This document shows, one piece after another, positions 1 through 64,000 of a DNA stretch of 64,000 bases. The notes beneath the pieces were generated by a model. The model searched no databases. It was not told the origin of the DNA and saw nothing but the letters and a program-made list of their open reading frames with translations. Made by a program: the position numbers and the translations under genes. Where the stretch lies: positions 1 through 64,000 of the forward strand of contig JARKPR010000090.1 in NCBI GenBank assembly GCA_029975165.1, read 5' to 3'. This stretch comes from Selenomonadales bacterium. Lineage in GTDB: Bacteria; Bacillota; Negativicutes; Sporomusales; UBA7701. The first letter of the stretch is position 1. Each line of letters begins with the position of its first letter.

Positions 1-57
1 CGTCTCTGGTACTGTTGTGGGGCAACAGTACACCAAACAGAGACGTCTTTTCCTTTT
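1..57 (+). terminator. Terminator-like nested hairpin of a gene left of the window
   Basis: The outer stem CGTCTCTG (1-8) pairs with CAGAGACG (38-45). The inner stem GTACTGTTG (9-17) pairs with CAACAGTAC (23-31). An unpaired ACCAAA sits on one side, and the structure is followed by a T-rich run (46-57). This is a typical intrinsic terminator layout apart from the asymmetric bulge. The gene it ends would lie outside the window. Confidence 0.65.
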
Positions 58-224
58 TCAGATTGATATGGCCATTATACCCAGCAATTTTCGGTCAGGC
101 AATCCCGTCAGCTTTCGGGCATTTAATTTTGGCAGCTACAGTACGGATAAAGAATAGAGGGGTAAATCTACAAGGCGTTCGGGTCTTATTTGTTATCACA
201 ATTATGAGTTTGGGAGGTGAGAAG

Positions 225-473
225 ATGGGTTTTAAAGAAGACATTGATTTTGAATCGTATGCGCAATCAGAACAATACCAAATAGACCAAGCTATTTTCA
301 ACGATTGGCAGACACGAGTTTATGTTAATAATGAACAGTTAGGCGTCCATTTCGACCAGTCGTACCAAGACCAAGCTAACGCGGCGGTGTTCAGGCTGAA
401 TGCTTTGCAGGAGTACCAGGATATTCAATATCCTAATATGGTTGGGCAAAAGAGACGGAAAATTGTCCTTTAA
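225..473 (+). pseudogene. Unknown protein, N-terminal fragment of a frame-broken gene
   Basis: The start ATG is chosen at 225 because GGGAGGTGAG lies just upstream; the open frame reaches further 5' but with no start signal. The 82-residue product is hydrophilic and rich in Gln, Asn and Tyr, and I do not recognise it. Its last residues after about 440 look basic and artificial, while the -1 frame opens at 437 and continues with a helical-looking stretch into the next fragment. The simplest reading is one gene with a single-base loss near the A-runs at 448-451 or 459-462. It may be a true pseudogene or a sequencing indel. Confidence 0.5.
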
Positions 474-508
474 TAGCTGCTCAAAACCTGAGAGAGTCAG
501 AAGCCCAG

Positions 509-1396
509 ATGCAGATGCTAACGGAAAACCTTAATTTGGCCTCTGCCAAACCGCCGGCAGTGGGGAGTTTAGGGGAACTGGCAGCTAGTGGGCTGCTGGA
601 ATCACCTTATACTATTTATAATACTATTAGGAACAACCGCCTATCATCATACCCAGAAATGTTCCAGGAGTATGCGTCAAGATGGCAATATAACTTTGAA
701 ATAATATTAGGGCCTGCCAATCCGGCATTCGTTGATGCCACATTGGATTGGGATGATATGGTAAGAGGTCTTCATTTGGAATATAATGAGAATGGGGTAT
801 TAACAAAGGTTGACTCCGCAGGTAGACGGCCTTATGAAGAAGAAATCAGGACGGCTGAACAGAATAGAGTAATCGAAGCGGAAAATGAACGTACAGTTGC
901 TGAAATGATACAACGAACTAATTTTCCAAGTCCTAATGAACCTCAAATTTTATCTGGGGAAAACGCAAAGGCTAGCTTGTCCCCGAAAGCAACCTATAAA
1001 GAAGGCTTTAAAGCTGGCATTAATAATAAAGAAATGCCAGAAGGTTTACGGCGGGTTGTATTAATGCCCGAGATATTGGGATTTATGGGGCAAAATTTGA
1101 ATGTGAAAAGTTTAAGCGGAGCACTTAACGCACTGTTAGAGGACGGGATTACTGTCGTACGTGTAGAGATTGAACCAGGCCAATATCATCTGACGTTTCT
1201 AAGGGAGTTAAAACAGCAATATGATAAAATATTAATAACCACCAGTGAATTTGAACGGGGTAGGCTTGAAGCAGAATTTTGTGTAGATGTTCTTCTGGTA
1301 TTTGGTTCTATATCTAGTTCAGACCAAATAGATATATCCAAACTGTCCTCCACTTCTAAATTATTCCTCATGGAATACTTTCAGGAATTACGATAA
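509..1396 (+). pseudogene. Unknown protein, middle fragment of the frame-broken gene
   Basis: The frame is open from 437; the first ATG at 509 has no Shine-Dalgarno, so independent initiation is unlikely. The 295-residue ORF has a charged helical N-terminal third, a linker, and an alternating alpha/beta-looking half (about residues 170-285). I recognise no family. It ends at a TAA (1394-1396) lying in an A-run, exactly where the -1 frame (open from 1360) continues with a sensible sequence into the third fragment. Together the three pieces would give a protein of roughly 560 residues. Base composition is A+T-rich compared with the rest of the window. Confidence 0.5.
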
Positions 1397-1509
1397 AACC
1401 GAAATATTTTGGCATTTTACCAGGAAATGATGATGAAGGCCCATTCGTTGGGGGAGGGGACTATTTTAGTCCTCTAAGAATAGCAATTTTCGGCCATGAC
1501 AATCCTGAG

Positions 1510-1923
1510 TTGGCCAACAGTCAGTTTAAAAAGGCAATGCAGGATGCGGTTCTTAAAGACATATATCCCGTAATAATAGACATCGGTAAAATGGGGGCTA
1601 CCGGCGTTGCCACTGTATACACTGGCCCATATGGTCCTGCTGTGGCGGCACCTATTAATTTGGTACTTGAGGCGGCAAAGCAAAAATCTATCAACTATGA
1701 TATGTCAAGTTATACCTGGGAGAATGCATTTGTAGACGCTGCAAAGAAGAATGGAATAGATTTAGTAGCCGGAATGGGTGCGAAAAAAATGAGTCAAGTC
1801 ATTGCAGAAGCGTTAAACCTTTCCGGAACGGACCAGTTTATTCTTGAGAAAAGCCTGAGTACTTATTTAAACCTGAAGTACTTATTTAAAGAAGAAGCCA
1901 ACAAGATTATCGAGAAGCCTTAG
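1510..1923 (+). pseudogene. Unknown protein, C-terminal fragment of the frame-broken gene
   Basis: The annotated TTG at 1510 has no ribosome binding site. The frame is open from 1360 and reads sensibly through the start (residue string KPKYFGILPGNDDEG upstream), so this is best seen as the end of the same gene. The C-terminal part has a Gly/Ala-rich segment (GATGVATVYTGPYGPAVAAP) followed by amphipathic helices. Such a segment resembles the pre-toxin or membrane-contact regions of large secreted proteins, but no family can be named. It is followed 41 bp later by a membrane protein with its own ribosome binding site. Confidence 0.45.
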
Positions 1924-1964
1924 AGCATGTAACACAATGACAAATAAATCAGGTGAGGTTTGTA

Positions 1965-2771
1965 ATGGGTAATAGTGTTATATGGGTGTCCGGGGCATTA
2001 ATTCTTTTTGCGATTTGTCTTTGGGTGCTCCAAATTGGCTTGTTAGGTTCATTTATTATGATTTCCTTTGCGGACCTTCTCTGGAGATGCAAGCTGGCCG
2101 GCAATATCACCGTGGCTGAACTGAAACGGCTACACGGGCGGAAGAGAGTCGGTATCACAGACGTCACGAAAATAACGGGACGATATTGGATAAACGCGCT
2201 TACTCCCCGTAATGTTATTTTAGATGTTTATACAGCAAATTATTGTTTGGTCATTACGGTGGATGAACGAGAAATTCTTAATTTGATTAGGCTGGGGTTG
2301 AGTGATTGGGTTATTGGGACCTCCTTTTTCCGGCCTAATATGAATCGCTTTATCATCAAGCCTTGCAATGAAGGTACACCTAGACATATTCAATATGATG
2401 TAATAGGCAAGTATGCTTTTTCTCCGGATACAATATTGTTCTCAATCTTATTTTTTGTTCTTGGTTCCAGTTCAGCATATTCCTTTGGGCTGATAAATAT
2501 ATGGCTTTTAGTGGGTCTGCTTTTTATCCCCTACTTATTCTTTATCCCCTCATTTATTGCAAAAATTCAGATTACACTGGATGAGAAGGGGGTAATAATA
2601 AAGGACGCAGATGAAGTGCGATTCTTATCTTTCGATGAGATCACATTAGTGGATAAAGGATTGTATCGCATTAAGATTACGACAAAGAGCGGAGAGGTGC
2701 TATATTTTCCAAAGGCATGCTATATGTTAGTAGAACTTATAAATGAATTAGGCAAAAAAAGAATGTATTAA
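1965..2771 (+). CDS. Membrane protein with C-terminal PH-like domain
   Basis: The start ATG at 1965 is preceded by AGGTGAGG at 6-nt spacing; a GTG at 1953 overlaps that site and is less likely. The 268-residue protein has hydrophobic segments at about residues 5-40 and 145-195. A soluble C-terminal region of alternating beta strands and a final helix follows (about 195-262). That arrangement resembles bacterial PH-like (bPH) domain membrane proteins. Function is unknown. It directly follows the broken large gene, so it could be a partner or an immunity-type protein, but that is only positional. Its A+T-rich composition matches the upstream fragments, suggesting joint acquisition. Confidence 0.6.
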   Translation: MGNSVIWVSGALILFAICLWVLQIGLLGSFIMISFADLLWRCKLAGNITVAELKRLHGRKRVGITDVTKITGRYWINALTPRNVILDVYTANYCLVITVDEREILNLIRLGLSDWVIGTSFFRPNMNRFIIKPCNEGTPRHIQYDVIGKYAFSPDTILFSILFFVLGSSSAYSFGLINIWLLVGLLFIPYLFFIPSFIAKIQITLDEKGVIIKDADEVRFLSFDEITLVDKGLYRIKITTKSGEVLYFPKACYMLVELINELGKKRMY

Positions 2772-2793
2772 TCTCAATTCCCGAAGAAAGTAG

Positions 2794-2841
2794 AAAAAGG
2801 CTTTGAGGGTCACTTCTCAAATGAGAGGCTGGCCTTTTTTG
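2794..2841 (+). terminator. Intrinsic terminator after the PH-like membrane protein
   Basis: AAAAAGGC (2794-2801) pairs with GCCTTTTT (2832-2839), with a second stem TTTGAG (2802-2807) and CTCAAA (2816-2821) inside. A T-run ends the structure. It closes the A+T-rich two-gene unit. Confidence 0.75.
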
Positions 2842-3024
2842 TTGGTTATTATCCCGCCCCCAATAATATATAACCTGACAGTAGCGTAGAATGTTTTCTT
2901 ACCAAACCTTTAACGGACCGCTCCATGCACACTGAGTATGCAACAACGTGGAGAATTGAGCAGGCTATGTATCCTTGCGTGCCACAAAACGAGAGAAGGC
3001 TTTTAAGTTTATCGGGACATTGTT

Positions 3025-3275
3025 GTTAACGAGAGATCCTGAAAAAATGGCTGGTGTTAACGAGATGTTAACGCAATTAAGGCACTGGGAAAAAATATTG
3101 CACGTATTTCAAAAATTGTAGCTCACAAGTCCTTTATTTCCGCGCATATATAGCGCTATTCCCTTATCCTGCGGTAGTGCCAGAAGGGACGGCATGATGT
3201 AAAAAATTACCAAAATGATTGGTAAATCAAAGGTTATGCCTAATTGCACCCTTAAGATGTTAACGTTTGGTTAAC
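3025..3275. promoter_or_regulatory. Five GTTAAC sites, two pairs at 11-bp spacing
   Basis: GTTAAC occurs at 3025, 3056, 3067, 3259 and 3270; each copy is followed by G. The two close pairs (3056/3067 and 3259/3270) have identical 11-bp start-to-start spacing, one helical turn. The first copy lies 31 bp before the second, close to three turns. Phased copies of a hexameric palindrome look like a multi-site operator. The protein that might bind is unknown. Confidence 0.4.
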
Positions 3276-3284
3276 GGATTTTGT

Positions 3285-3333
3285 AAGAAAGCGGTTGTTC
3301 ATGATACAATGAACAACCGCTTTCTTTGTCTTT
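3285..3333. terminator. Long perfect hairpin, probable bidirectional terminator
   Basis: An 18-bp perfect inverted repeat, 3285-3302 against 3309-3326, encloses the loop GATACA. The 3' side is T-rich and the mirror side has matching A residues, so it could stop transcription both ways. No gene ends directly at it, so it may belong to a short untranslated transcript. Confidence 0.45.
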
Positions 3334-3605
3334 GGGTGACCTAAGAGCTCGCCAGAAGATGTCCGCGCTAGTGAGGCTGAACCTGACGGCGGGGGCTGGT
3401 GAACGATAGACGACCTTACAAGAGGATATGGTAGCTGACCCAATCAGTGTGAAGGAATATAAAGACCCTTTTAAGGTGACGAGTAACAGCTTTTGCGACT
3501 GGCGAAACCGTCGTGTACCTTAAGGTACCTTTTTTATAATGGCCAACGCTGATTATTGGAAATATGGTAATAAGGTGATAATGTTCGTTAATGCATGAAC
3601 TTAAC

Positions 3606-3635
3606 TTGACATTGAGCACTTAAATCCAATATTGT
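3606..3635 (+). promoter_or_regulatory. Candidate sigma-A promoter for the EFR1 gene
   Basis: TTGACA (3606-3611) is a perfect -35 box. The best -10 match is TATTGT at 3630-3635, at 18-bp spacing. The start codon of the next gene is about 40 bp downstream. Confidence 0.4.
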
Positions 3636-3676
3636 GTACGTGTGGGGGCAGCGAACTGTATTTGGAGGGAAACATC

Positions 3677-4456
3677 GTGAATTATACAACCGTATATTTT
3701 TCTCCTACGAGTACTTCGGAAAAGAATGCTGTTAGTATTACAGAGGAATTGGCGTCAGGAAAGAAGTATGGCCGGATAGATTTGACAGCTTATAGTGCAA
3801 GGTGCACAGAGGCGGCTTTTTCTGGGGATGATTTCGTGGTATTCGGGATGCCGGTGTATCGGGGGCGAGTTCCTATAGTTGCTGCGCAGCGGCTTGCCCG
3901 GATTCGCGGACAACAGACGCCGTGTATTGTAACGGTTACTTATGGCAATAGAAATTACGACGATGCGCTGCTGGAATTAGCGGACCTCGTAGAGGCGAAT
4001 GGATTTGTGGTTAAAGCGGCAGCGGCTTTAATCGGACAGCATACCTGGGGACAGGTTCAGGTAGGCAGGCCGGACGCATCCGATATGCAGGAACACGAGA
4101 GGTTCGCAAAAGATTTTCTGGCCGCAGTCAAGAGGCTTCCGGATACAGCCGGCGAAGTCCTGGCGATAAAGGGAAACCGCCCGTATAGAGAAGGAGGCAC
4201 TGGCGGGATTTTTCGTCCCCTTACGGCAGATACATGTATCGGATGCGGAACTTGTGTGAGAAGTTGCCCCGTAGGCGCGATAGGCTCGGACTGCAGGACA
4301 GTTGATTCTGAGCGATGTGTTTCCTGTTTTCGCTGTATCCGAATCTGTCCGGTGCAGGCAAAAAACATGAATGACAGCAACTACCTGAAATTTGCAGAAG
4401 ATTTTACTAAGAAACTAGCAACCAGAAGGGAGAATGAATACTTCCTTCCCCTTTAA
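3677..4456 (+). CDS. EFR1-family flavodoxin-ferredoxin protein
   Basis: The GTG start at 3677 sits behind GGAGGG; the frame is open further 5' without a better signal. The 259-residue protein has an N-terminal flavodoxin-like fold (beta start YFSPTSTSEKN, about residues 5-16) and two C-terminal 4Fe-4S motifs, CIGCGTCVRSCP and CVSCFRCIRICP (about 190-235). This matches EFR1 proteins, which couple an FMN domain to a bacterial ferredoxin in anaerobes. The physiological electron partner is not known. It stands alone between its own promoter and a terminator. Confidence 0.85.
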   Translation: MNYTTVYFSPTSTSEKNAVSITEELASGKKYGRIDLTAYSARCTEAAFSGDDFVVFGMPVYRGRVPIVAAQRLARIRGQQTPCIVTVTYGNRNYDDALLELADLVEANGFVVKAAAALIGQHTWGQVQVGRPDASDMQEHERFAKDFLAAVKRLPDTAGEVLAIKGNRPYREGGTGGIFRPLTADTCIGCGTCVRSCPVGAIGSDCRTVDSERCVSCFRCIRICPVQAKNMNDSNYLKFAEDFTKKLATRRENEYFLPL

Positions 4457-4523
4457 GTTGTTCTGGAGAGGAACCAGGCAAACGGTCCTTTATTATTAGA
4501 TGAAATTAGGAAGACAAACAAAG

Positions 4524-4557
4524 TCCGTGCAACTTATTCGGTTGCACGGATTTTGTT
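4524..4557. terminator. Terminator between convergent EFR1 and ABM genes
   Basis: TCCGTGCAAC (4524-4533) pairs perfectly with GTTGCACGGA (4541-4550). T residues follow on the plus strand. It can serve both convergent genes. Confidence 0.75.
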
Positions 4558-4577
4558 TTACGGCTTGAAATCAGGAC

Positions 4578-4868
4578 TTAGGCCACGCTGTAAATTTTCA
4601 CATCGGGATCGGCGCTCCAGAGCGGCTTGAGGCCGATAAACACGTCGTTCCGGAACATCTCGCTGGTCAGGTATGCCTGCGCGTGTTCCACGCTGTCAAA
4701 ACCGTGCAGAACCTGAACATCCTCGTCCCGGATCAGCAGGTCTTTCGTCAGAGCGCCTTCGATAGTCTTGAGAAAAGGCGCGCGGTAATCGGTGTAGATC
4801 TTTGCTGCGGCAGGACGATTGGGGGCGTCAATTTTCATGGTTATTTCCAGATAAGCATTGATTTTCAT
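4578..4868 (-). CDS. ABM-type small dimeric alpha/beta-barrel protein
   Basis: The 96-residue protein has the beta-alpha-beta pattern of antibiotic-biosynthesis-monooxygenase (ABM) or ferredoxin-like dimeric barrels, with an N-terminal strand (residues 1-12), a long helix, and a closing strand. A ribosome binding site, AGGAGGAAGG on the minus strand, precedes the ATG. The gene is divergent from an HxlR regulator with a palindrome between them, so it is probably the regulator's target and may act in response to an electrophile or quinone-like compound. The exact substrate cannot be inferred. Confidence 0.65.
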   Translation of the reverse strand: MKINAYLEITMKIDAPNRPAAAKIYTDYRAPFLKTIEGALTKDLLIRDEDVQVLHGFDSVEHAQAYLTSEMFRNDVFIGLKPLWSADPDVKIYSVA

Positions 4869-4961
4869 TATATACCTTCCTCCTTAACGGATTTTGTACG
4901 GCTCCTGTTTGGAGCCTGCTTTGATTATAGCCACAGGATTCCGGAAAAAGAATATATTAGT

Positions 4962-4986
4962 AAATTCATGAGTAACTCATAAATTT
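4962..4986. promoter_or_regulatory. Palindromic operator between ABM and HxlR genes
   Basis: The core ATGAGT-A-ACTCAT (4968-4980) is flanked symmetrically by AAATT (4962-4966) and AATTT (4982-4986), so 22 of 25 positions are paired. It lies between two divergent genes and 60 bp before the HxlR start. This is the expected position and symmetry for an HxlR-family autoregulatory site. Binding itself is inferred. Confidence 0.55.
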
Positions 4987-5045
4987 CATAGTTGCTTGTG
5001 TTTGAACAGTATGCCTTATATAATTACGATACAGGAGGGTACAGA

Positions 5046-5432
5046 ATGTATAAACCCAAGTTGGAAAAAGATATTCGTTGCCCGTTGGAATATGGCCTGG
5101 AGATTTTCGGCGGGAAATGGAAGTCGCGGATTATCTGTCTTCTGGCAGAGAAAGAGGTTCTTCGTTATAGCTCTCTGCGCAAGGAAATGACAAATATCAC
5201 GGACGCGGTTTTGGCGGCGACTCTGAAAGAGTTGACCGAGGACGGCATCGTTCAAAGGCGACAGTTTGATGAAATTCCGCCGCGAGTGGAATATTGCCTG
5301 TCGGATAAGGGAAATTCCGTCGTGCCTATCCTGCAAAGCATTTGCCGATGGTCGGGCGCATACCACCGAGAGGACAGCGAGCATATCCTTGCGCAATGCC
5401 AAAAATGCGATTACAATTTCAAGGCCGAGTGA
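5046..5432 (+). CDS. HxlR-family winged-helix regulator
   Basis: The ATG at 5046 follows GGAGGG; an in-frame upstream start at 4992 has no such site and would run through the promoter. The 128-residue protein carries the HxlR signature: CPLEYGLEIFGGKWKSRIIC near the N-terminus (residues 11-30), then the recognition helix (TNITDAVLAATLKELTEDG) and wing. The conserved Cys (residue 11) is one that redox-sensing members use. A C-terminal CxxC (about residues 119-122) is an additional possible redox or metal site. It is divergent from the ABM-domain gene, and the BenE-type transporter lies downstream. Confidence 0.85.
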   Translation: MYKPKLEKDIRCPLEYGLEIFGGKWKSRIICLLAEKEVLRYSSLRKEMTNITDAVLAATLKELTEDGIVQRRQFDEIPPRVEYCLSDKGNSVVPILQSICRWSGAYHREDSEHILAQCQKCDYNFKAE

Positions 5433-5508
5433 TTTGGGAAGCGTAATTTGATTGGGGCGAACCAAGAAGAGACAACATATGCTTTAATGCCTTAGAGGAG
5501 GATTATAT

Positions 5509-6705
5509 CTGAGTGTTCTTGAGATAGTTATTCAGAAGGAGAGGATTAATCCTTTACGGGATTTAAATCAAAGGAATATTGCGATAGGAGTCATTACTTC
5601 ATTATTGGCAATCACCGGTCCACCGGCCCTTATTTTAGAGGCGGCGGCGAAAGGGAACTTTTCAACCTATCAAACGGTACTCTGGTTTTTTGCGATATAT
5701 GTCGGCGGGGGAATTTTTGGTATTATTTTGCCGCTACGCTATCGCATGCCGATCGTAGGGGCTCATTCAATTACCGGCGTAGCCTTTTTAGCCACAGTTA
5801 CTAACCAATTTACTTATCCGGAGCTCATCGGCGCTTATGTTTTATCGGGTTTATTGATACTGTCGGCAGGGGCTTTGGGTACTTTCGCCAAATTGCTGGA
5901 TTATGTTCCCAGAGAAGTTATTTCCGCGATGCTGGCGGGAATGATTACTAAGTATATGATGAATTTTATCGTTTCCACCAGCCAATTCTTGTTGGTCGGC
6001 GGCGGCGCCTTATTGGTTTTCTTTTTTTTCAGCAAAGGAAATAAGCGTATTCCGCCGATGCTGGCGGCGATTGTAACCGGGTGCATTCTCTTGCTTTTGT
6101 CCCATAATATCAGTAGTACGGGAATGGCGATCGATTTTGCTTTTCCGCACGTTCAAGTTCCCGAGTTTAGCGTGATTGGTTTCCTCTCGGTTGCGGTTCC
6201 CTTGGCGTTACTTGTTTTAAGCAATGATTGCGCGGTTGGGCTCGGGGCTTTAGAGCAGAACGATTATCATCCGCCGGTTAATCGCGTTGTTGCCTTGAGT
6301 GGTCTCTTTTCGGTTATCGCCGGTTTTTTTGGCGGCCAGTCCGCGAATATCGGCGGAATGATGACTGCGATCTGTGCCGGTGAAGAAGCGGGCCCAAGGG
6401 AAATGCGCTATATGGGGGCGGTTGTTTCCGGAAGCATTATTCTTGTTTTTGGCTTGTTATCGTGGAAGCTTGTCCCCTGGATTCAGGCTTTGCCTAGTCC
6501 ATTTATTGCAATCTTGGGCGGGTTCGCATTGCTTGGCGTCTTTGTAAACAGCTTGCAAATCAGTTTTTCCCGGCCGTCGATGAAACTCAGCGCAACTTTT
6601 GCCTTTATGATCGCTCTGGCGAATATTACAATTTTAAATGTCAGCGCTCCGGTATGGTCCCTGCTTGCCGGAACGATCATTGCCCGCTATATCGAAAAGA
6701 GTTGA
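5509..6705 (+). CDS. BenE-family benzoate/H+ symporter-like transporter
   Basis: A multi-helix membrane protein with BenE-type features: an early ITGPPALILEAA helix, NDCAVGLGALEQNDYHPP and GGQSANIGGMMTAICAGEEA, matching the family's central half-helix region. A TTG at 5605 would cut into the first membrane helix. The frame opens at 5488 and contains no ATG, GTG or TTG before 5605. The only start behind a ribosome binding site (GAGGAGG, 5495-5501) is a CTG at 5509, giving 398 residues, normal for the family. The transported aromatic acid is not determined. A regulatory link to the upstream HxlR gene is possible, since the genes run the same way 76 bp apart. Confidence 0.75.
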   Translation: MSVLEIVIQKERINPLRDLNQRNIAIGVITSLLAITGPPALILEAAAKGNFSTYQTVLWFFAIYVGGGIFGIILPLRYRMPIVGAHSITGVAFLATVTNQFTYPELIGAYVLSGLLILSAGALGTFAKLLDYVPREVISAMLAGMITKYMMNFIVSTSQFLLVGGGALLVFFFFSKGNKRIPPMLAAIVTGCILLLLSHNISSTGMAIDFAFPHVQVPEFSVIGFLSVAVPLALLVLSNDCAVGLGALEQNDYHPPVNRVVALSGLFSVIAGFFGGQSANIGGMMTAICAGEEAGPREMRYMGAVVSGSIILVFGLLSWKLVPWIQALPSPFIAILGGFALLGVFVNSLQISFSRPSMKLSATFAFMIALANITILNVSAPVWSLLAGTIIARYIEKS

Positions 6706-6752
6706 TCGCCGATGGAATCGCTCAAAACAAACTTTGATTGGGGAGAACCAAG

Positions 6753-7973
6753 ATGAAATATAATTTTGATGAGATTATTGACCGCAAAAATACGAACGCC
6801 ATGAATACCGACGGGTTCCGGGAGTATATCTTTCACGCCGGCCCGGAGATGAAGTTTCCCTATGAGGACGATGATTTCGTGCGTATGTGGGTGGCGGATA
6901 TGGAGTTCGCCACGCCGCCGGAGGTCTGCCAGGCCATCAAAGACCGGGTGGACAGACGTATTTTCGGCTACAGCCGGGTGTTCGAGAACGCCTATTATGA
7001 GGCGTTTTCCGGCTGGTGCCGCACGTTGTATGACTGGAGCTTCCCCAATGAGCAACTGGTATTCACGCCTGGCATCATTCCGGCGCTGTACGAGCTTGTG
7101 GGCGATTTGGTAGCGGCGGATGAGAAGCTGCTGATCACCACCCCGGCCTACGGCTATTTCAAGCACGCCGCCACTTTCAATGGCCGCGAACTGGTCTGTT
7201 CGCCGCTAAAGGATGACAATGGCTGGTTCACTATTGATTTTGAGGATTTGGAAGGGAAAGCGGCGGATCCCAAGGTGAAGCTTTTGCTGTGGTGCAACCC
7301 TCACAACCCCACCGGCCGGATGTGGACGGTGGAGGAGACAAAGCAGGTGGGCGCTATCGCGGAGAAATACGGGCTGTGGCTGATTTCCGACGAGATTCAT
7401 TGCGACGTGATTCGCCAGGGCAAAAGGCATATCCCCACCGCCAGGGTCATGCCGGATTATCCCCGGCTCATCACCTGCATGGCGGCCAGCAAGACCTTCA
7501 ATATGGCCGGGCTGATGTTTTCCAACGTCATTGTCCGGGATGCCGAGGTGCGGAGACAAATGGCGGCCCACGATAAGCTGATAGGCTGTGTAAATCCCCT
7601 TTCGCTTGCGGCAACGCAGGCGGCCTTCGAGCATGGCGGCGACTGGCTGGAGCAGATGAAAGCCTACCTGGACGGCAATTTCCGGTTGGTGGCCGACTAC
7701 TTCGCCGCCAAGGCGCCGGGCGCTGTCTGCCCGATCCCGGAGGCTACTTATCTGGCCTGGGTCGATTTGAACCGTTGCCTGCCGGCGGTGGACGACCTGC
7801 CGATGTTTTTCGCCAACAAGGCCGGGGTTTTGCTGGAGGGGGGCGACGGCCTGTTTGTGGGAAACGCGAAAGGCTTTGTGCGCCTGAATCTGGCGATGCC
7901 CAGGGCCATCGTGGAGAAAGGCCTGCGGCGGATGGGCGAGGCGATTTGCAGGCACACCGGCGGGGCTTGCTAA
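6753..7973 (+). CDS. patB: PatB/MalY-family PLP-dependent C-S lyase
   Basis: The ATG at 6753 follows GGGGAGAA. The 406-residue product has the fold-type I hallmarks of the MalY/PatB group: WVADMEF near residue 45, the NPHNPTGR loop, DEIHCD (cofactor-binding Asp), and the PLP lysine in AASKTFNMAGL. Family members cleave cystathionine or other C-S bonds, releasing a thiol, pyruvate and ammonia, and some also repress maltose genes. Base composition switches to high G+C here. The selenoprotein candidate follows 76 bp later, so a link to sulfur or selenium amino acids is possible but unproven. Confidence 0.8.
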   Translation: MKYNFDEIIDRKNTNAMNTDGFREYIFHAGPEMKFPYEDDDFVRMWVADMEFATPPEVCQAIKDRVDRRIFGYSRVFENAYYEAFSGWCRTLYDWSFPNEQLVFTPGIIPALYELVGDLVAADEKLLITTPAYGYFKHAATFNGRELVCSPLKDDNGWFTIDFEDLEGKAADPKVKLLLWCNPHNPTGRMWTVEETKQVGAIAEKYGLWLISDEIHCDVIRQGKRHIPTARVMPDYPRLITCMAASKTFNMAGLMFSNVIVRDAEVRRQMAAHDKLIGCVNPLSLAATQAAFEHGGDWLEQMKAYLDGNFRLVADYFAAKAPGAVCPIPEATYLAWVDLNRCLPAVDDLPMFFANKAGVLLEGGDGLFVGNAKGFVRLNLAMPRAIVEKGLRRMGEAICRHTGGAC

Positions 7974-8049
7974 CCGGTACAATTGATTAGTGCTTGTTAT
8001 GTTTTGTGCGGATTGAGTTTGAAGATATGCGAGAGGGAGAAGGCGGAAG

Positions 8050-8352
8050 ATGAATCTGAGAATAACGCCGAAGGCGCGGGAAATCGTCGCCGATCGCGGC
8101 AACAACGTCACCGTCGGCCTGGACAAACAAGTTTGCTATAGCTGAGGCGGGGCTCAGTCGCGAGACATCCCGTCCGTGCGATGGGGCATGCCTAAACCAG
8201 CCGAGCTTGGCGAATACGAAAAAGCGAACATTGACGGCGTGTCCGTTTATGTTCATAATGCAATCAGGGGCGCCGCCAATGCCCGCATTGACGTGGTGAC
8301 CGGCGGAGTGGGCACTAAGCTCATACTTCTGGGATTTGCCGGGAGCAAATAA
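8050..8352 (+). CDS. Small HesB/CC-Se-like selenoprotein (UGA = Sec)
   Basis: The ATG at 8050 follows GGCGGAAG. The frame reads 31 residues, hits TGA at 8143-8145, and continues open to TAA at 8350-8352 with consistent protein-like sequence (GKPKPAELGEY-like loop, then IDGVSVYVHN). With UGA as selenocysteine it is a 100-residue protein containing CYSUGG, a CxxU redox motif at residues 29-32. Length and layout resemble the small (seleno)proteins of the HesB-like or CC/Se-motif type, in which Cys often replaces Sec. A stem-loop follows the UGA, and a YedE selenium module lies at 55 kb. The alternative is a pseudogene with a nonsense codon. No selA/B/C/D genes are in the window. Confidence 0.7.
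8146..8186 (+). promoter_or_regulatory. Candidate bacterial SECIS element
   Basis: Directly after the UGA, GGCGGG (8146-8151) can pair with CCCGTC (8169-8174) with an inner CTC/GAG helix and loop AGTCGC. An alternative hairpin pairs TCCC (8168-8171) with GGGG (8183-8186) and has a loop starting GT about 26 nt after the UGA, closer to the usual bacterial spacing. Bacterial SECIS elements need a G near the start of the apical loop, and both candidates have a GU there. I cannot decide between them by eye. Confidence 0.45.
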
Positions 8353-8360
8353 AGTTCCCG

Positions 8361-8392
8361 TTCGGCAGGCGGCAACCTGTCTGCCGAATTTA
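8361..8392 (+). terminator. Hairpin after the selenoprotein gene
   Basis: TTCGGCAG (8361-8368) pairs with CTGCCGAA (8381-8388), followed by a short T-containing tail. It ends the selenoprotein transcript or attenuates it. Confidence 0.5.
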
Positions 8393-8449
8393 TGGCGCGG
8401 CAGGTTTTCCTTTCGCACCTTTAATGGGACCTCCGTGCATATAAGGTTT

Positions 8450-8480
8450 AGAGGCTGCCGTTATGGCAGCCTCTCATTTT
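8450..8480 (+). terminator. Strong hairpin terminator
   Basis: AGAGGCTGCC (8450-8459) pairs perfectly with GGCAGCCTCT (8465-8474), followed by CATTTTC. With the hairpin at 8361 it makes two successive stops before the next promoter. Confidence 0.65.
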
Positions 8481-8530
8481 CAGGCCGGCTAAGTAATTAG
8501 CAGGTGAGCGGCGTCCCGGTGTAAGATGAC

Positions 8531-8559
8531 TTGTCTTTTGCCGGTGAAGCTGTTAAAAT
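8531..8559 (+). promoter_or_regulatory. Sigma-A-like promoter abutting the next ATG
   Basis: TTGTCT (8531-8536) and TAAAAT (8554-8559) are separated by 17 bp. The -10 box ends immediately before the ATG at 8560, so a transcript from here would begin inside the annotated frame, favouring the internal ATG at 8623. Confidence 0.4.
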
Positions 8560-9276
8560 ATGAACTGGCTGGAAGCCCGGATTTTCCGCGGGTTGGCGGC
8601 GCTGGCCGCCGAGGATCGCGGCATGGGGGTGAACGGGATGGCGGAGTCGTTTTCCGAGAAAGGCCGGCTGCCGGCCTGTACGCTGGATGAGGCCCTGTTC
8701 GACGGGATATGGTCGGCTATCGGCCAGGGCGGCGAATTCCTCTGGCAGGCTGTCGTCGGCACGGGCGGCGACTTGCTCGGCAAGCAGAAGGACCGCCCGC
8801 AGGAGATCGTCACCGACCGGCGGCGTCTGAGCGAGCTGCTCGCCGTGCTGCCCCGCATCGACAGCCTGCAGTTCACGGCCGAGGTGGCCGGGAAAGGCGC
8901 GGTGTCGCTCACCTTCCGCAATTATAATCCCCCGGCCGGCGCTCTGGTGGTCGCCGGCGAGGACGAAGCCTGGACGGCGGACCGCTTCGCCGCCCTCGCC
9001 GCCCTGTTCGCATCGCGGCGCGACGAACGGGCCGACCGCCTGTACGGGAAAGCGGTTTTCGCAATGATAAATTCGGTTATGCCGCTTGCCGCGGCCTCGA
9101 TATTCGCCGTGGGGGCGGCCGTGCTGCTCGTTCCCGCCTGGATACGCCAGAGCGAGTTCCTGTGGTGGGTGACGGCCGGCACGGTGATGCTGACGCTGTG
9201 GCTGGCGGCGAAGATTTCCAACAGGCTGATCTACCGCTGCCTCAGCAGCCGTCCCTACACCCGCTGGGTTTCATAA
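8560..9276 (+). CDS. Unknown membrane protein, two C-terminal helices
   Basis: The 238-residue frame has a soluble N-terminal two-thirds and two hydrophobic segments near the C-terminus (about residues 170-190 and 197-217), ending on a short basic tail. I recognise no family. No Shine-Dalgarno precedes ATG 8560, and a good promoter overlaps that position, so the internal ATG at 8623 (behind GAGG, 217 residues) is a serious alternative. The gene ends 51 bp before pdaB. Confidence 0.6.
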   Translation: MNWLEARIFRGLAALAAEDRGMGVNGMAESFSEKGRLPACTLDEALFDGIWSAIGQGGEFLWQAVVGTGGDLLGKQKDRPQEIVTDRRRLSELLAVLPRIDSLQFTAEVAGKGAVSLTFRNYNPPAGALVVAGEDEAWTADRFAALAALFASRRDERADRLYGKAVFAMINSVMPLAAASIFAVGAAVLLVPAWIRQSEFLWWVTAGTVMLTLWLAAKISNRLIYRCLSSRPYTRWVS

Positions 9277-9299
9277 AAGCGTCCCCTCCCGCATACATA
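9273..9299 (+). promoter_or_regulatory. Sigma-E-like sporulation promoter of pdaB
   Basis: ATA (9273-9275) is followed after exactly 16 bp by CATACATA (9292-9299). This differs at one position from the mother-cell sigma-E pattern as I know it (ATA-N16-CATACANT). It overlaps the last codon of the upstream gene and sits about 30 bp before the deacetylase start. Confidence 0.45.
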
Positions 9300-9327
9300 C
9301 TAGTGATGTTGCGAGGAGGGGATCTGT

Positions 9328-10068
9328 ATGATTATCAGCCTGCGGCGCTTTGTCCACCACCGGCATCTTTTTTACAGTATCATCGGCCTGCTGGCCATCG
9401 GCACGCTGTACGTCCAGGTGGCCGACTTCGCCGCCGGCGGGCCGATGGCCATCGCCGGCACGCGCACCGACCAGAAGGTGGTGGCCCTGACCTTCGATCA
9501 TTCCTGGGGCAACAAGTTCACGCCCGCCATTCTCGATACGCTCAAGAAGAACGATCTCAAAGTGACCTTTTTCATCATGGGGCCGTGGGCTGCCAAGTAC
9601 CCCGACGTCGCCAAGCGGATGGTGGCCGACGGCCACGAGATCGCCAGCCACGGCTACCGGCACGAGAACTACGGCGATATGCCGCCCGAGTGGGTGCGGG
9701 AGGACATAACCAAGGCCCATGCGCTGATCAAGGAGGTGACCGGCTGCGACGCCAGCCTCATCCGCCCGCCGAACGGGCATTACAGCGCCAAGTCGCTTAA
9801 GGCCGCCGACGAGCTGGGCTACAAGACGATCATCTGGAATGTCGATTCGCTCGACTGGAAGAATCCCGGCCGCGACGTCATCGTCGACCGGGTCATGAAG
9901 CGGCTGAAGCCGGGGGCGATCATCCTCATGCACGCCTCCGACACGCCGGTGCAGACGGCCGACGCCCTGCCCATCCTGCTGGAGCGCATCAAGGGGGAGG
10001 GGTACCAGATCGTGACGGTGGGCGAGCTGCTGAAGAACTGCAGCGAGCGCGGGATACAGCGGCACTGA
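9328..10068 (+). CDS. pdaB: PdaB-like polysaccharide deacetylase
   Basis: ATG 9328 follows GAGGAGGGG. The 246-residue protein has an N-terminal membrane anchor (about residues 12-33) and a NodB-type deacetylase domain. Motifs are TFDHSW (about residue 55, where most family members have a second Asp in place of His), HEIASHGYRH for the metal histidines, and RPPNG. Size and order match sporulation protein PdaB, needed to keep spores intact after release of the mature spore in Bacillus. The sigma-E-like promoter supports that role. It would act on peptidoglycan outside the membrane. Confidence 0.8.
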   Translation: MIISLRRFVHHRHLFYSIIGLLAIGTLYVQVADFAAGGPMAIAGTRTDQKVVALTFDHSWGNKFTPAILDTLKKNDLKVTFFIMGPWAAKYPDVAKRMVADGHEIASHGYRHENYGDMPPEWVREDITKAHALIKEVTGCDASLIRPPNGHYSAKSLKAADELGYKTIIWNVDSLDWKNPGRDVIVDRVMKRLKPGAIILMHASDTPVQTADALPILLERIKGEGYQIVTVGELLKNCSERGIQRH

Positions 10069-10074
10069 GAAGTT

Positions 10075-10108
10075 CGGGCAGGCAGGCAGCCTGCCCGAGT
10101 TCTTTTCG
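10075..10108 (+). terminator. Terminator after pdaB
   Basis: CGGGCAGGC (10075-10083) pairs with GCCTGCCCG (10089-10097), followed by AGTTCTTTT. Confidence 0.7.
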
Positions 10109-10183
10109 GCTTTGCAGGAAAAGACTAAATATGGGCGAAGTACGTTCAGGGGAATTTGCGGCAGGAAACGCCCCTAAATGACA

Positions 10184-10213
10184 TTTACAAACGGCGGCAG
10201 ATTATGGTATAGT
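10184..10213 (+). promoter_or_regulatory. Sigma-A-like promoter of guaA
   Basis: TTTACA (10184-10189) and TATAGT (10208-10213) are spaced by 18 bp, about 30 bp before the guaA start. I see no purine aptamer in this leader. Confidence 0.55.
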
Positions 10214-10243
10214 GAGGGCTAACAAAGGAGGCTTGGTAGCGAC

Positions 10244-11785
10244 ATGACGGCAGCGAACCACGAAACTATGCTGGTGATGGATTTCGGCGGCCAGTACAGC
10301 CAGCTTATCGCCCGCCGCATCCGCGAATGCGGCGTGTATTGCGAGATCGTACCCTTCAACACCGGACTGGACAAGCTGCGGGCCATGAAGCCCAAGGGCA
10401 TCGTGTTTTCCGGCGGCCCGAACAGTGTGTACGCCGACGGCGCGCCGCACTGCGACCCGGGCGTGTTCGAACTGGGTGTGCCGGTGCTGGGCATCTGCTA
10501 CGGCATGCAGTTGACGACGCACCTGCTGGGCGGCAAGGTGGCCCACGCGGCGTCGCGCGAGTACGGCAGCACGCGGCTTTATATCGACCGGCGCGACAGC
10601 ATTTTCGCCGAGCTCGCCAGCGAGACGCAGGTGTGGATGAGCCACGGCGACCACATCACCGAGCCGCCGCCCGGCTTCGAGGTCACCGCCCACACCAACA
10701 GTTCGCCGGTGGCGGCGATGGCCGACACGGCCAGGAACTTGTACGGGGTGCAGTTCCATCCCGAGGTGGTGCATACGCCGGAAGGCATGAAGATGCTGCG
10801 CAACTTCCTGTTCGACATCTGCGGCTGCAAGGGCGACTGGGACATGGGGTCGTTCGTCGACCAGGCGGTGGCCGCCGTCCGCGCCAAGGTGGGGGACAAG
10901 CGGGTGCTGTGCGGCCTGTCGGGCGGCGTGGATTCGTCGGTGGCCGCCGTGCTCGTCCACAAGTCGGTGGGCGACCAACTGACGTGCGTGTTCGTCAATC
11001 ACGGCTTCCTGCGCAAGGGCGAGGCCGAGCAGGTGGTGAAGACGTTCCGCGACGGCTTCCATATCAATCTGGTATACGTCGACGCCACCGAGCGCTTCAT
11101 GAAGCGGATGGCCGGCGTGACCGACCCGGAAGCCAAGCGCAAGATAATCGGCGAGGAGTTCATCCGCGTGTTCGAGGCCGAGGCGGCCAAGCTGGGCGAT
11201 ATCGAGTTCTTGGTCCAGGGAACGCTGTACCCGGACGTGATCGAGAGCGGCACGGCCACGGCGGCGGTCATAAAGAGCCACCACAATGTCGGCGGCCTGC
11301 CGGAGGATATGAAGTTCCAACTGGTCGAGCCGCTGCGCGACCTGTTCAAGGACGAGGTACGGGCGCTGGGACGCGAGCTCAACATGCCGGAGGACATCAT
11401 CTGGCGCCAGCCTTTCCCCGGCCCCGGCCTGGCCATCCGCATCATCGGCGAGGTAACGTGGGAGCGGCTGGAGATCCTGCGGGAGGCGGACGCGATCGTT
11501 TACCAGGAGATCAAGATCGCCGGGCTGTACCGCAAGGTGTGGCAGTCGTTCGCCGTGCTGCTGGCCACCAAAAGCGTGGGCGTGATGGGCGACGAGCGTA
11601 CGTACGCTTACACGATCGGCCTCAGGGTGGTGGCGAGCGAGGACGGCATGACGGCCGACTGGGTGCGGCTGCCGTACGAGGTGCTGGACGGCATCTCGCG
11701 GCGGATCGTCAACGAGGTCAAGGGCGTCAACCGGGTGGTGTACGATGTCACCTCCAAGCCGCCGAGCACGATCGAGTGGGAATAG
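10244..11785 (+). CDS. guaA: GMP synthase (glutamine-hydrolysing)
   Basis: The 513-residue protein amidates XMP to GMP with ATP and glutamine. The N-terminal class I glutaminase has GGPNSVY, the nucleophile Cys in GICYGMQ and the His-Glu pair in HPEVVHT. The ATP-pyrophosphatase domain has the PP-loop [10 protein letters not shown] (about residue 222), and the C-terminal dimerisation domain ends in the expected [15 protein letters not shown] precedes ATG 10244. It has its own promoter and terminator, separate from the purine operon 7 kb downstream. Confidence 0.97.
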
Positions 11786-11800
11786 GGAAACGAAAAAGGT

Positions 11801-11832
11801 GCCCCGGCTCAGTGATGGGCCGGGGCGTTTGT
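11801..11832 (+). terminator. Terminator after guaA
   Basis: GCCCCGGC (11801-11808) pairs with GCCGGGGC (11819-11826), followed by GTTTGTGT. Confidence 0.65.
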
Positions 11833-11862
11833 GTATGCGGCAAGTTTTCTGGAAAATCATCA

Positions 11863-11891
11863 TTGCCAAACGGCCCGAGAAGTAGTAAAAT
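11863..11891 (+). promoter_or_regulatory. Sigma-A-like promoter of rarD
   Basis: TTGCCA (11863-11868) and TAAAAT (11886-11891) have exact 17-bp spacing. The rarD start lies about 75 bp downstream. Confidence 0.55.
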
Positions 11892-11966
11892 ACGACATCA
11901 TGCGCGATGCCATTTTCCGCCTGGAAGGCGGGTGGACGCTGAATAATATACCGAGGTAAATGCCCG

Positions 11967-12908
11967 ATGATGAGCGACAGGTTCCCGAAAATCGGCGCCG
12001 GCCTCGCGTCGGCGGTCGGCTGCTATGTGGTATGGGGCTTCCTGCCTATATACTGGAAGCTCATCGACCATGTGCCGGCCTTGGAGATTCTGGCGCACCG
12101 CGTGATATGGTCGCTGGTGTTCCTGGCCGGCCTGCTGGCCGTGACCGGCAGGGTGGGCCCGGCCCGCCGCGAGGTGGCGGCGATCGTGGCCAAGAAGAAA
12201 AAAGTCGCCGGTGTGCTGGCGGCGACGATTCTTATTACGGTAAACTGGTTCATCTATATCTGGGCGGTCAACGACAGCCGCATCCTGGAGACCAGCCTCG
12301 GCTACTACATAAACCCGCTTGTGAGCGTGCTGCTCGGCGTTGCCGTGCTGAAGGAGCGGCTCACCCGCCGCCAGGCGGCGGCGGTGGCGCTGGCGGCCTT
12401 TGGCGTGCTCAACCAGACCGTCCATATCGGCGGCCTGCCGTGGGTGTCGCTGTCGCTGGCCGTCACTTTCGGACTGTACGGGCTGTGCAAGAAGATGCTG
12501 GGCATCGGGGCGGTGACCGGCATTACGCTGGAGACGCTCCTGTTGACGCCGGTCGCTCTCGCCTACCTCGCCTGGCTGCAGGGCCAAGGGCTGGGCGCGT
12601 TCACGCCGGCCGAGCCGGTTACCGCCTGGCTGCTGTTCGGCACCGGGGCGGCGACGGCGGTGCCGTTCCTGCTGTTCGCCGACGCCGCCAACCGCATCCC
12701 GTTGTCCGTTCTCGGTTTCGTCCAGTACCTGTCGCCGACGATCGCGATGTTCGTGGGCATTTTCATGTACCATGAGCCTTTTTCCGCCACCCAGTTCGTA
12801 TCGTTCGCCTTTATTTGGGCGGCGCTGGCCGTGTTTTCCCTCGGCCGGACGGGGGCGCCGGCCCGGCGGGAAGCGGCGCCGGCCGCGGCGCGGGAAACGG
12901 CGAAGTAA
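11967..12908 (+). CDS. rarD: RarD-type EamA transporter
   Basis: The 313-residue protein has about ten membrane helices in two EamA repeats. RarD hallmarks are YVVWGFLPIYWKL near the start, EILAHRVIWS, NWFIYIWAV, and SLGYYINPLVSVLLG. RarD-family members are drug/metabolite exporters (the name derives from a chloramphenicol-sensitivity annotation); the substrate here is unknown. GAGGTAA precedes ATG 11967. The C-terminal 20 residues are Ala/Arg-rich and probably cytoplasmic. Confidence 0.9.
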   Translation: MMSDRFPKIGAGLASAVGCYVVWGFLPIYWKLIDHVPALEILAHRVIWSLVFLAGLLAVTGRVGPARREVAAIVAKKKKVAGVLAATILITVNWFIYIWAVNDSRILETSLGYYINPLVSVLLGVAVLKERLTRRQAAAVALAAFGVLNQTVHIGGLPWVSLSLAVTFGLYGLCKKMLGIGAVTGITLETLLLTPVALAYLAWLQGQGLGAFTPAEPVTAWLLFGTGAATAVPFLLFADAANRIPLSVLGFVQYLSPTIAMFVGIFMYHEPFSATQFVSFAFIWAALAVFSLGRTGAPARREAAPAAARETAK

Positions 12909-12914
12909 AAAGGT

Positions 12915-12945
12915 GCCGGGGCGAAAGACGAAGCCTCGGCTTTTT
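12915..12945 (+). terminator. Terminator after rarD
   Basis: GCCGGGG (12915-12921) pairs with CCTCGGC (12934-12940) with one G-T pair, followed by TTTTT. Confidence 0.6.
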
Positions 12946-13053
12946 CGGTCTATCAGAAAGTATAACTTTCCGATAGACATAAGTGCAACTATGGCTCCGC
13001 CTGCGCCTAAGAGGCTTGGCGGAGCCAAGTTTTCTAATGCCGGGGCCGCGGGG

Positions 13054-13242
13054 TCAGACTCTGATGTCGAGGCGGGTGCCGAGGTTGGGCGCCGGGGCGG
13101 GGGGCGCGGCCTTGGCGAGCAGGCTTGCCATGTTCCGGCCTTCCTGCCGGTAGGTGTCGAGGGCTTTTTTCATGACCATGAGGCCGGCGCCGGCGGCGGG
13201 CGCGGCGAGCGTGAGGGCTGGGTTTTGCAGCGAGACGTTCAT
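13054..13242 (-). CDS. YjfB-family putative motility protein
   Basis: The 62-residue product fits the small YjfB family: an alanine-rich N-terminus, a central helix with the pattern MKKALDTYRQEG, and a C-terminus ending in LGTRLDIRV. AGGAGGTG precedes the ATG. It lies 18 bp downstream of a PilZ-domain gene on the same strand, consistent with a link to motility or surface behaviour. The molecular role of the family is unknown. Confidence 0.7.
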   Translation of the reverse strand: MNVSLQNPALTLAAPAAGAGLMVMKKALDTYRQEGRNMASLLAKAAPPAPAPNLGTRLDIRV

Positions 13243-13260
13243 GGCGCACCTCCTGGGCGG

Positions 13261-13914
13261 TTATTCGAAGAATTCGAGCTCCTTCTTGCGCCGCTCGACC
13301 TGTTTCTTGAAGATGAATTTGACGATTTCGCCGCGGTCCCGCTCGCGGATGGCGGTGAATTTGATCGCGGCGGTGCGTTTGTCGCCGGGCGCCTCGGGCG
13401 GGATGTCGCGGATTACCTCGCCAAGCGCTTCGACGGCGCCTGTCCCCGGGAGGTTGACGGTGACCTTGACCCTGGTGCCGGCGACGAGCGGCCGGATGAG
13501 GGCGACCTTGAGGCCGCCGGCGCTGATGTCCCTGGTGAGGGTGGCGATGACGCCGCCATTTTCTTCGCCGACGAGTTCGAGGGTGGCGTCGAGGACGACG
13601 CGGATGCGGACGTGGGAGCGCAGCTGGATCTTTTTGACGTCGGCGGGCGGGGTTATGACCCAAACGGGGACAGGGTCGGCGTTATGGCTGAGGAGGGTGG
13701 CTTTGTACAGGTAGGCGCAGGTGTCGGCGGCGGCGCGCACGCCCATCTCCCGGCCTGCGGAGGGCGGGAGGTAGAAGCCCCGCCGGTACGGGGCGGCGAT
13801 GGTCATGGAGTGGCGGCCGATGTCTTCGATGCGGCTGTAAAAGATGTGGCGGCGGCCGGTGCCGGGGTCTTCGACGATGATGTCGAGCTTTTGCCTTGGT
13901 TCGAATGCGTTCAT
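13261..13914 (-). CDS. PilZ-domain flagellar brake-like protein
   Basis: The 217-residue protein has an N-terminal YcgR/PilZN-like beta domain (residues 5-95) and a C-terminal PilZ domain. The c-di-GMP motifs are visible: RSHVRIRV (RxxxR, about residue 98) and DISAGGLKV (D/NxSxxG, about residue 131). Such proteins bind c-di-GMP and slow flagellar motors or control polysaccharide. A ribosome binding site GAGAGGG precedes the ATG. It forms a two-gene unit with the YjfB-like gene. Confidence 0.85.
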   Translation of the reverse strand: MNAFEPRQKLDIIVEDPGTGRRHIFYSRIEDIGRHSMTIAAPYRRGFYLPPSAGREMGVRAAADTCAYLYKATLLSHNADPVPVWVITPPADVKKIQLRSHVRIRVVLDATLELVGEENGGVIATLTRDISAGGLKVALIRPLVAGTRVKVTVNLPGTGAVEALGEVIRDIPPEAPGDKRTAAIKFTAIRERDRGEIVKFIFKKQVERRKKELEFFE

Positions 13915-14053
13915 GGCGAACCCTCTCTCTCCGTTTGCCGAAGTATCGGGGTTATATAATCCATTCTACGGCCTGGCGGCGATTTCCTGCCGGGCGGCGG
14001 GCGGGTGGCGGGACATAGGACCGGGCGCCCGGTAAAATAAGGCTTTGGTCCTC

Positions 14054-14173
14054 TTACGCTGCCGGCGGATTTATGGTTAAATTAAGGTGCCAGAATCTCC
14101 TTGAACGAGCGCGAGGAGAGGAACGAGAACCGATGAGCGCAATCCCGCGGCCAGGGCGGGGTTGCGCTTTTTT
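14054..14173 (+). ncRNA. Candidate short RNA with promoter and terminator
   Basis: TTACGC (14054-14059) and TTAAAT (14077-14082) at 17-bp spacing form a plausible promoter. A transcript starting near 14088 would end about 85 nt later at a strong terminator: GCGCAATCCCGC (14137-14148) against GCGGGGTTGCGC (14156-14167), then TTTTTT. Inside, TCTCCT (14095-14100) can pair with AGGAGA (14113-14118). A GAGGAGAGGAAC site before ATG 14134 could start a small peptide running through the terminator. The rest of the 13915-14361 gap shows only promoter-like sequence. Confidence 0.35.
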
Positions 14174-14307
14174 CGGGCCTGGGGCGGCACGGCGGCAAAA
14201 AGAGGCGGAAACAGTCGAAAACGGCCAAGGCCGCCCGTTTTGACGGGCGCGGGAGGCGGCGCGGCCGAAGGGACTGCTGCCGCTTGTTCCTTTTTTCTGG
14301 CAGGGCA

Positions 14308-14316
14308 TGATATAAT
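14308..14316 (+). promoter_or_regulatory. Extended -10 promoter of the CNNM/CBS gene
   Basis: TGATATAAT is an extended -10 element with a perfect TATAAT (14311-14316). No clear -35 at 17 bp is seen. Confidence 0.5.
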
Positions 14317-14361
14317 ATTAGCTAATAGTCATAAAATTCGCGAGGAGAGTGTTATCCACTT

Positions 14362-15702
14362 TTGGAAAGCCCTTCTATAAGTACGGAGCTGGCCATCATT
14401 TTTTCGCTGATCATCGCCAACGGGTTCTTCGCCCTCGCCGAGATGGCGGTCGTGTCTTCGCGGACGGGGCGGCTGGAGGCGATGGCGGCGCAGGGCGACC
14501 GCGGCGCCGGCCGAGCGCTGGCGTTGGCCAAGGAGCCGACGGATATGCTGTCGGCCATCCAGGTGGGGATTACGTTGATCGGCATCCTGACGGGCGCCTT
14601 CGGCGGGGCTACGCTGTCCGGCCACTTGGCGGCCTGGCTGAGGCAGGTGCCGGCGCTGGCGCGCTCCGCCGATACGGCGAGCCTGGTGCTGGTGGTGGCC
14701 GGCATAACCTATGTGTCGCTGGTGGTGGGCGAACTGGTGCCGAAGCGCATCGCCCTTAACAATCCCGAGCCGATCGCCGCTTTTGTGGCCAGGCCGGTGG
14801 CGTTTTTCGTCCGCCTCGTGCGGCCGCTCGTCAAGGTGCTGAGCCTGTCGACGCGGTTCGTGCTGGCCGCTGTGAGCGCCAAGCCGCCGGACGAGCCGCC
14901 GGTGACCGAGGAAGAGGTGAAGGTGATGCTCGGGCAGGGGGCCCAGCACGGCGTGTTCGAGGAGAGCGAACGGGAGATGGTGGAGAATATCTTCCAGCTC
15001 AGCGATATGCGGGCCGGGGCGCTGATGACGCCCCGCGTGCAGATAGAGTGGCTGGACCTCGAGGACGAGGCGCGCCAGAACCTCGACATAATCGCCGCCG
15101 GCAGCCATTCCTGCTTCCCGGTGGGCCGGGGCAGCCTGGACGACGTGGTGGGCGTGGTGTTCACCAAGGACCTGCTGGCCGACCATGTCGCCGGCAAGGA
15201 GCTCAATCTCGAGCAGGCGGCCCGCGAGCCGCTGTATGTGCCGCGCAGCATGCCGGCGCTGAAGGTGCTGGAGGCGTTCCGGGAAAAGAAGATGACAATC
15301 GCCCTGGTCATCGACGAGTTCGGCGGCATCGACGGCCTGGTGACGCTGAACGATATCATGGAGCATATCGTCGGCGGGATCGCGCTGGGCGACGAGGCCG
15401 CGGAAGAGGCGGTGCGGCGCGAGGACGGCTCGTGGCTGCTGGACGGGATGCTGGATATCGAGGAGTTCAAGGAGCTGTTCGACTTCGACGAGCTGCCTGA
15501 GGAGGAACGGGCCAATTACCAGACGCTGGGCGGGTTCGTGGTGTCGTACCTCGGGTTCATTCCCCGGGTGGGGGAGGTATTCACTTGGGGCGGCTGCCGC
15601 TTCGAGGTGATGGATATGGACCGCACGCGGGTGGACAAGGTGCTTGTGCAGGTTTTGCCGGCCGACGAAGAGGATAGCCGGAGCGAGTTTCCCCCGGTTT
15701 AA
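14362..15702 (+). CDS. CNNM/CBS-pair/CorC transporter-associated membrane protein
   Basis: The 446-residue protein belongs to the HlyC/CorC (hemolysin-like) family. It has an N-terminal DUF21/CNNM domain with about four membrane segments (residues 5-150), a CBS pair (about 205-330, including GVVFTKDLL and GLVTLNDIMEHIVG), and a C-terminal CorC_HlyC domain (about 350-440, TLGGFVVSYLGFIP). Members act in Mg2+ or Co2+ efflux, or nucleotide-sensed ion transport. The start is the TTG at 14362, and GAGGAGAG lies slightly far upstream; no better start exists in frame. Confidence 0.88.
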   Translation: MESPSISTELAIIFSLIIANGFFALAEMAVVSSRTGRLEAMAAQGDRGAGRALALAKEPTDMLSAIQVGITLIGILTGAFGGATLSGHLAAWLRQVPALARSADTASLVLVVAGITYVSLVVGELVPKRIALNNPEPIAAFVARPVAFFVRLVRPLVKVLSLSTRFVLAAVSAKPPDEPPVTEEEVKVMLGQGAQHGVFEESEREMVENIFQLSDMRAGALMTPRVQIEWLDLEDEARQNLDIIAAGSHSCFPVGRGSLDDVVGVVFTKDLLADHVAGKELNLEQAAREPLYVPRSMPALKVLEAFREKKMTIALVIDEFGGIDGLVTLNDIMEHIVGGIALGDEAAEEAVRREDGSWLLDGMLDIEEFKELFDFDELPEEERANYQTLGGFVVSYLGFIPRVGEVFTWGGCRFEVMDMDRTRVDKVLVQVLPADEEDSRSEFPPV

Positions 15703-15722
15703 GCCGGGGGTTTGCTTTTTTT
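15691..15722 (+). terminator. Terminator overlapping the CNNM gene stop
   Basis: CCCCCGG (15691-15697) pairs with CCGGGGG (15704-15710), followed by TTTGCTTTTTTT. The stop codon of the gene lies in the loop. Confidence 0.65.
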
Positions 15723-15773
15723 CGGGAAGAATTTCGGCGATCGGGGAAAACTAACGGCAGGAGGTGAGGAAAT

Positions 15774-15977
15774 ATGCCGAAAAGGACGGACAGCGAGGCC
15801 TTCGGCTCGGAGTACGCGATGAGCGCCGGCGACAACGCCGTTTCGCGCGCGCAGATCGACAGGTCGATCGTGTCCGCGGCCGTGGCCAACGAGCATTCTT
15901 TCCGCGCCGCCTGCATGGAGGGGCTGAAGGAGATCGGGGGTCAGGAAAAAAGGAAGACAAGGAGGGGTCCGGAGTGA
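15774..15977 (+). CDS. Unknown 67-residue protein
   Basis: AGGAGGTGAGG precedes ATG 15774, an excellent ribosome binding site. The product is hydrophilic and helical with alternating charges, has no membrane segment or recognisable motif, and ends in a Lys/Arg-rich tail. Its stop overlaps the GTG of the next small gene (GTGA), which implies translational coupling. I recognise no family. Confidence 0.55.
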   Translation: MPKRTDSEAFGSEYAMSAGDNAVSRAQIDRSIVSAAVANEHSFRAACMEGLKEIGGQEKRKTRRGPE

Positions 15978-16105
15978 AGAAACGGCTTGTCGGCGGCTAT
16001 TTTTCCAGTGTGCCCCTGGCCCAGATCATCACCTCGACCGCCGATATCGCGCCCGAGGACGAGGTGCGGGACGATAACCCGGCCGAGGACGGTTATGAGG
16101 ACTGA
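15974..16105 (+). CDS. Unknown 43-residue acidic protein
   Basis: The GTG start at 15974 overlaps the stop of the 67-residue gene and follows AAGGAGGGG. The product begins with a basic segment (MKKRLVGGYF) and ends in a strongly acidic tail. It is followed by a clear terminator (16118-16146), which supports a real two-gene unit. The function is unknown. Confidence 0.5.
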   Translation: MKKRLVGGYFSSVPLAQIITSTADIAPEDEVRDDNPAEDGYED

Positions 16106-16117
16106 CGTTGGGACAGA

Positions 16118-16146
16118 GGCCCCGGCCGCGCGCCGGGGCCTTTTTT
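16118..16146 (+). terminator. Terminator of the small two-gene unit
   Basis: GGCCCCGGC (16118-16126) pairs perfectly with GCCGGGGCC (16132-16140), followed by TTTTTT. Confidence 0.8.
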
Positions 16147-16197
16147 GACGGTGGGCTGCGGCCGGAACGTTCCCAAGGGATAACGGGGGATGATGAC

Positions 16198-17022
16198 ATG
16201 GCGACCGCCATCTTTAAGGCGGCGGCGGTGACGAACGAGATCGGCCTGAACGCCGTCGCCGCGCATTTCGGGATCCGCCGCAAGTATCGCTGGGAGGATT
16301 CGCTGGCTTTGGGGGAGAGCGCCCTCCAAGGGGTGGTGCTGGATCCGGCCGGCAAGGCGGTGCATCTTTTTTCGTTCGGCAGCGTGGTGTTCGTGAATTG
16401 CCAGCATCACGAGATGATGGACGTGATCCGCTACCTGGCGCAGGTGGAGAAGAGCCTGGCGAATGTCGGCCGGTTCGATTATACGGACGATTACCGTATC
16501 GAGGCCGCCGCGGACGGGGAGGAGCCGTCGGTCAACAACGACTGCCTGGCGGTGCGCCGCGAGGAGGGCTACCAGCGGGAGATTGTGGCCACGGTGCTGG
16601 CCAAGTCGGTGGCGCTGGAGCGGACGGAAACCGGCACGAACGCCCTGCTGGACGAGATCGAGGATTTCGTGGCCTATCTGGGGCAAGGGCGGCTGACGGC
16701 CTCGGACGAGCAGCTGGCGCGGATGTCGGCCCGCATCCTCGGCTTCCGCTTGAGCACGCTGTCGTATATCATGCTGCTGGACAAGCCGGACATAACCTGG
16801 GTGAACGAGGAGGCGGCGGCGCTGTACGACGAGCTGGGGGCGCTGTTCGAGCTGGCCGACCGCTTCGAGAGCATCCGCCACAAGACGGACGCGCTGATGG
16901 ACATCACGACGGTTTTCGCCGGCCTGGCCCATGCCAAGCGCGGCACCCGGCTGGAGTGGGCGGTGATCATCCTGATTGCCATCGAGATCGTCCTGTCGCT
17001 GGCCGACATGGCGCTCAGGTAG
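16198..17022 (+). CDS. RMD1/DUF155-family protein
   Basis: The 274-residue protein matches the RMD1/YagE (DUF155) family: a central beta-rich part with HLFSFGSVVFVNC (about residue 60), the helix pair with YLGQGRLTASDEQLARM, and a C-terminal hydrophobic segment (about 253-272) that probably anchors it. In yeast the relatives act in mitochondrial organisation and meiosis; the bacterial role is unknown. A purine-rich GGGGGA lies 8-10 nt before ATG 16198. It precedes the purine riboswitch unit but ends before its promoter. Confidence 0.8.
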   Translation: MATAIFKAAAVTNEIGLNAVAAHFGIRRKYRWEDSLALGESALQGVVLDPAGKAVHLFSFGSVVFVNCQHHEMMDVIRYLAQVEKSLANVGRFDYTDDYRIEAAADGEEPSVNNDCLAVRREEGYQREIVATVLAKSVALERTETGTNALLDEIEDFVAYLGQGRLTASDEQLARMSARILGFRLSTLSYIMLLDKPDITWVNEEAAALYDELGALFELADRFESIRHKTDALMDITTVFAGLAHAKRGTRLEWAVIILIAIEIVLSLADMALR

Positions 17023-17078
17023 GGATGAGAATAAACCGAACGTTTTTGGGCCGCAAGGCGAAAAGGTTCACTTTGGCG

Positions 17079-17107
17079 TTGACACCGCCGGGAGGCGGCG
17101 GTAAAAT
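17079..17107 (+). promoter_or_regulatory. Consensus sigma-A promoter of the purine unit
   Basis: TTGACA (17079-17084) and TAAAAT (17102-17107) have exact 17-bp spacing. The spacer itself carries an inverted repeat, CCGCC-N4-GGCGG. Transcription would start about 10 nt before the guanine aptamer, as expected for a riboswitch leader. Confidence 0.75.
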
Positions 17108-17123
17108 GTAGGTGGACAAGTTC

Positions 17124-17197
17124 ATAGCTCGTATAATTTTGGGGATATGGCTCAAAAGTAGCTACCGGGCGACCGTAAATCGCCTGACTACGGGTGA
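17124..17197 (+). ncRNA. Guanine-class purine riboswitch aptamer
   Basis: The conserved purine-aptamer blocks are present in order: TATAAT (17132-17137), GGATATGG in loop 2 (17143-17150), CTACC (17162-17166), CCGTAAA in loop 3, and GACTAC (17186-17191). P1 pairs CTCGT (17128-17132) with ACGGG (17190-17194), P2 is seven base pairs and P3 seven. The ligand-pairing nucleotide is C (17188), which means guanine rather than adenine type. The junction 2/3 reads GTAGCTACC instead of the usual GTTTCTACC, so the base normally a U that makes the triple with the P1 pair is a G (17161). Confidence 0.9.
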
Positions 17198-17200
17198 AAG

Positions 17201-17303
17201 TGTACCTAGGGTTCCGCAGGCGGGGCGCAGCGTCCCGCGTGGCCTGGACCGAGTGGTACAGGCGCCGCTGACGGCGTTACACCGGAGGGATAAAAACCCG
17301 GGC
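17201..17303 (+). ncRNA. ykkC-class aptamer, probable PRPP riboswitch
   Basis: Four nucleotides after the guanine aptamer begins a ykkC-class aptamer. Diagnostic blocks are CTAGGGTTCCG (17206-17216), CTGGACCGAG (17244-17253) and ACACCGGAGGGATAAAAACC (17279-17298). Subtype assignment (PRPP rather than ppGpp or guanidine) rests on the direct tandem with a guanine aptamer and the downstream purine genes, an arrangement described for PRPP riboswitches. It would raise expression when PRPP is plentiful. Confidence 0.8.
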
Positions 17304-17357
17304 GGGGAGGTTTCGCTCATTACGAGACGGAGATTCTCCCGCCTGGTTTATTATTTT
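17301..17357 (+). terminator. Riboswitch expression-platform terminator
   Basis: GGCGGGGAG (17301-17309) pairs with CTCCCGCC (17336-17343) with a single-base bulge, and inner TTTCG (17311-17315) with CGAGA (17323-17327). TGGTTTATTATTTT follows. The 5' arm overlaps the end of the ykkC aptamer, so ligand binding and terminator formation compete. Confidence 0.75.
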
Positions 17358-17441
17358 CCGGCAAGGGCGGGGAAAGGATAAAAATAACAGCGCGACGGGT
17401 ATACTGAGAGTCAGTCCGAAATAATGGAAAAAGGTGAGAAG

Positions 17442-18812
17442 ATGCTGGACAGGCTTTTTGCCCTGAGCATGCGCGGCACCGACGTGAAAACGGAGGTGGT
17501 CGCCGGTGTGACGACTTTCATGACCATGGCGTATATCCTGCTCGTCAATCCGAGCATCCTGGGGGCGGCCGGCATGGACCGCAACGCGGTGCTGCTGGCC
17601 ACCGCCATCGGCGCCGGGGTGGTGACGATAATGATGGGGGTGTTCGTGAATTACCCGATCGCCCTGGCGCCGGGCATGGGGCTGAACGCCTTCTACGCCT
17701 TTACGGTGGTCATCGGCATGGGGGTGTCCTGGCAGGTGGCGCTGGGCGCCGTCTTTATCTCGGGGCTGATTTTCATCCTCCTGACGGTGACCCGCATTCG
17801 CCAATTGCTCGTCGAGGCCATCCCGGCCTCGCTGAAGCACGCCATCACAGTCGGCATCGGCCTGTTCATTACGATCATCGGCCTGAAGCTGTCCGGCCTG
17901 ATGACCATCCGCCTGTCGCTGATACCGCCGACGCTGGAGCGGCTTGTCGCCGCCGGCGGCAACGGCGCTCCCCTGCCGTTCGAGACGATCATCGAGCTGG
18001 GCCGGCTTAACGAGCCGCAGATTCTGCTGACGGTGTTCGGCCTGCTGCTGATCGGCGTGCTGATGGCCCTGCGGGTGAGGGGCGCAATCCTGCTGGGTAT
18101 CATAATCAGCACCGTAATCGCGGTACTGGCCGGAGTGGTGAAGATTCCGTCGGGCTTCTCGCCGGTGGCGGTGCCCGATTTCGGCCGCAACGCCTTTTTG
18201 GCCCTCGATATCTGGGGGGCGATACATATGGGGCTGCTGACGATCATTTTCACGTTCACGTTCGTCGAGCTGTTCGATACGATGGGCACGCTGGTGGGGA
18301 CGGCGACCAAGGCCGGGCTGATGGACAAGCGCGGCCATTTCCCCGGCATCGGCAAGGCGATGCTGGTGGACGCAACCGGCGTAAGCCTCGGCGCTCTCCT
18401 CGGCACGAGCACGATCACGGCGTACATCGAGAGCGCGGCCGGCATCGGCGCCGGCGGCCGCACCGGCCTGACGGCCGTGACCTGCGGCCTGCTCTTTTTG
18501 CTGGCGCTCTTTTTCACGCCGCTGGCCGGGCTGATCCCCGACGCCGCCACCGCGCCGGCGCTGATCATCGTCGGCGCGCTGATGATGGAGGCGGTGCGCC
18601 ATATCGATTTCAGCGATTTCAGCGAGGGGCTGCCGGCTTTCTTGACGATAACGCTGATGCCCTTTACTTATAGCATCGCCAACGGCATCTCCGCCGGCCT
18701 GGTCGTTTACCCGCTGCTCAAGCTGGCGACCGGCCGCGGCCGCGACGTGCACTGGGTCGTCTATGTGCTGGCCGTGCTCGTCGTGCTGCGGTTCGTCTTC
18801 CTGGCCGGGTGA
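17442..18812 (+). CDS. pbuG: NCS2-family purine (guanine/hypoxanthine) permease
   Basis: The start ATG 17442 is chosen because AAGGTGAG lies 3-4 nt before it; an upstream in-frame ATG at 17424 overlaps that site. The 456-residue protein has the AzgA/PbuG-type N-terminus (VKTEVVAGVTTFMTMAYILLVNP), 12-14 helices, TFVELFDTMGTLVGTA and GTSTITAYIESAAGIGAGGRTGL. Such proteins import guanine and hypoxanthine by proton symport. It lies directly behind the tandem riboswitch and 40 bp before purE, so salvage and synthesis appear co-regulated. Confidence 0.92.
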   Translation: MLDRLFALSMRGTDVKTEVVAGVTTFMTMAYILLVNPSILGAAGMDRNAVLLATAIGAGVVTIMMGVFVNYPIALAPGMGLNAFYAFTVVIGMGVSWQVALGAVFISGLIFILLTVTRIRQLLVEAIPASLKHAITVGIGLFITIIGLKLSGLMTIRLSLIPPTLERLVAAGGNGAPLPFETIIELGRLNEPQILLTVFGLLLIGVLMALRVRGAILLGIIISTVIAVLAGVVKIPSGFSPVAVPDFGRNAFLALDIWGAIHMGLLTIIFTFTFVELFDTMGTLVGTATKAGLMDKRGHFPGIGKAMLVDATGVSLGALLGTSTITAYIESAAGIGAGGRTGLTAVTCGLLFLLALFFTPLAGLIPDAATAPALIIVGALMMEAVRHIDFSDFSEGLPAFLTITLMPFTYSIANGISAGLVVYPLLKLATGRGRDVHWVVYVLAVLVVLRFVFLAG

Positions 18813-18852
18813 AGCGGATATATATACCCAGTATACTTTAGGGAGGAATAAG

Positions 18853-19344
18853 ATGAAGGTAGCGATAATCATGGGCAGCGATTCCGATCTGCCGGTGCTG
18901 GAGCCGGCTATCGCCACGCTGGCCGAGTTCGGGGTGGGCGCGGAGGTTACGGTGGCGTCCGCCCACCGCACGCCGGAGAAGGTGCGCGAGTTCGTCGCCA
19001 CGGCCGCCGCGGGCGGTGCGGGCGTGTTCATTGCCGCCGCCGGCGCCGCCGCCCATCTGCCGGGCGTGGTGGCCAGCTTCACCACCCTGCCGGTGATCGG
19101 CGTGCCGGTCAACAGCACATCCCTGGGGGGGATGGACGCCCTCCTCAGCATCGCGCAGATGCCGCCCGGCATCCCGGTGGCGACGATGGCCATCAACGGC
19201 GCCAAAAACGCCGCGCTGTTCGCGGTCCAGGTGCTGGCGACGGCCGACCCGGCGCTGCGGGAGAAGCTGGCCGAGCACCGCCGGGCGATGGCCGCCGAGG
19301 TGGAGAAAAAGGCCGCCAAGATCGCGGCAACGCTGGGCCGGTAG
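18853..19344 (+). CDS. purE: N5-CAIR mutase (class I PurE)
   Basis: The 163-residue protein has the class I signatures MGSDSDLP (about residue 8), SAHRTPEK (about 38), and [13 protein letters not shown]. It converts N5-carboxyaminoimidazole ribonucleotide to CAIR; no purK is seen in this window, so the CO2-linked route or a distant purK must supply substrate. The ATG at 18853 follows GGGAGGAATAAG. It is the first synthesis gene of the operon. Confidence 0.93.
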
Positions 19345-19558
19345 CAAGGATTGCCAGCCGGCGATTGGCGCAAAAATAGCATAATTTTAAGAATTAAGTG
19401 GGTAAAAGTATACCTTGCTAGTCGTAGGAAAAAGAGAAAATATTGTCGAACCCTTTTGCTGATTGTAGGGGACTGGAATGGGACCATTTAACCCTTAAGG
19501 AAATCCGAAAATTATCCGTAAGAAAAATACCAACGCTGAGGTTGAGTGAGGGATAACA
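19345..19558. other. A+T-rich gap between purE and purC
   Basis: This 214-bp gap is much more A+T-rich than its neighbours and interrupts an otherwise tight operon. It contains no ORF of note, no convincing terminator and no clear sigma-A promoter. It precedes a purC of a different lineage type, so it may have come with that gene. Confidence 0.45.
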
Positions 19559-20461
19559 ATGAAAGTAATCGATTCGACGGCCATCCGGGAATATCCCCTG
19601 ATCGCCAAGGGCAAGGTGCGGGACATTTATGAAATCGACGCGGAAACGCTGCTGCTGGTGACCACGGACCGCATGTCGGCCTTTGACGTGATCATGGGCA
19701 GGCCCATCCCGTACAAGGGCGTGGTGCTCAACCAGTTAACCCTGTTCTGGATGGACAAGTTCCGGGACGTGGTTCCCAACCACCTCATTTCCGCCGACGC
19801 CAAGGACCTGCCCGCCAATCTCGCGCCTTACGCCGACGAGTTGGAAGGGCGGTTCGTGCTGGCCAGAAAAGCCAGGCCCCTGCCCCTGGAATGTATCGTA
19901 CGCGGGCACATCACCGGGTCCGGCTGGAAGGACTATCTCGCCACGGGAATGGTCTGCGGCCACGTGCTGCCCAGGGACCTTCTGGAATCCGCCAAGCTAG
20001 AGAAGGTTCTCTTCACCCCCTCCACCAAGGCGGAACTGGGCACCCACGACGAAAACATCACCGAGGAAGAGGGCGCGAAACTCGTCGGCAATGAGCTATA
20101 TGCGAAGGTCCGCGACATTTCCGTCACTATCTTCAGCCAGGCGCGCGCCTATGCTGAGACTCGGGGCATCATCATCGCTGACACCAAGTTCGAGTTCGGC
20201 CTTCTTAACGGAAACCTGATCTGGATTGACGAGGCCCTGACCCCGGATTCCTCCCGCTTCTGGCCGCTGGAAGGATACGAGCCCGGCAGGACCCAGCCGA
20301 GCTTCGACAAGCAGTTCCTGCGCAACTGGCTGCTTAAGCAGTCCTGGGACAAGACGCCGCCGCCCCCGTCCTTGCCGGACGATCTGGTCCGCGATACCGC
20401 CGCACGCTACATTGAAGCATACCGGCTGCTCACGGGGAAGGAGCTGGGCGTGAAGCCGTAG
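19559..20461 (+). CDS. purC: SAICAR synthetase, long form
   Basis: The 300-residue enzyme condenses CAIR with aspartate. Motifs include GKVRDIYE (residues 19-26), TDRMSAFD, ECIVRGHITGSGWKDY, FTPSTKAELGTHDENI, and TPDSSRFWP near the C-terminus. It is about 60 residues longer than the usual Firmicutes PurC of some 235-240 residues, and resembles the approximately 300-residue type common in Deltaproteobacteria and eukaryote-like lineages. Lower G+C and an A+T-rich leader support replacement of a native purC by transfer. GAGGGATAACA precedes ATG 19559. Confidence 0.95.
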   Translation: MKVIDSTAIREYPLIAKGKVRDIYEIDAETLLLVTTDRMSAFDVIMGRPIPYKGVVLNQLTLFWMDKFRDVVPNHLISADAKDLPANLAPYADELEGRFVLARKARPLPLECIVRGHITGSGWKDYLATGMVCGHVLPRDLLESAKLEKVLFTPSTKAELGTHDENITEEEGAKLVGNELYAKVRDISVTIFSQARAYAETRGIIIADTKFEFGLLNGNLIWIDEALTPDSSRFWPLEGYEPGRTQPSFDKQFLRNWLLKQSWDKTPPPPSLPDDLVRDTAARYIEAYRLLTGKELGVKP

Positions 20462-20562
20462 ATTTTCGGTATACGCTACTGATAACCAATAGGTGCTGTT
20501 CCGTCTGACGGGGGAAAAGCTGTAACGCGGCCCCCCAAGTCAACCCCGGGAGGAGAAGATCG

Positions 20563-22011
20563 GTGAACTTAGAAATGACTTGCGACAAACCGCGTGAGGA
20601 ATGCGGCATATTCGGCATCTATTCCCGCCACGACGACGTCGCCCTGAACACGTACTGGGGGCTGTACGCCCTCCAGCACCGCGGCCAGGAGAGCGCCGGC
20701 ATCGCGCTGACCGACGGCTGCGAAATGGACATCCAGCGCGGCATGGGCTTGGTGGGCGAGGTGTTCCGCAAGGGGCTGCCGGCGATGGACGGGGCGTATA
20801 TCGCCATCGGCCATGTGCGCTATTCGACCACCGGGTCGAGTCTGCTGATCAACACGCAGCCGCTGATGGTGTCGTATTCGGGGGGCCATATCAGCCTGGC
20901 CCACAACGGCAATCTGACGAACGCCAGTGAGCTTCGCGCCGAGCTAGAACAGAAGGGCAGCGTGTTCCAGACGTCGATCGACAGCGAGGTGATCGTCAAC
21001 CTGATCGCCCGCTCGGGCAAGGCCAGGATCGAGGACCGGGTGCTGGAGAGCGTCGCCCGCATCGAAGGGGCGTACTGCCTGGCGATCATGACGGACGACA
21101 AGCTGATCGGCGTCCGCGATCCCCACGGCTTCCGCCCGCTGTGCGTGGGCAAGCTGAACGGCGGCTGGGTGCTGGCGTCCGAGTCATGCGCCCTCGATTC
21201 GGTGGGGGCGGAGATGATCCGCGACGTGGCGCCGGGCGAGATGGTGGTCATCGACGACGACGGCCTGCATTGGCACCGTTTCGGCGGCGACGACCGGAAG
21301 GCGCTGTGCATTTTCGAATATATTTACTTTGCCCGCCCCGACAGCATCATCGACAGCCAGAGCGTGTACGCGGCCCGCTTCGCCATGGGCCGCCAACTGG
21401 CCAGGGAGAGCGGCTTCAAGGCCGACATCGTCATTTCGGTGCCCGACTCGGGCACGACGGCGGCCCTCGGTTACAGCTACGAGTCGGGGGTGCCGTATGC
21501 CGAGGGGCTGATGAAGAACCGCTACATCGGCCGCACGTTCATCCAGCCCGAGCAGCAGAAGCGGGACACGGGGGTGCGGATCAAGCTCAACGCCAACAAG
21601 GCGGTGGTCGAGGGCAGGTCGGTCATCATGGTGGACGACTCGATCGTCCGCGGCACGACGAGCGGCAAAATCGTCAAGATGCTGAAGGAGGCCGGGGCGA
21701 AAGCCGTCCATATGTGCGTCAGTTCGCCGCCCATCGCCTATCCCTGTTATTACGGCATCGACACGTCGGCCCGCAAGGAGCTTATCGCCGCCAGCAAGCA
21801 GGTGGAGGAGATCAGGGCTTTTATCGGCGCCGACGCGCTGTATTTCCTTTCCCTGGAGGGCCTGTACAAATCGGTGGCCAACATCGCGTACGACCGGATG
21901 TGCTATGCCTGTTTCAACTGCGATTATCCCTGTAATATCCCCGGCGGCGCCGACGCGGCCGGCAGCAAGTTCGTATTTGAAGCGGCCGCGTGCCGCAAGA
22001 AGCGCGGGTGA
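20563..22011 (+). CDS. purF: Amidophosphoribosyltransferase
   Basis: The 482-residue enzyme makes phosphoribosylamine from PRPP and glutamine, the committed step. The N-terminal nucleophile Cys14 in EECGIFGI implies removal of a 13-residue propeptide. The PRPP-binding loop is [14 protein letters not shown] (about 350), and cysteines in [12 protein letters not shown] near the C-terminus fit the 4Fe-4S type known from Bacillus. The GTG start at 20563 follows GGGAGGAG. Confidence 0.96.
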
Positions 22012-22015
22012 GAGG

Positions 22016-23068
22016 ATGAGCGAGGGACTTACGTATCGCCAGGCCGGGGTGGATATCGATGCCGGCAACCGGGCGGTCGATCTGATGAAGAGGCACGTCC
22101 GGGCTACCTACCGTCCGGAGGTGCTGGGCGACATCGGCGGCTTCGGCGGCCTGTTCGCCTTGAATGCGGGCAAGTATAAGGAGCCTGTGCTGGTCAGCGG
22201 CACGGACGGCGTCGGCACCAAGCTGCGGCTGGCCTTCATGATGGACAAGCACGACACCATCGGCCAGGACGCGGTGGCGATGTGCGTCAACGACATTCTG
22301 GTGCAGGGGGCCGAGCCACTGTTTTTCCTCGATTACCTGGCGGTCGGCCGCCTGGAGCCGGAAAAGGTGGCCACGATCGTCAGCGGCGTGGCCATGGCGT
22401 GCCGCGAGTCGGGCTGCGCCCTCATCGGCGGCGAGACGGCCGAGATGGCCGGTTTTTACCCCGACGGCGAGTACGACATCGCCGGCTTCGCGGTGGGGGT
22501 GGCCGACAGGTCGCGCCTCATCACCGGCGAAAACATCAGGCCGGGTGACGTGCTCATCGGCCTGCCGTCGAGCGGGCTGCACTCGAACGGCTTTTCGCTG
22601 GTGCGGAAGATTTGCTTCGACGTCAAGAAGCTGGCGGTCGATACGCCGGTCGCCGAGCTGGGCCGGACGCTGGGCGAGGAGCTGCTCGTGCCGACGCGGC
22701 TCTATCCCCGCGTATGCCTGCCGCTGTTCGACAAGTTCGCCATCGGCGGCCTGGTGCATATCACCGGCGGCGGTTTTTACGACAATATCCCGCGCGTGCT
22801 GCCGGCCGGCTGCGGCGTGACGGTCGAGGCCGGCAACTGGCCGCTGCCGCCGATTTTCACGCTGCTCCAGGCGTGGGGCGGGGTATCGTGGCCGGAGATG
22901 TTCCGCACCTTCAACATGGGGATCGGCATGGTCCTGGTGGCGCCGGAGGCGGAGGCCGACGCGGTGCGCCGCGACCTCGCGGCCCGCGGCGAGCAGTCGT
23001 ACGTCATCGGGCGGGTGACGCCCGGCGAGCGGGAAGTGACCGTCAAGGGAGGCGCGTTCGATGAATAG
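22016..23068 (+). CDS. purM: AIR synthetase (FGAM cyclo-ligase)
   Basis: The 350-residue ATP-dependent enzyme closes FGAM to AIR. Visible motifs are [12 protein letters not shown] near the N-terminus, [27 protein letters not shown], and [16 protein letters not shown] 22016 follows GAGAGG; open frame further upstream runs within purF. It lies four bases behind the purF stop and overlaps purN by eight. No purL, purQ or purS is present between purF and purM, so FGAM synthase is encoded elsewhere. Confidence 0.95.
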
Positions 23069-23687
23069 GACGGTGCTGGGGGTGCTGGTGTCGGGCCGCG
23101 GCAGCAACCTGCAGGCCATTTTGGACGCCATCATGGCCGAACGCCTGAAGGCCAAGATCGGCGTCGTCATCAGCGACACTCCCGACGCCCTGGCGCTTAG
23201 GCGCGTGGCCGGCTTCGACATCGCCACCGCCGTTATCGAGCGCCGGCGGTTCGCCGACAAGCGCGCGTTCGAACAGGCTATCGCCAGGGAGCTCGGCCTT
23301 CACCATGTCGAGCTCTTGGTGCTGGCCGGGTTCACGCGCATCCTGAGCGGCGAATTCATCAGTCAGTTCGCCGGCCGGATCATGAATATCCACCCCGCCC
23401 TGCTGCCGGCCTTTCCCGGCCTCGACGCCCAGGCCCAGGCGGTGGATTACGGGGTCAGGGTCTCGGGCTGCACCGTCCATTTCGTGGACGAGGGCGTGGA
23501 CACCGGGCCGATTATTCTCCAGGAGGCGGTGCCGGTGCTGGCGGACGACGACGAACACGCCTTGGCCGAGCGCATTCTCCATGTGGAGCACAAGCTGTAT
23601 CCCCGGGCCATCGGCCTGTACTGCGAGGGGCGGCTCCGGATCGAGGGCCGCAAGGTTATTATCGGCGAGAAACGGCAGGTGCTATGA
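23061..23687 (+). CDS. purN: GAR transformylase (folate-dependent)
   Basis: The 208-residue protein formylates GAR using 10-formyl-THF. [11 protein letters not shown] (residues 9-19) binds phosphate, and [13 protein letters not shown] (about 107-119) carries the catalytic His, with a following Asp in VDEGVDTGP. The start ATG lies inside the end of purM (8-bp overlap) and the stop overlaps purH, giving coupled translation. Confidence 0.95.
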
Positions 23688-25225
23688 TGAAGATTAGACG
23701 CGCCCTTATAAGCGTATCCGATAAGACGGGGGTGGTGGAATTCGCCCGCGTTCTTCACGGGCTGGGGATGGAGATCATCTCGACCGGCGGCACGATGAAG
23801 ACGCTGAAGGCGGCCGGCATCCCCGTCATTTATGTAAGCGAGGTGACCGGTTTTCCGGAGATTATGGACGGGCGGGTGAAAACCCTCAACCCGTACATCC
23901 ACGGCGGCATCCTCGCCATCCGCGACAACCCCGCGCACATGGCGGCGATGCAGCAGCACAACATTAAAGGCATCGATATGGTGGTCGTCAACCTGTATCC
24001 CTTCCGCCAGACGGTAGCCAAGCCGGACGTCACTCTGGACGAGGCGGTGGAGAATATCGACATCGGCGGCCCGGCGATGATCCGGGCGGCGGCCAAGAAT
24101 TTCGCCTATGTGGCGGTGGTGGTCAACCCCGCCAAATACGGCGAAATCGCGGCGGCGCTGACGGACAGGGGCGAGATTTCCCAGGAAATGAGGATGGCGC
24201 TGGCTATGGAGGCATATGGCCATACGGCCGAGTACGACGCTTACATCGCCCGCTATCTCGCCGGCCGGCTCGGCCAGGGGAAGTTCCCCGACCGCCTGCA
24301 GCTCGTGTTCGACAAGGTGCAGGACCTGCGCTACGGCGAGAACCCCCACCAGCAGGCGGCCTTCTACCGCGAGCAGGGCTTCGCCGGCCCTGGAATGGCC
24401 GGCGCCCGGCAGCTCCACGGCAAGGAGCTGTCGTTCAACAACATCGTCGATCTCGAGGCGGCCTTCAACCTCGTCAACGAGTTCGTCGCCCCGGCGGCGG
24501 CGATCATCAAGCATACCAACCCCTGCGGCACCGGTACGGGCGGCAGCCTGGCGGCCGCGTACGCCAAGGCCTACGAGGCCGACCCGGTTTCGGCGTTCGG
24601 CGGCATCATCGCCCTCAACCGCGAGGTGGACAAGGCTACGGCTGAGCATATCGGCCAGCTGTTCGCCGAGGCGGTGATCGCGCCCGGCTACAGCGAAGAG
24701 GCGCTGGCGGTGCTGACGGCGAAGAAGAACGTCCGCCTGCTGGCGGCCAAGTTCGGCCAGGCGGAAGACGCCCTGGACATCAAGCGGGTCACGGGCGGCA
24801 TCCTTGTGCAGGATGCCGACGCCGGGGAGCCGGCGGCGGCCGAGGCCAAGGTGGTCAGCAAGCGCGCGCCGACGGCGGATGAGCTGCGGCAGCTAGACTT
24901 TGCCTGGCGGGTGGTCAAGCACGTCAAGTCGAACGCTATCGTGGTGGCGGCCGACGACCGGACGGTAGGCGTCGGCGCCGGCCAGATGAACCGGGTGGGG
25001 GCGGCGAACATCGCCCTGGAGCAGGCCGGCGTGGCCGCCCAAGGGGCGGTGCTGGCCTCGGACGCCTTCTTCCCTTTCCGCGATACGGTGGACGCGGCCG
25101 CCAAGGCCGGCATCACGGCCATCATCCAGCCGGGCGGCTCGGTGCGGGACGAGGAGTCCATCCAAGCGGCCGACGAGCATGGAATCGCGATGGTCTTCAC
25201 CGGCGTCAGACATTTCAAGCATTAA
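23684..25225 (+). CDS. purH: AICAR transformylase / IMP cyclohydrolase
   Basis: The 513-residue bifunctional enzyme performs the last two steps to IMP. The MGS-like N-terminal cyclohydrolase has [13 protein letters not shown] and the loop [13 protein letters not shown]. The transformylase half has the Lys-His motif in IIKHTNPCG (about residue 268) and [11 protein letters not shown] 23684 overlaps the purN stop by ATGA. Confidence 0.96.
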
Positions 25226-25230
25226 CATGG

Positions 25231-25306
25231 CCAGGCCGTTGGTAGGGCCCGTCGGCGGCGTTGCTCCACCAGAGCGCCTTGCATCCGGACCCTCTGAACG
25301 GCCTGG
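25231..25306. repeat. Hairpin repeat, copy A (purH-purD)
   Basis: The outer arms CCAGGCCGTT (25231-25240) and AACGGCCTGG (25297-25306) are perfectly complementary. Inside is the shared core GCGGCGTTGCTCC (25255-25267) and GCGCCTTGCAT (25274-25284). It is a short version of copies B and C. Confidence 0.6.
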
Positions 25307-25337
25307 GTTTATATTACTTTGGGATGAGGTGGCTTTA

Positions 25338-26615
25338 ATGCGTGTTTTGGTGGTCGGCGGCGGCGGGCGGGAGCACGCCCTGGTGTGGAAACTGGCGGCC
25401 AGCCCGCGGGTGGATAAGATTTACTGCGCGCCCGGCAACCCGGGGATCGGCGAGCTGGCCGAGTGCGTGGCGGTCGACGCGGCGGACAACGCCGCCCTGG
25501 CTGATTTCGCCGCCGCGCAGAAGATCGGCCTCACGGTCGTGGGGCCGGAGGCGCCGCTGGCCAGCGGCATCGTCGATGTCTTCGCCGCCCGCGGCCTGAA
25601 GGTTTTCGGGCCGAGCAAGGCAGCGGCCCGCATCGAGGGCTCCAAGGCGTTCGCCAAGGACCTGATGCGCAAGTACGGCATTCCCACCGCCGGCTATGAG
25701 GTCTTCACCGCCCCGGACGCGGCCAAGGAGTACATAAAAAAGCAGGGGGCGCCGATTGTCGTCAAGGCCGACGGGCTGGCGGCCGGCAAGGGCGTGGTCG
25801 TGGCCATGACCGAGGCCGAGGCGCTGGCGGCCGTGGACATGATCATGCGCGACGCCGTCTTCGGGGCGGCGGGGGCGCGGGTGGTCGTCGAGGAGTTCAT
25901 GACAGGCGAGGAGGCCTCGCTGTTGGCGTTCACCGACGGCCGCACCGTGGTGCCGATGGTGTCGGCCCAGGACCACAAGCGGGTGTTCGACGACGACCGG
26001 GGGCCGAACACCGGCGGCATGGGCGCGTACGCGCCGGCGCCGGTGGTCACGCCGGCGATTTTGGAGCAGGTGCTGAACGAGATCCTCCAGCCGACGGTGG
26101 ACGCGCTGCGCGCCGAAGGCTGCCCGTACTGCGGCTGCCTGTACGCCGGCCTGATGATAACCGCCGCCGGGCCGAAGGTGGTGGAGTTCAACGCCCGCTT
26201 CGGCGACCCCGAGACCCAGGTAGTGCTGCCGCTATTGGCGAGCGACCTGCCGACAATCATGGAGGCCTGCATCGCCGGCACGCTCGCCGGAACCGAGGTG
26301 GCGTGGCGGGACGAGGCGGCGGTATGCGTGGTGATGGCCGCCGGCGGCTACCCCGGGAGCTACGGCAAGGGAGACGCCATCAGCGGCCTGGACGAGGCGG
26401 CGGCGGCCGGGGCGGTAGTTTTCCACGCCGGCACGGCCGGCAAGGACGGCGCTGTGGTGACGAACGGCGGCCGGGTGCTGGGCGTGACGGCCATGGACGA
26501 CGATGTGCTGAAGGCGATTGCGAAGGCGTACGCCGCCGTGGGCCGGATAAGCTTCAAGGGGGCGCACTACCGCAAAGATATCGCCCACCGTGTGGTTGCT
26601 CGTCTCGGAAAATAG
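25338..26615 (+). CDS. purD: Phosphoribosylamine-glycine ligase
   Basis: The 425-residue ATP-grasp enzyme makes GAR. It starts MRVLVVGGGGREHALVWKL; further motifs are VVGPEAPL, VVKADGLAAGKGV, and GPNTGGMGAYAPAP. ATG 25338 follows GAGGTGG. It is separated from purH by a hairpin repeat, which could modulate read-through, and is the last purine gene of the unit. Confidence 0.96.
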   Translation: MRVLVVGGGGREHALVWKLAASPRVDKIYCAPGNPGIGELAECVAVDAADNAALADFAAAQKIGLTVVGPEAPLASGIVDVFAARGLKVFGPSKAAARIEGSKAFAKDLMRKYGIPTAGYEVFTAPDAAKEYIKKQGAPIVVKADGLAAGKGVVVAMTEAEALAAVDMIMRDAVFGAAGARVVVEEFMTGEEASLLAFTDGRTVVPMVSAQDHKRVFDDDRGPNTGGMGAYAPAPVVTPAILEQVLNEILQPTVDALRAEGCPYCGCLYAGLMITAAGPKVVEFNARFGDPETQVVLPLLASDLPTIMEACIAGTLAGTEVAWRDEAAVCVVMAAGGYPGSYGKGDAISGLDEAAAAGAVVFHAGTAGKDGAVVTNGGRVLGVTAMDDDVLKAIAKAYAAVGRISFKGAHYRKDIAHRVVARLGK

Positions 26616-26798
26616 GGAAGCTGTCCACTAGGCCACTAGGCTGCGTCGCTCCTCGACTGCATCCTCAGCGTACGTTCCGTGTACGCGCGATGCTGTTAAA
26701 CCAGCCCTGTGCAAACAACATATCTAAACGTTGTCGCGGAGGCAACGGTGGTGTCAGCCTCCGGTGCGTCTTGCCTATGGGCCTATTAAACAGCTTCC
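26616..26798. repeat. Hairpin repeat, copy B (after purD)
   Basis: Outer arms GGAAGCTGT (26616-26624) and ACAGCTTCC (26790-26798) are complementary. The core shares CCTCAGCGTACGTTC (26663-26677), GTGTACGC and GTGTCAGCCTCCGGTGCG with copy C at 53.8 kb. An extra stretch (about 26687-26750) is found only in this copy. Confidence 0.65.
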
Positions 26799-26830
26799 GG
26801 CGATTCATTTATTTTTGGGGTAGGTGTGAG

Positions 26831-27346
26831 ATGGAATTCGGCCTGATCGCCGGCAATATTGTCCTCATCCTCATCTTGGTCGCCGGAGTGGTGCTGACCT
26901 TTCTGACGCTGCCGGGCAATCTGGTCATCGTCTTAGCGGCTTTGAGTTACGGCTTTTTCGAGGGGTTCGTCCGCTTCGACGGCGAGTTTTTGCTGGCGCT
27001 GGGCGGGCTGTTCGTTCTCGGCGAGGCGGCGGAATTCGCGGCCGGCATGCTGGGAGCGAAGCGCCAGAAAGCTTCGGGGCGGGCGGTGGCCGCCGCTTTC
27101 GTCGGCGGCGTGGCCGGGGCCGTTCTGGGCACGGCCGTGATGCCGCTGCTCGGTACGGTGGCCGGGGCAGTGGCGGGGGCGTTCGCGCTGAGCTACGCGG
27201 CCGAGTACGGCAAGACGGGAGACAGGGAGCAGGCGGCGCGGGTGGCGCGGGGCGCGGCCGTCGGACTGGTGGCCGGCACGCTGTTCAAGCTCGCGGTTGC
27301 CGTCGGCATGGTGGCGGCGATTATCCTACGCTTGTCCTGGGGATGA
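26831..27346 (+). CDS. DUF456 membrane protein
   Basis: The 171-residue protein has four to five hydrophobic segments rich in Gly and Ala, including LTFLTLPGNLVIVL near residue 22 and long Gly-zipper-like segments between residues 85 and 125. This pattern is typical of the DUF456 family, small membrane proteins of unknown role. GGTGTGAG lies before ATG 26831. It stands alone between the purine operon and the TetR gene. Confidence 0.8.
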   Translation: MEFGLIAGNIVLILILVAGVVLTFLTLPGNLVIVLAALSYGFFEGFVRFDGEFLLALGGLFVLGEAAEFAAGMLGAKRQKASGRAVAAAFVGGVAGAVLGTAVMPLLGTVAGAVAGAFALSYAAEYGKTGDREQAARVARGAAVGLVAGTLFKLAVAVGMVAAIILRLSWG

Positions 27347-27398
27347 TTGACCGATTAGTCAATTTTGCATTGACAGCCCTTGCCAGCCCTCCTATAAT
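27346..27398 (+). promoter_or_regulatory. TetR-gene promoter with upstream palindrome
   Basis: A perfect sigma-A promoter, TTGACA (27370-27375) and TATAAT (27393-27398) with 17-bp spacing, precedes the TetR gene. Just upstream is the palindrome ATTGAC-CGATTA-GTCAAT (27346-27363), of the form often bound by TetR-family regulators. A related partial palindrome, ATTGACTTGTCAGT, occurs downstream of the gene at about 28071. Confidence 0.7.
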
Positions 27399-27425
27399 TA
27401 AGGTAGAACAAGCATGGAGGTAGCC

Positions 27426-28046
27426 ATGGCCTATTACCGTGAAGATCAGTACGGCGGTGACTCGCGTTCCAAGCGCCACCAGATCCTTGCCGCGGCTTAC
27501 GATGTTTTTTCCCGTAAGGGCTACCACCGCGCGACGGTGGACGAGATCATCGCCCTCGCCGATACCGGCAAGGGCACGGTTTACAATTATTTCAACAACA
27601 AGGAGCAGCTTTTTTACACCCTCGTCCGCGAGCGCAACCAACCGTTCGAGGCGGCACTGCAGCAGGTGATCGACGCCGACCAGCCGCCGATGGCCAAGAT
27701 AGAGGCGATGGTGAGGATTTTCCTCCGCTTCTACCAGGAGAACGCCGACCTGTGGCGGGTGATGATGCACGAGATGCGCGGCTTCGGCAGCGAAGACCTG
27801 TCGTTCGTGAAGGCCGAGACCCGCGAGAAATACCGGGAGGTGCTCGGCAGTTCCGTCAAGCTTCTGGCGAAGGCGCTGAAGGAGGGTGTCGACCAGGGCG
27901 TGCTGCGGGAGATTAACGTGACCCACGCCGCTTACGTTTTGTACAGCGCCGTCGTCACCATGGCCTTCAACCATTTCATCGAAGATGTCGAAGCATCGGC
28001 CCGCGAGCTGGCGGATATTTTCCAATACGGTATGGCCAAGCATTGA
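27426..28046 (+). CDS. TetR/AcrR-family regulator
   Basis: The start ATG 27426 follows GGAGGTAGCC; an upstream ATG at 27414 overlaps that site. The 206-residue protein has a typical N-terminal HTH, with RHQILAAAYDVFSRKGYHRATVDEI and the recognition helix GKGTVYNYFNNKEQLF. The C-terminal domain carries a TetR_C pattern. The ligand is unknown. The promoter palindrome suggests autoregulation; the neighbouring small gene and MetQ run the other way and have their own promoter. Confidence 0.9.
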   Translation: MAYYREDQYGGDSRSKRHQILAAAYDVFSRKGYHRATVDEIIALADTGKGTVYNYFNNKEQLFYTLVRERNQPFEAALQQVIDADQPPMAKIEAMVRIFLRFYQENADLWRVMMHEMRGFGSEDLSFVKAETREKYREVLGSSVKLLAKALKEGVDQGVLREINVTHAAYVLYSAVVTMAFNHFIEDVEASARELADIFQYGMAKH

Positions 28047-28141
28047 GCGGGCTGTTTTTTAAAGAGAATGATTGACTTGTCAGTCCACCCCTGCCGGCTT
28101 ATGGCGGGGAGGGTTTTCGGCGGACCGGCGGGCAAAGCAAC

Positions 28142-28172
28142 GGGGGAGCGCTCCAAGGCGCTCCCCCTTCTG
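28142..28172. terminator. Strong, probably bidirectional terminator
   Basis: GGGGGAGCGC (28142-28151) pairs perfectly with GCGCTCCCCC (28158-28167). It lies between the convergent TetR gene and the small minus-strand gene. Confidence 0.7.
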
Positions 28173-28174
28173 GC

Positions 28175-28214
28175 GTACAATTTAAATTGTACTTGCGACG
28201 TTTGCCGGCAAACG
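28175..28214. repeat. Two adjacent perfect palindromes
   Basis: GTACAATTTAAATTGTAC (18 bp, 28175-28192) and CGTTTGCCGGCAAACG (16 bp, 28199-28214) are both perfect palindromes separated by six bases. They lie just after the stop of the small minus-strand gene and before the terminator. They could be operators, cruciform sites or RNA hairpins. Confidence 0.55.
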
Positions 28215-28222
28215 CAAACGTG

Positions 28223-28324
28223 TCAATTGCCGTTATGGAGTTGTGGGTCCCAGGTCAGATCCATTGACTCGTCGTCTTCGGCTGGGCCGCGGAACTGGTT
28301 CGCAGTTCCGGCTGCGTCTTTCAA
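28223..28324 (-). CDS. Unknown 33-residue protein
   Basis: Too short for usual gene calling. A TTG at 28324 (minus strand) follows AAAGGGGTG at good spacing and encodes a hydrophilic, acidic 33-residue peptide (MKDAAGTANQFRG... ending PQLHNGN). A consensus sigma-A promoter lies about 75-100 bp upstream on the same strand, and hairpins and a terminator follow, making a self-contained transcription unit. A GTG at 28333 is an alternative start (36 residues). No family is recognised, and it might instead be a regulatory RNA. Confidence 0.45.
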   Translation of the reverse strand: MKDAAGTANQFRGPAEDDESMDLTWDPQLHNGN

Positions 28325-28397
28325 TGGAATCACCCCTTTCCCGGAATCGGTAGGTTATTTCTTCTTCCCGCGCCTTTTATCTGAATTATCTGTCTTT

Positions 28398-28426
28398 ATT
28401 ATACGGCATTTTGCGCCGCTTGGCAA
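28398..28426 (-). promoter_or_regulatory. Sigma-A promoter for the 33-residue gene
   Basis: On the minus strand TTGCCA (plus coordinates 28421-28426) and TATAAT (28398-28403) have exact 17-bp spacing. It lies downstream of metQ and points at the small gene. Confidence 0.7.
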
Positions 28427-28460
28427 GGGGTCGTCTTGTATACATGCGCCGGGCCGCCGG

Positions 28461-29267
28461 TCACCACGTCGCCACGACCGCGCCCTGGAAGCGCCGCCGC
28501 ATATAGTCCTTGACATGGTCGGAGCGGTAGGCGTCGACGAGTACGCGGACGGCGGGGTCGTCCTTGTCGGCGGCGCGGACGGCGATGATGTGGGGGTAGG
28601 GCGAGTCGGCCCCTTCGCTGGCGATGGCGTCGTGCGCGGGCACGAGACCGGCGGCGACGGCGTAGACGCTGCCGACGGCGGCGAGGTCGAATTCGGCCAG
28701 CCGCCGGCCGATTTCGCCGGCGTCAAGCTCGACGATGCGGATGTTGCCGGGATTGGCGACGATGTCGGTGACGGCTGCTTCTATGCCGATGCCGCCGCGG
28801 AGGGTTATCAGCCTGTTTTTCGCCAGCAGGAGGAGGGCCCGTCCGCCGCCGACAGGGTCGTTGGGGATGGCGACCGTAGCGCCGGGCGGCAGGTCGGCCA
28901 GGCGGTCCACCTTTTTCGAGTACAGCGCCACCGGGAAGACGACGGTTTTGGCCACGGCGACGAGCGGCAGCCGGCGGTCGGCGACCAGGCTCTCGAAGTA
29001 GGGCAGGGTCTGGAAGCTGTTGGCGCCCGCGTCGCCGCTGAGCAGGAGGTCGTTGGGCTTCATGTTGTCGCCGTATTCGAGTATTTCGAGCGTCACTCCT
29101 TTTTTGGCCGCTATTTCACCGGCGGCGTAGAGGAGTTCGGCGTGAGGGCCGGTGGTCGTGGCGACTTTGAGTGTTTTGCCGCCGGACGGGCTGCCGGGGA
29201 CGTGGATGCCGGCGAAGAAGCCGGCGAGAAAACCGGCGAGGATCAGGACCAGGACGAATTTTTTCAT
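28461..29267 (-). CDS. metQ: MetQ/NlpA-type substrate-binding protein, orphan
   Basis: The start ATG at 29267 follows GGAGGAGCT; a longer frame has no such signal. The 268-residue protein matches NlpA/MetQ family binding proteins of methionine ABC importers: LKVATTTGPHAELLYAA, LEYGDNMKPNDLLLSGDAGANSFQ, and VAIPNDPVGGGRALLLL. Unlike most members it has no lipobox cysteine after its N-terminal hydrophobic segment (residues 3-21), so it is either signal-anchored or secreted. No MetN or MetI gene is adjacent; it may work with a transporter encoded elsewhere. Confidence 0.8.
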   Translation of the reverse strand: MKKFVLVLILAGFLAGFFAGIHVPGSPSGGKTLKVATTTGPHAELLYAAGEIAAKKGVTLEILEYGDNMKPNDLLLSGDAGANSFQTLPYFESLVADRRLPLVAVAKTVVFPVALYSKKVDRLADLPPGATVAIPNDPVGGGRALLLLAKNRLITLRGGIGIEAAVTDIVANPGNIRIVELDAGEIGRRLAEFDLAAVGSVYAVAAGLVPAHDAIASEGADSPYPHIIAVRAADKDDPAVRVLVDAYRSDHVKDYMRRRFQGAVVATW

Positions 29268-29460
29268 AGCTCCTCCGATGCTGACGGGCGTATGCCGGTG
29301 CGGGCGTCGGCCTACTGACAGTTTAAACCGCGCCTGGCTTTTTTTGCAAGGGGATGAATAAAGATTTTCACGGATTAAAGAATAAAAGACGTGAAGCAGG
29401 AATGCATCGGGATGGGGCCGAATATAGCAAGCACAAGCGGAGGGTAAAGGAGCGATGGTT

Positions 29461-29766
29461 ATGCCTGTGAATCCGAGACTGCGGGACCCCCTCAACGATC
29501 AGCTCTTCGCCGGGATGCTGCTGCTGGAATCCGCGGAGGAGTGCTACCAGTTCTTCGAGGATATCTGCACCATCAGCGAGCTGAAGGCGATGGCGCAGCG
29601 CCTCGAGGTGGCGCGGATGCTGAAGCACGGCCATACCTACGACGACATCGTCGCCCGCACGGGGGCGAGCACGGCTACGATCAGCCGGGTTAAGCGGTGC
29701 CTTTATTATGGTGCGGACGGCTATAAGATAATTCTTGCCCGGTTGGATGGTGAAACGCCTGCATGA
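29461..29766 (+). CDS. yerC: YerC/YecD-family TrpR-like regulator
   Basis: The 101-residue protein has the TrpR-superfamily HTH: LFAGMLLLESAEECYQFFEDICT, MAQRLEVARML, and YDDIVARTGASTATISRVKRCL. These small proteins resemble Trp repressor but occur in Firmicutes with unclear ligands. ATG 29461 is chosen for its 8-nt spacing from AAAGGAG; ATG 29455 is too close. The stop overlaps hisZ (ATGA), so it may be translated together with, and regulate, histidine genes. Confidence 0.85.
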   Translation: MPVNPRLRDPLNDQLFAGMLLLESAEECYQFFEDICTISELKAMAQRLEVARMLKHGHTYDDIVARTGASTATISRVKRCLYYGADGYKIILARLDGETPA

Positions 29767-30965
29767 ACAAAAACCTGTTGCTGCCCCAGATCCCCTACGG
29801 CACGAAAGATTTCCTTCCCCGCGACGCCAGGCGTAAGCGGGCGGTGGAGAACGCCCTGGCGGCGCTGTTCGCCCGCTGGGGGTACGACGAGGTGGTCACC
29901 CCGACCTTCGAGTACCTGGAGACGATCACCGTCGGCGTCAGCGCCGACCTCGTGCAAAGCTTGTTCAAGTTCTTCGACAAGAATAACGCCATCCTGGCCC
30001 TGCGGCCGGACATGACCACGCCGATCGCCCGGGTGGCGGCGACCAGGTTTCGCGAGAGCGCCCCGCCGCTACGCCTTTTCTATTTGACGAACGTTTTCCG
30101 CCAGGAGCAGGCCCAGGCCGGACGGCAGTGCGAGTTTTACCAGGCGGGGGTCGAGCTGCTCGGCGCCGGGGGGCCGGCGGCCGACGCGGAGGTGGTGGCC
30201 CTGGCGGTCGCGGCCCTGCTGGAGGCCGGCCTGACGAATTTCCAGATCGGTCTCGGCCAGGTGGCGTTCATCAACGGCGTGATGGCCGAGAGCGGCCTTA
30301 CGCCCGACGAGCAGCACCGCGTGAAGCAGTGTATGGTGAGCCGCGATCTGGTGGGGTTGGGCGAGATTCTCGCCGGCAGCGCGCTGAGTGCCGACACGCA
30401 GCGGCTTATCAGGGAGATACCGCTGCTCCACGGCGGCGAGCAGGTGGTGAACGAGGCTTACCGCCTGGTCAACAACGCCGCCAGCCGCGCCGCTCTCGAC
30501 AACCTGGCCGATATCCGCCGCCTGCTCGTCAGCTACGGCGTCGAGCGCTACGTGACTTTCGACCTCGGGCTGATCCGCGACTTCGACTATTACACCGGCA
30601 TGGTCTTCGAGGGCTATACGCCGGGCCTGGGTTTCCCGCTGTGCGGCGGCGGCCGTTACGACAACCTCGTGGCCGCTTTCGGCGCCGGGTGTCCGGCTAC
30701 CGGCTTCGCCATGGGCATCGAACGCATCCTGCTGGCCCTGGAACGCCAGGGGCTGATCCCGACGGAGGCCCCCGGCGGCGTATACGTCGCCTGGAGCGAG
30801 GGGGCGCTGGCGGCCGCGATCGCCACGGCCGACCGTCTGCGCCGTTCGGGGCAGACGGTGGAACTGGCCCTGGAAGCCGGGCCGCGGGCTGCGGCCGAGG
30901 AGGCCCGGGCCGCCAAGGGCTATGCCAGGCTGATGTACTGCGACGGCGATGTGGCGCAGGATTAG
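29763..30965 (+). CDS. hisZ: ATP phosphoribosyltransferase regulatory subunit
   Basis: The 400-residue protein is a HisRS paralogue: GTKDFLPRDARRKR near the N-terminus, LALRPDMTTPIARV, FRQEQAQAGRQCEFYQAGVE, and RDFDYYTGMVFEGY. It lacks a full tRNA anticodon-binding domain. It forms the ATP phosphoribosyltransferase together with short-form HisG, whose gene lies 2.9 kb downstream. The start overlaps the yerC-like stop and its end overlaps the HD-domain gene. Confidence 0.92.
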   Translation: MNKNLLLPQIPYGTKDFLPRDARRKRAVENALAALFARWGYDEVVTPTFEYLETITVGVSADLVQSLFKFFDKNNAILALRPDMTTPIARVAATRFRESAPPLRLFYLTNVFRQEQAQAGRQCEFYQAGVELLGAGGPAADAEVVALAVAALLEAGLTNFQIGLGQVAFINGVMAESGLTPDEQHRVKQCMVSRDLVGLGEILAGSALSADTQRLIREIPLLHGGEQVVNEAYRLVNNAASRAALDNLADIRRLLVSYGVERYVTFDLGLIRDFDYYTGMVFEGYTPGLGFPLCGGGRYDNLVAAFGAGCPATGFAMGIERILLALERQGLIPTEAPGGVYVAWSEGALAAAIATADRLRRSGQTVELALEAGPRAAAEEARAAKGYARLMYCDGDVAQD

Positions 30966-31476
30966 GCAGGTGGCCGCCGCCCTCGCCGCCCGCGTCACGG
31001 CGGACGACGAGACTTTCGTAGCCGCCTGGCTGACGCCGGCCGAGCGGCAGCTGTTTTTTGCCATGAACCTGCCTGACCAATACCACTCCCTGCAGGTCGC
31101 CCACACTGCCCGCCGCCTCGCCGCCGGGCGGGGCGACGTCGACATGGCGCTGCTGACGCGCTCTGCCCTCCTCCACGACGTGGGCAAGGTGAAGGGCGAT
31201 GTCAGCACCTTCGACAAGGCGGCGGCGGTCATCGCCCACCGCCTGGCGCCGGCGCGGGCCAGGGCGTGGGGCCGGCCGGGCCGCGGCGGCAAGGTCACCA
31301 ACCTCCGCCACGCCCTGTACGTTTATTTCCACCACCCGGAGCGAAGCGCCGCGCTGCTGGCGGAAATTGGCGGCGAGGGACGGTTGATAGACATAATACG
31401 CCGGCACCACCAGCCGCCGGCTGCCGGCGAGCCGCCGGAGCTGACGCTGTTGCGCGCGGCGGACGATATGCACTGA
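30949..31476 (+). CDS. HD-domain phosphohydrolase
   Basis: The 175-residue protein has an HD metal-site pattern: YHSLQVAHTARRL gives the first His, LLHDVGKVKGD the HD dyad (about residue 76), and YVYFHHPE the later His residues. The ATG at 30949 lies within the last codons of hisZ (17-bp overlap). HD proteins hydrolyse nucleotides or phosphodiesters; the substrate is unknown. A terminator follows directly. Confidence 0.75.
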   Translation: MWRRIRQVAAALAARVTADDETFVAAWLTPAERQLFFAMNLPDQYHSLQVAHTARRLAAGRGDVDMALLTRSALLHDVGKVKGDVSTFDKAAAVIAHRLAPARARAWGRPGRGGKVTNLRHALYVYFHHPERSAALLAEIGGEGRLIDIIRRHHQPPAAGEPPELTLLRAADDMH

Positions 31477-31507
31477 AAGGTCCGGAGACGAATTACGGAC
31501 CTTTTTA
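31476..31507 (+). terminator. Terminator of the yerC-hisZ-HD unit
   Basis: AAAGGTCCG (31476-31484) pairs with CGGACCTTT (31496-31504), followed by TTATC. A second small hairpin, AATTTCCA (31532-31539) and TGGAAATT (31548-31555) plus T-run, lies downstream of a TATAAT-like box (31511). Confidence 0.7.
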
Positions 31508-31618
31508 TCATATAATGTCTTTCGTTGCAGGAATTTCCATGCGAAAGTGGAAATTTTTTCGTAAGCATATAGGCATGTCCGTCAGGTTAACTGCCAGGCT
31601 GAAAAGGGGAGAGCGACC

Positions 31619-32695
31619 TTGCGTAGGTGGAGTGTCCGGTTTCTGCTGCTGCTTTTTATCCTGCTGGTGCCGCGCGTGGCCGATGCCGCGGACGTAAAGT
31701 CCGAATATGTGACAGAGGGCGAGTCCGGGGACAAGTATTACATCGAGACTACGACGCTCAAAATCGACGGCGATATGATAAATTTTATCATGATACGCTA
31801 CTACAAAGAAGTGCGCAACGGGGTGCGGGCAAGCATCAGCCGGGTTTACTACCGGCCGGCGGAACGGCAGTACTACGTTTATTCGCGGTCCTGGATGGAC
31901 CAGGACGCCAAAGAACTGGGGCGAAAGATATACGATGAGAGCTGGGGCCCATTGCGGGACGGCACGGTAATGGCGGCGATGGTCAAGAGGGCGATGGCCC
32001 ATCTCGGCATACCGATGGATTCCGGCCAGCGGCCGGCCAAGCCCCAGGCATCCCAGCCCAAGGTGGCAACGGGGAGCGGATTTTTCATCACGCCGTCCGT
32101 TGTCGTGACCAATCACCACGTAATCGACGGCGCCAATCGCATCGAGGTCGTGTTCAACAACGAAGTCCAGCTGACCGCCACCGTCATAGGGGCTGACGCC
32201 GGCAACGACCTGGCGCTGCTCAGAGTGGTCGGGGCCGAGGATATGATCAGGCCGCTGTCATTGGGCAATTCCAGCGAGGTGCGGGAAGGCTCGCGCATTT
32301 ATGCCGTCGGTTTTCCGCTCGCTACGGTCACAGGAACGAAGGCGAAGATCACGGAAGGTATCGTGAGCAGCACGACCGGCTTCGGCGGCAGCCTCAAGGA
32401 GTTCCAGATCACCGCGCCTGTTCAGCCCGGCAACAGCGGCGGGCCGCTGCTCAACGAACGGGGCGAGGTCATCGGCGTCGTTTCCGCCGTGCTTGGCGGT
32501 GCCTTCACAGCCAAAACCGGCATCATTGCCCAAAATGTCAACTTCGCGATTAAAGCGAGCAACATCAGGAACCTGATCGGCAATCTGTCCCTCGACCTTT
32601 ATCTGGAGCCCTCCCAGCAAGGCGGCGCTCTCAGCGCACCCGATATAATGGAAAGGGCCAAAAAAGCGGTCGTGTTCATCGTTGCCGCCCAGTGA
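31619..32695 (+). CDS. Secreted trypsin-like (HtrA-type) serine protease
   Basis: The TTG start at 31619 follows AAGGGGAG. The 358-residue protein has an N-terminal signal peptide (residues 1-23, ending VADAAD), an unusual beta-rich region of about 110 residues, and an S1C-type protease domain (about 140-330). The catalytic residues are visible: His in VTNHHVI, Asp in GNDLALLRV, Ser in QPGNSGGPLL. There is no PDZ domain, so it differs from DegP/HtrA. The N-terminal region may be a family-specific accessory domain. It stands alone between terminators. Confidence 0.85.
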   Translation: MRRWSVRFLLLLFILLVPRVADAADVKSEYVTEGESGDKYYIETTTLKIDGDMINFIMIRYYKEVRNGVRASISRVYYRPAERQYYVYSRSWMDQDAKELGRKIYDESWGPLRDGTVMAAMVKRAMAHLGIPMDSGQRPAKPQASQPKVATGSGFFITPSVVVTNHHVIDGANRIEVVFNNEVQLTATVIGADAGNDLALLRVVGAEDMIRPLSLGNSSEVREGSRIYAVGFPLATVTGTKAKITEGIVSSTTGFGGSLKEFQITAPVQPGNSGGPLLNERGEVIGVVSAVLGGAFTAKTGIIAQNVNFAIKASNIRNLIGNLSLDLYLEPSQQGGALSAPDIMERAKKAVVFIVAAQ

Positions 32696-32709
32696 CGCCG
32701 GGATATGAA

Positions 32710-32748
32710 AACGGACCGTTCGCATGCCGAATGGTCCGTTGTTTATTG
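32710..32748. terminator. Bidirectional terminator
   Basis: AACGGACCGTTCG (32710-32722) pairs with CGAATGGTCCGTT (32728-32740) with one G-T pair, between convergent genes. Confidence 0.75.
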
Positions 32749-32792
32749 CCTGCGCCGGGGCAAGCTAGGTGAGGCGGCAGCCGCCCACAGTC

Positions 32793-33746
32793 CTAGTAGC
32801 CTTTCGCCTTGTCGATGACGTTGAACATTTCGCGGTTTTCCACGTAACGGACAAGGTTGTCCACGAACAGCTTGACGGCCCGGTCGAGGTAGGCGGGCGA
32901 AAGGGCGGCAAGGTGCGGGGTGACGATGACGTTGTTCATCGTCCATAGCGGGCTGTCGGCCGGCAGCGGCTCTTCCTCGAAGACGTCGAGACCGGCGCCT
33001 TTGATGACGCCGAGCTGCAGGGCCATCACCAGGTCGGCCTGGCGGACGATGGCGCCGCGGGCGATGTTGATGAAGTAGGCGGTAGGTTTCATGGCCTGGA
33101 ACTCGTCGAGGGTGAACAGGCTGTTCGTTTTTTCGGTGAGAGGCAGGGCGGCGACGACGAAGTCGGCCGTCCCCAGCATATCGCGGAGCTGTTCGGGCTT
33201 GTAGAGCTTGTCGACGAAGATCTCCGTGGTCATCTCCTGCTTGGTGGCGACGACTTCCATGCCCATGCCTTTGGCTTTTTTGGCGATTTCGCGGCCGATG
33301 CTGCCCAGGCCGACGATGCCGATGGTCTTTTCGTGGATCTCATCGGTGGGCACCCTGCTCCAGCGCTTTTCCTGCTGCTGGGGGATGAGGAGGTTGAGAC
33401 CGCGGGTGAAGGCCAGCATGAGGGCGAGGACATGCTCGGACACCGGTATGCCGTGGATGCCCTTCGAGTTGGTGAGGATGGTGTCGCTGGCCTGAATCTC
33501 GGGGAAAAGGAGATTTTCCACCCCGGCGGTGAGGGCGTGGACCCATTTCAGGCGCGGCGCGGCCAGGTAGAGAGGACGGATATCCATGAAACCCCAGGTT
33601 ACGAGGATGTCGGTAGCAGCGATGTATTCGCCGGCATGATCGAGGTCGGCGACGGTCACGGCGGTGCCGGGCGCCACCGCGGTAATGGCGTCCTTATGGC
33701 GATCGGCCAGGTTGTTGAGGACGAGGATATTGAGTTCGCTTGCCAT
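32793..33746 (-). CDS. D-2-hydroxyacid dehydrogenase
   Basis: The 317-residue enzyme has a Rossmann NAD site TIGIVGLGSIGREIAKKAKG (about 145) and the catalytic set: Arg in FINIARGAIV (about 234), Glu in DVFEEEPLP (about 263) and His in VTPHLAALSP (about 282). These place it in the D-isomer-specific 2-hydroxyacid dehydrogenases, which reduce 2-oxoacids. The precise substrate is not predictable. GGGGGG precedes the ATG. It is divergent from hisG and convergent with the protease. Confidence 0.9.
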   Translation of the reverse strand: MASELNILVLNNLADRHKDAITAVAPGTAVTVADLDHAGEYIAATDILVTWGFMDIRPLYLAAPRLKWVHALTAGVENLLFPEIQASDTILTNSKGIHGIPVSEHVLALMLAFTRGLNLLIPQQQEKRWSRVPTDEIHEKTIGIVGLGSIGREIAKKAKGMGMEVVATKQEMTTEIFVDKLYKPEQLRDMLGTADFVVAALPLTEKTNSLFTLDEFQAMKPTAYFINIARGAIVRQADLVMALQLGVIKGAGLDVFEEEPLPADSPLWTMNNVIVTPHLAALSPAYLDRAVKLFVDNLVRYVENREMFNVIDKAKGY

Positions 33747-33818
33747 AGTGCCCCCCTAACAAGGATTATTATCTGTCAAATACTTCTACGCATACGTAAA
33801 AATTCCTACATGGCGGGG

Positions 33819-33848
33819 TTGACGAATCGACATTGGCAATGTTATCAT
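33819..33848 (+). promoter_or_regulatory. Sigma-A-like promoter of the his operon
   Basis: TTGACG (33819-33824) and TATCAT (33843-33848) have 18-bp spacing. About 45 bp separate the -10 box from the hisG start. I see no T-box or attenuator leader here. Confidence 0.6.
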
Positions 33849-33892
33849 GTTAGAGTATTAGTGCTTTAAATAATTAAAGTGGAGATGTGCGG

Positions 33893-34558
33893 ATGACTTC
33901 CAGCGATATGAACTACCTCACGATCGCCCTGCCGAAAGGGAAACTGTTCGCGCCGGCCGCCAAGATACTGGCCGCCGCCGGTTATGCCGCCGCCGGGCTG
34001 AGCGAGGACTCTCGCCGGCTGGTGCTGACCAACGAGGCGAACAAGGTGAGATTTATCATCACTAAGACGGCCGACCTGCCCACTTATGTGGAATACGGCG
34101 CCGCCGACGTCGGCATCATCGGCAAGGACGTGCTGGCGGAAGATAGCAAGGATGTCTACGAGCTTCTCGACCTCAAGTTCGGCCTGTGCCGGATGGTGGT
34201 GGCCGTGCCGGAGGCGCTGCGGCGGGAGAAGCTGACCGATTACGCCCACATGCGGGTGGCGACCAAGTACCCCAACACGGCCGAGCGCTTTTTCCGCGAC
34301 GCCGGCATCCAGATGGAGATAATAAAGCTGGGCGGCTCGATCGAACTGGCGCCGATCGTCGGCCTGGCGGAGATGATCGTCGACCTGGTGGAGACCGGCC
34401 GCACGCTCAAGGAGAACAAACTTGTCGAGGTGGCGCAGATCAACCAGGCCACCGCCCGTTTCATCGCCAACCGGGTGAGCTTCAAGATGAAGTTCACGCG
34501 CATCAACGCGCTGACGGAGGAACTGCGCCGCCTGGCGGAAAGCGGGGGCTGGCGATGA
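33893..34558 (+). CDS. hisG: ATP phosphoribosyltransferase, short form
   Basis: The 221-residue protein is the short HisG that lacks the C-terminal regulatory domain and therefore needs HisZ, encoded upstream at 29763. Motifs are TIALPKGKLF at the N-terminus, and YGAADVGIIGKDVL. The PRPP-loop region reads IVDLVETGRTLKENKL (about residues 160-175). ATG 33893 is chosen for its spacing from GTGGAG; the GTG at 33887 overlaps the leader. The stop overlaps hisD. Confidence 0.95.
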   Translation: MTSSDMNYLTIALPKGKLFAPAAKILAAAGYAAAGLSEDSRRLVLTNEANKVRFIITKTADLPTYVEYGAADVGIIGKDVLAEDSKDVYELLDLKFGLCRMVVAVPEALRREKLTDYAHMRVATKYPNTAERFFRDAGIQMEIIKLGGSIELAPIVGLAEMIVDLVETGRTLKENKLVEVAQINQATARFIANRVSFKMKFTRINALTEELRRLAESGGWR

Positions 34559-35922
34559 GGACGGTCGACGCCCGCACCAGGCCGCTTGCCGAGGTGGCGC
34601 CGTTGCTCGCCAAGCCGGCGTTCGACGCCGTGGTTTTAGGCGCGGGGGCGCGCGCCAGGGTCAAGGAAATGTTCGGGCGCGAGCTGACCGCCGCTGAGGT
34701 GGTCGACAGGATAATCGCCGGCGTGCGCCGCGAGGGGGACGCCGCGCTGCTACGCTACACCGAGCTTATCGACGGCCCGCGGCTGACCGCGGAAAGCCTT
34801 ACGGTGAGCGCGGCCGAATTCGCCGCTGCCAGGGCGGCGGTCGACCCGGCGGTGATGGCGTCGCTGGCCAGGGCGATCGCCAATGTCCGCAGCTACCACG
34901 CCGAGCGGGTGCCCACATCGTGGGCGACCGACCGCGAGCACGGGGCGATGCTCGGCCAGCGGTGCCTGCCGCTCGAACGGGTGGGGGTGTACGTCCCCGG
35001 CGGGACGGCGGCCTACCCGTCGTCGGTGATAATGAACATCGTCCCGGCAGTCGTCGCCGGGGTCAAAGAAATAATAATGGCCGTGCCGCCGGCGCGGGAC
35101 GGCAGTGTCAATCCCTATGTGCTGGCCGCCGCTGAGGCGGCCGGGGCCACGACGGTCGTCAAGGCGGGCGGGGCCCAGGCGGTGGCGGCGCTGGCGTTCG
35201 GCACCGTGACCGTGCCCAAGGTCGATAAGATCACCGGGCCGGGCAATATTTTCGTGACTCTGGCGAAAAAGGCGGTCTACGGCTACTGCGACATCGACAT
35301 GCTGGCCGGACCGAGCGAGATCCTCATCGTCGCCGACGACAGCGCCGATCCGGCCTTTATCGCCGCCGATCTCCTGAGCCAGGCCGAGCACGACGTGCTG
35401 GCCACCGGTACGCTCATCACCGACAGCCCAGCGCTGGCGGCGGCCGTCGAACGGGAGACGGCCAGGCAGCTGGCCCTTCTGCCGCGCTCCGCTATCGCCG
35501 GCGAGGCCCTGGCCAGGAACGGGCTGATAATCATCGCCGCCGACCTCGCGGCCGCGATGGAGCTGGCCAACGCCGCCGCCCCCGAACACCTGGAGATCGT
35601 CACCGCCGACCCCTTCGCCCTCCTGCCGGCGGTTCGCCACGCCGGCGCGGTATTCCTCGGGCCGTATTCGCCCGAACCGCTGGGCGACTACCTGGCCGGC
35701 CCCAACCACGTGCTGCCGACGGGCGGCACTGCCCGCTTCTACTCGGTGCTGTCGGTCGAGACTTTTATGAAGAGAACGAGCGTCATCGCCTACACCGCGG
35801 CCGCCTTGGCGGCGGTGAGCGAGGACGTCATCCGCCTGGCCGCGGCCGAGGGGCTGGAGGCCCACGCCAACGCCGTACGGATAAGGAGGCGCGACAATGT
35901 GGCAGATTCGTCCCGGGCTTGA
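34555..35922 (+). CDS. hisD: Histidinol dehydrogenase
   Basis: The 455-residue zinc enzyme oxidises histidinol to histidine with two NAD+. Visible are GVYVPGGTAAYPSSVIMN, GGAQAVAALAFGT, KVDKITGPGNIFV, MLAGPSEILIVAD and NAAAPEHLEIV with the catalytic Glu-His pair. ATG 34555 overlaps the hisG stop by ATGA; a longer open frame inside hisG is discarded. Length is slightly above the usual 425-435 because of an N-terminal extension. Confidence 0.96.
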   Translation: MRTVDARTRPLAEVAPLLAKPAFDAVVLGAGARARVKEMFGRELTAAEVVDRIIAGVRREGDAALLRYTELIDGPRLTAESLTVSAAEFAAARAAVDPAVMASLARAIANVRSYHAERVPTSWATDREHGAMLGQRCLPLERVGVYVPGGTAAYPSSVIMNIVPAVVAGVKEIIMAVPPARDGSVNPYVLAAAEAAGATTVVKAGGAQAVAALAFGTVTVPKVDKITGPGNIFVTLAKKAVYGYCDIDMLAGPSEILIVADDSADPAFIAADLLSQAEHDVLATGTLITDSPALAAAVERETARQLALLPRSAIAGEALARNGLIIIAADLAAAMELANAAAPEHLEIVTADPFALLPAVRHAGAVFLGPYSPEPLGDYLAGPNHVLPTGGTARFYSVLSVETFMKRTSVIAYTAAALAAVSEDVIRLAAAEGLEAHANAVRIRRRDNVADSSRA

Positions 35923-36952
35923 AGCCGTCAAGTCATATCATGTCCCCGATGTCGCCTGGCCGGTCAAGCTGGACGCCAACGAGCGGGCCGAAGACCTGCC
36001 GCCCAGCGTGAAAAGTGCGCTCGGCGAGCGGCTGGCGGCGGTGGCGGCCAACCGCTACCCCGAGATCGGCCAGCATACCCTGAAGGCGGCGCTGGCCGAC
36101 GGCCTGGGCCTGACGCCGGAGAATATCGCCCTCGGCAACGGCTCCAGCGAGCTGCTGGCCGCCATTTGCCGCGTCTTCGGCGGGCCGGGGCGGAAGATCG
36201 TCTATCCCAATCCGTCGTTCTCGATGTACCCGATATACGCCCTGCTGGCCGACAGCCAGCCGGTAACAGTGGAACTGGACGCCGGTTTCGTACTCGCCCC
36301 GGAGAAGATTTTGACCGTTGCCCGGCAGGAGCAGGCCAGCCTGATAGTAATATCCAACCCCAACAATCCTACCGGCGGCATGCTGTCCACGAAGGCGGTG
36401 GAGCGCATCGTCGCCGGCGCCGATTGCCCGGTGGTCCTCGACGAGGCGTACGGCGATTTCGCCGGCCAGTCGGCTTTCAAGCTGCTCGGCAAATACCCGA
36501 ACCTGGTTATCGCCCGCACGTTCTCGAAGGCGTACGGCCTGGCCGCCGCCCGCGTGGGCTACATCATGGCCGGCAAAGAAATCATCGCCCTCGTAGGCAA
36601 GATGCTGCTCCCCTATCATCTGAACGCCTTTTCCCTGGCCGCCGCCCTGGTGGCCTGGGAGCTGCGGGCCGAGTTCGCCCCCGGCATCGCCGGCACGGTG
36701 GCCGAACGGGAGCGGCTGGCCGCCGCCCTCGCCGCCATGCCGACCATCGAGGTGTTCCCGTCGGCAGCCAATTTCCTGCTCATAAGGTGCGGCCAAGCCA
36801 AGGAACTGGCCGCATACCTGGCCGGACAGGGCATCGGCGTGCGCGACTTCACCGCGGCGCCCCGCCTGGCGGGCTGCCTGCGGGTTACGGTGGGGGCGGC
36901 AACGGAAAACGACGCCTTCCTGGCGGCGACGGGCAAATTTTTCGAGATATGA
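35897..36952 (+). CDS. hisC: Histidinol-phosphate aminotransferase
   Basis: The 351-residue PLP enzyme transfers an amino group to imidazole-acetol phosphate. It shows [13 protein letters not shown] at the start, [24 protein letters not shown] and the PLP lysine in [16 protein letters not shown] (about residue 216). The start lies 26 bp within hisD. Confidence 0.94.
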
Positions 36953-36962
36953 GGTGGAGAAA

Positions 36963-37550
36963 ATGAAGCGCAGCGGCACGATCGAACGCAAGACCGCGGA
37001 GACGGATATCAGCCTGACCGTTGACCTCGACGGCGCCGGCAAGGCCGCGGTGGCCACGGGGGTGGGCTTTTTCGACCATATGCTGACCCTGTTCGCCAGG
37101 CACGGCCTGTTCGACCTCACCATCCAGGCGACGGGCGACCTGCAGGTGGACGCCCATCACACGGTCGAGGACATCGGCATCGTCCTCGGGCAGGCGCTGG
37201 CGCAGGCCCTCGGCGACAAGACCGGCATCCGCCGCTACGGCACGGCGCTCGTGCCGATGGACGAGGCGCTGGCGATGGTGGTCGTCGACCTCAGCGGCCG
37301 GCCCTTTCTGCAGTACGACGTCGCCGCGCCGGCCGGCTCCCTCGGCGATTACGCCGGCGAACTTACCGAGGAATTCCTGCGCGCCCTGGCCGTGAACGCC
37401 GGCCTGACCGCGCATGTCCGCTTGCTGGCCGGCCGGAACGCCCACCACATCCATGAGGCCGTGTTCAAGGCCCTCGGCCGGGCGCTGTGCGAAGCAACCC
37501 GCGCCGACGCACGGATAATCGGCGTCATGTCGAGCAAAGGGGTATTATAG
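36963..37550 (+). CDS. hisB: Imidazoleglycerol-phosphate dehydratase
   Basis: The 195-residue monofunctional dehydratase has [24 protein letters not shown] and the C-terminal [15 protein letters not shown], giving the manganese-binding histidines. ATG 36963 follows GAGGTGGAGAA; a GTG at 36954 lies inside that site. Its TAG overlaps the hisH GTG by one base. Confidence 0.96.
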
Positions 37551-38167
37551 TGAAAGATACGATTGCCATCATTGATTACGGAGTAGGCAACCTCTACAGC
37601 GTCGAAAAGGCCTTCGCCCGCCTGGACGCGGCCGCGGTCGTGACCAGCGACGAGGCGGCCATCCTGAGCGCCGCCAAGGTGGTGCTGCCCGGCGTCGGCG
37701 CTTTCGGGGACTGCATGCGCAACCTGGCGGCGTACGGGCTTGAGGACGCCGTCCGCGCTGTGGTCGCCAACGGTACGCCGCTGCTTGGCATCTGCGTCGG
37801 GCTGCAGATCCTGTTCGCCGGCAGCGAGGAAGACCCGGATGTGCCCGGCCTGGGCATCTTTCCCGGCATGGTGCGGCGGATAGCCGCCCCCGGCCTGAAG
37901 GTTCCCCATATGGGCTGGAACAGCCTGTACCTCGCCGTTCCCAGTCAGCTGTTCGCCGGCCTGGAGGCCAATCCCTTCGTTTATTTCGTCCACAGCTACC
38001 ACGCCGTGCCGGACGACCCGGCGCTGGTCACCGCCCGCACGGTGTACGGCAATCCGGTGACGGCGGCCGTGGGCCGGGGCAACGTGCACGCCGTGCAGTT
38101 CCATCCCGAGAAGTCGGGGGATGCCGGCCTGAAAATCCTTGCCAACTTCAAGGAGCTTGCCTTATGA
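37550..38167 (+). CDS. hisH: Imidazole glycerol phosphate synthase glutaminase subunit
   Basis: The 205-residue class I glutaminase supplies ammonia to HisF. The nucleophile is Cys in GICVGLQILF (about residue 83), with the His-Glu pair in QFHPEKSGDAG. The GTG start at 37550 lies next to the hisB stop. HisH and HisF form one complex, and the genes here are separated only by hisA. Confidence 0.96.
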   Translation: MKDTIAIIDYGVGNLYSVEKAFARLDAAAVVTSDEAAILSAAKVVLPGVGAFGDCMRNLAAYGLEDAVRAVVANGTPLLGICVGLQILFAGSEEDPDVPGLGIFPGMVRRIAAPGLKVPHMGWNSLYLAVPSQLFAGLEANPFVYFVHSYHAVPDDPALVTARTVYGNPVTAAVGRGNVHAVQFHPEKSGDAGLKILANFKELAL

Positions 38168-38898
38168 TAATCTTTCCCGCCATCGACATCCGCGGCGGCA
38201 AATGCGTTCGCCTCACCGAGGGGCGGTTCGACGCCGAGACGGTGTTCGCCGACGATCCGGCGGCCATGGCCCGGCGCTGGGCGCTTGAAGGGGCCGAATA
38301 TCTCCATGTCGTCGACCTCGACGGTGCCCGGACGGGCGAGCCGGTCAACCTGGATATCGTCGCCGGCATCGTCCGCACGGTCGCCATCCCGGTGCAACTG
38401 GGCGGCGGCATCCGCACCCTGGCTACCATCGACGCCATCCTGGCCGCCGGCGTGGCCAGGGTCATCCTCGGCTCGGCGGCCGTCCGCCGGCCGGAGCTTG
38501 TCAAGGAAGCCTGCGCGGCGTACGGCGACCGCATCGTCGTCGGCATCGACGCCAGGGACGGCATGGCGGCCGTGGAGGGCTGGGGGGTCAGCGGCGGCGT
38601 AGGGGCGGAGGAGTTGGCGGTGCGCATGGCGGCCGCCGGCGTGGCCCGCGTCATCTACACCGACATCGCCCGCGACGGCACGCTCGGCGGCGTGAATGTG
38701 GCCGCCACCCGCGCTTTGGCCAGGGCGGCCGGCATCCCGGTCATCGCCTCCGGCGGCGTCAGTAGCCTGGCCGACATAACGGCCGTGCGGGCGGCGGCCG
38801 GCGACGGGGTGGAGGGGGTCATCGTCGGCAAGGCCCTGTATACCGGCGCGGTCAGCCTGCCGGCGGCCCTGAAGGCGGCGCGGGGAGAGGAGGCGTAG
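38164..38898 (+). CDS. hisA: ProFAR isomerase
   Basis: The 244-residue TIM-barrel protein starts [18 protein letters not shown] with catalytic Asp8. It contains [26 protein letters not shown] with the second Asp, and VIASGGVSS. The ATG overlaps the hisH stop. Confidence 0.96.
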
Positions 38899-38899
38899 C

Positions 38900-39658
38900 A
38901 TGTACACGAAGCGAATTATTCCCTGCCTGGATGTGAAGGACGGGCGAGTGGTCAAAGGGACGAATTTCGTCGGCCTGCGCGACGCCGGCGACCCGGTGGA
39001 GCTGGCCTCGGTCTACGACCGGGAGATCGCCGACGAGTTGGTGTTCCTCGACATCACCGCGTCGGCCGAGGAGCGCGATACGATGGTCGACGTGGTGAAG
39101 AGGACGGCGGCCCAGGTGTTCATCCCCTTCACCGTCGGCGGCGGCATCCGCACGCTCGACGACATCCGCCGGATGCTCAAGGCGGGCGCCGACAAGGTGT
39201 CGCTCAATACGGCGGCGGTCAAGAACCCGGCTATTCTCGCCGAGGGCGCCAAGCGCTTCGGCCGCCAGTGCATCGTGCTGGCGGTGGACGCCCGCCGGGT
39301 CGGGCCGGACAAGTGGGAGGTGTACGTCAACGGCGGCCGTACCCCCACCGGCATCGACGCGCTGTCGTGGGTGAAGGAAGGCACCGCCCTCGGGGCGGGG
39401 GAGATCCTCCTCACCAGCATGGACTGCGACGGCACGAAGGACGGCTACGACATCCCTTTGACGCGGGCGGTGTCGACGGCTGTGGACGTGCCGGTCATCG
39501 CCTCGGGCGGGGCGGGCGAGCTGGCCCACTTTTACGAGGTGCTTACGGACGGCAAGGCCGACGCCGTGCTGGCCGCCTCGGTCTTCCACTACGGGCAGTT
39601 CACCGTCCGCCAGGTCAAAGAATATCTCCGCTCCCGCGGCGTGGAGGTCAGATTATGA
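38900..39658 (+). CDS. hisF: Imidazole glycerol phosphate synthase cyclase subunit
   Basis: The 252-residue TIM barrel begins [19 protein letters not shown] (catalytic Asp11) and has [20 protein letters not shown]-type strand, [15 protein letters not shown] and VIASGGAGE. It lies one base after hisA and overlaps hisIE by ATGA. Confidence 0.97.
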
Positions 39659-40299
39659 ATTCGGCGAATATAAAATACGACCAGCGCGGCCTCGTGCCGG
39701 CCGTCATCCAGGATGCGGCTTCCGGCACGGTGCTCATGCTGGCCTATATGAATGAAGAATCGCTCAAGAAGACGCTGGCAACGGGCGTGACGTGGTTTTA
39801 CAGCCGCAACCGGCAGATGTTGTGGCAGAAGGGCGAAACCTCGGGCCACGTGCAGAAGGTCAAGGATATTTATTACGACTGCGACGGCGACACTCTGCTC
39901 GTGAAGGTGGAGCAGGAAGGGGTGGCCTGCCACGAGGGCACGTTTTCGTGTTTCAGCCGCCGCCTGGACGGCGCGGAGACGGAGCGGGACACAACTGCCG
40001 CCGCCGACTACCGGCCGGCGATGACCGTGCTTTACGAGCTGTACAACGTCATCAACGACCGCAAGGCCAACCCCAAGGAAGGCTCGTATACCACCTACCT
40101 CTTCACCAAGGGACGGGACAAGATTCTCAAGAAGGTGGGTGAGGAGGCGGCCGAAACGATCATCGCTTCGAAGAACGCCGCCAAGGCGGAGATCCTTTAC
40201 GAGATGGCCGACCTGTGGTATCACTGCCTGGTATTGCTGGCTCACCACGATATCACGCCGACGGAGCTGCTGGCGGAGTTGCAAAGCAGAAGAAAATAA
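39655..40299 (+). CDS. hisIE: Phosphoribosyl-AMP cyclohydrolase / PR-ATP pyrophosphatase
   Basis: The 214-residue fusion carries HisI in the first 110 residues ([40 protein letters not shown] with metal Cys residues) and HisE after about residue 120 ([19 protein letters not shown]). It performs steps 2 and 3 of the pathway. It is the last gene of the operon and ends directly against a small gene on the other strand. Confidence 0.96.
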
Positions 40300-40431
40300 T
40301 TACAGCTTTTTGTCGTACTCCTCGGCCAGTTCCTCCCAGGCTTCGAAGAAATTGTACTGAAAGCGGCCGGGGTTGAAGGGATCGAGCATATCGGACTGGC
40401 CGGATATCTGGGGGAAGTTGATTTTTTCCAC
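40300..40431 (-). CDS. Unknown 43-residue protein
   Basis: The GTG at 40431 (minus strand) follows GGGAGGG at 7-8 nt. The peptide has a polar N-terminus (MEKINFPQISGQSDMLDP) and an aromatic-acidic C-terminus (FEAWEELAEEYDKKL) with amphipathic helix character. It is abutted without overlap by hisIE in a convergent arrangement. Protein-like composition, a good ribosome binding site and absence of a competing frame support a real gene. No family is recognised. Confidence 0.6.
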   Translation of the reverse strand: MEKINFPQISGQSDMLDPFNPGRFQYNFFEAWEELAEEYDKKL

Positions 40432-40490
40432 GATTTAATCCCTCCCGTACGCGCGTAGTCGCTGTTAGTGTTCTCGCGCCCAGGGCGGGA

Positions 40491-41000
40491 TTATTCCTGT
40501 GCGGCCAGCAGGCGTAACTCCTCGTAATAGCGAAGTTGTTCCGGGAACGGCATGCGGTTGAGGCCGCTGGGCGAGGGGACGACGAAGTCGATGACGCCCG
40601 GCACGGCCGGCGGCGACTGGCGGCCGCAGGCGACGTCCTTGCGGCCGGACAGCTCGCGGTAGACGCCGATGCCGGCGTAGCAGGCGATGCGCGGCCGGTA
40701 GCGGGCCAGTTTCGCGAGCAGCACCGCCCTGCCGGCGCGGTATTCCTCTTTGCCGATCTCGGCCGCCGCGCGGGTGGGGCGGGCGACGATGTTCGTGATG
40801 CCGAAGCCGAGGGCGAGCAGCGTTTCGTCCTCTTCCGGCCGGAACTGGCGGGGGGTGAGGCCGGCGGCGTGCAACAGCTTCCAGAAGCGGTTGGAGTAGC
40901 CGGCGAAGTGGTGGCCGGTGAGGGCCGAGCGGGCGCCGGGGTTGAAGCCGACGAACAGCACGGCGAGGCCGGGGCGGAGGATGTCGCGGACTTCCTGCAT
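40491..41000 (-). CDS. mug: Mug/TDG-type mismatch-specific DNA glycosylase
   Basis: The 169-residue protein has the Mug-family motif LFVGFNPGARSALTGHHFAG (residues 15-34), where Asn20 activates water, and the C-terminal loop VVPSPSGLNRMPF. It removes uracil or thymine mispaired with G. AAGGAGACACAT precedes the ATG. It sits alone between the small gene and a divergent two-gene unit. Confidence 0.88.
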   Translation of the reverse strand: MQEVRDILRPGLAVLFVGFNPGARSALTGHHFAGYSNRFWKLLHAAGLTPRQFRPEEDETLLALGFGITNIVARPTRAAAEIGKEEYRAGRAVLLAKLARYRPRIACYAGIGVYRELSGRKDVACGRQSPPAVPGVIDFVVPSPSGLNRMPFPEQLRYYEELRLLAAQE

Positions 41001-41066
41001 ATGTGTCTCCTTGGCGCCGGCGGGCCTGACGTCCGGCGGCGCAATGATGATTTGGGAGGGATGGTC

Positions 41067-41888
41067 GTGAGAGGCCAGGTTGTTGTCAGTGTACCGACAG
41101 CGAAAAGATTGATCGCTCTGGCGATCAGCGAACTGCCCGAGGTGCGGGCGGCGCTGCGGCAGGGCAAGATCGTGCTTAAATCGGGGACGACGGTGTCGGC
41201 GCTGTCGGAGCTTTTAGGCGGACCGCCGCTCCGCCTCGGCGGGCGGATCGCCCCCGACGGGGCGCGGGCTGCCAAACAGCTGGCGGACGCGCCGCATATA
41301 GTGCTGCTCGAAGGCGGCCGCTGGCGGTGCGTGGACCAGAATCTGCAAGAGGAGCTGGCGGCGATGGGCCCGGACGACTTGTTCGTCACCGGGGCCAACG
41401 CCCTCGACAGCCAGGGAGTGGCGGGGCTGATGGCCGGGCTGAGCGGCGGCGCCGCCGCCGGCAAGGCGATGGGGCTGGTGTACGCTGAGGGCGTGCGGAC
41501 CATCGTTGCCGTCGGCCTGGAGAAGCTTATCCCGGGGTCGATCGCCGCTATCTGCCGGCAGGTCGGCCGGCGGCAAATAGACCGGTCGATGGGGATGGCG
41601 GTCGGGCTGCTGCCGCTGTTCGGCCGGGTGGTGACCGAGAAGGAGGCGCTGGAGCTGCTGACCGGCGCGGCGGTGACCGTCATCGGCGCCGGCGGCCTCG
41701 GCGGCGCGGAAGGGGCGACGACGATGGTGGTCGAGGGCAGCGAGGCCCAGGTGGACAAGGCGTTCGCCCTGATCGCCGAGCAGGCGGGCCGCCCGATGAG
41801 CGGGGCGCCGGCCAGCATACCGTCCTGCGACCGCGGCGGCCACGCCTGCCCGGCGCACCTGGGCTGTATTTACCGGCCGGGGCGATGA
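41067..41888 (+). CDS. Unknown protein with Rossmann-like or CoA-transferase-like fold
   Basis: The GTG start at 41067 follows GGGAGGG at 6 nt; the ATG at 41061 abuts that site. The 273-residue protein has Gly-rich beta-alpha units (SGTTVSALSELLGG, DLFVTGANALDSQGVAG, GLSGGAAAGKAMG) that suggest a NagB/RpiA-like or Rossmann fold, and a C-terminal Cys/His cluster (CDRGGHACPAHLGC). I recognise no named family. Its stop overlaps the start of a multi-helix membrane protein, so the two probably form a complex. Confidence 0.55.
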   Translation: MRGQVVVSVPTAKRLIALAISELPEVRAALRQGKIVLKSGTTVSALSELLGGPPLRLGGRIAPDGARAAKQLADAPHIVLLEGGRWRCVDQNLQEELAAMGPDDLFVTGANALDSQGVAGLMAGLSGGAAAGKAMGLVYAEGVRTIVAVGLEKLIPGSIAAICRQVGRRQIDRSMGMAVGLLPLFGRVVTEKEALELLTGAAVTVIGAGGLGGAEGATTMVVEGSEAQVDKAFALIAEQAGRPMSGAPASIPSCDRGGHACPAHLGCIYRPGR

Positions 41889-42835
41889 GCGAAATCACCG
41901 CCGCTGCCGGGGCGACCGCGGATATATTGGTGAGCGTCCTGCCGTCGCTGTATGTGGGCCTGTTCATCGCCGGCCTGTTCGCCAGCCGCGGCGGCGTAAT
42001 CGGCGGGCGGCGCATGCTGCCGGCCGTGGCCAGGCTCACCGGCCTGCCGCCGGCCTGCGCGCTGTCGGTGGTGCTGGCGACCGGCGACCGCACGGCCGGC
42101 ATGGCGGCGGTGGCGCTGGCCAGGGAGCAGGCGGCGCTGACGGACGGGGAGGTGCTGGCCGCCAACCTGGTCGCCAAGGCGCCGTCTGTCCTGCAGTTTT
42201 TTGTGTTCTCTTTTATCCCCATAATGGCGGCCCTCTATCCCCCAGCCGTGGCCGTCCGCTTCTTGCTCGTCTATTTCGCCGCCTTCACCGTAATATCCCT
42301 GCTCGGCATGGCCTATGCCCGCCTGATAAGCGGGGGACGGGGGGGCGGCTGCCCGCCGGTAGCGGCCCGGCCGGCCATGAGCTGGCCGGCGGCGGCCAGG
42401 GCGGCGGCAGCCGCGAGCTGGCGCCCGTTTCTTGACATGGCCGCCTGGATGGCCGCGATGTCGTTCGTCGCCATGGTGTTCATCAAGGCAGGCTACCTGC
42501 AGCGGCTGGCCGACTACCTGCCCCTGCTGGCCGGCCTCGGCCTGGACGCCGGCCTGCTGTCTTTGGCCGGTACGGGGCTGGTCAGCATGATCGGCGGCGT
42601 GGCGGCGGTAGGTGCGGCCCTGCGCGACGGCGCCGTGCCGGCGGCGGCGGTCGTGCCGCTGCTGCTGGCCGTGTCCATGCTGCACAACTTATATGACCTG
42701 TTCGCCTCGTCCCTGCCCCGCGCCATCGGCGTTTTCGGCCGCCGGCTGGGGATAAAGGTGGCGCTGGCCAGCTTCGCGGTCACCCAGGCGGTGATGCTGA
42801 CGATGATCTTTCTAACGAGCAAAGGAATTATATAA
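41885..42835 (+). CDS. Membrane protein of nucleoside-recognition (gate) type
   Basis: The 316-residue protein has about eight hydrophobic segments. Features such as LYVGLFIAGLFASRGG, LATGDRTAGMAAVA, and AAWMAAMSFVAMVF resemble the nucleoside-recognition 'gate' domain family found in spore maturation SpmA/SpmB and YjiH-like proteins. It overlaps the upstream gene by ATGA. A transport or pore role is likely, with no substrate indicated. Confidence 0.55.
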   Translation: MSEITAAAGATADILVSVLPSLYVGLFIAGLFASRGGVIGGRRMLPAVARLTGLPPACALSVVLATGDRTAGMAAVALAREQAALTDGEVLAANLVAKAPSVLQFFVFSFIPIMAALYPPAVAVRFLLVYFAAFTVISLLGMAYARLISGGRGGGCPPVAARPAMSWPAAARAAAAASWRPFLDMAAWMAAMSFVAMVFIKAGYLQRLADYLPLLAGLGLDAGLLSLAGTGLVSMIGGVAAVGAALRDGAVPAAAVVPLLLAVSMLHNLYDLFASSLPRAIGVFGRRLGIKVALASFAVTQAVMLTMIFLTSKGII

Positions 42836-42860
42836 AAACCCCCTCGCGAGGGGGTTTTTA
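42833..42860. terminator. Perfect palindromic bidirectional terminator
   Basis: A 28-bp perfect palindrome TAAAAACCCCCTCG plus its complement spans the gap between convergent genes. It gives a T-run on both strands. Confidence 0.85.
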
Positions 42861-43736
42861 TTAATTATCCTTACTGCGCGCTTTTACGACCAGCGCCGCG
42901 CCGGTAAGGACGGCGGCCCCTCCCGCCAGTTGGGCGGCGGTGAAGCTGTCGCCGAAGAGGAGGGCGGCGAAGGCGAAGGTGATGAGCGGCTCGACCATGC
43001 TGAGGATGGCGGTGCGGGTGGGACCGATGAGCTCGAGGCCGCGGAAGATGGCGAGGATGGCCATGACGGTCGCAAAGGCGACGATGCCGGCCACCGCCAG
43101 CCAGGCGACGGGGGAGAGGGCGAGGTCGAGCTGTCCGGTAGCCGTGCCGAAGACGAGCACGACGAGCGCGGCGCTGGCGGCGACGAACGCCCCGGTGACG
43201 ACGGGCGAAAGCTCCTTCACTACCCGGGTGCTGAGGATAAGGTAGACGGAGTAGACGACAGCCGCTGCCAGGGCCAGCAGCACACCGGTAAAATTTACGG
43301 TCGCCGGCGAGGCGCCGAGGACGAACACCAGGCCGGCCATGGCCAGGGTGAAGGCCAGCATATTGGCGCGGGTGAGCTTCTCTTTGTCGACGGCGGCGGC
43401 GAGGAGGGCGACGAAGAGGGGAAAGGTATAGAGCAGCAGGCCGGTGAGCGAGGCGGAGATGTAGCGGAGGGCCGAGAAGTAGCAGGTGGACTGGGCGGCA
43501 TAGAGGACGCCGCCGAGGACGAACAACAGGGCCAACTGGCGGCGGGAGACGGTGAAGGGTTGCCGCTTGGCCGCCAGGACGGCGAACAGGACGAGGGCGG
43601 TGAGGGAGAAACGCAGGAAGAGCAGCGTGACGATGTTGACGCTCTCGCGGTAGGCAAAGATGGCGAAGATGGGCATGAGGGCGAAGCCGGCGGCGGAAAG
43701 GAGGACGAGGGCGACGCCTTTATAGTAGCTGTCCAA
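42861..43736 (-). CDS. EamA-family transporter
   Basis: The start TTG at 43736 follows AAGGAGG at 7 nt; a longer open frame reaching 43889 overlaps the upstream gene and is not used. The 291-residue protein has ten membrane helices in two EamA repeats (LSAAGFALMPIFAIFAYR, YYFSALRYISASLTGLLLYT-like, AIFRGLELIGPTRTAILSMV-like). Drug/metabolite exporter, substrate unknown. Confidence 0.85.
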   Translation of the reverse strand: MDSYYKGVALVLLSAAGFALMPIFAIFAYRESVNIVTLLFLRFSLTALVLFAVLAAKRQPFTVSRRQLALLFVLGGVLYAAQSTCYFSALRYISASLTGLLLYTFPLFVALLAAAVDKEKLTRANMLAFTLAMAGLVFVLGASPATVNFTGVLLALAAAVVYSVYLILSTRVVKELSPVVTGAFVAASAALVVLVFGTATGQLDLALSPVAWLAVAGIVAFATVMAILAIFRGLELIGPTRTAILSMVEPLITFAFAALLFGDSFTAAQLAGGAAVLTGAALVVKARSKDN

Positions 43737-43759
43737 ACTTGAACCTCCTTGGCCCCCGC

Positions 43760-44854
43760 TCAAAGTTTGCCTTTCTCCTTGGCGATCAGCAGCATCTGCT
43801 CCCGCTTGTCGCGCGGCGGGACGCGGACCTGGCCACGGCGGGCGAGGGTGATCGCTTCCTGGGGGCAGCTTTTGACGCACGCGCCGCACCCCAGGCAGCG
43901 GCCGGGGTCAATGGCCGCGGTGCCGGCGTCGCAGGCCGCCGCCCTGACGTGGCAGCGTTGCACGCACACGCCGCAACCGCTGCATTGGGCCGTGGCGACG
44001 CGGGCCACGAAGTTGCTGGGGTGGACGGACAGGACGCCGTGTTCGTTGACGGCACGGAGCGCCCAGCAGCAGCAGCCGCAGCAGTGGCAGATGAACGCCG
44101 GGTTGTTGGCGACGTTGTCGGCGAGGTGGACGAGGCCGAGGGTTTCGGTGCGGTCGAGCACGCGGAGCAGCTCGTCGACGCCGGCCGGGCGGGCGAAGCC
44201 CCGCCTGACGAGCCACTCGGCGGCGGGGCCGAGCGAGGTGCAGACGTCGTCCACCGGGGCGCCGCAGGCTTTGCCGAGGTGGCTGGCCTGGTGGCGGCAG
44301 TAGCACATCGACAGGGCGCCCCGGCCGGCGGCGCGGATGACGGCCGACGCCTTCTCGTAGTCCAGCACCTCGGTGGTGACGTCCGGCATGGCGCTCTCGT
44401 AGGCGAGGGTGTGGATGAGCTTGGTGTCCGCGCCGAAGAATTCGGCGGCGACATTCTGTTCGGCGTGGTAGCGTTCGAACAGGTCGGCCAGCTCGCTGAG
44501 GGGCAGGCTGCCGCCCGTGCGCATGAACGTGTACTCGAAAAAACCGATGATCAGCGGCGAGAGGGAATAGAGCGCCCGGTCGCGACGGGGCATGTCGACG
44601 ACGAGGCCCTTGGCGGCCATGCTCTCCAGGATGGGGGCGAGGTCGTTCTCGGTCAGGCCGGTGAGGGCCGCCAGCCGGTCGAGGGTGGTGAAGCCGACGG
44701 GGAATTTGCCGCCGACGGCCGCCTCCTGTTCGCTGTACATTATATGGAGGATGCGCATGAGGGTTTCGCTCAGCGGCGCGCCGACGGGGTTTTTGTCCAG
44801 GCGCTCGGCCAGGGCGCGGAAAACGTCGGCTTTACCGTGGCCCAGATGGCCCAT
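43760..44854 (-). CDS. 4Fe-4S protein with N-terminal winged-helix region
   Basis: The 364-residue protein has an N-terminal helical region resembling a winged-helix domain (residues 20-85, FTTLDRLAALTGLTENDL), then a cysteine cluster CYCRHQASHLGKAC (about 185), CHCCGCCC (about 260), and two ferredoxin motifs CSGCGVCVQRCH and CLGCGACVKSCP (about 290-335). AAGGAGGTGG precedes the ATG. It may be an iron-sulfur sensor or an electron-transfer component; the combination of HTH-like and dicluster parts is unusual. Confidence 0.75.
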   Translation of the reverse strand: MGHLGHGKADVFRALAERLDKNPVGAPLSETLMRILHIMYSEQEAAVGGKFPVGFTTLDRLAALTGLTENDLAPILESMAAKGLVVDMPRRDRALYSLSPLIIGFFEYTFMRTGGSLPLSELADLFERYHAEQNVAAEFFGADTKLIHTLAYESAMPDVTTEVLDYEKASAVIRAAGRGALSMCYCRHQASHLGKACGAPVDDVCTSLGPAAEWLVRRGFARPAGVDELLRVLDRTETLGLVHLADNVANNPAFICHCCGCCCWALRAVNEHGVLSVHPSNFVARVATAQCSGCGVCVQRCHVRAAACDAGTAAIDPGRCLGCGACVKSCPQEAITLARRGQVRVPPRDKREQMLLIAKEKGKL

Positions 44855-44950
44855 GAGACCACCTCCTTCGATATCTTTTCGCCGCGCTATCGCTTTTGGC
44901 GGCGGCGTTGTTTACAATAGAGGGAGAAAAGCTTTGCGGAGGTTGATAGC

Positions 44951-45706
44951 ATGGAACTGCGCCTGGTAAGGCACGCCACGTTTATCCTCACCCTGGGAGG
45001 CGTCAAGCTGCTGATCGACCCGGTCCTGAGCCCGGCCGGGGCGATGCCGCCTATTGACAATTCCCCAAACCCCCGCCGGAATCCTCTCGCCGCGCTGCCG
45101 ACAAATGGCGACGAAATCGCCGCGGCCGTGGATGGCGTCCTGGTCACCCACACCCACCGCGACCATTTCGATGCGGCGGCGGCCGAACTGCTGCCCAAGG
45201 ATCTGCCGGTGCTTTGCCAGCCGGCCGACGCGGATAAGCTCGCCGGGTTTGGCTTCCGGGAGGTGACGGCCGTGGAAGGGCGGGCCGAGTGGCGGGGCAT
45301 CGGGGTCGCCAGGACGGGCGGCCGCCACGGGCGCGGCGAACTGGCCGCGAGGATGGGGCCGGTGTCCGGTTATGTGCTGCGCTGCCCCGACGAGCCTGTC
45401 GTCTACATCGCCGGTGACACCGTCTGGTGCCCCGAGGTGGCGAATGCCCTGGCCGAGCACCGGCCGGACGTCGTCATCCTCTTCGCCGGCGCCGCCCAGT
45501 TCCTCAGCGGCGGGCCGATAACGATGGATACGGACGACATCGCCGCCGTCTGCCGAGCGGTTCCGGCGGCGCGGGTGGTCGTCGTCCATATGGAGGCGTT
45601 CAACCACTGCCTGCTAAGCCGCGCCGGGCTGCAAGCCTTTCTCGAGCGCGAGGGTCTGGCCGGGCGGGTGACGGTGCCGGCCGACGGCGCGACGGTGGAA
45701 CTGTAA
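44951..45706 (+). CDS. Metallo-beta-lactamase fold hydrolase (UlaG-like)
   Basis: The 251-residue protein has the MBL metal motif THTHRDHFD (about residue 66), preceded by RHATFILTLGGVKLLIDP, and later VVYIAGDTVWCPE with the metal Asp and VVVHMEAFNHC with a final His. The short length and the N-terminal pattern fit UlaG-like or YtkL-like hydrolases. GCGGAGGT precedes ATG 44951. The substrate is unknown. Confidence 0.85.
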   Translation: MELRLVRHATFILTLGGVKLLIDPVLSPAGAMPPIDNSPNPRRNPLAALPTNGDEIAAAVDGVLVTHTHRDHFDAAAAELLPKDLPVLCQPADADKLAGFGFREVTAVEGRAEWRGIGVARTGGRHGRGELAARMGPVSGYVLRCPDEPVVYIAGDTVWCPEVANALAEHRPDVVILFAGAAQFLSGGPITMDTDDIAAVCRAVPAARVVVVHMEAFNHCLLSRAGLQAFLEREGLAGRVTVPADGATVEL

Positions 45707-45729
45707 AAGGATTCTGGTTGTGCCTGGAC

Positions 45730-45770
45730 AAGCCCTGGCTTATAATTAAGCCAGGGCTTTGTAATTTTTA
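45730..45770 (+). terminator. Terminator after the MBL gene
   Basis: AAGCCCTGGCTTA (45730-45742) pairs with TAAGCCAGGGCTT (45747-45759), followed by TGTAATTTTT. Confidence 0.75.
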
Positions 45771-45786
45771 AAACAGGAGACACACG

Positions 45787-47001
45787 ATGTTCAAATCAGG
45801 CAAGGTACGGCTGCTTTTACTGCTGCTCGTCCTCGGTGCGGTCCTCTATTATATGAATAATGATACGCCGGAGAAGAAGCCCCGCGAGACGGTTGCTCCT
45901 CCTTCTCAACAACAACTATACACGGTCGAAAAGACGGGCGCTGGTTCGGTGGCCGATTACACCGCCACCGCCCAGCGGGTCCACGCCGCCGTCGACAGCG
46001 GCCTGGCCGGGGCCAAGCTGGCCGCGCGCAACGTCCAGGAAGGCCGCCGCGAGGTGCCGCGCACGGCGGTGGAAGGCGCCATCCGCTGGCATGCCCGCCA
46101 ACTGCTGGTCAGCGGCGACGTCCAGGCGGACGCCGTGAAGCAGGCCCTGGCGCCCAGGCTCCAGGGCTCGGGCGGCGTGGTGCTGGCGACCGAGGCCGAT
46201 ACCTATCAGGGGCAGTCCACTACCCGCATCGACGTTGGCATTCGCGACACTCTGGCCGGTGACCCGCTGACGATCGTCACCGACCGCATCTTCGTTCCCC
46301 TGCCGCGGAAGCCCGACGCGCCGGCCCCCAAGCTGTCGGGGTCGGGTCGCCTGGCGCTCATCATCGACGACTTCGGCTACAGCCCCGACACGATCGCTGC
46401 CTACGCCGCCATGCCGGTACCGATAACCTTCTCCGTGCTGCCCTACCGTCCGTACAGCAACGAGGCGGCGGCCAAGGCGCTAAGCTCCGGCCACCAGGTC
46501 ATGCTCCACCTGCCGATGGAGCCGTTGTCGGCGGCCGAGCAGTCGGAGGCCAGCACGATCACGGTGGCGATGAGCGACCAGGAGATCCGCGACATGACCG
46601 CGAAGGCCATCAAAGCCGTGCCTGGCTTGATCGGCGTCAATAACCACCAGGGCTCGCGGGCCACCGCCGACAGCCGGGTGATGCGGGCGACGCTGGCCGT
46701 CATCAAGGCCAACAACCTCTTCTTCGTCGACAGCCGCACCAACGGCCATTCGGTCGCCGCCGAGACGTCCCGCCAGATGGGGCTGCGCACCGGCAGCAAC
46801 GATATTTTCCTCGACGGCCAGAGCGACATCGCATATATTAAAGGCCAGCTGTGGGCCGCGGCCCGTATGGCGGCCCGCAACGGCAGCGCCATCGCCATCG
46901 GCCACGCCCGGCCGAACACCGTCGTCGCTCTGCGCGAGGCCATCCCCGAAGTGGAAGCGGCCGGCATCAAATTCATTTTCGCCTCTCAACTGGTCAAATG
47001 A
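45787..47001 (+). CDS. Divergent polysaccharide deacetylase (YibQ-like)
   Basis: The 404-residue protein has a signal anchor (residues 9-23), an extracytoplasmic linker and accessory region (30-190), and a C-terminal divergent polysaccharide deacetylase domain. The latter contains LALIIDDFGYSPDT, SVLPYRPYSNEAA, MLHLPMEPL, GVNNHQGSRATAD and FFVDSRTNG. It keeps Asp-Asp and His residues of the metal site. This family occurs mostly in diderm bacteria, which fits a Negativicutes origin. Confidence 0.85.
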   Translation: MFKSGKVRLLLLLLVLGAVLYYMNNDTPEKKPRETVAPPSQQQLYTVEKTGAGSVADYTATAQRVHAAVDSGLAGAKLAARNVQEGRREVPRTAVEGAIRWHARQLLVSGDVQADAVKQALAPRLQGSGGVVLATEADTYQGQSTTRIDVGIRDTLAGDPLTIVTDRIFVPLPRKPDAPAPKLSGSGRLALIIDDFGYSPDTIAAYAAMPVPITFSVLPYRPYSNEAAAKALSSGHQVMLHLPMEPLSAAEQSEASTITVAMSDQEIRDMTAKAIKAVPGLIGVNNHQGSRATADSRVMRATLAVIKANNLFFVDSRTNGHSVAAETSRQMGLRTGSNDIFLDGQSDIAYIKGQLWAAARMAARNGSAIAIGHARPNTVVALREAIPEVEAAGIKFIFASQLVK

Positions 47002-47005
47002 TGAA

Positions 47006-47037
47006 AACCCCCGGTGCCTGTCGCGGCGCCGGGGGTT
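47006..47037. terminator. Bidirectional terminator
   Basis: AACCCCCGGTGCC (47006-47018) pairs with GGCGCCGGGGGTT (47025-47037) with one G-T pair, between convergent genes. Confidence 0.75.
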
Positions 47038-47042
47038 ACTGT

Positions 47043-48205
<1,163 letters not shown>

Positions 48206-48209
<4 letters not shown>

Positions 48210-48685
48210 GGCGACACCGCCAGCCGGCGGTCCTCTTCCTCGTCCTCGAGGATGACTCCCGCTTCCTTATACTGCTTCAGCTGGAAATGGGTGGTGGTGC
48301 CGATGACGCCTTCGATGGTCGACAGCTTGGTGGTGACGAACTGGGCGACCTCTTTGAGGTTCTTGCCCTCGATGATGGCCAGCAGGTCGTAGGCGCCCGA
48401 CATGAGATAGAGGCTGCGCACCTCCGGGAAGCGGTAGATGCGCTCGGCGATCGAGTCGAAACCGACCTCCCGCTGCGGGGTGATGCGGACTTCGATGATG
48501 GCGGTGACCCGGTCGGTGCCGGCCTTCTCCCAGTTGACGATCGTGTGGTATTTGACGATGACCTTTTCCGCCTCGTATTCCTTGATGAGGGCGGCGACCT
48601 CGGCCTCCGGCATGGCGAGCATGACCGCCAGCTGCGCCGCCGTCAGGGTGTGGTCTTTCTCCAGAAGCTCCAGTAATTCGCGCAT
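48206..48685 (-). CDS. Lrp/AsnC-family regulator
   Basis: The 159-residue protein has an N-terminal HTH (residues 8-55) with MRELLELLEKDHTLTAAQLA and a C-terminal RAM/ACT-like ligand domain (VTAIIEVRITPQ, VRSLYLMSGAYDLLAIIEG). AGAGAGGTGG precedes the ATG. It forms an operon with the aminotransferase and would respond to an amino acid, likely alanine given the leader. Confidence 0.88.
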
Positions 48686-48756
48686 AAGTGTCCACCTCTC
48701 TAAAAAATATCATTCCAACGCCGCAACGGAGTTTGCTAGGCAACCGCAATTGGACA

Positions 48757-49007
48757 CAAAAAAACCCGTCCTAAACAAGGACGGGTAATTATCCCGCGGT
48801 ACCACCTAGATTAGCCGTTGTGCGGCTCGCCTCTGCCCGTTAACGCCGGGACGCGGTGGGGCCTACTGCTGTTCGGCCCACGGCTCGCGGGGGGCTTTCC
48901 GGAACGCTTTTCCTGCCGGTTTTCACCAACCCCGGCTCTCTGGGAGGCTGCGGCGTCCGTACTTTCCCGTTCATCGCCTGTGCGATGTTGATTTGCTATT
49001 TATTATA
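48757..49007 (-). ncRNA. T-box leader, alanine-type
   Basis: On the minus strand the leader has: extended -10 TGCTATAAT (49002-49010), AGTA of the specifier loop (48960-48963), the distal AGAGAGCCGG...TTGGTG elements, GAA-A-GCC opposite AGTA (GCC at 48893-48895), the T-box TGGTACCGCGG (about 48795-48805), and terminator ACCCGTCC (48764-48771 complement) with T-run. The layout upper-stem/GAA/A/codon/lower-stem matches the glyQS T-box. GCC codes for Ala; the bulge UGGU pairs with a tRNA ending ACCA, consistent with A73 of tRNA-Ala. Confidence 0.88.
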
Positions 49008-49057
49008 GCACGAATGAATGGCGGGCGCAAGGGAAATTTTCAGAAAATGGCTGCGGT

Positions 49058-49849
49058 CTATTTGTCGGCATCTTTATTCCAGAAGGTTCGATGTTTAGCC
49101 TGCAGCGCCGCCCGCGTCGGGGCGGCCGGCCAGAGATCCGCGGCCGGGCTCGCGCGCATCGCGGCCGCCAGGTGGCTGAAGGCGTGCTTGGTGGTCCTTT
49201 CCCAGCCGCGGATCAGCTCCTTGACCTCCTGGCGCTTGGTCTTGCCGTCCAGGGGGCAGGGGCTGGGCAGGGGGGTGAAGCCGTGCAGGCGGACGGTGGC
49301 GCGCAGCTCTTTCTCGCGGAAATAGATGAGCGGCCGGATGACGGTGAGGCCGGTGCGGTCGAGATGGGTGAGGGGATGGAAGGTTTTGAGCTGGCCGGTG
49401 TAGAGGAGGCCCATGACGAAGGTTTCGACCGCGTCGTCGTGATGGTGGGCGAGGGCGATTTTGTTGAAGCCCTGGCCGACGGCGAAGCTGTTGATGACCG
49501 CCCGCCGGAAGTAGGCGCAGACGAAGCAGGGGTCTTTGCCGCCGCCCTTGGCGATGGCGCCGGCGATATCGGCCTTGAGGACGTGGTGGGGCACGCCGAG
49601 GCCGGCGCAGAACGCGGTCAGCGGCGCCGGGTCGAAGTCGGCGGTGAACATCGGGTCGAGGGTGACGGCGGCCAGCGCGAACGGGCGGGGCGAGCAGTCG
49701 CGGATGGCGGCGAGGGCGTAGGTGAGGAAGACGCTGTCCTTGCCTCCGGACAGGCCGACGAGGATGCGGTCGCCGGCGGCGAGCATATCGAATTCGAGGA
49801 TCGCCCGCCAAAGGCGGCTGTAGTACTTCTGCGGCAGAGCTACTTTCAC
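49058..49849 (-). CDS. ttcA: TtcA-family PP-loop tRNA thiolase-like protein
   Basis: The 263-residue protein has the PP-loop ILVGLSGGKDSVFL (residues 29-42), CFVC (about 108-111) and a third cysteine in PSPCPLDG (about 200), the set of Fe-S-binding cysteines of TtcA-type 2-thiocytidine synthases. The helix ALAHHHDDAVETF corresponds to the family's HNRDD-type motif. The GTG start at 49849 follows CGAGG. It acts in the cytoplasm on tRNA; the modified position is inferred from the family. Confidence 0.8.
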   Translation of the reverse strand: MKVALPQKYYSRLWRAILEFDMLAAGDRILVGLSGGKDSVFLTYALAAIRDCSPRPFALAAVTLDPMFTADFDPAPLTAFCAGLGVPHHVLKADIAGAIAKGGGKDPCFVCAYFRRAVINSFAVGQGFNKIALAHHHDDAVETFVMGLLYTGQLKTFHPLTHLDRTGLTVIRPLIYFREKELRATVRLHGFTPLPSPCPLDGKTKRQEVKELIRGWERTTKHAFSHLAAAMRASPAADLWPAAPTRAALQAKHRTFWNKDADK

Positions 49850-49904
49850 GGCAGGCCTCGCTAGGTTTATTTCCCTTAATTATAGCCTGCCGCCGACGCC
49901 GGCG

Positions 49905-50726
49905 TCAATTTTCCGCCTCGGCGGCCGGAATCAGTAATTTACCGCCGACGGAGGCAAGCCGCAGGTGGGGGATGTCGCGCGGGGCGCCGAATTCCGTCAT
50001 GTATCGCCAATAGCGCTTAGGCATATGGCTCATGCGGCAGCGGGGATTGTAGCGTTCCTTTATGGCGATGGTGTCGTAATAAAGTCGCCAGAGTTCGCGG
50101 AAGATCTGCTCGTCTTCGTCCGCCGCCGGCAGTTCGAGGTCGGCGACGGGAAGGACGCTGGCCTGGTAGGGCTGATACAAAAGGCCCATGCCGTGGGTCT
50201 TGTCGACGATCAGGAAGCGTTCTTCGGGGTAACGCTCGCAGAAATGGCGGGTGAGCAGCGGCAGGACGAAGTTTTTCGGCGCGATTTCGCCGACAAGCGC
50301 GCCGTTGCAGACCGAAAAGCGCAGGAAGCCTTTCAGCAGATGGCTTTCCCGGTTCAAATGGTTGACCGCCTTGAAAAGCGTATTCACGACTTCGTCGGCG
50401 AGCATGTCCATGACCCGCGGGCCGTGCCGGTAGCCGAGGCGCAGGAACAGCAGGATGTGCAGCTCTTTGCGCGGCAGGCAGGTCAGAAAGGCATGTTTCA
50501 CGAAATCCAGCGCCGCCGGCCCGAGCTTTTGGGGAATGGAGGCCAGCACCCGGGCCGCTTTGGCCGGGTCGGTCGGGACCGGCCGGCCGGAAAAGAGCTG
50601 GGGCGCGGCGGCGTCCACCAGGATGTCGATGGGGATCTCCCGCTTGTCGTAGCTTTCGAAGACGCAGCACAGCAGTCCGTCGAAGCTGCCGTCATAATAA
50701 TAGTTTAAGTCCGCCTGGGTATTCAT
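49905..50726 (-). CDS. TIGR03915-type putative DNA repair protein
   Basis: The 273-residue protein matches the TIGR03915 (SAM/SPASM-associated, DUF4130) family: YYYDGSFDGLLCCVFESY at the N-terminus, ELHILLFLRLGYRHGP, LGVGEI-like strand, and a C-terminal FRELWRLYYDTIAIKERYNPRCRMSHMPKRYWRYMTEF-type region that names the family. GGGAGGG precedes the ATG, which lies 35 bp inside the upstream radical SAM gene. The two families almost always occur together, and their biochemical role is unproven. Confidence 0.85.
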   Translation of the reverse strand: MNTQADLNYYYDGSFDGLLCCVFESYDKREIPIDILVDAAAPQLFSGRPVPTDPAKAARVLASIPQKLGPAALDFVKHAFLTCLPRKELHILLFLRLGYRHGPRVMDMLADEVVNTLFKAVNHLNRESHLLKGFLRFSVCNGALVGEIAPKNFVLPLLTRHFCERYPEERFLIVDKTHGMGLLYQPYQASVLPVADLELPAADEDEQIFRELWRLYYDTIAIKERYNPRCRMSHMPKRYWRYMTEFGAPRDIPHLRLASVGGKLLIPAAEAEN

Positions 50727-52023
50727 GTTCGTATGCCCTCCCGGGGTTCGGCAGAATCGGCGGCTGGCCGAACAGGGCCAACTGCTCGAGCGAGAGATTG
50801 TGGCGGTATTGCTCCAGGGCTTTTTCGGACAGCAGGGAGCGGAGCATGTTATTCTCGGTGATTTTTACGCCGTCGGCCGCTTTGCCGCTGCAGGTGATGA
50901 AAAACTGGGCCCGTTTGAGGACGACGCCGAGGGCTTTCAGGCCCTCGAAACGGAGGGCGCGCGTCCGGCGGGTCGCCAGGATGCGCTTGGCGCTTACCAC
51001 GCCTATGCCGGGCACCCGCAGCAGGTCGCGGTAAACGGCGCGGTTGACGTCCACCGGGAAAAAATGCAGGTTGTTGAGCGCCCAGGTGCATTTCGGGTCT
51101 AGGTAGGGGTTGAAGCTCTGGTGCTGCCGGTCGAGAAGCTCGCCGGCGGTGAAGTCGTAATACCGCAACAGCCAGTCGGCCTGGTAGAGCCGGTGCTCCC
51201 GCCACAGCTGGGGCTTGGTGTCCGGCGCCGGCAGGAGGCTGTCGTCGGCCACCGGGGTGTAGGCGGAGAAAAAGACGCGTTTCAGTTTATATTTCTTATA
51301 CAGGCCTTCGGTCAGGTTCAATATCTGGTAATCGGTGTCGGGGGTCGCGCCGATGATCATCTGCGTGCTCTGGCCGGCGGGGGCGAATTTGGGCGCGTGC
51401 CGGTATTTGACGATGTCGCGGGCGTTTTCCTGGATGCTTTTCTGAATGTGGCCCATAGGCGCAAAGATGGCCTGCTTGGTCTTGTCGGGGGCCAGGAGGC
51501 GCAGGCTGCTCTGTGACGGCAGCTCGATATTGACGCTCATCCTGTCCGCCAGCGTGCCGAGGCGGGTGACCAGGGCGTTGTCCGCGCCGGGGATGGCTTT
51601 GGCGTGGATGTAGCCGGAGAAACGGTATTCTTCGCGCAGGATGCGCAGGGCCTCGATCATTTGCTCGCAGGTGTGGTCGGGGCTCTTGAGCACTCCGGAG
51701 CTGAGAAACAGGCCTTCGATGTAATTGCGGCGGTAGAAGTTTATCGTCAGCTCCGCCAGTTCCCGCGGCGAAAATGCGGCCCGCGGCGTGTCGTTGGAGC
51801 GCCGGTTGACGCAGTATCTGCAGTCGTAGACGCAGACGTTCGTCAGCAGCACCTTCAACAGGGAGATGCAGCGGCCGTCGGCCGAGAAGGTGTGGCAGAT
51901 GCCGCAGGCGGCCGCGCTGCCGATGCCCCCGGCGGCGGCCGTTTTGTCCACCCCGCTTGAGGTGCAGGCGACATCGTATTTGGCTGCGTCGGTGAGAATC
52001 TTCAGCTTGTCGAAAACATCCAC
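50692..52023 (-). CDS. TIGR03916-type radical SAM protein with helix-hairpin-helix
   Basis: The 443-residue protein has the radical SAM motif CVYDCRYC (CxxxCxxC, about residue 65) in LLKVLLTNVC context, a TIM-barrel core, and a C-terminal helix-hairpin-helix (LLRVPGIGVVSAKRIL, about 340) that suggests DNA binding. It belongs to the 'putative DNA modification/repair radical SAM protein' family. The start is GTG at 52023. It is the first gene of a two-gene unit with the TIGR03915 partner. Confidence 0.87.
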   Translation of the reverse strand: MDVFDKLKILTDAAKYDVACTSSGVDKTAAAGGIGSAAACGICHTFSADGRCISLLKVLLTNVCVYDCRYCVNRRSNDTPRAAFSPRELAELTINFYRRNYIEGLFLSSGVLKSPDHTCEQMIEALRILREEYRFSGYIHAKAIPGADNALVTRLGTLADRMSVNIELPSQSSLRLLAPDKTKQAIFAPMGHIQKSIQENARDIVKYRHAPKFAPAGQSTQMIIGATPDTDYQILNLTEGLYKKYKLKRVFFSAYTPVADDSLLPAPDTKPQLWREHRLYQADWLLRYYDFTAGELLDRQHQSFNPYLDPKCTWALNNLHFFPVDVNRAVYRDLLRVPGIGVVSAKRILATRRTRALRFEGLKALGVVLKRAQFFITCSGKAADGVKITENNMLRSLLSEKALEQYRHNLSLEQLALFGQPPILPNPGRAYEHEYPGGLKLLL

Positions 52024-52071
52024 GCGACCACGCTCTTTCCGGGTTTAATGACATATTCCGCTCCTGAATAT

Positions 52072-52153
52072 ATTATAATTTACAGAACGTCAGTTTGGCA
52101 AACGCTTGTTCGCAAAAAGGCGGTAATTTTTCGCCGCCCGGTCGTGCTATAAT
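52072..52153. promoter_or_regulatory. Divergent promoters for the radical SAM and pyrophosphatase genes
   Basis: Leftward: TTGCCA (52096-52101, minus strand) and TATAAT (52072-52077) at 18-bp spacing. Rightward: an extended -10 TGCTATAAT (52145-52153) with no clear -35. Confidence 0.6.
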
Positions 52154-52189
52154 ATGGATGAGGGAACACGACAGACGCAGGAGGTCGCC

Positions 52190-53818
52190 ATGTCCAAGCC
52201 GTTGTACGTCATCGGCCATCGCAACCCCGACACCGACTCCGTTTGCTCGGCCATCGCCTACGCGCACCTGAAGACGGCCATGGGCGAGCAGGTCAGGGCG
52301 GCCCGGGCCGGCAAGCTCAATGCCGAGACGAAATTCGTCCTCGACTATTTCGGCGTCGAGGCGCCGCTCCTCGTCGCCGATCTTTACCCGCGGGCCCGCG
52401 ACGTGATGCATGCCGTGCCGGTGACGGTGAACGGGGAGGATACCCTGTGGGAACTCGGCCGGGTGCTGAAGCGGCACGGCGTCAAATCCGTGCCGGTGGT
52501 GACGGCGGAGGGGCGCCTGAGCGGGTTCGTGTCGGTCGGCGACCTGGCGAAAAGGTATATCGACGAACTGGAAATGCAGGACCTGAAAGAGGCCGGCGTC
52601 AAGTTCGCCGGCGTCCTGCGCGTGCTCGACGGCACGGTCGTCGCCGGCGGCGACCTGGAGCGCGCGGTGACCGGCAAGATATGGATCGCGGCCGCCGAGA
52701 CCGCGACCATGGCCGCGATGATTCAGCCGGGGGGCGTGGTCATCGTCGGCAACCGCGAGGATGCCCAGATAGCCTGCATCGCCCGCGACGTCGCCTGTCT
52801 GATCGTGACCGGCGGGGCGGCCGTCGCGGCGGCTGTGCGGGACGCCGCCGGCCGGCGGGGCGTGGTGGTCATGACGACCGCGTACGATACTTACACTGCT
52901 GCCCGCCTGATAAACCAGAGCATCCCGGTGCGGATGATAATGGAGCGTGACGTCGTCGCCTTCGGCGTCAACGACCTGGTGGCCGACATCAAGAACGAAA
53001 TCGTCCGCACCAAGCACCGCAACTACCCTGTCCTTGACCAGGGGCTGCTGGCGGGCGTGCTCGACCGCGACCGCCTCATCGTCCCCGAGCGGACCAAGGT
53101 CATCCTTGTCGACCACAACGAGCGTTCCCAGGCCGTGGACGGCATCGAGGAGGCCAATATCGTCGAGATCGTCGACCACCACCGTCTGGGCGGGCTCGAG
53201 ACCGGCGAACCGATTTTCATCCGCCACGACCCGGTGGGCTCGACGGCCACCATCGTCGCCAGCATGCACTGGCACCGCGGCGTCGACATCCCGCCGCAGA
53301 TCGCCGGCCTGCTGCTGGCGGCGGTGCTGTCCGACACGCTGCTGTTCCGGTCGCCGACCGCCACCATCCATGACCGGGAGGCGGCCGACAGGCTGGCGGC
53401 CATCGCCGGCCTGGACGTCGACGCCTTCGGCCAGGCGATGTTCGCGGCCGGGGCGGCTCCGGGCAGCAGGACGCCGGAGGAAGTCATCGCCGAGGACCTC
53501 AAGGAATTCCAGATCGGCGAGTACCGGGTGGCGATCTCCCAGACGTCGGTGACCGACCCCGGTGCTTTGCTGGCGGACAGGGAAAGGCTGCAGGCGGCGA
53601 TGGAGGTCATGGGCCAGAAGGAGGATTACGACCTCGTCATCCTGATGGTGACCGACATCGTCAACGTGGTGAGCCACCTGATCTGCGCCGGCCAGGCGAA
53701 GAATCTGCTCGCCGCCGCCTTCGGCAGCGGCGGCGAGGAGGGCGTGCTGAGCCTGCCGGGGGTGATGTCGCGGAAGAAGCAGGTGGTGCCGCCCCTGGTC
53801 GAAGTTACCCGTGAATAA
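52190..53818 (+). CDS. Family II (Mn-dependent) inorganic pyrophosphatase with CBS and DRTGG domains
   Basis: The 542-residue protein keeps the DHH-type metal motifs GHRNPDTDS (residues 8-16), DHNERSQ and VDHHRLGG, and a DHHA2 C-terminal domain. An insertion of about 240 residues after the first 70 holds a CBS pair flanking a DRTGG-like domain, as in CBS-PPases that are controlled by adenine nucleotides and Ap4A. GCAGGAGG precedes ATG 52190. It hydrolyses pyrophosphate made by biosynthetic enzymes such as GuaA. Confidence 0.9.
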   Translation: MSKPLYVIGHRNPDTDSVCSAIAYAHLKTAMGEQVRAARAGKLNAETKFVLDYFGVEAPLLVADLYPRARDVMHAVPVTVNGEDTLWELGRVLKRHGVKSVPVVTAEGRLSGFVSVGDLAKRYIDELEMQDLKEAGVKFAGVLRVLDGTVVAGGDLERAVTGKIWIAAAETATMAAMIQPGGVVIVGNREDAQIACIARDVACLIVTGGAAVAAAVRDAAGRRGVVVMTTAYDTYTAARLINQSIPVRMIMERDVVAFGVNDLVADIKNEIVRTKHRNYPVLDQGLLAGVLDRDRLIVPERTKVILVDHNERSQAVDGIEEANIVEIVDHHRLGGLETGEPIFIRHDPVGSTATIVASMHWHRGVDIPPQIAGLLLAAVLSDTLLFRSPTATIHDREAADRLAAIAGLDVDAFGQAMFAAGAAPGSRTPEEVIAEDLKEFQIGEYRVAISQTSVTDPGALLADRERLQAAMEVMGQKEDYDLVILMVTDIVNVVSHLICAGQAKNLLAAAFGSGGEEGVLSLPGVMSRKKQVVPPLVEVTRE

Positions 53819-53823
53819 CGTTG

Positions 53824-53944
53824 AAAAGCTGTAGAAAGTCCATTTGCGGCGTTGCTCCTCGGCTGCCACCCTCAGCGTACGTTCGTGTACGCTTCCGGTG
53901 TCAGCCTCCGGTGCGCCTTGCATCTGGAGCTTTCTACAGCTTTT
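53824..53944. repeat. Hairpin repeat, copy C (before LysR)
   Basis: AAAAGCTGTAGAAAG (53824-53838) pairs perfectly with CTTTCTACAGCTTTT (53930-53944). The interior has TGCGGCGTTGCTCCTCGGCT (53845-53864), CCTCAGCGTACGTTCGTGTA, and GTGTCAGCCTCCGGTGCGCC, closely matching copy B and partly copy A. It may also end the flanking convergent transcripts. Confidence 0.7.
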
Positions 53945-53971
53945 GTGTATATCAGAAAATATTATAATTTG

Positions 53972-54871
53972 TTATTCTGTCTGTGTGCCGCTCGCCAGCA
54001 GGTATTCCCAGAACTGCTTGACGCACGCCGGCACGAGCGGCGGGCGGCAGACGGCGTAGAACCGCCGCACGAACGTAGCCGCCGGCAGGGGGAGTTCGAC
54101 CAGGCTGCCGGCCGCCAGTTCGTTTTTGACCGCCCAGCGGGAGATGAACCCTATGCCGGCCTGGTTGGCGATGGCCGCCTTCAGGGCCTCGTTGCCGCCG
54201 ACGTGGAAGGAGACGCGGAGCTTGCCGGTATCGATGCCGTGGGCGGCCAGGGCGTCATAGACGGCCCGCATCGTGCCGGAGGACTGCCCTCTGAGCACGA
54301 GCGGCAGGGTGAGGGCCTTTTCCAGCGACGGGGCGTCGCCCAGCCCGGCGGCCAGGGCAGGGTGGGCCACCAGCACGAGCTCGTCCTGCCACAGGGGGTA
54401 GGCCTCGCTGCCGTCCCGCGGTGGCGAGCCGACCACCGCCAGGGAGAACTTGCCGGCGGCGAAGGCTTCCAGTACGGTGAGGCTGTCGCCGGTGCGGAGG
54501 TCGACCTCGATGCCGGGGTGCTCCCGCAGGAAGGCGGCCACCAGGCCGGGAAGGATGTACTCGGCCGGGATGGTGCTGGCGCCGAGGGTTATCCGGCCGG
54601 CGGCCCCGGCCACAAGCGCCCGGAGCTGGCTTTCCGCCGCTCTGAGCAGGGCTTCGGCCTTGTCGATGTGGGCGTACAGGACCTCGCCGTAGACGGTGAG
54701 GGTCGTACCTTTGGCTGTCCGCTCGACGAGCGGGCAGCCGAGCCTTTTTTCGAGGTTATCGATATGGAAGGAAACGGTCGGCTGCGTGAGGTCGAGCCGT
54801 TTGGCCGCGCCGGAGAAACTGCCTTCTTCGGCTACGGCCAGGAAGACGGAGAGGGACTGCCATTGAGACAT
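53972..54871 (-). CDS. LysR-family regulator
   Basis: The start ATG at 54871 follows GGGGTGA; a GTG at 54913 lacks a site. The 299-residue protein has an N-terminal winged HTH (residues 1-60, with SFSGAAKRLDLTQPTVSFHI) and a C-terminal substrate-binding domain resembling CysB or CbbR types (RITLGASTIPAEYILP). It is divergent from the YedE selenium module, so it probably controls it. The effector is unknown. Confidence 0.9.
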   Translation of the reverse strand: MSQWQSLSVFLAVAEEGSFSGAAKRLDLTQPTVSFHIDNLEKRLGCPLVERTAKGTTLTVYGEVLYAHIDKAEALLRAAESQLRALVAGAAGRITLGASTIPAEYILPGLVAAFLREHPGIEVDLRTGDSLTVLEAFAAGKFSLAVVGSPPRDGSEAYPLWQDELVLVAHPALAAGLGDAPSLEKALTLPLVLRGQSSGTMRAVYDALAAHGIDTGKLRVSFHVGGNEALKAAIANQAGIGFISRWAVKNELAAGSLVELPLPAATFVRRFYAVCRPPLVPACVKQFWEYLLASGTQTE

Positions 54872-55052
54872 AACGTCACCCCGTTCTGTTGACTTGATAT
54901 ATTTCTTCGGCACGACGACACGTTTTCCTGGCTTTGCCAGCCAGGGAAATTTTTTTTACGGTTCGGCAGGAAAGGTTATAGCTGTTATAGAATAATCATG
55001 CTTGTATTAAAAATATAATCTATATGTGGACGAATTAGACAGGAGTGATTGT

Positions 55053-56126
55053 ATGGCATGGGTTTTGATCATCGCCACCGGCGTGGTGTTCGGCCTGGGG
55101 GCGGTGCTGCTCGTCAAGGCCGGCAACCCCGGCAACTACGGCTTTTGCGCCGCCTGCCACCTGCGTGACATCGCCGGCGCTTTGGGTATCCACCAGGTTG
55201 CCACTTTGCAGTATGTGCGGCCGGAGATCCTCGGCTTCGTGCTCGGCGCGTTCGCTTTGGCCAAGACCGGGGGCGAGTTTCGGCCCCGCGGCGGTTCCAA
55301 GCCGCTGGTGAGGTTCGTCCTCGGCGCGCTGATGGTGATCGGCGCGCTCGTCTTCCTCGGCTGCCCGCTGCGCGGCATTCTCCGCCTGGCCGGCGGGGAC
55401 CTCAACGGCATTACCGGTCTGGCGGGCTTCGCCTTCGGCGTCGCCTCCGGGACAGTCTTCCTGAAGGGCGGGTTCAACCTCGGCCGCGCCCATGCCTACA
55501 GCGGCGGGACCGGGCGCTGGGCCGGCTACCTGGCGGCAGCGGCGGCGCTCGTGCTGCTCGTCGGCGTCGCCACCCACGCGGCGTGGCTCAAATTCAGCGC
55601 CCAAGGCCCCGGCGCACAGCATGCGCCCATGTTCTTCAGCCTGATCGCCGGTCTGGCGGCCGGGGGCCTGGCGTGGCGGACCCGCATGTGCCTGAGCGGC
55701 GGCATCCGCGACTTCCTGCTGGTCCGCGACACCTACCTGCTGAAAATATATGTCGTCATTTTCGCAGCCGCCGTGGCCGGCAACCTGGCGTTCGGCACCT
55801 TCAAGCTGGGCTTTGCCGGCCAGCCGCTCGCCCATACCGCCCATCTGTGGAACTTCCTCGGCCTTTACCTCACCGGCCTCGCCGCCGTTCTCGCCGGCGG
55901 CTGCCCCCTCCGCCAGCTCATCATGAGCGGCGAAGGCAGCACCGACGCCATGTTCACCGTGCTGGGCATGCTGGCCGGCGCGGGCATATCCCACGGCCTT
56001 AACGCCGCCGCCAGCGGCGCCGGGGTGCCGGTCGGCGGCCAGATCGCCGTCGTGGCCGGCATCGTAGTCACCGCCGCCATCGGTCTGGCATTCCGGGAAA
56101 CGATCGCTGTAGCCAGGGAGGCGTAA
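55053..56126 (+). CDS. yedE: YedE-family selenium transporter (putative)
   Basis: ATG 55053 follows AGGAG; the longer frame from 55026 has no site. The 357-residue protein has about ten membrane segments with two YeeE/YedE-type repeats. Characteristic cysteines lie in FCAACHLRD (about residue 31), LGCPLRG (about 104), RTRMCLSGG (about 210) and GGCPLRQ (about 280). YedE proteins are associated with selenium uptake or trafficking, usually next to TusA-like and DUF3343 genes, as here. An A+T-rich leader of 180 bp separates it from LysR; a TATAAT occurs at 55014. Confidence 0.85.
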   Translation: MAWVLIIATGVVFGLGAVLLVKAGNPGNYGFCAACHLRDIAGALGIHQVATLQYVRPEILGFVLGAFALAKTGGEFRPRGGSKPLVRFVLGALMVIGALVFLGCPLRGILRLAGGDLNGITGLAGFAFGVASGTVFLKGGFNLGRAHAYSGGTGRWAGYLAAAAALVLLVGVATHAAWLKFSAQGPGAQHAPMFFSLIAGLAAGGLAWRTRMCLSGGIRDFLLVRDTYLLKIYVVIFAAAVAGNLAFGTFKLGFAGQPLAHTAHLWNFLGLYLTGLAAVLAGGCPLRQLIMSGEGSTDAMFTVLGMLAGAGISHGLNAAASGAGVPVGGQIAVVAGIVVTAAIGLAFRETIAVAREA

Positions 56127-56335
56127 TGATGGAAAAGACGCTCGATCTGCGGGGCCTGAGCTGCCCCATCCCTCTCATCCGGACACGGGACGCCCTGGCG
56201 GACGCCGCCGCCGTCACCATAATCGTCGACGAGCCGGCGCCGCGCGAGAACATCATCAAATTCGCCAAGGCGCAGAACTACAAGGTAGAGAGTACGGTCG
56301 CCGGCGGCGAAGCGACGATCGTCATCCGCAAATGA
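56126..56335 (+). CDS. TusA/YedF-like sulfur or selenium carrier protein
   Basis: The 69-residue protein has the family signature LDLRGLSCPIPLIRTRDAL with the active Cys (residue 13). It forms a persulfide or perselenide that is handed on. It lies in frame-overlap with YedE (stop/start TAATG); ATG 56129 is an equally good start. Together with DUF3343 it completes a selenium-handling unit. Confidence 0.85.
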   Translation: MMEKTLDLRGLSCPIPLIRTRDALADAAAVTIIVDEPAPRENIIKFAKAQNYKVESTVAGGEATIVIRK

Positions 56336-56592
56336 CGGATAAGGCGGCCGACTTCTGGGTGATAACCTTCCCGTCGGTCCATCATGCCCTGCGGGCCGAA
56401 AAAGTGCTGGCCGCCGCCGGCATCGCCACGACCCTCATCCCCATCCCCCGCGAGCTCGGCGGCTCGTGCGAGGGGCTGGCCGCTAGGCTGGCGGAGGGGG
56501 ACGTGGCCGCGGCGGCGGCGGTCCTGACGGCGGCCGGCGTGCCGATGGTCAAGCAGGGGGTAAGGATAAAGGGCAAAAGCATATGGCGTTAG
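56332..56592 (+). CDS. DUF3343 putative Se/S carrier
   Basis: The 86-residue protein matches DUF3343: WVITFPSVHHALRAEKVLAAAG at the N-terminus, LIPIPRELGGSCEGLAARL with a central Cys (about residue 46), and a C-terminal GVRIKGKSIWR. Such proteins are co-encoded with YedE and TusA-like genes in selenium-using bacteria. The ATG overlaps the upstream stop. A terminator follows. Confidence 0.85.
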   Translation: MTDKAADFWVITFPSVHHALRAEKVLAAAGIATTLIPIPRELGGSCEGLAARLAEGDVAAAAAVLTAAGVPMVKQGVRIKGKSIWR

Positions 56593-56594
56593 TT

Positions 56595-56626
56595 AGGCCC
56601 GCCCGACGGCGGGCCTGATTTATTTT
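56595..56626 (+). terminator. Terminator of the selenium module
   Basis: AGGCCCGCC (56595-56603) pairs with GGCGGGCCT (56608-56616), followed by GATTTATTTT. Confidence 0.8.
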
Positions 56627-56700
56627 GTGCCCGATAACAGGAAATACTATCCTGGTGGGCGAATTTACTCATGTTTAAAGCACTTACTCCGGAGGACAAG

Positions 56701-58908
56701 ATGCCGAACATTCTCGACCAGCTAAACCCCGCCCAGCTCGAAGCCGTCACCCATCTGAACGGCCCCCTGCTCGTCGTCGCCGGGGCCGGTTCCGGCAAGA
56801 CCCGCGTGCTTACCGCCCGCATCGCCCACCTGCTGCAGCAGGGCGTGCCCCCGTACGCCATCCTCGCCATCACCTTCACCAACAAGGCCGCCGCCGAGAT
56901 GAAGGAGCGGGTCTTCCGCATGGTGGGGCCGCGGGCCAAAGATATCTGGCTTAGCACCTTCCACGCCTTCTGCGCCAGGTTCCTCCGCCTGGAGGCCGAC
57001 CGGCTGCCCGGCCTGACCAAGAGCTTCGTCATCTACGACGCCGGCGACAGCCAGGCGCTCGTCAAGGCCTGCCTCAAGGAGTTCAACCTCGACGACAAGC
57101 ACTTCCCCCCTGCGGGCGTGCAGGCCGCCATCTCGAACGCCAAGAACGCCTTCCTCGATCCGGCGGCGTTCGCCCAGCAGGCCGATAATTTCCACGAGCA
57201 GAAGATCGCCGAGCTGTACGACCTCTACCAGCGCAAGCTGCGCGTCAACAACGCCGTCGACTTCGACGACCTGCTCTTCCTCGCCGCCCGCCTGCTGGAG
57301 ACGGACGCCGCGGTGCTGGCCAAGTACCAGGACAAGTTCCGCTACATCCTCATCGACGAGTACCAGGACACCAACCGGGTGCAGTACCTGCTGGCCCGCC
57401 GCCTGGCCGCCAAGCACCGCAACATCTTCGTGGTCGGCGATGTCGACCAGAGCATCTACGCCTGGCGGGGCGCCGACATCCGCAATATCCTCGATTTCGA
57501 AGCCGACTACCCCGAGGCCCGCATCGTCAAGCTGGAGCAGAACTACCGCTCCACCCAGAACATCCTCGACGCCGCCAACAGCATGATCGAAAACAACCAG
57601 GACCGCAAGCCCAAGACGCTGTGGACCGACAACCCCGCCGGCGAGGCGCTGACCCATTACCTGGCGGTGGACGAACGCGACGAGGCCCGCTTCGTGTGCG
57701 ACAACGTCATCAAGCAGAACACCGTGTTCCGCATGCCTTACCGCGACATGGCCGTCCTCTACCGCACCAACGCCCAGTCGCGCGTTTTCGAGGAGGCGTT
57801 CATGCGGGCCGGCGTGCCGTATAAGATCGTCGGCGGGCTCAAGTTCTACGACCGCAAGGAGGTCAAGGACATCCTCGCCTACCTGCGGGTGATCTTCAAC
57901 CCCGCCGACGCCGTCAGCCTGCTGCGGATCATCAACGTGCCGCGGCGGGGCATCGGCGACACTACCGTCGGCCGCCTGAGCGACTACGCCGCCGGGCGGG
58001 GTATGAGCCTGTTCGACGCCGTATCGGGCGCCGAGGCCGTTCCCGGCCTGACGACCCGGGCCAGGCATCAGCTCGACGAATTGGCCGCGCTGATTTTCAA
58101 CCTCACCGCCAAGGCGCCTGCTCTGCCGGTGGCCAAGCTGATCGAGGCGGTCATGGAAGAATCCGGCTACCTCGCCGAACTGGAGAACGAGCAGACGCCG
58201 CAGGCCGAGGCCCGCATCGAGAACCTGCGCGAGCTCCTGAGCGTGGCCAAGGAATTTTCGTCCGGAGAAATAGAGGACACGCTGGAGAACTTCCTCAGCA
58301 CCGTGGCGCTGGTGTCGGATACCGACTCCCTCGACACCGGCGGCGACGACAGCGTCACGCTGATGACGCTGCACTCGGCCAAGGGGCTGGAATTCCCGGT
58401 CGTCTTCCTCGCCGGCCTGGAAGAAGGCATTTTCCCCCACGCCCGCACGTTGCTGGACGACAAGGAGGTCGAAGAGGAGCGCCGCCTGTGCTACGTCGGC
58501 ATCACCCGCGCCCGGCGCAAGCTGTTCCTCACCAACGCCAGGATGCGGAACATCTACGGCAACACCGTCATGTACCCGCCGTCGCGGTTTTTACAGGAGA
58601 TCCCCGAGGCCCTCGTCGAGAAGCATTTCGTCCGGCAGGAGCGCCCCGACCGGGACCGCTACAGCCAGGCGCTCGCGCCGGCGGCACCGTCACCGCTCAG
58701 GACGCCGGCCGCGCCGACGCTCAAGGCCGACCGGCCGGCCGGCAACTGGCGGGCCGGCGACCGGGTCGAGCATGCCAAATGGGGCGTGGGCACGGTCGTC
58801 GAGGTGCGCGGCGACGGCGACGGCCAGGAGGTCAAGGTGGCCTTCCCCGGCATGGGCATCCGCCAACTGATGGCCAAGTTCGCACCGCTCAAGAAAGTGC
58901 AGGGGTGA
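56701..58908 (+). CDS. pcrA: PcrA/UvrD-type DNA helicase
   Basis: ATG 56701 is chosen because CGGAGG lies 6 nt upstream; the frame is open from 56671. The 735-residue SF1A helicase has Walker A AGAGSGKT, motif Ia TFTNKAAAEMKER, DEYQDTN (motif II), GDVDQSIYAWRGAD, and motif VI VGITRARRKL. The C-terminal Tudor-like segment GDRVEHAKWGVGTVVEV fits PcrA of Firmicutes. It unwinds DNA in repair and plasmid replication and pairs with LigA, encoded six bases downstream. Confidence 0.94.
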   Translation: MPNILDQLNPAQLEAVTHLNGPLLVVAGAGSGKTRVLTARIAHLLQQGVPPYAILAITFTNKAAAEMKERVFRMVGPRAKDIWLSTFHAFCARFLRLEADRLPGLTKSFVIYDAGDSQALVKACLKEFNLDDKHFPPAGVQAAISNAKNAFLDPAAFAQQADNFHEQKIAELYDLYQRKLRVNNAVDFDDLLFLAARLLETDAAVLAKYQDKFRYILIDEYQDTNRVQYLLARRLAAKHRNIFVVGDVDQSIYAWRGADIRNILDFEADYPEARIVKLEQNYRSTQNILDAANSMIENNQDRKPKTLWTDNPAGEALTHYLAVDERDEARFVCDNVIKQNTVFRMPYRDMAVLYRTNAQSRVFEEAFMRAGVPYKIVGGLKFYDRKEVKDILAYLRVIFNPADAVSLLRIINVPRRGIGDTTVGRLSDYAAGRGMSLFDAVSGAEAVPGLTTRARHQLDELAALIFNLTAKAPALPVAKLIEAVMEESGYLAELENEQTPQAEARIENLRELLSVAKEFSSGEIEDTLENFLSTVALVSDTDSLDTGGDDSVTLMTLHSAKGLEFPVVFLAGLEEGIFPHARTLLDDKEVEEERRLCYVGITRARRKLFLTNARMRNIYGNTVMYPPSRFLQEIPEALVEKHFVRQERPDRDRYSQALAPAAPSPLRTPAAPTLKADRPAGNWRAGDRVEHAKWGVGTVVEVRGDGDGQEVKVAFPGMGIRQLMAKFAPLKKVQG

Positions 58909-60952
<2,044 letters not shown>

Positions 60953-60999
60953 AATGCTTATATGACAACCTGTACATATGCTGATTTGGTGGTGAGATG

Positions 61000-61290
61000 A
61001 TGAAGATTACCCGTAAAGACGTGGAACACGTGGCCCTCCTGTCGCGGCTGGAGCTGGGCGAGAGCGACGTCGCAAAGTTCACCGGCCAGCTTAACGCCAT
61101 CCTCGATTACATCGACGTACTGAGCAAGGTCGACACCGCCGGCGTCGAGCCTACCGCCCACGTTCTGCCGCTCAAGAACGTCATGCGCGCCGACGAACCC
61201 CGGCCGTCGCTGCCACGGGAGCTGGCCCTCGCCAACGCCCCCGAGCAGGAAGACGGCTACTTCAAGGTGCCGCGCATTCTGGAAGGGTAG
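61000..61290 (+). CDS. gatC: Asp/Glu-tRNA amidotransferase subunit C
   Basis: The 96-residue subunit has the usual [20 protein letters not shown] start and the [17 protein letters not shown] centre. It wraps around GatA and stabilises the complex that converts Glu-tRNA-Gln and Asp-tRNA-Asn. Of two consecutive ATGs the second (61000) has better spacing from GGTGGTGAG. First gene of gatCAB. Confidence 0.93.
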
Positions 61291-61301
61291 GGGGGAGACG
61301 A

Positions 61302-62765
61302 GTGGAGCTGAATAAGCTGACCGCCCACGAACTGCACGGCAGGCTCACGGCCAAGGAAGTGTCGGCCGCCGAGATAACCGCCGCCGTATTCGCGCGCATC
61401 GATGCGGTCGAAGACAAGGTGCGCGCCTACATAACCCAGACCCGCGACCAGGCGCTGGCCCAGGCGCGGGCCGTGGACGACAAGATCAAGCGCGGCGAGG
61501 CCGTCGCCCCGCTGGCCGGCATCCCCGGCGCCCTCAAGGACAACATGTGCGTCAAGGGCGTCAGGACGACCTGCGCCTCGCAGATCCTGGCCAATTTCGT
61601 GCCTCCCTACGACGCCGCCGTGGTGGAAAAGCTGGCGGCCCAGAACGCCGTCGTCGTCGGCAAGGCCAACCTCGACGAGTTCGCCATGGGGTCGTCGTGC
61701 GAGAATTCCTCGTTCTTCGCCACCCGCAACCCCTGGGACACCGCCGCCGTGCCCGGCGGCTCGAGCGGCGGCTCGGCGGCGGCGGTCGCGGCGGCCGAGG
61801 CCGTGTGGGCCCTCGGCTCGGACACCGGCGGCTCGATCCGCCAGCCGGCCGCCTACTGCGGCGTCGTCGGCCTCAAACCGACGTACGGGCGGGTGTCGCG
61901 CTACGGGCTGGTGGCCTACGCCTCGTCGCTCGACCAGATCGGCCCCATCACCCGCGACGTCGCCGACTGCGCCCTCGTCCTCGGCGCCATCGCCGGCCAC
62001 GACGGCCGCGACTCCACCTCGGTCGATGCCCCGGTGCCCGACTATGCCAAGGCGCTTATCCCCGACGTCAAAGGCCTGAAGATCGGCCTGCCGAAGGAAT
62101 ACTTCGTCGCCGGCATGGACCCGGCGGTCGAGAAGGCGGTCTACGCCGCCATTGACCAGCTCAAGGCCCTGGGGGCGGAGTACAAGGAAGTTGCCATGCC
62201 CCATACCGAATATGCCCTCGCCGCCTACTACCTCGTCGCCACCGCCGAGGCCAGCTCCAACCTGGCCCGCTACGACGGCGTCGGCTTCGGCCACCGCGGT
62301 GAAGGCAACGACATAATCGCCATGTACAAGCGCTCCCGCACCGAAGGCTTCGGCGAAGAGGTGCGCCGCCGCATCATGCTCGGCACGTACGCCCTGAGCT
62401 CGGGTTACTACGACGCCTACTACCTCAAGGCCCTCAAGGTGCGCACCCTCATAAAGCAGGACTTCGACAAGGCCTTCGGTGAAGTGGACGTCCTCGTCGC
62501 CCCCATCGCCCCCACGACCGCCTTCAAGGTCGGCGAAAAGATGGATGACCCGCTGGCCATGTACCTGCAAGACGTGTGCACCGTGCCCATCAACCTCGCC
62601 GGCCTGCCGGCCATCTCGCTGCCGTGCGGCTTCGCCGCCGGCCTGCCTATCGGCCTGCAGATCATCGGCCGGCCGCTGGGCGAAGAGACCATCCTGCGGG
62701 CGGCCTACGCCTTCGAGCAGGCCAACGATTACCACCGGCGCCTGGCGCCCCTGGGGGAGGTGTAG
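61302..62765 (+). CDS. gatA: Asp/Glu-tRNA amidotransferase subunit A
   Basis: The 487-residue amidase has the catalytic Lys in [11 protein letters not shown] (about residue 76), the cis-Ser/Ser pair in [13 protein letters not shown] and [11 protein letters not shown] (about 150-175). It releases ammonia from glutamine. The GTG start at 61302 follows GGGGGAGA. It overlaps nothing; gatB starts three bases after its stop. Confidence 0.97.
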
Positions 62766-62767
62766 GA

Positions 62768-64000
62768 ATGGATTACGAAGTCGTCGTCGGCCTGGAGGTC
62801 CATACCGAGCTGAAAACCGCCACCAAGATTTTCTGCGGCTGCAGCACGAAATTCGGCGCCGCGCAGAACACCAACGTCTGCCCGGTCTGCCTCGGCCTGC
62901 CTGGCGTCCTGCCCGTCCTCAACGCCAGGGTGGTGGAGTTCGCCGTCCGCACCGGCCTGGCCCTGAATTGCCGGATACTGCCGTTCAGCAAGTTCGACCG
63001 CAAGAATTACTATTACCCCGACTTGCCGAAGAACTTCCAGACCTCCCAGTACGACCTGCCGATCGCCGTCGACGGCCACCTGGACATCGCGGTCGGCGGC
63101 CAAACGCGGCGCATCGGCATCACCCGCGTCCACATGGAGGAGGACGCCGGCAAGCTCGTCCACGCCGGCAGCATCACCAAGAGCGAATATGCCCTGGTAG
63201 ACTACAACCGCACCGGCGTGCCCCTGCTGGAGATCGTCTCCGAGCCCGACATCCGCTCGGCCGAGGAGGCCAAGGCCTACCTCGAGAAGCTCAAGGCCAT
63301 CCTCCAGTACATCGACGTCTCCGACTGCAAGATGGAGGAGGGCAGCCTGCGCTGCGACGCCAACATCTCGCTCAGGCCCAAGGGCGAGACCAAGCTGGGC
63401 ACCAAGGCGGAGATCAAAAACCTCAACTCCTTCAAGGCAGTCCAGAAGGGCCTCGAATACGAAACGGCCCGCCAGGCCGACGTATTGGGCGAAGGCGGCC
63501 GCGTCATCCAGGAGACCCGCACGTGGGACGACGCCTGCGGCGTGACCGTGTCGCTCCGCAGCAAGGAGGAGGCCCACGATTACCGCTACTTCCCCGAGCC
63601 CGACCTCGTGCCGATCGTCGTCGACCCGGCCTGGGTCGAGGACATCCGCCGCCATCTCCCCGAGCTGCCCGACGCCCGCCAGGGGCGGCTGATGAAGGAC
63701 TACGGCCTGTCGGCCTACGAGGCCGGCGTCATCACCGCCGGCCGGGCGATGGCCGAGTACTTCGACGCCACCGTGGCCGCGGGGGCGGACGCCAAGGCGG
63801 CGGCCAACTGGCTGATGGGCGAGCTGTCCCGGCAATTGAACGCCGCCGGCAAGGAGCTCGAAGACTGCCCGGTGGCGCCCGGCCAACTGGCCGGCCTCAT
63901 CGGCCTGCAGGCCCAAGGCACCGTCTCGGGCAAGCTCGCCAAGACCGTCTTCGAGGCGATGTGGGCCAGCGGCAAGGACGCGGCCGCTATCGTCAAGGAG
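62768..64000 (+). CDS. gatB: Asp/Glu-tRNA amidotransferase subunit B, 3' end outside window
   Basis: The ATG at 62768 follows GGGGGAGG (in the gatA end). The 411 residues present cover the kinase-like core and the start of the tail domain: [35 protein letters not shown] with zinc-binding Cys residues, [22 protein letters not shown], and [10 protein letters not shown]. No stop occurs before the window end, so about 65 residues are missing compared with the usual 475. Confidence 0.96.

Follow-up and report, generated by a model that had tools for sequence, protein, structure and literature searches.

A small gene with an in-frame UGA encodes a probable CC/Se motif family selenoprotein with a predicted IscA-like fold

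Introduction

In the contig stretch analysed here (64,000 nt, referred to below as the window), a short frame on the forward strand runs from an ATG at 8050 to a TAA at 8350-8352 and is otherwise open except for a single in-frame TGA at 8143-8145. Does this TGA end a short peptide or specify selenocysteine (Sec) and, if the latter, what might the protein do? A sequence-only reading had taken the frame as a small selenoprotein of the CC/Se or HesB-like type, with the UGA in a C-x-x-U-G-G context, and had placed a ribosome-binding site before the ATG. The coordinates of the frame were exact, and a purine-rich stretch, GGGAGAAGG, that resembles a ribosome-binding site is present upstream of the ATG.

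The reading frame and its family

Read through the UGA, the CDS (8050..8352, + strand) specifies 100 aa with Sec as residue 32, in the context CYSUGG (motif C29-x-x-U32-G-G). The prediction that gene callers would split or miss it holds in that a plain ORF scan did not report the frame 8050-8352, but the family is already modelled at NCBI. The length of the frame is not informative: for the base composition of the window, the chance probability of 68 open codons behind a TGA is about 0.13, 31 comparable ATG-TGA-open frames are found in this GC-rich window, and the open-frame statistics for 8050-8352 are not significant. As the open frame is compatible with chance and the local RNA fold is ordinary (see below), the case must rest on homology. 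What lies above chance level is the homology, the conservation of the TGA, the constraint on synonymous codons and the covarying stem-loop. On these comparisons, the frame is almost certainly a selenoprotein gene, and from them we infer Sec insertion at UGA 8143, the identity of the gene and its SECIS both being supported.

The Sec-read protein matches NF041239, the 'CC/Se motif family (seleno)protein' model (Moor_selen_rel), with 46.4 bits, a score only 6 bits over the curated cut-off of 40, and the gene was recovered with 40.9 bits in the genome search. A Pfam search of the 100-aa protein gave no match, including to PF01521 (Fe-S_biosyn), and the TIGR01911 model for HesB-like selenoproteins did not match it even at E 10. 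A 2026 review (PMC13188914) includes the NF041239 family among the CxxU selenoproteins and gives Moorella thermoacetica as the organism in which it was first predicted. The product of 8050-8352 is a new member of this already named selenoprotein family, and the family itself is not new. The protein shares with NF041239 members the Sec or Cys at the defining column, the small size and a P-S-V-R-x-G motif. However, it falls in a separate CxxUGG...QSRDIPSVRWG subgroup, whereas most other members have CC/CU, U-x4-C or FGUGG. A sister subfamily of NF041239 ends in CC.

NF041239 family members were found in 38 of 60 related genomes. The genome that includes the window has five: in four of them a single TGA interrupts the frame, and the fifth ('TCC') has Cys throughout. 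When 92 members were aligned, 54 had U in the Sec32 column, 37 had C and one had S, so that the Sec or Cys called for by the sequence-only reading is present in 91 of the 92. Six direct orthologues, which are 66-87 % identical to the 8050-8352 protein and all retain the TGA, come from four further members of the genus, from Sporomusa silvacetica DSM 10669 and from the Bacillota MAG CTSoil_073. They share the signature CxxU plus QSRD(I/Y)PSVRWG, and C-x-x-U is strict in 7/7 when the 8050-8352 gene is counted in. A more distant, diverged homologue (G014:C71) has Cys at the Sec32 column (CYACAG). Codon changes 3' of the TGA among the genus orthologues are mostly synonymous (e.g. 15 synonymous versus 7 non-synonymous).

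The finished genome of the genus (G001) contains 11 CC/Se family hits. Several of these genes lie within 25 kb (L118, G001:C1:495000-513500), and a further one, at 520759, is interrupted by a TAG.

The SECIS stem-loop

The bacterial SECIS model used here, taken from PMC13188914, requires an apical loop of 3-9 nt, an upper stem of at least 4 bp, a G at loop position 1 or 2, a distance of 16-37 nt between the UGA and the loop, and an MFE of -7.5 kcal/mol or lower. The apical stem-loop at 8168..8186 (+ strand) agrees with the model on every point, with a 7 bp stem (8168-8174/8180-8186), the loop CGUGC (8175-8179) with GU at positions 2 and 3, a distance of 29 nt 3' of UGA 8143, and -8.8 kcal/mol. 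Generic folding of 8140-8200 alone gave nothing unusual (z = -0.89), and the folds of the entire 54-nt stretch that follows the UGA differ among the orthologues, the apical stem-loop being the sole part they share. The SECIS signal is seen because Sec and Cys members were compared, and does not come from folding 8140-8200 alone.

The stem-loop lies within the stretch coding for the conserved P-S-V-R-x-G motif, whose codons in Sec members are nearly frozen as CCR TCC GTG CGA NNG GG. The Ser codon is TCC in 48/49 Sec members versus 4/17 Cys members (Fisher p 1.5e-9) and the Val codon is GTG in 48/52 versus 7/30 (p 1.6e-10), though the sequences are related and not independent and these p-values, like the covariation statistics, are only indicative. 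All six consensus stem pairs are formed in 52 of 54 Sec members but in only 4 of 36 Cys members. Compensatory changes are found at two of the stem pairs (G-C/G-U/A-U and U-A/U-G/G-C). In the covariation alignment, which left out two strongly diverged Sec members, eight cells were changed on both sides; none of 500 shuffles was as high, and slid pairings collapse. As an independent check, the consensus CCRTCCGTGVGRNNGGG was searched for in five whole genomes of the genus. This gave 27 hits, versus one for the control, and 26 of the 27 lie in family genes with a TGA. In the genome that includes the window there are four hits, which coincide with its four TGA-containing members. Stem-loops had been noticed after the UGA; the element at 8168-8186 fits the SECIS model, covaries, and constrains synonymous codon choice in Sec members but not in Cys members.

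One all-Cys family member (L105, G008:C6:46144-46434) still has an intact SECIS stem-loop and looks like a recent Sec-to-Cys replacement.

Predicted fold and possible roles

An AlphaFold2 model built with 59 family sequences had a pLDDT of 83 and a pTM of 0.69. The top three Foldseek matches, which were the sole significant ones, are all IscA (E 2.4e-4 to 6.7e-4, with a probability of 1.00 at E 2.4e-4). With VIA-align, the predicted model gave Z 9.4 to IscA (87 residues, rmsd 3.1) and 9.0 to SufA, and nine of the ten chains listed, covering nearly the whole model, are of the IscA/HesB type or annotated as Fe-S biosynthesis proteins or uncharacterised relatives. PF01521 matched 6 of the 59 family relatives weakly (best E 9e-4). 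Judged from the model, the 8050-8352 protein very probably has an IscA-like (IscA/SufA) fold. The 'HesB-like' label is therefore apt at the level of fold, but not at the level of family, as TIGR01911 does not match. The TIGR01911 proteins and the 8050-8352 protein are both small selenoproteins of IscA/HesB type, the fold being predicted here and the HesB name coming from the literature, but the TIGR01911 motif is UxGP and that of the 8050-8352 protein is CxxUGG.

In an hhalign comparison using the larger family alignment, residue 32 lies opposite Cys35 of E. coli IscA, a weak alignment with a probability of 30 %; the IscA query sequence differs from PDB 1s98 by one residue. A profile comparison of the seven orthologues alone with IscA found nothing. 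A search of solved-structure sequences with the family profile returned gp120 only, and these were set aside as chance matches. Cys35 of IscA is an iron or cluster ligand, and on the weak alignment Sec32 may sit in its place. The likeness to the A-type Fe-S carriers IscA and SufA (PF01521) extends to predicted fold, length and the position of the first ligand. The protein differs from them in having no C-terminal CGC, in the replacement of Cys35 by Sec, and in the lack of a Pfam match.

We propose that SelB and Sec-tRNA would decode UGA 8143 as Sec, guided by the stem-loop at 8168-8186, and that the product would be a small protein like the A-type carriers. The selenolate of Sec32, aided by Cys29, could bind a soft metal or an Fe-S cluster and then hand it on. 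Overall, an IscA-like carrier with Sec as the soft-metal or cluster ligand is the best explanation, and we consider it, on balance, probable. The narrower choice of a ligand or carrier role rather than a redox enzyme is close to evenly poised, and leans slightly towards doubt. Among the cysteine positions, only the Sec/Cys column is invariant across the family. Some members have no second thiol, and in the others it is placed at -3, -1, +1 or +5 or within a CC tail at the C-terminus. Such variability agrees more readily with a ligand to a metal or cluster than with a redox pair of fixed positions. In G023:C20, a Sec member, Cys is lacking altogether, so that an internal selenenylsulphide is impossible in that protein, which also counts for the ligand role. 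Counted against the explanation as a whole are the absence of CGC, the lack of a Fe-S_biosyn match, the hhalign probability of 30 %, and the failure to find selA, selB and selD (see below). A further point against it is that CxxU is a classic redox motif.

The leading alternative is that the protein is a redox selenoenzyme, in which a reversible Cys29-Sec32 selenenylsulphide would serve to reduce disulphides, peroxides or a sulphur or selenium compound, possibly in concert with the PatB C-S lyase encoded upstream. Cys29 is strictly kept in the CxxUGG subgroup, and a CxxU redox role is therefore a serious rival. CxxU is typical of redox selenoproteins according to PMC13188914, and the operon-like link to PatB within the genus also speaks for such an enzyme. 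However, the predicted fold is IscA-like and not thioredoxin-like, and in the wider family the partner thiol is not kept with the Sec/Cys column. We regard a redox role as possible, but it is not the reading we prefer.

Genomic neighbourhood

A PatB family C-S lyase gene (TIGR04350; 6753..7973, + strand) is directly upstream, and this order is kept in G001, G003 and G004. It is preceded by a gene for a BenE family membrane transporter (PF03594; 5605..6705, + strand), and the order BenE-type transporter, PatB C-S lyase, selenoprotein gene, with short spacing, is that of the genus; in G002, BenE directly precedes the selenoprotein gene. In this genus, the PatB gene and the selenoprotein gene are probably in the same operon. 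The gene has other neighbours in Sporomusa silvacetica and CTSoil_073, where the PatB link is lost.

The YedE/TusA/DUF3343 selenium handling module reported for the window by the sequence-only reading is real (55026..56592, + strand), with YedE (TIGR04112) at 55026-56126, TusA at 56126-56335 and DUF3343/Se_S_carrier at 56332-56592, though it is 47 kb from the selenoprotein gene. Given this distance, a functional link between the two is unsupported.

The adjoining PatB gene, and the selenium transporter module that the window also contains, could point to a carrier of sulphane or selenane (persulphide or perselenide), which would take these from the C-S lyase or the YedE/TusA/DUF3343 route to an acceptor. 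With the module so distant and PatB not retained beside the orthologues in S. silvacetica and CTSoil_073, this is unlikely, and the IscA-like carrier with a Sec ligand is preferred.

Elsewhere in the window, an Rfam search identified a purine riboswitch at 17109-17210 (77.7 bits), upstream of a permease gene at 17424. A Guanidine-I match at 17195-17306 (63.1 bits, just at the cut-off) overlaps it, the two together spanning 17109-17306.

Sec-decoding machinery

A search for selA, selB, selC and selD had been suggested. Two full-length, differing tRNA-Sec genes are present on one contig of the genome that includes the window (G000:C3:114974 and 52777; L020:1501-1597 and L021:1501-1596), and G001, G002 and G004 have one each. 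However, none of selA, selB and selD was found over the cut-off in this assembly, which is 96 % complete. A selA gene is present in the three fully complete (100 %) genomes of the genus, and was also not found in G003 (87 % complete). In the finished genome G001, selB adjoins selA, near parA/parB. When this block was compared with the genome that includes the window, the parB match was only 32 % identical and the rest consisted of short, weak DNA matches. In view of these weak matches the selAB region is read as unassembled, and we infer that this stretch is missing from the 96 %-complete assembly, with parB seemingly missing as well. Among genomes carrying the family, TGA members are found in 20 of the 22 with selA versus 3 of the 9 without (p 0.003).

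The second tRNA-Sec gene is followed, after approximately 170 bp, by TniQ (PF06527) and TniB/AAA-like genes (L144:7243-8651), which suggest a Tn7/Tn5053-like element, or a remnant of one, beside it.

The failure to find selA, selB and selD could also mean that Sec decoding has been lost and that the gene is a decaying relic yielding a 31-residue stub. We consider this very improbable, as the genome retains both copies of tRNA-Sec and four TGA-containing family genes with intact SECIS elements and open frames, complete genomes of the genus have selA, with selB alongside in the finished one, and the weak parB and block matches are as expected for an unassembled stretch. That the TGA is a sequencing error, or a normal stop followed by chance by an open stretch, has a negligible probability. 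Such frames are indeed frequent in a window this rich in GC, but seven genomes share the TGA at this codon, selection at the protein level is seen 3' of it, and the SECIS codon and covariation statistics also count against this reading.

Implications

Standard annotation would truncate or miss the gene at 8050-8352. To the named family, this analysis adds the SECIS evidence, the assignment of an IscA-type fold and an alignment of Sec with a known ligand position, and the SECIS, now defined, can be searched for by pattern. The CC/Se family gains a predicted IscA-type fold and a Sec matched to a metal ligand. The natural series of Sec and Cys members, often within one genome, could be used to test what Sec contributes. 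Tentatively, the CC/Se family might form a branch within the A-type Fe-S carriers that uses selenium, with Sec standing in for the key ligand Cys35. If so, its members would carry a cluster or soft metal that the Cys versions bind less well, and the family would have multiplied in anaerobic Sporomusa-like bacteria, as seen in the 11 hits in one finished genome of the genus.
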